From assembly GCA_903958285.1 (NCBI GenBank), contig CAJBSR010000568.1, positions 1 to 22,580 of the forward strand: 22,580 nt of DNA, written 5' to 3'. Each line of letters starts with the position of its first letter. Within the stretch, counting starts at the first letter, position 1. The notes beneath the pieces are model-generated. The model worked only from the letters and a program-made list of their open reading frames with translations. It was not told the DNA's origin and did not search any database. Both the position numbers and the translations under genes were made by a program. The stretch is from an uncultured Sphingomonadales bacterium. Its GTDB lineage: Bacteria; Pseudomonadota; Alphaproteobacteria; Sphingomonadales; Sphingomonadaceae. Positions 1-22,580 of this stretch are shown here, in pieces.

Positions 1-477
1 TATATCGGCGCGCTGAAGGCATCGGTGGAGGCGGGTCTTCGCGATCTCCCCTTCACGCCCGACGCGGTTCTGGCGAGCTTCCATTCGATGCCGGAACGCA
101 CGCTGCATCTGGGGGACCCCTATCATTGCCATTGCCAGAAGACCGCGCGGCTCCTGTCTGAAGCGCTGGGGCGTGAGGTTTTGGTGTCCTTCCAGTCGCG
201 GCTGGGTCGGGCGAAGTGGCTGGAGCCTGCGACCGACACCACGCTTGCGGCACTCCCCGGCAAAGGCGTGAAGCGGCTGGCCGTCATCGCACCGGGGTTT
301 TCGGCGGACAATCTTGAGACGCTGGAAGAAGTCGCCATCCGGGGCAAGGAGACTTTCGCCGAATCGGGCGGCACAGACTTTGCCTATCTGCCTTGCCTCA
401 ATGCGAGCACGGCGGGCGTCGACATGCTGTCCACCTTACTTTTACGTGAACTTGCAGGCTGGCTTCCACCCCAATAG
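1..477 (+). CDS. hemH: Ferrochelatase, C-terminal half (5' end outside window)
   Basis: Ferrochelatase inserts Fe2+ into protoporphyrin IX, the last step of protohaem synthesis. The frame is already open at base 1 and runs to TAG at 475-477, giving 158 residues. The family is usually about 320-370 residues, so roughly the first half is missing. The fragment carries the family signature SFHSMPER; its His (fragment residue 28) aligns with the catalytic His of the human SAHSLPM motif. The downstream segment APGFSADNLETLEE contains the conserved Glu region. A CHC pair follows the GDPY motif. The GTG at base 25 is an internal valine, not a start. phaB follows 32 bases downstream on the same strand. 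Identity is certain from motifs; nothing can be said about the promoter. Confidence 0.95.
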   Translation, partial: YIGALKASVEAGLRDLPFTPDAVLASFHSMPERTLHLGDPYHCHCQKTARLLSEALGREVLVSFQSRLGRAKWLEPATDTTLAALPGKGVKRLAVIAPGFSADNLETLEEVAIRGKETFAESGGTDFAYLPCLNASTAGVDMLSTLLLRELAGWLPPQ

Positions 478-509
478 CTCTATTGCGGAGTGATTCTGGG
501 AGGGTACGG

Positions 510-1232
510 ATGGCACGGATTGCAATTGTCACAGGCGGGTCTCGCGGGATTGGCGCGGCGGTCAGCCGCAGGCTTCAGGACATGGGCGTCACCGTTGTCG
601 CCAATTATGCGGGCAATGAGGACAAGGCGAAGGCCTTTGAAGCCGAAACCGGTATCCGCACCTACAAATGGGATGTGGGCGATTTTGACGCCTGTCAGAC
701 GGCCTTCGCGCAGGTCACAGAGCAGGTCGGCCCCGTCGATATCCTCGTCAACAATGCCGGCATCACCCGCGACGCAACGCTGATGCGCATGACCTATGAG
801 ATGTGGGACGAGGTGATGCGCGTGAACCTTGGCGGTTGCTTCAACATGGCCAAAGCCGTCTTCCCGGGCATGAAGGACCGCGGCTGGGGCCGGATCGTCA
901 ACATCGGATCCATCAACGGTCAGGGCGGGCAATATGGTCAGGTGAATTACGCTGCCGCCAAGTCGGGCATCCACGGCTTCACCAAGGCGCTCGCACAGGA
1001 AGGCGCGAAGTTTGGCGTCACCGTGAATGCGCTGGCCCCCGGCTATATCGACACCGACATGGTCGCCGCCGTGCCGGAAGATGTGCTCGCCAAGATTGTC
1101 GCGAAGGTGCCCGTCGGGCGTTTAGGCCAAGCCGATGAGATTGCGCGCGGCGTGGCCTTCCTCTGTGGAGAGGATGCCGGGTTCGTCACCGGATCGACAC
1201 TGTCGATCAACGGTGGCCAGCACATGTATTGA
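510..1232 (+). CDS. phaB: Acetoacetyl-CoA reductase (SDR family)
   Basis: This enzyme reduces acetoacetyl-CoA to (R)-3-hydroxybutyryl-CoA with NADPH, the second step of polyhydroxybutyrate synthesis in the cytosol. The 240-residue protein is a classical short-chain dehydrogenase. It has a cofactor motif TGGSRGIG at residues 8-15, NNAG at 81-84, and catalytic Asn106, Ser134, Tyr147 and Lys151 (YAAAK). The segment NGQGGQYGQVNY and the C-terminal SINGGQHM match PhaB more closely than FabG, which is the main alternative. The start is ATG 510, preceded by GGAGGG with a 6-7 base spacer; the frame extends upstream to 483 without support. No phaA or phaC is visible nearby. hemH lies just upstream, but the two share no pathway, so co-transcription is only a matter of spacing. 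Confidence 0.9.
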   Translation: MARIAIVTGGSRGIGAAVSRRLQDMGVTVVANYAGNEDKAKAFEAETGIRTYKWDVGDFDACQTAFAQVTEQVGPVDILVNNAGITRDATLMRMTYEMWDEVMRVNLGGCFNMAKAVFPGMKDRGWGRIVNIGSINGQGGQYGQVNYAAAKSGIHGFTKALAQEGAKFGVTVNALAPGYIDTDMVAAVPEDVLAKIVAKVPVGRLGQADEIARGVAFLCGEDAGFVTGSTLSINGGQHMY

Positions 1233-1273
1233 CGGACGAAGGCGGGATGGAGCTGCGTCTTGCACCACTCTTC

Positions 1274-1360
1274 CGTTTGCCCTGAGCCTGTCGAAGGGCC
1301 GTCCTTTTTGAAGGTGGAGCACAGGCCAAGGACGGGGCTTCGACAAGCTCAGCCCAAACG
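1274..1360. repeat. Inverted repeat, family 2 (copy 1)
   Basis: Two 23-base arms, 1274-1296 and 1338-1360, are inverted copies of each other with three mismatches. They are separated by 41 bases. The shared core reads CTGAGCYTGTCGAAG on one arm and its complement on the other. The same core recurs as an inverted pair at 21572-21652, so this is a dispersed family and not a gene-specific hairpin. It fills most of the 143-base gap between phaB and the RHH gene. It may act as a transcription end or mRNA-stability structure; no T-run follows it. Confidence 0.8.
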
Positions 1361-1375
1361 GGCATAAAGGTTACC

Positions 1376-1606
1376 ATGCAAGGCCCCGTCAAACGCTCCG
1401 TCACCATTGCCGGTCACGAAACCTCCATCAGTCTGGAACCGATCTTCTGGACGGCGCTGCGCGATGCGGCCGCCGAAGACGGCCTTCCGGTCAACGCGCT
1501 TGTCGCGCGGATTGATGCGGAGCGGATCGCCTCTGACGATCCGCCCAACCTTGGCAGTGCGATCCGCGTTTGGCTTTATGCGCGGTTGAGCAAGACGCGG
1601 GCCTGA
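1376..1606 (+). CDS. Ribbon-helix-helix domain protein (RHH_4-like)
   Basis: A 76-residue protein with the pattern of the alphaproteobacterial RHH_4 family. A short beta strand (RSVTIAGHETSISLE, about residues 7-21) is followed by two helices, with the typical FWTALRDAAAEDGLPVNALV segment around 24-43 and RVWLYAR near the C-terminus. Members are presumed small DNA-binding proteins, but their targets are unknown. ATG 1376 is supported by AAAGG five bases upstream. The gene follows the inverted repeat at 1274-1360. Its last 31 bases overlap the end of the glutamate dehydrogenase gene on the other strand (1576-1606), so the two genes converge and share coding sequence. Function beyond fold is not inferable. 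Confidence 0.8.
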   Translation: MQGPVKRSVTIAGHETSISLEPIFWTALRDAAAEDGLPVNALVARIDAERIASDDPPNLGSAIRVWLYARLSKTRA

Positions 1607-4600
1607 CCGGCCAACTGTGCCAACATCGCCGTTGATGGTGCCGCCGTCATCCGGGCCCGGTCGATCATGTGCCGGAAGCCCGACACACGCGCCGCATTCG
1701 CCGCTTCCCATTTGGCCACAGCCTCAACCGGCTTCTTGCCGCCATTGCGCGACAGAAAATCAAGCCGCATCGCCTGAAAATCACGTGAGAGCCCTGCCGC
1801 CAATAACCGCTCCCAAGGATCACGCGGGGAGAGCTGCATCGCCGTCCCTTGTGCCCAATCAAGCCCCAAAGATTCACCCAGAGCGGTGAAGGCCTGCGTT
1901 GTCACAAGCACGTCCACACCCGTCCGCTGACTAAGCGCCGCCACACCGATCACGCCATCCAGTTCGGCCAGCCGGACAAGCTGATCGACAATCTTCTTGG
2001 GCGCGCCGGCAGCGTTGAGACGATCCCCAAACGCCCGTGTCTGGCGCGCGGCTTCCGGAGGCAGAAGGTCTTTGAGTGCTCCCGACAGCCGACCGACAGC
2101 GGCACGATAGGCCGCCACCGCCTTATCGTTCGTGCGGTCTGCCACCGAGTTGCGCTGAACATCGGCCATGTGCGCCCGCATTTCCGCCGCCACCTGATCA
2201 AACAGCAACAGCCGCGTCGATTCCGGCATATCGCCCGCTTCGATGGCCGCCCACAGCACCGGGATGTCGAACACCTGTTCGGCCACGACGAACGCTTCCG
2301 CCATGTCGCCGAGCGTGCAGCCTTCTTCCTCCGCCATTTCAAATGGATGGATCAGGCCAAGCCGATTGACGATCCGGTTGGCGAGCTTTGTCGCGATGAT
2401 TTCCCCGCGCAGGCGGTGCCCCTCAATGGCCTTGCGATGCGTGGACTGCATCTGCGGCGGGAAGGCCGCGATAAGATCAGGCAGCGCCGCCTTGTCAGCG
2501 CCAAGCGTCGAATGCTCAATGGCATCCTGCAACGACAGTTTGGCCGTCGCCATCACGACCGCCAGTTCAGGCCGTGTCAGCCCGCGCCCATCGCCCGCCC
2601 GGCGCATCAGCTCCTCATTGGACGCAATGCCTTCCACCGCACGGTCCAGCTTGCCGGACGCTTCAAAGCCTTCGATCAGACGGATGTGCGAGGGCAAGGC
2701 ATCCGCCCCACCGCGTTCGGCGATGGACAGCGCCAACGTCTGGAGACGGTTATCCTCCAGCACCAGATGGGCGACACCCTCTGTCATGCTGGCGAGCAGA
2801 TCGTTGCGCGCGGGCATCTTGAGCTTGCCAGCCGCCACCTCGGCATTGAGCGCGATCTTGATGTTCACTTCATTGTCCGAACAATCGACGCCTGCTGAAT
2901 TGTCGATGAAGTCAGTGTTGATCCGGCCACCCTTGAGCGCAAATGCAATGCGCGCCGCCTGTGTGACGCCAAGGTTGGCGCCTTCACCGATCACCGCGGC
3001 GCGGAGGTCCTCCGCATTGACGCGGTGCGCGTCGTTCGCGCGGTCGCCGACTTCGGAATTGCTCTCGGATCGCGCCTTCACATAGGTCCCAATGCCGCCA
3101 AACCAGATGAGGTCCGCCTGCGCCTTCAGGATGGCCGACAGGATCGCCGAGGGCTCCATCTCATTCTCGGTCACGCCCAGCAGCGCCTTGATCTGCGGTG
3201 TCAGCTTGATTGACTTGGCCGAGCGCGGGAAGACGCCGCCGCCCTTGGAGATCAGCTTGGTGTCATAGTCCGCCCAGCTGGAGCGCGGCAGCTTGAACAT
3301 CCGCGCACGTTCCTTCCAGCTCGCCGCCGGGTCGGGATCGGGATCAAAGAAGATGTGGCGGTGGTCGAACGCCGCCACCAGCTTAATCGCCTTGGACAGG
3401 AGCATTCCATTGCCGAACACGTCGCCCGACATGTCGCCGCAGCCGACAACGCGCACAGGCTGCTTCTGCACATTGATGCCCATTTCGGCGAAGTGGCGGA
3501 CAACCGAAACCCAGCCACCCTTGGCGGTGATGCCCATCGCCTTATGGTCATAGCCAACCGAGCCGCCGCTCGCAAAGGCATCGCCCAGCCAGAAGTTCCG
3601 CTCCAGCGCCAAGGCATTGGCAACATCAGAGAAGGTGGCCGTGCCCTTGTCTGCGGCGACGACGAAATAGGGATCATCCCCGTCATGGATGACGACATCA
3701 GCGGGGTGGACGACCTTACCCTTCACCAGATTATCAGTGATCGACAAAAGCGTGCGGATGAAGATGCGATAGCTTTACGTCCCTTCCGCGAGCCAAGCGT
3801 CACGGTTCGACGGATCGGGCAACAGCTTGGGATAAAAGCCGCCCTTTGCGCCTGTTGGTACAATCACGGCGTTCTTCACGCGTTGCGCCTTCATCAGGCC
3901 CAGAATTTCGGTGCGAAAATCATCCCTGCGGTCCGACCAGCGCAGGCCGCCACGCGCGACCGGTCCGGCACGCAGATGGATGCCCTCCACACGCGGCGAA
4001 TAGACGAACACCTCACGCCAGGGACGCGGATCGGGCAGGCCCGGCACCAGCGCACTATCGAGTTTGAAGGCAATCGCCTCGGCAGCGGCTGGCGCAAACA
4101 TGTTGGTCCGCAGCGTTGCTGAAATGACCGCACGATAGAGCCGCAAGATCCGGTCATCATCGATGGCAGATACGTCGGCCAGAGCGCGTTCAATCGCCGT
4201 ATCAGCGGCATGTGCCGCCTTTTCGGCATTGCCCTTGCGCTTGGGATCATGCCGCGCGTCGAACAGGCTGATGAGGTCCCGTGCGATAGGGGCTGCCCGG
4301 CGCAGGACGTCCGCGACCGTCTGCAAGCCATAAGGCATGCCCGTCTGCCGCAGATAACGGAACAGCGCCCGGAACAGCACGACCGACCGCTGATCAAGCC
4401 CGGCTGAGACGATCAACTGGTTGAACCTGTCATTTTCCGCCGAGCCTTGCAGAACAGCGGCCAAAGCTGTTTCCAGCACGGCGGCACGCTTGACGAGGGC
4501 GTCGCCCTGCCCGTCGGGCAATTGCAGGATGAACCGGTGGATGTGGCCATGCTCGCCCTCCCGTCCAATCAGCGTCGGCAACTCTTCGAGCACGCGGAAG

Positions 4601-6201
4601 CCGAAATTTTCGAGCGCAGGCACCGCATCAGACAGCGCAACCGGGCCAAGGCTGTAAAGCTTCAGGCGCAGCATGTCCGAAGCATCGCCGGCATTGCGAT
4701 ACAGCCGCGCCCCACGTTCTGCTGCCGCGTGTAATTGGGCGAGGCGGCAAATGTCCTGTGCCGCTTCCTCCGCGCCCGCGCCGTTGCGATAGGCAAGGGG
4801 GAAGCCATCGGCATAGCGCAGTGCCAAGCGCGTGGCGTTGCCACCGTCAAGTTTGGCCAGCGCCTCTTCCACAGCACTTCGCCAGCCACGCACCATGGCT
4901 TCCAGTGCGACATTGAGCGCTGGCACATCAGGGAACTGCCCGCCATCCCGGATATCCAGCGTCAGGCGGATGAGCACAATGCCGCTATCGTCTAAGTCCA
5001 TCGCCCAGCTCAGCACCGGCGCATCGCTGGCTTTGGAGATCATCTCGGTGATCGCAATCCGGCGGCTCGTCGACAAATCATCGCGCGGCAACCAGACAAA
5101 GGCATGGAGGTGGCGCGACAGGGGACTGCGCGTGATGGCGATGGCCGGACGTGGCCGGTCCACCAGCGACATGGCAGCCAGCGCCACAGATTCGAGCGCG
5201 TCGTCATCCATGGCGATCAGCAGATCGCGCTGGAGCGAGGTGACGGCATGGGTCAACGTCTTGCCCGCGTGGCCCGTCGGGTCAAAGCCGAGCTTGGTTT
5301 GCAAATGGGTCAGGCGCACGCGCAGCACGGGAATGTCCATCGGCGGCGCGTTCATCGCGGCACTGGTCCACAAGCCGGCGTGGATCGACAGCCCGCCGTC
5401 ACGCGGCACAACCACGAGCTCGACAGGTACGCGCCGGTGCACCGGAGAAATCACATTGGATTTGAGCAGCAAGGGCGCCTCGCCCCCCTCCGCGAACCAG
5501 GCCAAGGCCCGCTTGCGCGCCGATGGAGAAAGAAGATCCTGCCCCAGCGTTGTGGTGATGCCGAGCGCTTCGGAGAGCGAACCGTCCCCTGCATAGAAGC
5601 CATGCCCGAGCTGCGTCAGCTTATTGTCGCCAAACCATTGGAGCAGCGCGCGGCCTTCACTTGGCAAAAGATCAGCATCCGTGGCGAGCCGGGTCCGCAT
5701 GGCCGACCAGTCCTGAACGGCGGCCCGCACTTTGCCGAGCAGATCGGCAATGCCGTCTTCCAACTGACGGCGCACGCGGGCATCGGCCCGCTCAATTTCC
5801 ATGTAGATGATCGATTCATGCGCGCCCGCGCCGCGGGGGCCGATGGAGAGCATCTGGCCCGTTTCATCGCGTTCGACGCCGGCGACAGGGTGCAGCACGC
5901 GGCTGATCGACAGGCCGTGCGCTGCAATTTCGGACGCCACTGAGTCGACCAGAAACGGCATATCATCGTTGACGATGCCGAGGCGCATCTGCCGATGGGC
6001 CGTTTCTGTCGGGATGGTTTCAAGCGCAATGACCGGTGCACCCGATGGCCGGTGGCTCAACAGGGCAAGCAGAAACTCCGCCGCAGACTTGCGCTCGGCG
6101 GGGCCAAAGCGTTCCAGCTCCCCCGGAAGGGCCCCGTCGACAAGTATGTTCTGGAGTGTTTTGAGGAAGCTGGATGAAGTGGATGTGGCGCTCTTCGCCA
6201 T
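1576..6201 (-). pseudogene. gdhB: NAD-dependent glutamate dehydrogenase, interrupted by one in-frame stop
   Basis: This is the large (about 180 kDa class) NAD-specific glutamate dehydrogenase, which oxidises glutamate to 2-oxoglutarate and ammonium. Reading from ATG 6201 there are 808 sense codons, then TAA (3775-3777), then 731 sense codons in the same frame to TAA at 1576-1578. The total of about 1,540 is close to the usual family length. The first part holds the long N-terminal regulatory region and the start of the catalytic domain (GGLRWSDRRDDFRTE, then TGAKGGFYPK). The second holds the NAD-binding fold (VVGCGDMSGDVFGNG) and the C-terminal region. Conserved sequence abuts the stop on both sides (AWLAEGT, stop, SYRIFIR). 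The start is ATG 6201 with GAGAG upstream; a longer frame to 6282 lacks support. Whether it is a true pseudogene, a readthrough gene or a sequencing error cannot be told from one sequence. Confidence 0.85.
3775..3777 (-). other. In-frame TAA inside the glutamate dehydrogenase frame
   Basis: On the minus strand the codons read GAA GGG ACG TAA AGC TAT CGC, that is E-G-T-stop-S-Y-R, in one frame. ATG 6201 and the TTG at 3747 are exact multiples of three apart, so no frameshift is involved. TAA is one substitution from GAA, CAA or AAA. The only downstream alternative start within the next dozen codons is the TTG at 3745-3747, which has no recognisable ribosome binding site. Independent translation of the second half therefore looks unlikely. 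Confidence 0.9.
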
Positions 6202-6254
6202 AGGTCGTCTCTCACATGATTTTAGGTGCGCCCAAAGCGCGTCATGCGGACAGG

Positions 6255-6282
6255 ATATGCCCCTCCAGCCAGAGCTTCTCAA
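6255..6282 (-). promoter_or_regulatory. Possible promoter for the glutamate dehydrogenase gene
   Basis: In the 122-base gap between the PAS gene stop and ATG 6201, the minus strand has TTGAGA (6277-6282) and, 16 bases on, GCATAT (6255-6260). This is a weak match to a sigma70-type promoter. Co-transcription with the PAS gene upstream is the alternative. Confidence 0.25.
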
Positions 6283-6323
6283 GCACGGAAACGGCGGTTT
6301 TAAAGGCTTTGCTAACCAAAGAC

Positions 6324-7631
6324 TTAGAGGGAGCGCAGCGCCCGATCAACCAGAGCATCATCACCGGCGCGGCCAATGACAGCGACATGGCCGTCGTCAA
6401 TCTTGCGGGCGACAAGGATGATGAATTCCGAATCGGCTTCCAGCTGGATCACGCCCAAGGCGGGCATGGTGCGGGCGCGGTCAACATTGGCAGGCTCCAC
6501 GACACGTACCTTGCGGTCCGGGCGACGCTCGGCGCGTTCGGCCGACACAATGCCTTTCAGCGCGCCGGGGAAGCTTTCAAGCCAGCCGGTAAAGGCACCA
6601 ACGCCAAGCCCCTGTTTGCGGGCATAGCTGAGCGCGGCGCCGAATTCGGCGAGGCGGGTCTTGTCGTAATCAATGCCGAAAACGAGCTTCACAATCGGCG
6701 TCATCGGCGCGCGATCCTGCGTCTTCAGGCCACTGTCTGCCAGCAGTTCGGCATATTCATCGGGACGGGCGTCGGCCACGAGCGCAAAGTCATAAGCGAG
6801 GCCCAGCGCGCGATAGAGTTTCGCCCGGCTGCGGCCTTCGGCATGCTTGGCAATGTCCGCACCGTTGCGCGCGGCATGGAGCAAATCGCCCAGCCCTTCG
6901 CTGCCATCAAGCACCAGCGGTTCTTCCGCAAAATCTTCGTCGTCGGCATCTTCCTGCGGGATGTTCGACGAAGGTGGCACAGACCCTTCGACGATGGCCG
7001 CACTCGGGCCATCGGCCCAGACGGGCGCGGTCGGTGCGTGGCGGACCGGCTGTTGCGCCAGCGCCTGCTCAACCGCATCGTTCAGTTCATGCGTCAGCGC
7101 TTCGTCCGCAATTTCCTTCCAGTTGATAACGCCATAGATGAAATCAATCGTGTCATCATCGGAGGAGAAGGGCATCAGAATGCCACGATAAAGCGTATTG
7201 TTGCTGCGGTGATTGACGAATTCGGCTTCAAAACCAATCGGCGCCTTGTTCGCGATGATCTGAAGATAGTGGTCGGTCAGACGCGAAATGAGCGAGCGGG
7301 ACGGCACGTCGTCAACAGTCTGCACATCGCCGGACAGGTTGCACTCTTCGCGCAGCTTGCCGCCCAGATAGGCAATCGCCGGATTGTCGCCGCCGGTTGA
7401 GAAATCCAGCAACACAGAATGCGGGCCGAAATCTGACAGATTTTCAGGATCAAGGTCTTCGATCGAGGGATAGGTGCGGCCCTGGAGCAGCGACGCCCAG
7501 TAATTATAGGCGCGCACATGCATGCGGCGTTCGTCCGTGCCAATCACCGGCGGGGCCTCAACGGCCGCATCCTGCGTTAGATCGTACACGTCATTATCGT
7601 CCTGTTGGCCGTAGGTCCCGTAGCGGTCCAT
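6324..7631 (-). CDS. PAS_5-type domain protein of unknown function
   Basis: A 435-residue cytosolic protein. Residues about 38-175 match the alphaproteobacterial PAS_5 family. A helix with YW (residues 44-45) is followed by GRTYPSIEDLDPENLSDFGP, a strand-rich core with AYLGGKLREE, and a closing GVINWKEIAD. The middle (about 180-260) is rich in Ala, Pro and acidic residues and looks disordered. A second, largely helical region follows (about 260-385: LGDLLHAARNGADIAKH onward), then a C-terminal segment with alternating hydrophobics. No kinase, cyclase or DNA-binding motif is visible, so it is a sensor-like or scaffold protein at best. The start is ATG 7631, with GGGGGA eight bases upstream; a frame start at 7652 lacks support. 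It is divergent from the marR-like gene and lies 122 bases upstream of the glutamate dehydrogenase gene on the same strand. Confidence 0.8.
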   Translation of the reverse strand: MDRYGTYGQQDDNDVYDLTQDAAVEAPPVIGTDERRMHVRAYNYWASLLQGRTYPSIEDLDPENLSDFGPHSVLLDFSTGGDNPAIAYLGGKLREECNLSGDVQTVDDVPSRSLISRLTDHYLQIIANKAPIGFEAEFVNHRSNNTLYRGILMPFSSDDDTIDFIYGVINWKEIADEALTHELNDAVEQALAQQPVRHAPTAPVWADGPSAAIVEGSVPPSSNIPQEDADDEDFAEEPLVLDGSEGLGDLLHAARNGADIAKHAEGRSRAKLYRALGLAYDFALVADARPDEYAELLADSGLKTQDRAPMTPIVKLVFGIDYDKTRLAEFGAALSYARKQGLGVGAFTGWLESFPGALKGIVSAERAERRPDRKVRVVEPANVDRARTMPALGVIQLEADSEFIILVARKIDDGHVAVIGRAGDDALVDRALRSL

Positions 7632-7727
7632 TTCGGTTCCCCCACAAATCAAGTTGGACCCCTCATGAAGGAATTTGGTTGATACGAAGTTAATTTCCTC
7701 CGCCTTGGTCGCATTGGAAACGCGCGA

Positions 7728-7756
7728 TTGACCCGGCTGGGAAAAGACTATTTATA
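7728..7756 (+). promoter_or_regulatory. Candidate sigma70-type promoter for the MarR-family gene
   Basis: TTGACC (7728-7733) and TTTATA (7751-7756) are separated by 17 bases and lie 29 bases before the chosen start at 7786. The AT-rich patch TATTTATAAG stands out from the GC-rich surroundings. It sits in the divergent gap shared with the PAS gene, where an autoregulating MarR protein would be expected to bind. No clear MarR palindrome was identified. Confidence 0.45.
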
Positions 7757-7785
7757 AGATCGCAAATGCAGGAATGCCGCTCATC

Positions 7786-8301
7786 ATGACAACGGACCTC
7801 GTCTTGGCCAAGCGCGGCAGGCACCCTTCCCCGCCCGGCGCCGCTTCGCCCGACGAAGACCGCAACCTGCCCCGCAATGTGGATGGGCTGGATGATGTCA
7901 TCGGGCTCCACGTGGCCCGCGTTTACGCGCTGCTGACCTTCCAACTGGAAAGGGATCTGGCACCGTTGCGGCTGACGCCTAAGGAAGTGTCGTGCCTGTG
8001 GCTCATCAACGCCAATCCCGGCATCCCGCAAGCCGCGCTCGCCCGCTATTTCGGGATTGAGCGGTCCTCGGTCAACGTCGTCATAAAGTCGCTGATCCAG
8101 CGCGAACTGGTGCGCGCGGAGCAAAATCCGGATGACCGTCGGGTCTTCGGACTGTTCCTGTCAGATACCGGTCACGACAAAATGGTGCAGGCCAAAGCCA
8201 TCGTCGCTGAACATGAACGCTGGCTGTGCGAACCCATCTCCAGCGACGCCGTGCAGGACCTGCGCGGCACACTGGAAGCGCTGGCGCGGATCAAGCGCTA
8301 G
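7786..8301 (+). CDS. MarR-family winged-helix transcriptional regulator
   Basis: A 171-residue protein. After a Pro- and charge-rich N-terminal extension, the MarR core starts with LDDVIGLHVARVYALLTFQLERDLAPLRLTPKEVSCLWLI. The recognition region follows (GIPQAALARYFGIERSSVNV, VIKSLIQRELV), and the wing is RAEQNPDDRRVFGLFLSDTG. That order and the DDRR wing are diagnostic of the family, whose members are dimers that usually repress genes for stress, efflux or aromatic metabolism. The ligand and targets are unknown. Two in-frame ATGs exist, 7774 and 7786. The only purine-rich site, AGGA at 7770-7773, touches the first ATG, so I prefer 7786, though either is possible. The divergent neighbour encoding a PAS protein is a plausible target by position only. 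Confidence 0.85.
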   Translation: MTTDLVLAKRGRHPSPPGAASPDEDRNLPRNVDGLDDVIGLHVARVYALLTFQLERDLAPLRLTPKEVSCLWLINANPGIPQAALARYFGIERSSVNVVIKSLIQRELVRAEQNPDDRRVFGLFLSDTGHDKMVQAKAIVAEHERWLCEPISSDAVQDLRGTLEALARIKR

Positions 8302-8341
8302 CCACAGCAGGCTTGGCGGACCCGGCACCTCACCCCGCCAC

Positions 8342-8431
8342 ACCCTCCACCCGTCATCCTGAACTTGGTTCAGGATCCATTTGCATCGCGGCTGTCAGGT
8401 TCGCGCAGAGACGCAAAAGGCGCAGAGAGGG
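8342..8431 (+). repeat. Composite repeat, hairpin-plus-box block (direct copy 1)
   Basis: This 90-base block begins with a perfect 9-bp hairpin (ATCCTGAAC, loop TTG, GTTCAGGAT; 8356-8376). After about 25 bases comes a purine-rich box at 8401-8431 containing CGCAGAGACGCAAAAGGCG. The whole block recurs directly at 9643-9731 with about six mismatches and inverted at about 9911-10000. It lies just after the MarR gene and opens the roughly 400-base gap before the lipoprotein gene. Confidence 0.85.
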
Positions 8432-8464
8432 TTTTTGCAGTCCCGTCCGCCACACCCAACACTC

Positions 8465-8560
8465 GTCATCCTGAACTTGTTTCAGGATAACGGCTCCGTG
8501 ACCGCATATCGGGCGGATAAGAGGCTCCACGCGGTTATGCTGAAACAAGTTCAGCATGAC
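8465..8560. repeat. REPIN-like element, copy A (two inverted palindromes)
   Basis: A 96-base element with inverted termini of 27 bases (8465-8491 and 8534-8560) that differ at two positions. Each terminus is itself a hairpin: ATCCTGAA/TTCAGGAT at the left and ATGCTGAA/TTCAGCAT at the right. The two differences between termini are the paired C-G to G-C positions of the stem, so hairpin pairing is kept. The layout matches REPINs, two REP palindromes in opposite orientation that are mobilised in trans by RAYT transposases. An inverted, slightly longer copy lies at 9773-9889. The remaining bases to 8702 show no gene; part is the 5' leader of the lipoprotein gene. Confidence 0.8.
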
Positions 8561-8702
8561 GAAGTGTGTGGGGGCACCCTCATTTCCCCCCACCCCGTGA
8601 CCGCCATCACAGCGCTTTGTTCAGACTTTGGCGTTATCTTGGAACCCGCCGCTGCGGGGTGCGGCGAGTGGGGAGCGTTGGGGACAGATGACGGGACATG
8701 TT

Positions 8703-9404
8703 ATGGCGCGGCGGGGTGTGCTTGGGCTGGTGTTCGCTGTGGCGTCGGGGGTTTTGCTATCGGCTTGCAAGCCGTCGAAACCGCCGAGCAGCACCTATCG
8801 GTTCAGAATGATTGTCGAGGTGGAAACACCGGAGGGGATCAAGAGCGGGTCGGGGGTGCTGGAAGCCCAAGGCTTGAGAACCAACAATCTGGATACGGGC
8901 GGTCAAGGGTCTCGCACGAAATTGGAAGGCGAAGCCGTCGCCGTCGATATCGCGCCGGGTAAGACACTGTTTGCGCTGTTGCGTATGGCGGGTGGCTCCA
9001 GTTCGGACGACAATCTTTCAATCATGTCGATGAAGGCGATGGACCCGGCGTACAAGAACGACAGGAAAGTCAGCGCGCAGCGGATTGTGTCAGGCGACGG
9101 CATCACCTCGCCAGCCGAGGTGCGGGCGGCGGATTATCCGCTGCTCGTCACCTTTGCCGATCCGGCCGATCCCACATCGGTGCAGCGCGTCGACCCCGCA
9201 AACCTTGCCGCCAGCTTCGGGCCGGGCGTCACCCTCAAACGCATCACCGTCGAGGTCACCAAAGACCCCGTCACCACGGGGATTGAGAAACGGTTGGGGT
9301 GGTTGCCGAAGGCTTACGAGATTCTCAAGGGAACCGGATTCAAGCCCGAGGGCATCCCAGTTGGCAACTTTGTCGGTCTGTTCTCCACGGAGCTCTCACG
9401 TTGA
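8703..9404 (+). CDS. Putative lipoprotein of unknown function
   Basis: A 233-residue exported protein with a lipoprotein signal: a basic start (MARR), a hydrophobic stretch and the lipobox LLSAC with the lipidated Cys at residue 22. A small mature domain follows (KPSKPPSSTYRFRMIVEVET), with alternating hydrophobics suggesting beta structure and no catalytic motif. I do not recognise a characterised family. The start is ATG 8703, with GGGA six bases upstream; in-frame ATGs at 8688 and 8628 are less well supported. The stop overlaps the TTG start of the next gene (TTGA at 9401-9404), so the two genes are probably translated as a pair. The gene lies between direct copies of a composite repeat. 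A role on the periplasmic face of a membrane is inferred only from the signal. Confidence 0.75.
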   Translation: MARRGVLGLVFAVASGVLLSACKPSKPPSSTYRFRMIVEVETPEGIKSGSGVLEAQGLRTNNLDTGGQGSRTKLEGEAVAVDIAPGKTLFALLRMAGGSSSDDNLSIMSMKAMDPAYKNDRKVSAQRIVSGDGITSPAEVRAADYPLLVTFADPADPTSVQRVDPANLAASFGPGVTLKRITVEVTKDPVTTGIEKRLGWLPKAYEILKGTGFKPEGIPVGNFVGLFSTELSR

Positions 9405-9634
9405 ACAAGGATCTTTTTCTCGCAATCCTAGCAATGGATTCCTACAACCGTGGTTACGGCGAGGGCGTGAGCGGGCTGAGCGAAAGCGGCCAGATAGGCG
9501 GCGCCACAATCCGCGAGTTCAAAGTCGGCGAGCAGGATGGCTGGGAAGCCGCCGGTTTTTACGCCATTGCCTATGACATGACGGGCGTTGCGGGCTTTGG
9601 CGCGGGGGAGAGGGTGATTTCATATCGGGGTTAG
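9401..9634 (+). pseudogene. N-terminal remnant of a lipase/hydrolase-like protein
   Basis: The frame starts at TTG 9401, overlapping the previous stop, with GGAG eight bases upstream, and encodes 77 residues. It resembles the start of class-3-lipase-like alpha/beta hydrolases: a DSYNRGYG segment, then GFYAIAYD, then a strand ending VISYRG. In that family the strand continues as YRGT and is followed later by the GxSxG nucleophile motif, which is absent here. The frame ends in TAG directly after YRG, about eight bases before a composite repeat begins at 9643. I infer that the gene was cut by repeat insertion or a repeat-linked rearrangement; no remaining part is recognisable downstream. A short functional protein cannot be excluded. 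Family recognition is from memory of the motif pattern. Confidence 0.6.
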
Positions 9635-9642
9635 GGCAACAC

Positions 9643-9731
9643 CCCTCCACCCGTCATCCTGAACTTGGTTCAGGATCCATTGGCATCAAGGCCGTCAGGT
9701 TCGCGCAGAGACGCAAAGGGCGCAGAGAGGG
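9643..9731 (+). repeat. Composite repeat, hairpin-plus-box block (direct copy 2)
   Basis: This matches 8342-8431 in the same orientation over about 90 bases with roughly six mismatches. It includes the perfect 9-bp hairpin at 9656-9676 and the box with CGCAGAGACGCAAAGGGCG. It begins eight bases after the stop of the truncated hydrolase gene. A run of ten G (9739-9748) follows it. Together with copy 1 it brackets the lipoprotein/hydrolase pair. Confidence 0.85.
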
Positions 9732-9772
9732 CTGAGGTGGGGGGGGGGCTTGTGCCCAGACTCTCCCTCCTC

Positions 9773-9889
9773 GTCATGCTGAACTTGTTTCAGCATAACC
9801 GGGTGGAGCCTCTTATCGCCTGATATGCGGTCACGGAGCCGTTATCCTGGAGCCGAAGGCGTGCAGAACACAAACAAGTTCAGGATGAC
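9773..9889. repeat. REPIN-like element, copy B (inverted relative to copy A, with 22-base insertion)
   Basis: The element is the reverse complement of 8465-8560 with few changes. The left terminus (9773-9799) matches exactly, and the interior has one deleted base and two or three substitutions. The right terminus carries 22 extra bases (9850-9871) inside its hairpin, between ATCCTG and AAACAAG. The insertion shortens that hairpin stem from eight to six pairs and enlarges its loop. This is why the element is 117 rather than 96 bases. Confidence 0.8.
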
Positions 9890-9910
9890 GATGGTGGGTT
9901 GGACGGTCGG

Positions 9911-10000
9911 AACTGCAAAAGCCCTCTCCGCGTCCTTTGCGTCTCTGCGCGAACCCATAAACTGCGGTGTTCATGGATGCTGAAACAAGGTCAGCATGAC
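9911..10000 (-). repeat. Composite repeat, box-plus-hairpin block (inverted copy)
   Basis: Bases 9911-9955 are the reverse complement of the box region around 8411-8440, with a few changes. Bases 9977-9997 form a hairpin (ATGCTGA/TCAGCAT) followed by GAC as in the other palindromes. Together with 9643-9731 it makes a large imperfect inverted repeat around the REPIN-like copy B. A degenerate trace of the box may continue at 10061-10078. The rest of the gap to 10110 shows no gene. Confidence 0.7.
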
Positions 10001-10110
10001 GAGGAGGGAGATGTGGTCAAGCCAACAGCGCGCGCCGCGCCGAAGCGACGTGAGAACTCGCTGCGCCCTCTGCGCGAATCCCTAAACTGGACTGCGACTC
10101 TAAAAAGACG

Positions 10111-10338
10111 TCAGTGCAAACTGACCAAGGTCGGAAAATCAAACGTGTCGCAGACCATGGCGGATAAGATCCGCAACACATCTGACACGAGAACGCTGCC
10201 GATCACGACGCACAAAACCAAGGCGACGGCGATGATCCCCATCACGAAATGCTTCATGTCGTCGGCCGAGCCAGCCGTGCTGGCCTGTTCTGACACAAGC
10301 CGCAGCTGTGCCACTTCCTCATTACGAAGGCGAACCAT
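10111..10338 (-). CDS. Small single-pass membrane protein, unknown
   Basis: A 75-residue product with a charged N-terminal segment (VRLRNEEVAQLRLVSEQ, possibly a short amphipathic helix). One strongly hydrophobic stretch follows, about residues 31-52 (FVMGIIAVALVLCVVIGSVL), typical of a single transmembrane helix. The start ATG 10338 has GAGAGGG seven bases upstream; an in-frame ATG at 10356 is possible. No family is recognised. The C-terminus borders the repeat island and may not be original. The gene is divergent from the secreted-protein unit that starts near 10544. It could be a chance frame, but the ribosome site and membrane pattern favour a real gene. Confidence 0.5.
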   Translation of the reverse strand: MVRLRNEEVAQLRLVSEQASTAGSADDMKHFVMGIIAVALVLCVVIGSVLVSDVLRILSAMVCDTFDFPTLVSLH

Positions 10339-10543
10339 CCCTGAGCCCTCTCCCATCTATCCCCCGGCCACCTTTGGTGGCTCTGGACTCAGAGACTGAT
10401 AACAATTGAGACGATCGTCAACAGCAATTTTATCCGGCAACAGAATGGTTTGCGTAAGAAACCCTTCTCCACGCTGCGCACCTGTATCGAATTGGGTCAG
10501 TCGCCTGCAATTCCATCGACATTGGCAGGAAATGCAGCCAAAT

Positions 10544-11626
10544 ATGCTGGATATGTTCAGACTGCGCCTTGTGACTCTTTTGGCTGCCGCCCTGATGGGG
10601 TCCGCTGCTTGGGCCAAAGGCGATGTGGCGGGGCATTATTATCTTCAAGGCGTCCGCGAGACAGGGTCAGAGTTGCTGCTGCGCCCGGATGGACGGTTTG
10701 ACTGGTACATCACTTATGGCGCTGTCGACCAGACTGCGCGCGGCACATGGACACGCACGGGCGATACGGTTGAACTGCGCGCCGAAGGGCCTGATCGCAG
10801 CGCGCCGTTGTTCCGGTTGGATGAACGGGGCGAATGGGATTCATCGACCGAACAGGCGCTGCTCGATGCCGCTTATGAACAGGCGCTGGCCGATGTTGAG
10901 AAGGCATGCCCCCTCCAACAGATCGCCATGGCGACCACGCCCCCGGCCATCGCACTTGGCACGCCCGATCTGCCCGCCTTAAAGGCAGAGGCCGAAGCCA
11001 GTCTGGCCAAAGCGAATGCCGCACGAGAGGCTGCTGAGCGGACAGTGGCGCTGGCCATAGGGAATCTTGGCGCGCCGGATGGCGAAGCGCGCCTCCAAAC
11101 TGCGCGTGATGCCATGACCAATTGGCAAATCGCACGCGCTGATGTGGACACAGCCTATCGCCGCGCAGACCTGCCTCCCCCCAGTCTGGACGAACCGCGG
11201 CTGCCTGCGGCCTGCACACCGCCGCCCGAAAGTCGCGTCGACACAGAACACCCAGAGCGGTGGAAGGGCGGCATTGTGATCTCCATTGCCGACCCGGAGA
11301 TGGGCATCGCCCCAAAGGGCATCAACGTGACGCTCACCTATGCCGACGGCACGACGGCAACCGCAAAGACGGCGCAACGGGGCTGGGCCATATTCCCGCG
11401 CCGCCCGGGCGTCACCGCAGGCCATGTCCTCATTGATCCTGATATCCTCCATGCAGGCAAGGCCGCGTTTGATTTTCCGCCCCTTGAAAAAGGGGTGCAG
11501 GCCTTTGCCATCGACGTGCGTCAGCTGATCGCGTCTCCGTTTGAAACCATGGACCTGCGTGTGGAGGGGGATGATCTCATCCCCGCTGACATGGGCCGAG
11601 GCCGTTATGTCCGGGAGGGTCGGTGA
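10544..11626 (+). CDS. Secreted multi-domain protein of unknown function
   Basis: About 360 residues with an N-terminal signal peptide (FRLRLVTLLAAALMGSAAWA, cleavage after AWA). The mature protein starts with a small beta-rich module (about residues 27-90; GHYYLQGVRETGSELLLRPDG, then RGTWTRTGDTVEL) that resembles lipocalin-like or 'does it deviate from template' folds only loosely. An Ala/Glu-rich helical section (about 140-215; KAEAEASLAKANAAREAAER) is likely a coiled coil. A C-terminal beta domain begins near IVISIADPEMGIAPKGINVT. The start is uncertain: ATGs at 10532, 10544 and 10553 are in frame and none has an ideal ribosome site. The stop abuts the ATG of the next secreted protein, so the two form one unit. 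The function is unknown; a periplasmic or extracellular place follows from the signal. Confidence 0.7.
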   Translation: MLDMFRLRLVTLLAAALMGSAAWAKGDVAGHYYLQGVRETGSELLLRPDGRFDWYITYGAVDQTARGTWTRTGDTVELRAEGPDRSAPLFRLDERGEWDSSTEQALLDAAYEQALADVEKACPLQQIAMATTPPAIALGTPDLPALKAEAEASLAKANAAREAAERTVALAIGNLGAPDGEARLQTARDAMTNWQIARADVDTAYRRADLPPPSLDEPRLPAACTPPPESRVDTEHPERWKGGIVISIADPEMGIAPKGINVTLTYADGTTATAKTAQRGWAIFPRRPGVTAGHVLIDPDILHAGKAAFDFPPLEKGVQAFAIDVRQLIASPFETMDLRVEGDDLIPADMGRGRYVREGR

Positions 11627-12235
11627 ATGAAGGCAGTGACGATAATCCTGTTATGCGCAGGCGCGGCGGGACTCTCCCCCGTCTTGGCGCAGGACGCGAC
11701 GGCACCCGCTTCGGACGCGGCGATTGAAGCAGCGGCGCAGGTTGAAGATGACGCTGAGGATGAATTTGATCCGTCCACATTGACGTTGGAGGACATCATC
11801 AGCTGCAAGATCGATGTGCCGCGGTACAACGGCTTTGTCTTTTGGTTCTATGACAATAAGGCCGCGCACAAGCATTACGGGCTCACGTCGATCAAAGGCG
11901 GCGGCAACCCGTTCCTGTCCGAATATCGATTGGCCAAGCCCATCACGGTGTTCGGCCAGACGACGAACCACATCGCCTTCACCAATTCCGGCCTGCTCGC
12001 GGTCCTCTCCGGCGTGACACCGAAAGAGATGGCCGAGCAACTGGACGTCCGCGATGGTGGGGACTTTATGGGCAAATATCTGGCCGAACGTGTCGTGTCT
12101 GCAGAGCGCATCGACGATGATGAGATCGACCTGCACGGCGTGAAGCGCATCACGATGAACGTCTCCACCGTCAGCACCCACTCGGACCGCGTGTTCGTTG
12201 GCTGCGGGTACCGGTTCCAGTTCGATAAGGACTAG
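11627..12235 (+). CDS. Secreted protein of unknown function, partner of preceding gene
   Basis: A 202-residue protein with a clear signal peptide (residues 1-22, LSPVLAQ end). An acidic, Ala-rich linker (about 23-50; VEDDAEDEFD) precedes a compact domain running to the C-terminus. Outside the signal peptide it has two cysteines, Cys60 (ISCKIDV) and Cys193 (VGCGYRF), which could form a disulfide that ties the domain ends. The domain has many aromatic residues (YNGFVFWFYD). No enzyme motif is seen and I do not recognise the family. The ATG follows the upstream stop directly (TGAATG) and has GGGAGGG seven bases before it, so translation is probably coupled. The Nramp-like gene downstream begins 63 bases on and may or may not be co-transcribed. 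Confidence 0.75.
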   Translation: MKAVTIILLCAGAAGLSPVLAQDATAPASDAAIEAAAQVEDDAEDEFDPSTLTLEDIISCKIDVPRYNGFVFWFYDNKAAHKHYGLTSIKGGGNPFLSEYRLAKPITVFGQTTNHIAFTNSGLLAVLSGVTPKEMAEQLDVRDGGDFMGKYLAERVVSAERIDDDEIDLHGVKRITMNVSTVSTHSDRVFVGCGYRFQFDKD

Positions 12236-12298
12236 GCACACCGCCCGACCCGAAACTGTTTGCTAGCCTCTCCTTACCAAGGGTGGCATCACTACGAC

Positions 12299-13573
12299 AT
12301 GCGGAAAGACACCACAGCACCCAAGGGGTTTCTTTCACGCCTCGGGCCGGGACTGATCACCGGCGCGGCAGATGATGACCCCTCCGGCATCGGCACGCAC
12401 AGCCAGGTCGGTGCCCAATTTGGCTATGGCCTCGCCTGGACCTTCCTCTTTTCGTTCCCGCTGATGGTGGTCATTCAGGAGGTGGCGGCGCAGATTGGCC
12501 GCGTCACCGGTCGCGGGATCGCCGCCAATGTCCGCCGCCATTATCCGCGCGGGCTGCTGTTCCTGATCGTCTCGCTGCTGCTGGTGGCCAATATCATCAA
12601 TCTGGGCGCGGATTTGAGCGCGATGGGTGCGGCGCTGCAACTGCTCATGGGCGGGAATGCGGCGCTCTACACGCTCGCCTTCGGCATTATCTGCGTCGTG
12701 CTGGAGGTGGTGATGCCCTATGCGCGCTATGCCAATATCCTCAAATGGTCGACGCTGTCGCTGTTTACCTATGTGGCCGTGGTGATGGTGGCCGGCGTGC
12801 CTTGGGGAGAAGCGCTGACCGCCCTCGTCGTGCCCGACATCGAATGGACACCGGCCTATGCGACCGCGCTGGTCGCCATTCTTGGCACGACGATCAGCCC
12901 CTATTTGTTTTTCTGGCAGGCGGGGCAGGAGATTGAGGAACAGCACCGGCATCATGCGCGACCGCTCTTTCAAACCCCGCGCACGGCCGGGCCGGAGCTC
13001 GAGCGCATCCGCGTGGATACCTTGACGGGCATGGCCTTCAGTTCGCTCATTTCGCTCGCCATCGTGTTTGCGACCGCCGCCACGCTGCACGCCAAAGGCA
13101 TCACCGATATCCAGACATCCTCGCAGGCAGCAGAAGCGCTGCGCCCCATTGCCGGTGACTTGGCCTTTGCCCTGTTCGCACTGGGCATAATCGGCACCGG
13201 CATGCTCGCCGTGCCGGTGCTCGCAGGGTCGGCCGCTTATGCCATTACCGAGATGATGGGCCGCACCGGCAGCCTTGCCTCCAAGCCCTTGCAGGCAAAA
13301 TTCTTTTATGGCGCGATTGCGGCCACAACCTTGGTGGGCGGGATGGTGAACATGGGCGGCCTTGATCCGGCCAAGGCGCTCTATTGGGCCGCTGTCGTCA
13401 ACGGGGTCCTCGCAGCACCGCTAATGGCCGTCATGATGCTCATCGTCCGCAATAAAAAGGCGATGGGGAAGCTGGTGCTCCCCCATCGTGCGACCCTTTG
13501 GGGTTGGGCTGCGACCGCCGTGATGGCAGCGGCGACCGCAATCTTCTTCTGGTTCCTGTTCGTCCCGGCCTGA
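12299..13573 (+). CDS. Nramp-family divalent cation transporter with non-canonical metal site
   Basis: A 424-residue integral membrane protein of the Nramp superfamily with about 11 hydrophobic helices. The TM1 motif is DPSG (residues 27-30) within GAADDDPSGIGTHSQ, where canonical MntH-type proteins have DPGN. The TM6 motif is GTTISPYLFFWQAGQE (196-211). At the place of the canonical MPH it has Ser-Pro-Tyr (200-202), so both the metal-binding Met and the His are absent. The protein probably moves divalent cations, but Mn2+/Fe2+ specificity should not be assumed. A hydrophilic insertion rich in His and Arg (EEQHRHHARP) lies after TM6. The start is ATG 12299; a TTG at 12260 in frame has no ribosome site. 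The gene converges with ahpF, with four bases between the stop codons. Confidence 0.85.
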   Translation: MRKDTTAPKGFLSRLGPGLITGAADDDPSGIGTHSQVGAQFGYGLAWTFLFSFPLMVVIQEVAAQIGRVTGRGIAANVRRHYPRGLLFLIVSLLLVANIINLGADLSAMGAALQLLMGGNAALYTLAFGIICVVLEVVMPYARYANILKWSTLSLFTYVAVVMVAGVPWGEALTALVVPDIEWTPAYATALVAILGTTISPYLFFWQAGQEIEEQHRHHARPLFQTPRTAGPELERIRVDTLTGMAFSSLISLAIVFATAATLHAKGITDIQTSSQAAEALRPIAGDLAFALFALGIIGTGMLAVPVLAGSAAYAITEMMGRTGSLASKPLQAKFFYGAIAATTLVGGMVNMGGLDPAKALYWAAVVNGVLAAPLMAVMMLIVRNKKAMGKLVLPHRATLWGWAATAVMAAATAIFFWFLFVPA

Positions 13574-13584
13574 TCAATCAGGCC
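13567..13584. terminator. Hairpin spanning two convergent stop codons
   Basis: GGCCTGAT (13567-13574) and ATCAGGCC (13577-13584) form a perfect 8-bp stem. The TGA of the Nramp-like gene lies in the left arm and the stop of ahpF (TCA on this strand) lies in the right arm. A bidirectional transcription end is plausible, but no T-run follows on either side. Confidence 0.4.
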
Positions 13585-15161
13585 GCGAGCGCTTCGGACT
13601 TTTCAGCAGGCAGGCGGATCATATAGTCAAACGCGGAGAGTGCCGCTTTTGATCCTTCACCCGACGCGATGATGATCTGCTTATACGGCACGGTCGTCAC
13701 GTCCCCTCCGGCGAACACACCGGGGATGTTGGTCGCGCCCTTGGCATCGATCTCAATCTCACCGCGCGGGCTGAGCGCCACGACATCCTTCAACCATTCC
13801 GTGTTCGGCACGAGGCCGATCTGAACGAAGATGCCTTCGAGCGGAATGTGGTGCAGTTCGTCGGTCGTCCGGTCCTTATAGCTGAGGCCCGTCACCTTCT
13901 CGCCATCGCCGCTCACTTCGGTCGAGAGCGCGGAGACGATCACGCGGACATTGGGCAGGCTGTGGAGCTTGCGCTGAAGCACCGCATCGGCACGCAACTG
14001 GCTATCGAACTCGATGAGCGTCACTTCTGCGACGATGCCGGCGAGATCGATGGCCGCTTCGACGCCGGAGTTACCGCCGCCGATGACCGCCACGCGCTTG
14101 CCCTTGTAGAGCGGGCCATCGCAGTGCGGGCAATAGGCCACGCCCCGATTGCGATACTCGTCTTCGCCGGGGACGCCCATCTGCCGCCAGCGGGCGCCGG
14201 TGGAGAGGATGAGCGTGCGGGCCTTCACATGCGCGCCGTTCGCCAGCACGACTTCGTGCAGGCCGCCTTCGCTGGCGGCGGGGATGAGCTTTTCAGCGCG
14301 CTGGAGGTTCATGACGTCGACATCATAGTCCTTCACATGCTGTTCGAGCTGCGCGACGAGCTTTGGCCCTTCGGTGTGCGAGACAGAGATGAAGTTCTCA
14401 ATGCCCATCGTGTCGAGCACCTGCCCGCCAAAGCGTTCGGCGACGATGCCGGTGTTGATGCCCTTGCGCGCGGCGTAGATGGCGGCCGCTGCGCCTGCGG
14501 GCCCACCGCCGACGATGAGCACGTCGAACGCGTCCTTGGCCGCGATCTTCGCCGCAGCCTTGGCTTCGGCGCCGGTGTCGAGCTTGGCGACAATCTGTTC
14601 CAGCTCCATCCGGCCCTGCCCGAAGACGTCTCCGTTCAGGAACACCATCGGGACGGCCATGACCTTGCGGTCCGTGACCTCATCCTGGAACAGCGCGCCG
14701 TCAATGGCCGTGTGCGAGATGCGCGGGTTGAGGACGGCCATCAGGTTCAGCGCCTGCACGACATCCGGGCAGTTCTGGCACGACAGCGAGAAATAGGTTT
14801 CAAAGGCATAGTCGCCATCAAGGTTGCGGACCTGCTCCAGCAATTCCTGCGCGGCCTTGGACGGATGACCGCCCACCTGCAGGAGGGCCAGCACCAGCGA
14901 GGTGAATTCATGCCCCAAGGGAATGCCGGCAAAGCGGACGCCAATGTCGGTGCCAACGCGGCGGATCATCATGCTTGGGCGGCGCTTGTCATCATCCTTG
15001 CGGACGGTTGTCACCTTGTCCGACAAAGCGGCAATCTCGGTCGCCAGCTCGTCCAGCTCGCGCGATTTGGGGCTGTCGTCCAGAGACATCACCAGCTCAA
15101 CCGGCTGCGTGATGTTCGCCATATAGGTTTGGAGCTGCTGCTTCAGATTTGCGTCAAGCAT
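13578..15161 (-). CDS. ahpF: Alkyl hydroperoxide reductase subunit F
   Basis: AhpF is the NADH-dependent flavoprotein that passes electrons through two redox-active disulfides to reduce oxidised AhpC. The 527 residues match the E. coli length (521). The N-terminal double thioredoxin-like domain carries CQNC at 128-131. The FAD site is GGGPAG at 218-223. The thioredoxin-reductase-like CPHC is at 344-347, the NADH motif GGGNSG at 361-366, and [11 protein letters not shown] near the C-terminus closes the FAD site. The start is ATG 15161, where homology begins; the frame runs back to 15332 only because it is open there. The ribosome site is weak (GGA about ten bases upstream). The gene lies 101 bases downstream of ahpC on the same strand, with two hairpins between. 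The product is cytosolic. Confidence 0.97.
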
Positions 15162-15183
15162 GGGGGTACATTCCAATTTGGGG

Positions 15184-15251
15184 TCCGGGACCAGCAAAAG
15201 GCTGGTCCCGGAATTTGGCTCCGCCCAAAAGCGGGGGAGGAGGGCGGAGCC
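15184..15251 (-). terminator. Two tandem hairpins between ahpC and ahpF
   Basis: Hairpin 1 is TCCGGGACCAGC/GCTGGTCCCGGA (15184-15195 and 15201-15212), a perfect 12-bp stem with a 5-base loop. Hairpin 2 is GGCTCCGCCC/GGGCGGAGCC (15217-15226 and 15242-15251), a perfect 10-bp stem with a 15-base loop. Neither is followed by a T-run on the ahpF side. They may be a partial terminator or mRNA-processing signal that makes ahpC exceed ahpF. Confidence 0.6.
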
Positions 15252-15262
15252 GGGGGTCTTGC

Positions 15263-15826
15263 TTAGATTTTGCCAACGAGGTCGAGCGAGGGAGCGAGCG
15301 TCTTTTCGCCTTCTTCCCACTTGGCCGGGCATACTTCACCCGGATGCGCTGCCACGTACTGTGCGGCCTTGATCTTGCGAACCAGTTCAACCGCGTTGCG
15401 GCCAACGCCTTCCGAGGTGATTTCCATCACCTGGATGATGCCCTGCGGGTCAACGACGAAGGTGCCACGGTCAGCCAGGCCGACGCCCGGACGCATCACG
15501 TCAAAGTTGTTGGTCACAACGCCCGACGGATCGCCGATCATCGTGTAGCGGATCTTGCCGATGGCAGGCGACGTGTCGGCCCATGCCTTGTGGCTGAAAT
15601 GCGTGTCGGTCGACACGCTGTAGATTTCGACGCCCATAGACTGGAAGTCGGCATAGTTGTCGGCGAGGTCTTCCAGCTCGGTCGGGCACACGAACGTGAA
15701 GTCCGCCGGGTAGAAGAAGAAGACCGACCATTTGCCCTTCACGTCGCCATCGGTGACGGTGATGAACTTGCCGTCCTTATAGGCTTGTGCGGTGAACGGC
15801 TTGATCTCGGTGTTGATGATCGCCAT
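15263..15826 (-). CDS. ahpC: Alkyl hydroperoxide reductase subunit C (2-Cys peroxiredoxin)
   Basis: AhpC reduces H2O2, organic peroxides and peroxynitrite in the cytosol and is recycled by AhpF. The 187 residues equal the E. coli AhpC length. The peroxidatic Cys47 lies in DFTFVCPTE and the resolving cysteine in GEVCPAKW near the C-terminus. The stretch [21 protein letters not shown] is typical of the AhpC/Prx1 group. ATG 15826 is preceded by AAGGA nine bases upstream. ahpF follows 101 bases downstream on the same strand. The upstream gap (15827-16061) is shared with a divergent phosphatase gene and contains an imperfect palindrome at 15855-15886 that could be an operator. No match to the standard OxyR spacing was seen. 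Confidence 0.97.
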
Positions 15827-15854
15827 CGGAAATTGTCCTTATTTTGGTGTCGAG

Positions 15855-15886
15855 GATAGGGCGGCACGGATGCCGTGGAGCCTATC
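15855..15886. promoter_or_regulatory. Imperfect palindrome upstream of ahpC (candidate operator)
   Basis: GATAGG (15855-15860) and CCTATC (15881-15886) are outer arms. CACGG and CCGTG (15865-15869 and 15873-15877) are inner arms centred on ATG. The site ends 29 bases before the ahpC start and would fall in the leader or core promoter. A peroxide-responsive regulator is the natural guess, but the spacing differs from the ATAG-N7-CTAT pattern of OxyR. Confidence 0.4.
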
Positions 15887-16061
15887 TACCCTGCCGACTC
15901 GCTCAAGGCCAATTGGATTGTCCGCTCTCTATGATCGACTTACTCGATTATTAAATTCCATGAGAGTGAACCGTTCGTTTAATCGTCCGAACGTCATTCT
16001 GGCGAAATGCGCAGCAGATATTTGCGGTGGCATATTTTGGCGCCGGAGGTAGACGAGCCGC

Positions 16062-16826
16062 ATGACCACACGCATCCTTGACCTGACCGGCATCCACAAC
16101 TTCCGCGACTATGGCGGCTATCGCACCGCTGACGGCGGGCAGGTGAAGACCGCAACTCTGTTCCGTTCGGGCCAGCACCGCGATGCGACGCTGGAGGATT
16201 TACAGGCCGTCAGCCGTTTGGCGCTGGCCACCATCGTCGATCTGCGCAGCGACAGTGAGCGGGAGCTTTACCCCTGCCGCCGCGCCGACGACCATGCAGC
16301 AGAGGTCGTTTTTGCGCCCGGCAACACGCTGGGTGCCGGATCACACCTCGACGCAGGCAATGGCGTCCGCACGGCAGCCGAAGCGCATGACGCCATGGTC
16401 GATCTTTATCGGCAGATGCCCTTCCGCCAGACCCTGACGCAAACCTACCGGATGATGTTTGACCGGCTGCTCGACGGCCATGGGCCCAGCCTTGTCCATT
16501 GCCTTGCCGGCAAGGACCGCACCGGGCTTGCCGTGGCACTGGTCCAGCACCAATTGGGCGTCCATCATGATGATATTGTCGAAGATTATCTGCTGACCAA
16601 CGTCGCAGGCGACATGGACCGCCGCATTGCAGCGGGCGCAGAGGCCGTGCGCGCCAATTTCGGGCCGGATATGGAAGATGATGCCGTGCGCACGCTGATG
16701 TCGGTGCACCCCGGCTTCCTCGACGCCGCGCTTGAGGAAATCGGCGACATCGATCGATATTGTGAAGAGGTGCTGGGCATGACCCCCGCACGCCGGGACG
16801 CCCTGCGCCGCGCGCTGGTTGCATGA
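16062..16826 (+). CDS. Tyrosine-protein phosphatase (Y_phosphatase3 type)
   Basis: A 254-residue cytosolic protein of the dual-specificity-like tyrosine phosphatase family found in many alphaproteobacteria and actinobacteria. The N-terminal signature NFRDYGGY (residues 13-20) and the LFRSGQ segment are typical. The P-loop is HCLAGKDRTG (146-155), with nucleophile Cys147 and Arg153. The general acid position is less clear. Members can act on phosphotyrosine and, in some cases, phosphoinositides; the physiological substrate here is unknown. ATG 16062 has GGAGGT 11 bases upstream. It is divergent from ahpC, and the response regulator gene follows 105 bases downstream on the same strand. Confidence 0.85.
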   Translation: MTTRILDLTGIHNFRDYGGYRTADGGQVKTATLFRSGQHRDATLEDLQAVSRLALATIVDLRSDSERELYPCRRADDHAAEVVFAPGNTLGAGSHLDAGNGVRTAAEAHDAMVDLYRQMPFRQTLTQTYRMMFDRLLDGHGPSLVHCLAGKDRTGLAVALVQHQLGVHHDDIVEDYLLTNVAGDMDRRIAAGAEAVRANFGPDMEDDAVRTLMSVHPGFLDAALEEIGDIDRYCEEVLGMTPARRDALRRALVA

Positions 16827-16895
16827 GACTTAACTGAATTAGTCCAATCTTTACGGACAGTTGCTAGCCCAACGCACGTCGTCACCACTTTCCGC

Positions 16896-16925
16896 TTGGG
16901 GTGACGCGCTGGTAAGGGCTATGCA
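16896..16925 (+). promoter_or_regulatory. Possible promoter directing a leaderless response-regulator mRNA
   Basis: TTGGGG (16896-16901) and TATGCA (16920-16925) are 18 bases apart. A start about seven bases after the -10 would fall on the ATG at 16932. This fits the lack of a well-spaced ribosome binding site, as the AAGGG at 16914-16918 is 13 bases away. The match is weak. Confidence 0.3.
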
Positions 16926-16931
16926 ACCAAA

Positions 16932-17624
16932 ATGACGCAGAAAATACTGCTTGTCGAAGACGACAACACGACCGCCGATTTCATCGTAAAAGGCCTTTCA
17001 GAACAAGGCTTTGCCGTCGATCACGCCAATAATGGACGCGATGGCCTGTTCCATGCGACCGACGGCACCTATGATGCAATCGTGCTAGATCGGATGCTTC
17101 CCGGCATGGATGGCATGGCGGTCCTCGGGGCCATCCGGGCGGCGGGCATCACGACGCCGGTCATCATCCTGTCGGCCCTTGGCGCCGTTGAAGACCGCGT
17201 CGCTGGCCTGACCGCCGGGTCCGACGATTATCTGACCAAGCCGTTCGCTTTTGCTGAGCTGCTCGCGCGCCTGAAGCTGCTGATGCGCCGTGCGACCACA
17301 GGCCCGGTCAGTGCTGTTGAGACGGTTCTGACCTGCCATGATCTGGAAATGGACCTGCTCTCGCGCAAGGTGAAGCGGGCCGGCCGCGCGCTGGACCTCC
17401 AGCCGCGCGAATTCCGCCTGCTTGAGTATCTGATGCGCCATAAGGAACAGGTCGTCACCCGCACCATGTTGCTGGAAGGCGTGTGGGATTACCATTTTGA
17501 CCCAGGTACCAACGTCATCGACGTGCATGTCAGCCGCCTGCGCAAGAAAATTGATGGCGACGCCGATACCACGCTGATCCACACCGTGCGCGGCGCCGGA
17601 TACCGGCTCGGCGCCCTGGAATAG
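16932..17624 (+). CDS. OmpR-family response regulator
   Basis: A 230-residue two-component regulator. The receiver domain (about 3-115) has acidic residues Glu9-Asp10-Asp11, phospho-acceptor Asp53 (IVLDRMLPGMDG), and Lys103 in TKPF. The winged-helix DNA-binding domain (about 130-228) has the LTxxEFRLLEYL-like segment (LQPREFRLLEYL), the recognition region NVIDVHVSRLRKKID, and the wing HTVRGAGYRL. It should bind DNA as a phosphorylated dimer after signalling from the kinase encoded ten bases downstream. The target genes and signal are unknown. ATG 16932 has no close ribosome site, and the transcript may be leaderless. The alternative start assignments inside the receiver would remove the conserved acidic patch and are rejected. 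Confidence 0.93.
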   Translation: MTQKILLVEDDNTTADFIVKGLSEQGFAVDHANNGRDGLFHATDGTYDAIVLDRMLPGMDGMAVLGAIRAAGITTPVIILSALGAVEDRVAGLTAGSDDYLTKPFAFAELLARLKLLMRRATTGPVSAVETVLTCHDLEMDLLSRKVKRAGRALDLQPREFRLLEYLMRHKEQVVTRTMLLEGVWDYHFDPGTNVIDVHVSRLRKKIDGDADTTLIHTVRGAGYRLGALE

Positions 17625-17634
17625 CCCGCCGCCA

Positions 17635-18981
17635 GTGACCAAGTTCTGGCGCTCCTCCACCGCAAGGTTCATCACGCTTGTGTTCGGGATCGAGCTGATT
17701 CTGGCGGCCGGCATGACGCTGACCCTGCGGGTGCTGACGCGGGCCGAATTGGAACGCGACGCCAAAAGCTATGCCGCGCGGCTGACGCAAGAGCTTGGAC
17801 CGGTTTATCTGAAACAGGGCAAGGAAGACTTCCAAAAGCTGGCGGCCCTGCGCGTCCTGCTCTCCGAAGGGCGGGCGACGGTCATCTTGATGGTCGACCC
17901 CAAAGGCAAGCCAGTGGCGGGCAATTTGCAAGGCTGGCCGCCGAGCGCCAAGCCGGGCTGGAGCGAGATTGAGCTGTATCGCAACGGTTCCGGGACGCCC
18001 GAACAGATGGGCATTCTCGTCACCAACCTCCCCGATGGGTCGCGCCTGCTGACCGGGCAGATCATCGAGAATGACCGGCGTCTCTCGCGAATTGTTGACC
18101 GTGCGACGGGGACCGCGCTCATCTTTGGCCTACCCTTGGCGCTCTTTGCGGCCTTTGCTGCCGTCCGCATCATCAATGCGCGCGTGAATGATATTGGGGA
18201 AACCGCCAAGGCCGTGAGCGCAGGCCAATTGTCGCAGCGCGTCTGGCTGGATGGTAGCGGCGATACCTTTGACCGGCTGGCCGCCACACTTAACGCCATG
18301 CTCGAACGCATAGAGGCGCTGATTTCCGAATTGCGCATTGTAACCGACGGGCTGGCGCATGATTTGCGCTCTCCTCTCACCCGCCTGAAGGTGCGGCTGG
18401 AACGCGCGCAGGTCGAGGATGATGAGGAGTCGCTGCGCACCGCGATCACCTTGGCGGGCGAAGAGACGGACCGGCTGCTCGGCATGCTGACCACCGCGCT
18501 CCAGATCAGCCGTGCCGAAGCCGGCATTGGCCGCGATCATTTTATCGCGGCTGATCTGGGTGAGATGATCCGCGACATTGCCGAACTTTATGAGCCGCTG
18601 GTCGAAGACAAAGGCTTTGATATGGACGTCGCAACCGGCACCGGCCCGATCGTTGCGATGCACCGCGAGCTGATCGGTCAGGCGGTCGGTAATCTGATCG
18701 ACAATGCCCTGAAATATGGCGCCGACAGCATCCGCATCGCTACGGGTGAAAGTGACGGCATGGCCTGGGTCGACGTGTCGGACCGCGGCCCCGGCATCCC
18801 CGAAGACCAGCGCGCCGAAGCGCTGCGGCGTTTCGGTCGGCTCGATCCGTCCCGCACCGGCTTTGGCGCAGGCCTTGGTCTCTCGCTCGTGGGCGCGGTG
18901 GCGCGCCTCCACGGCGGCACCATCGAACTGGGGGACGCCGCCCCCGGACTTCGGGTGCGGCTGTCTATTCCGTTGGGTTAG
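17635..18981 (+). CDS. Membrane sensor histidine kinase, partner of the preceding regulator
   Basis: A 448-residue inner-membrane kinase. TM1 is at about 11-32, a periplasmic sensor segment at about 33-157, TM2 at about 158-178, and HAMP at about 178-230. The H-box HDLRSPLTR has His242. The ATPase domain has an N-box (NLIDNALKYG), G1 (DRGPGIP) and G2 (GAGLGLSLV). All catalytic motifs are intact, so it should autophosphorylate and signal to the OmpR-type protein. The periplasmic segment is short, with no known ligand motif. The start is GTG 17635, ten bases after the regulator stop, with no evident ribosome site, so translational coupling is likely. It ends four bases before the stop of the convergent SH3 gene. 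Confidence 0.93.
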   Translation: MTKFWRSSTARFITLVFGIELILAAGMTLTLRVLTRAELERDAKSYAARLTQELGPVYLKQGKEDFQKLAALRVLLSEGRATVILMVDPKGKPVAGNLQGWPPSAKPGWSEIELYRNGSGTPEQMGILVTNLPDGSRLLTGQIIENDRRLSRIVDRATGTALIFGLPLALFAAFAAVRIINARVNDIGETAKAVSAGQLSQRVWLDGSGDTFDRLAATLNAMLERIEALISELRIVTDGLAHDLRSPLTRLKVRLERAQVEDDEESLRTAITLAGEETDRLLGMLTTALQISRAEAGIGRDHFIAADLGEMIRDIAELYEPLVEDKGFDMDVATGTGPIVAMHRELIGQAVGNLIDNALKYGADSIRIATGESDGMAWVDVSDRGPGIPEDQRAEALRRFGRLDPSRTGFGAGLGLSLVGAVARLHGGTIELGDAAPGLRVRLSIPLG

Positions 18982-18985
18982 GCGC

Positions 18986-19834
18986 TCAAACCCGCGTCAG
19001 AACCCACTGACCCGCTGTGTCCTTGCACGCCTGAAACGTCTCGGACTCGCTGCCTTCATTGGCCATCGCGACGGTTTGCTTGACCATCTTGCAGTTGGAT
19101 GCCGTCTCGGTTGTGGCGCGCTTCAAGAGGGCGTTAGAGACATAGCCTTGGGCCACGCCATTGTCCGAAATGAGATACCAAGGCGCGCCTTCGGTCGCGG
19201 CAGGAACCCAGACCCGCGCGCCTGACGTGAGCTTCCCGACAACCTGCCCATCCAGACCGGGCTTGGACCGGATGTTGGCAGAGGACGTCGATACGAAAGC
19301 GCCGCCGATCTTGCGATAGCCGGACCATGGTTCAACACCATTGGCGAACTTCAAGTTAGAAAGCGTGGCGCCGCTGATGGCGGAGGAGACTTCGACATTG
19401 CCCGAAGCGCCCGTTTCCGGGTTCTCCCAGCTCTGGCTTTCACCCTTGGCCAGCGCCTCTTCCATCGCGCGTTCGGCCTTGGCCTGATCATTCTTCTGGA
19501 GCTTGCAGCCGAGCGCCGAGCCACCTGCTGCGCCCAAAGCACCCCCGAGCAATGTGCCGAGCGTGCGGTTGCCGCGCCCCGCAATCCGGTTGCCGAGAAC
19601 ACCACCCACAACGCCGCCGATGACGGCTGCCGTCGTCTGCTTGTTGCCATCGGTGGAACAGCCGAAGATACCGCCAATGCCGGACCGGCGCGGCGCATCC
19701 GCCTCCGCTGTCGCACTGGAGCGCGCGACCGCAGCCGTCGTGGCCACATTAGGGTCAATGGCGCTTGCAGGCACAGAGGCCAGCAGGAAGGCGGGAACGC
19801 TGGCAAGGGCCGCGAGGCGGAAGGCTGGTGTCAT
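18986..19834 (-). CDS. Exported glycine-zipper and SH3-like domain protein
   Basis: A 282-residue protein with a Sec signal peptide (about residues 1-25, ASVPASA end). A glycine-zipper segment follows (about 67-110, VIGGVVGGVLGNRIAG and LLGGALGAAGGSALG) of the type found in Rickettsia 17-kDa-like outer-membrane antigens. An Ala/Glu-rich helical stretch then precedes a bacterial SH3 domain (about 180-237; ANIRSKPGLDGQVVG, WYLISDNGVAQGYVS). The C-terminal segment has paired cysteines (NCKMVKQT and FQACKDTAG). The protein is probably attached to or near the cell envelope and may bind peptidoglycan, as inferred from the SH3 family. The start is ATG 19834, with AGGGG six bases upstream; ATG 19840 and TTG 19849 are in frame. 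It converges with the histidine kinase gene and diverges from glmM. Confidence 0.85.
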   Translation of the reverse strand: MTPAFRLAALASVPAFLLASVPASAIDPNVATTAAVARSSATAEADAPRRSGIGGIFGCSTDGNKQTTAAVIGGVVGGVLGNRIAGRGNRTLGTLLGGALGAAGGSALGCKLQKNDQAKAERAMEEALAKGESQSWENPETGASGNVEVSSAISGATLSNLKFANGVEPWSGYRKIGGAFVSTSSANIRSKPGLDGQVVGKLTSGARVWVPAATEGAPWYLISDNGVAQGYVSNALLKRATTETASNCKMVKQTVAMANEGSESETFQACKDTAGQWVLTRV

Positions 19835-19997
19835 GGTCATCCCCTTCAAATTTGGTCTATCGACAGTCCTAAGGATTATGCCTGTCTGCGTGAATTGCGG
19901 ATGAACCGAAAGCCCTTGATATCTCCGTCAACAGGGCTTCTCATCCGCCCCGTTCTGGCGCAAAGGGCGGCCACAACCTGTTGGGGGAGTCGAGTAT

Positions 19998-21338
19998 ATG
20001 GGCCGCAAGTTTTTCGGGACCGACGGAATCCGGGGCCTGACCAACAGCAAGGTGATGTCTGCCGAAATGGCGATGAAGGTTGGCATGGCCGCCGGCGCGC
20101 ATTTCGTGCGCGGCGACCACCGCCACCGTGTCGTGGTTGGCAAGGACACCCGCCTGTCCGGCTATATGCTGGAAGATGCTTTGGTGGCGGGCTTCACCTC
20201 GGTCGGCATGGATGTCGTCCAGATCGGCCCGATGCCGACACCCGCCGTCGCCATGCTAACCCGCTCTATGCGCGCCGACTTGGGTGTGATGATCTCCGCC
20301 AGCCACAACCCGTATTTCGACAATGGCATCAAGCTGTTCGGGCCCGATGGATATAAGCTGTCCGACGCGGATGAGCATGCGATTGAAGCGCTGATTGAAG
20401 GCACGCCTGTGCTCGCCGCACCCGACAAAATCGGCCGCGCGCGCCGGGTGGAAGATGCGCGTGGGCGCTATATCCACTTCGCCAAATCCTGCTTCCCTGA
20501 AGAGCTTCGGCTCGATGGCCTGAAGATCGTCGTCGATTGCGCACATGGGGCCGCTTACAACGTCGCGCCCTCCGCCTTGTGGGAATTGGGCGCTGACATC
20601 ATCCCCATCGGCGTCACGCCCAATGGCACCAATATCAACGACAAATGCGGATCTACCCATCCGCAGCTTTTGCAGGAAACCGTTGTCGCGAGCGGCGCGG
20701 ACATTGGCATTGCACTGGATGGCGATGCCGACCGGCTGATCATCGTCGATGAGCATGGCCGTGTTGTCGATGGTGACCAGATCATGGCGCTCATCGGCGC
20801 AAGCTGGGCGCGCAATGGCACGCTGAAAGGCGGCGGTGTCGTCGCGACCGTCATGTCCAACCTGGGGCTGGAACGCTTCCTTCAGGGTCAGGGCCTGACG
20901 CTGGAACGGACGGCGGTGGGCGACCGCTATGTGCTGGAACGGATGCGTTCCGGCGGGTTCAATGTCGGCGGGGAACAGTCCGGCCATATGATCCTGTCGG
21001 ACTATGGCACAACCGGTGATGGCCTTGTCGCCGCGCTTCAGGTGCTGGCCGAACTCGTCCGTACCGGCAAGGCTGCAAGCGAAGTGCTCCACCAGTTTGA
21101 GCCTGTGCCGCAGCTTTTGAAGAACGTCCGCTTCTCGGGCGGTAAGCCGCTGGAGGCCGAAAGCGTCAAGCGCATCATCGCCGATGCCGAAGCGGAACTG
21201 AACGGCTCCGGCCGTCTCGTTATCCGCCCGTCGGGGACAGAGCCTGTCATCCGCGTGATGGCCGAAGGCGATGACGCCGCCCAAGTCGAATCGGTCGTCG
21301 ATCGCATATGCGATGCCGTCAAGGCGGCCGCCACCTGA
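19998..21338 (+). CDS. glmM: Phosphoglucosamine mutase
   Basis: GlmM converts glucosamine-6-phosphate to glucosamine-1-phosphate, the step before UDP-GlcNAc for peptidoglycan and lipid A. The 446 residues match the family. The N-terminus is FGTDGIRG. The phosphoserine loop SASHNP has Ser102. The metal-binding loop DGDADR is at residues 241-246, the sugar-recognition loop is GGEQSGHM, and the C-terminal phosphate-binding loop is RPSGTEP. All are intact. ATG 19998 has GGGGGAG eight bases upstream. The stop overlaps the next start by one base (TGATG), and the gene leads a unit of four same-strand genes. This is an essential cytosolic enzyme. Confidence 0.98.
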
Positions 21339-21562
21339 TGCTGGACATGCGCCCCGATTGCGAACGCTGCGGCAGCGATCTTCCCGCGCATTTGTCCGGC
21401 GCGTTCATCTGCTCGTTTGAATGCACCTTTTGTGCAGATTGCAGCGATGCGATGGACGAACGATGCCCCAATTGCGGCGGGGAACTGCTCGACCGACCGA
21501 CACGCGCCAAGCCGCTGCTGGAAAAGCACCCGGCATCGACGGTGCGGATGTTCAAGGGATGA
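21338..21562 (+). CDS. DUF1272-family cysteine-rich small protein
   Basis: A 74-residue protein with eight cysteines in the spaced pattern of DUF1272: CERC (8, 11), ICSFECTFCADC (25, 29, 32, 35) and CPNCGGEL (43, 46). The arrangement suggests two zinc-binding sites, though metal binding is inferred. The function of the family is unknown. The start is ATG 21338, overlapping the glmM stop by one base; a longer frame from 21308 lies inside glmM and is rejected. The C-terminal tail beyond the zinc region (about 55-74) is longer than the core needs. An inverted repeat separates it from thiD. Confidence 0.88.
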   Translation: MLDMRPDCERCGSDLPAHLSGAFICSFECTFCADCSDAMDERCPNCGGELLDRPTRAKPLLEKHPASTVRMFKG

Positions 21563-21571
21563 CCTCCCCAT

Positions 21572-21652
21572 CCGCTCAGGCTGAGCTTGTCGAAGCCTCG
21601 TCCTTCTCCCTTGAAAACAAGAACGGCGCTTCGACAGGCTCAGCGCAAACGG
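21572..21652. repeat. Inverted repeat, family 2 (copy 2), just before thiD
   Basis: Arms 21581-21595 and 21629-21643 are complementary over 15 bases with one G-U pair in RNA. The core is CTGAGCTTGTCGAAG and CTTCGACAGGCTCAG. The outer bases of the right arm also resemble the copy at 1274-1360 (GCAAACGG). The repeat ends seven bases before the thiD start codon and occupies the place where a ribosome site would be. Confidence 0.8.
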
Positions 21653-21659
21653 TTTTCTC

Positions 21660-22406
21660 ATGACAGCGCGCATCCTCATCATTGCGGGGTCTGATTCCGG
21701 CGGCGGCGCTGGCATTCAGGCCGACATCAAGACCGTCACCATGCTCGGCGGCCATGCGATGACGGCCATCACCGCAATCACCGCACAGAACACGCTTGGA
21801 GTCACAGCGGTTCACCCCATCCCCACCGACATCGTGCTGGCGCAGATTGACGCGGTTGCGTCCGACATCGGTGTTGATGCGATCAAGATCGGGATGATTG
21901 GCTCTGCCGAAACCGCAAACGCCGTGGCGGATCGGATCGGGTCCATCGGCGCGCCCATCGTTTTCGATCCCGTCATGATCGCAACAAGCGGATCGGCACT
22001 GGCCGATGCGGATACCATCGCCGTTTTTACGCGGTTGATGGATATGGCGACGGTGACGACGCCCAACCTGCCCGAGCTCGAAGCCCTTGGCGGCGAGGCG
22101 GCAGCGGTGGCCCATGCGGGGACGTTGCTCATCAAGGGCGGCCATGCGGAAGGTGAAACGCTTGTCGACCGGCTCGTCGATCATGCGGGCGAAGTGATGC
22201 GCTGGGAGGATGCCCGCATCCACACAACCAGCACGCACGGCACCGGCTGCACGCTGGCGAGCGCGATTGCAACGGGGCTGGGCCAAGGCCTGCCGCTCAT
22301 TGAGGCTGTCACGCGGGCGCGGGCCTTCGTGCGGGCGGCGCTTTTGGCTGCACCCGGACTTGGACAGGGCCACGGGCCAATGGGGCATCAGGCTGTGCGG
22401 CTGTAA
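21660..22406 (+). CDS. thiD: Hydroxymethylpyrimidine/phosphomethylpyrimidine kinase
   Basis: ThiD phosphorylates HMP and then HMP-P to HMP-PP for thiamin synthesis, in the cytosol. The 248 residues are slightly shorter than E. coli ThiD (266). The substrate loop [13 protein letters not shown] is at residues 10-22. [11 protein letters not shown], the PVMIATSG segment and the GTGCTLASA anion hole with Cys197 are all present, so the enzyme should be active. The start is ATG 21660. There is no ribosome binding site in the repeat-derived sequence directly upstream, so translation may be weak, leaderless or helped by the upstream hairpin. The stop overlaps the next start (TAATG). Confidence 0.95.
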
Positions 22407-22580
22407 TGATGATCGCCGGCGTTGATGAAGCCGGACGCGGACCGCTGGCGGGGCCTGTGGTCGCCGCCGCCGTCATCCTGTGCGACGGCGGGATTGCGGG
22501 CCTCGATGATTCCAAGAAACTCAGCGCCAAACGGCGGGCAGAGCTGGAAGCCCACATCCTTGCCCGCTGCATCGTCGGCA
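22406..22580 (+). CDS. rnhB: Ribonuclease HII, N-terminal part (3' end outside window)
   Basis: RNase HII cuts the RNA strand of RNA/DNA hybrids and removes single ribonucleotides from DNA. The visible 58 codons start [20 protein letters not shown], with the catalytic Asp7-Glu8 pair and the GRGPLAGPV motif, and continue through LDDSKKLS, a second family landmark. ATG 22406 overlaps the thiD stop by one base; ATG 22409 is the next codon and equally possible. The rest of the gene lies beyond the window edge. Confidence 0.95.

Follow-up and report, generated by a model that had tools for sequence, protein, structure and literature searches.

The window, which is the whole stretch of DNA analysed here, is 22,580 bases long and constitutes one complete contig (C567) of a sphingomonad assembly of 2.98 Mb in 593 contigs, with a completeness of 91.1% and a contamination of 4.29%; its fragmentation suggests a metagenomic origin. 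On the minus strand, running from 6201 to 1576, it encodes an NAD-glutamate dehydrogenase of the large 180-kDa class. The frame starts with an ATG at 6201 and closes with a final stop at 1578-1576, with 1,541 codons before that final stop if codon 809 is counted. Codon 809 (minus strand, 3777-3775) is TAA. It is the sole internal stop in the 1,541 codons, and beyond it the frame stays intact for 732 more. A sequence-only reading of this DNA had reported exactly one in-frame TAA at 3775-3777 in an otherwise intact frame, flanked by AWLAEGT before and SYRIFIR after the stop, and both the stop and its flanks read that way here. Since a full-length homologue of 1,538 residues is 97% identical to the window gene from end to end, a chance open frame is excluded. 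The features of the gene are collected in Table 1. Its 3' end (1576, minus strand) overlaps a small RHH_4-domain gene (1376-1606, plus strand) tail to tail by 31 bases; this small protein is found at 86-100% identity in four same-genus genomes.

Table 1. Features of the interrupted NAD-glutamate dehydrogenase gene, in window coordinates.
Feature	Position	Strand	Basis
First half, 808 residues: ACT1-3, helical motifs 1-3, initial part of the catalytic domain	3778..6201	-	PF21075-PF21079, PF21073, PF05088 (2-143)
PTGAKGGF motif, last residue 789, 20 codons ahead of the stop	3835..3858	-	Position computed
Internal TAA stop codon, codon 809	3775..3777	-	Frame reading; whole-genome searches also report "1 TAA" in the gene
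TTG, earliest candidate in-frame restart after the stop, without a ribosome site	3745..3747	-	Start-codon scan
VVGCGDMSGDVFGNGM, glycine-rich stretch after the stop	3403..3450	-	Position computed
Second half, 732 residues and final stop: remaining, coenzyme-binding part of the catalytic domain, then C-terminal helical domain	1576..3774	-	PF05088 (146-496), PF21074

When the two halves are joined, the Pfam matches follow the order of L-GDH180, the class to which Caulobacter GdhZ presumably also belongs: ACT1-3, helical motifs 1-3, the catalytic domain and the C-terminal helical domain. The stop divides the catalytic domain itself, such that PF05088 is matched at profile positions 2-143 before it and 146-496 after it. 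We take the PTGAKGGF motif to be the one that carries the catalytic (active-site) lysine, and the glycine-rich stretch VVGCGDMSGDVFGNGM to be part of the coenzyme-binding fold. One solved relative was found by sequence, PDB 7a1d, and an intact relative of the window gene (P0121) aligns with it over residues 61-1532 of 1538. This structure is the L-GDH180 of Mycobacterium smegmatis (PMC8175468, in part). It has the same domains in the same order as the window halves taken together, except that in the window a stop separates the first part of the catalytic domain from the second. An uninterrupted chain of about 1,550 residues, as in L-GDH180, is encoded by G010, G009, G001, G012 and G003, all relatives of the window genome, but not by the window gene with its TAA at codon 809. 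In the solved enzyme, subdomain I holds most of the glutamate-binding residues and subdomain II binds the dinucleotide, according to the portion of PMC8175468 consulted. The earlier placement of the stop between the glutamate-binding and NAD-binding parts agrees with these subdomains and with the Pfam split of PF05088. Judging from the domain boundaries, a protein ending at residue 808 would be without the coenzyme site and the C-terminal domain, and we infer that such a product is inactive.

The stop is private to the window gene among the relatives examined. The gene is present in 10 of 13 same-genus genomes, the window's own included. The sequence-only reading had called for a comparison of this codon in close relatives, and it could be read directly in eight of the nine other same-genus genes, where it is Glu in seven and Gln in one (G004). 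The ninth gene, in G003, was not matched by the codon-reading script, but its frame is free of internal stops. A stop at the site of codon 809 is absent from all nine same-genus relatives that carry the gene, eight with the codon read and the ninth stop-free. The nearest relative, G010, is 93.4% identical to the window over 8,920 bases of DNA and is one base away from the window in codon 809. Among the homologous proteins listed, nearly all have E at this position (114 of 117), with Q in 2 and D in 1; these are 117 of the 120 proteins listed, with P0003, P0004 and P0006 left out.

A family-wide search matched the gene in 379 of 397 genomes. Among the 150 matches listed, two rows bear a stop, counted by eye: the window gene and G391, which has one TGA. 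The G391 stop was rejected as a sign of a second broken gene; it lies outside the aligned region and was dropped as probably terminal because it is absent from aligned residues 7-1536. Among the matches listed, therefore, the window gene is the sole one with a confirmed internal stop. Three public homologues (P0001, P0042 and P0106) go out of frame in this region, no more than about 20 codons away and each at a different point, with P0001 doing so about 11 codons before the stop position. These are probably indel errors favoured by the search ranking rather than a hotspot.

To date the stop, the changes between the window and G010 were put on branches with two outgroups. Downstream of the stop, 89 synonymous and 7 nonsynonymous codon changes fall on the window branch, and 56 and 5 on the G010 branch. 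Before the stop, the corresponding counts are 70 and 4 for the window and 55 and 8 for G010. The pairwise dN/dS between the two is 0.028 after the stop and 0.042 before it. Relaxed constraint after the stop, as might be sought in a recent pseudogene, was not found on the window branch, with its 89 synonymous to 7 nonsynonymous changes. Had constraint on the second half been lacking over the full length of the branch, one would expect some 262 nonsynonymous changes, compared with the 7 observed (upper 95% bound 13.15). The unconstrained share of the branch is then at most about 2% when G010-like constraint is allowed for and 5% when it is not. Therefore, the stop is either very young or absent from the organism. 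The sequence-only reading had argued for recency on the ground that so large a gene would decay after loss, and that argument holds in numbers. Unrelaxed constraint is what one expects of a very young nonsense change, but the absence of decay fits a sequence error equally well.

The likeliest reading, which we put at about an even chance, is that the TAA is a nonsense mutation of very recent origin in the population sampled. By this mechanism, one base change would have turned a sense codon 809 into TAA, translation would end after residue 808, before the coenzyme-binding half, and no working enzyme would result. Recent nonsense pseudogenes of bacteria typically have one stop in an otherwise intact frame. 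The window gene is like them in having a single base change that is private among the relatives examined, and in belonging to a gene that is absent in other family members. It differs from them in that constraint is not yet relaxed, and in that it is known from assembly sequence alone.

The main rival is that the TAA is a consensus error, produced by a low-coverage or strain-mixed assembly, and that the gene is intact in the living organism. We hold this to be nearly as likely as the nonsense allele, at somewhat under an even chance; the weight given to each of the two is a matter of judgement. The TAA is known from the consensus of one fragmented assembly of 593 contigs, a setting where spurious stops are a known risk. 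According to the portion of PMC11017572 consulted, many pseudogenes called from internal stops in public bacterial assemblies are spurious, arising from low coverage or poor reads, and high coverage is required. The window stop resembles such spurious draft-assembly stops in being an isolated base-level stop in a fragmented assembly. It is one base from the nearest relative in a gene with no other damage. Another fragmented assembly has an irregularity in the same gene: in G008 (L129, G008:C162, around 7994-8006) the gene lies in two frames, with residues 1-1396 in one and 1396-1538 in the other. This apparent frameshift near the gene end may also be an error.

Against a consensus error stands the quality of the rest of the assembly, as far as it was sampled. 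We screened 53 contigs of the window's assembly (334,582 bases) against 80 stretches of G010 (1,422,971 bases). A coding filter based on synonymous changes and overlap reduced 285 candidate frames with a match to 88, comprising 31,011 codons. Five of the 88 G010 frames were flagged, and an internal stop was confirmed in the window gene alone. L188 and L148 were rejected as internal stops, in that the stop precedes the conserved domain and a later start codon. L212 was rejected as antisense to an intact 462-residue frame. L206, which has no Pfam match, was rejected as antisense to a 587-residue frame of contig L167. Stops confined to the first 15% of a frame were set aside by rule as start choice (L187, L214). 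In the reverse comparison, none of 85 frames was flagged, and four were set aside with stops in the first 15% only. An earlier screen without the coding filter had flagged 11 of 59 and 7 of 57 frames as candidates. Thus, internal stops are not generally in excess among the frames sampled from the assembly, small as the sample is (n = 88), and in this the window's assembly differs from those with the spurious stops described in the consulted part of PMC11017572.

Two further points bear on an error at this place. First, over the whole gene the private changes number 11 nonsynonymous and 159 synonymous for the window and 13 and 111 for G010. Since the private nonsynonymous changes of the window gene are not in excess of those of G010, the local error rate cannot be high. 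Second, the stop is 3.8 kb inside the 22.6 kb contig, away from the edge. Because the sampled assembly is not generally poor in its bases, the error reading is lowered, while still allowing for one wrong base.

Other readings would have the stop be real and the enzyme nevertheless present in some form. One is that some full-length enzyme is still produced, either by readthrough of the stop or with the help of a suppressor tRNA. The strong constraint on the downstream half is consistent with this, and the tRNA set is incomplete (29 genes found, with several lacking and Glu among them), which leaves some room for a suppressor. However, there is no tRNA with anticodon TTA, that is, no ochre suppressor, among those 29, and the nine same-genus relatives with the gene have no stop at the site. 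TAA is the least leaky bacterial stop. It also serves as an ordinary terminator in this genome, ending 24 of the 85 coding-filtered frames; in 22 of these the position is also a stop in the relative, the exceptions being the dehydrogenase site and an antisense frame. A search with the frame read through (residues 560-1060) found full-length relatives, the best of them 98% identical over those residues; it was made on clustered proteins and as such cannot show the codon in the cluster members. Altogether, we consider readthrough or suppression very unlikely.

A second such reading is that two chains are made, the second from a restart after the stop. The constraint on both halves is in its favour. 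The stop, however, cuts inside the catalytic domain, and the start signals are poor. The sequence-only reading had singled out a TTG as the only nearby restart and described it as lacking a ribosome site. It is indeed the tenth codon after the stop, the nearest start, and without a Shine-Dalgarno match, but it is not the sole nearby one, since a GTG follows 17 codons after the stop, likewise without a ribosome site. The scan found 12 in-frame ATG, GTG or TTG codons in the 199 codons after the stop. Exact matches of 3-4 bases to AGGAGG are upstream of only two of the 12, at 133 and 159 codons after the stop, and within 130 codons after the stop there is no exact Shine-Dalgarno match of at least 3 bases near an in-frame start. 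Nor does any homologue of the first half end at codon 809 in the best 120 of 427. P0117 ends two residues before the stop position and is labelled partial, and P0001 is the one that goes out of frame. Because the list of 427 was clustered at 90%, a full-length cluster could conceal another record with this stop. We give a second chain from a restart scarcely any credence.

The sequence-only reading had left four options for the stop, namely a very recent nonsense change, a strain-specific readthrough, a two-part protein and a sequence error. The first and last survive. Readthrough and a split enzyme are poorly supported because there is no TTA tRNA among the 29 found, TAA is an ordinary terminator, there is no nearby restart signal, and there is no homologue ending there among those compared. 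Taking them together, we regard it as highly improbable that the stop is real and tolerated with the enzyme still made, either by readthrough or by two chains assembling within the catalytic domain. If this were true, a large glutamate dehydrogenase would here be starting to split in two.

It is also conceivable that the stop is in a spare copy, with an intact copy elsewhere in the genome. With the assembly at 91.1% completeness, such a copy may have escaped it. A search of the genome with the second half gave one match. In the search with a full-length relative, contig C169 was rejected as a second copy, being marginal (E 7e-4, 16.9 bits, 30% identity over 124 residues). The DNA flanking the dehydrogenase is collinear with the locus in G010 and G009, each of which has one match, and a spare copy is accordingly extremely unlikely. 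Elsewhere in the window, short palindromic repeats of the CGTCATCCTGAACTTG type, possibly REP-like elements, are clustered at 8335-8562 and 9635-10011 in direct and inverted copies, and they sit in the stretch that marks the end of the DNA alignments to G010 and G009. Another element, with arms like CTGAGCCTGTCGAAG and CTTCGACAAGCTCAG, occurs as two distant inverted copies at 1273-1361 and 21572-21652, and is presumably a repeat type of sphingomonads.

If the nonsense allele is real, its product would be inactive, and the loss would have to be tolerated. That the loss would be tolerable is argued by related genomes that do without the gene and by an NADP-type glutamate dehydrogenase encoded in the same genome. 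The gene had no match in 18 of the 397 family genomes. These include two same-genus genomes that are 94% and 96% complete, as well as all sampled members of the genera g25 (4), g36 (3) and g61 (4). The NADP-specific enzyme (GdhA, NCBIfam NF006929) catalyzes the same type of reaction with the other coenzyme and is short (model 445 residues); it is not the gene that bears the stop. In the window's genome it is on contig C187, where 400 residues are present and open and the start is cut by the contig edge.

The distribution of the two enzymes differs between the genus and the family. None of the 13 same-genus genomes (own included, with the NADP type counted at E below 1e-50) is missing both, and this pattern of gene content suggests that the NADP enzyme may compensate within the genus. 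Across the wider family such compensation is not supported. With matches better than 1e-40 counted, 8 of the 19 genomes that lack the NAD enzyme (the 18 and G002) carry the NADP-type gene, versus 14 of 21 that have the NAD enzyme, and both enzymes are absent in 11 of the 19. By gene content, then, the NAD enzyme is dispensable to the gene-less family genomes, though not by way of one fixed substitute. G036, G120, G180 and G225 in g25, and G047, G129 and G187 in g36, have no match to either NAD-type or short ELFV-type dehydrogenases. In Caulobacter, gdhZ can be deleted in a mutant background, according to the part of PMC12421884 consulted. Among the papers that a literature search listed, none is on such a case in Sphingomonas, going by the titles.

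Apart from its private stop, which is either very young or an artefact, the gene is ordinary for its family, and nothing in the findings points to a new mechanism. Neither outcome would surprise a specialist. If the stop is an error, it is a reminder that reads are required before a lone internal stop in a draft assembly is annotated as a lost gene. If the stop is real, it would show the loss of a large catabolic enzyme at its very beginning, in a lineage with relatives whose genomes already lack it.
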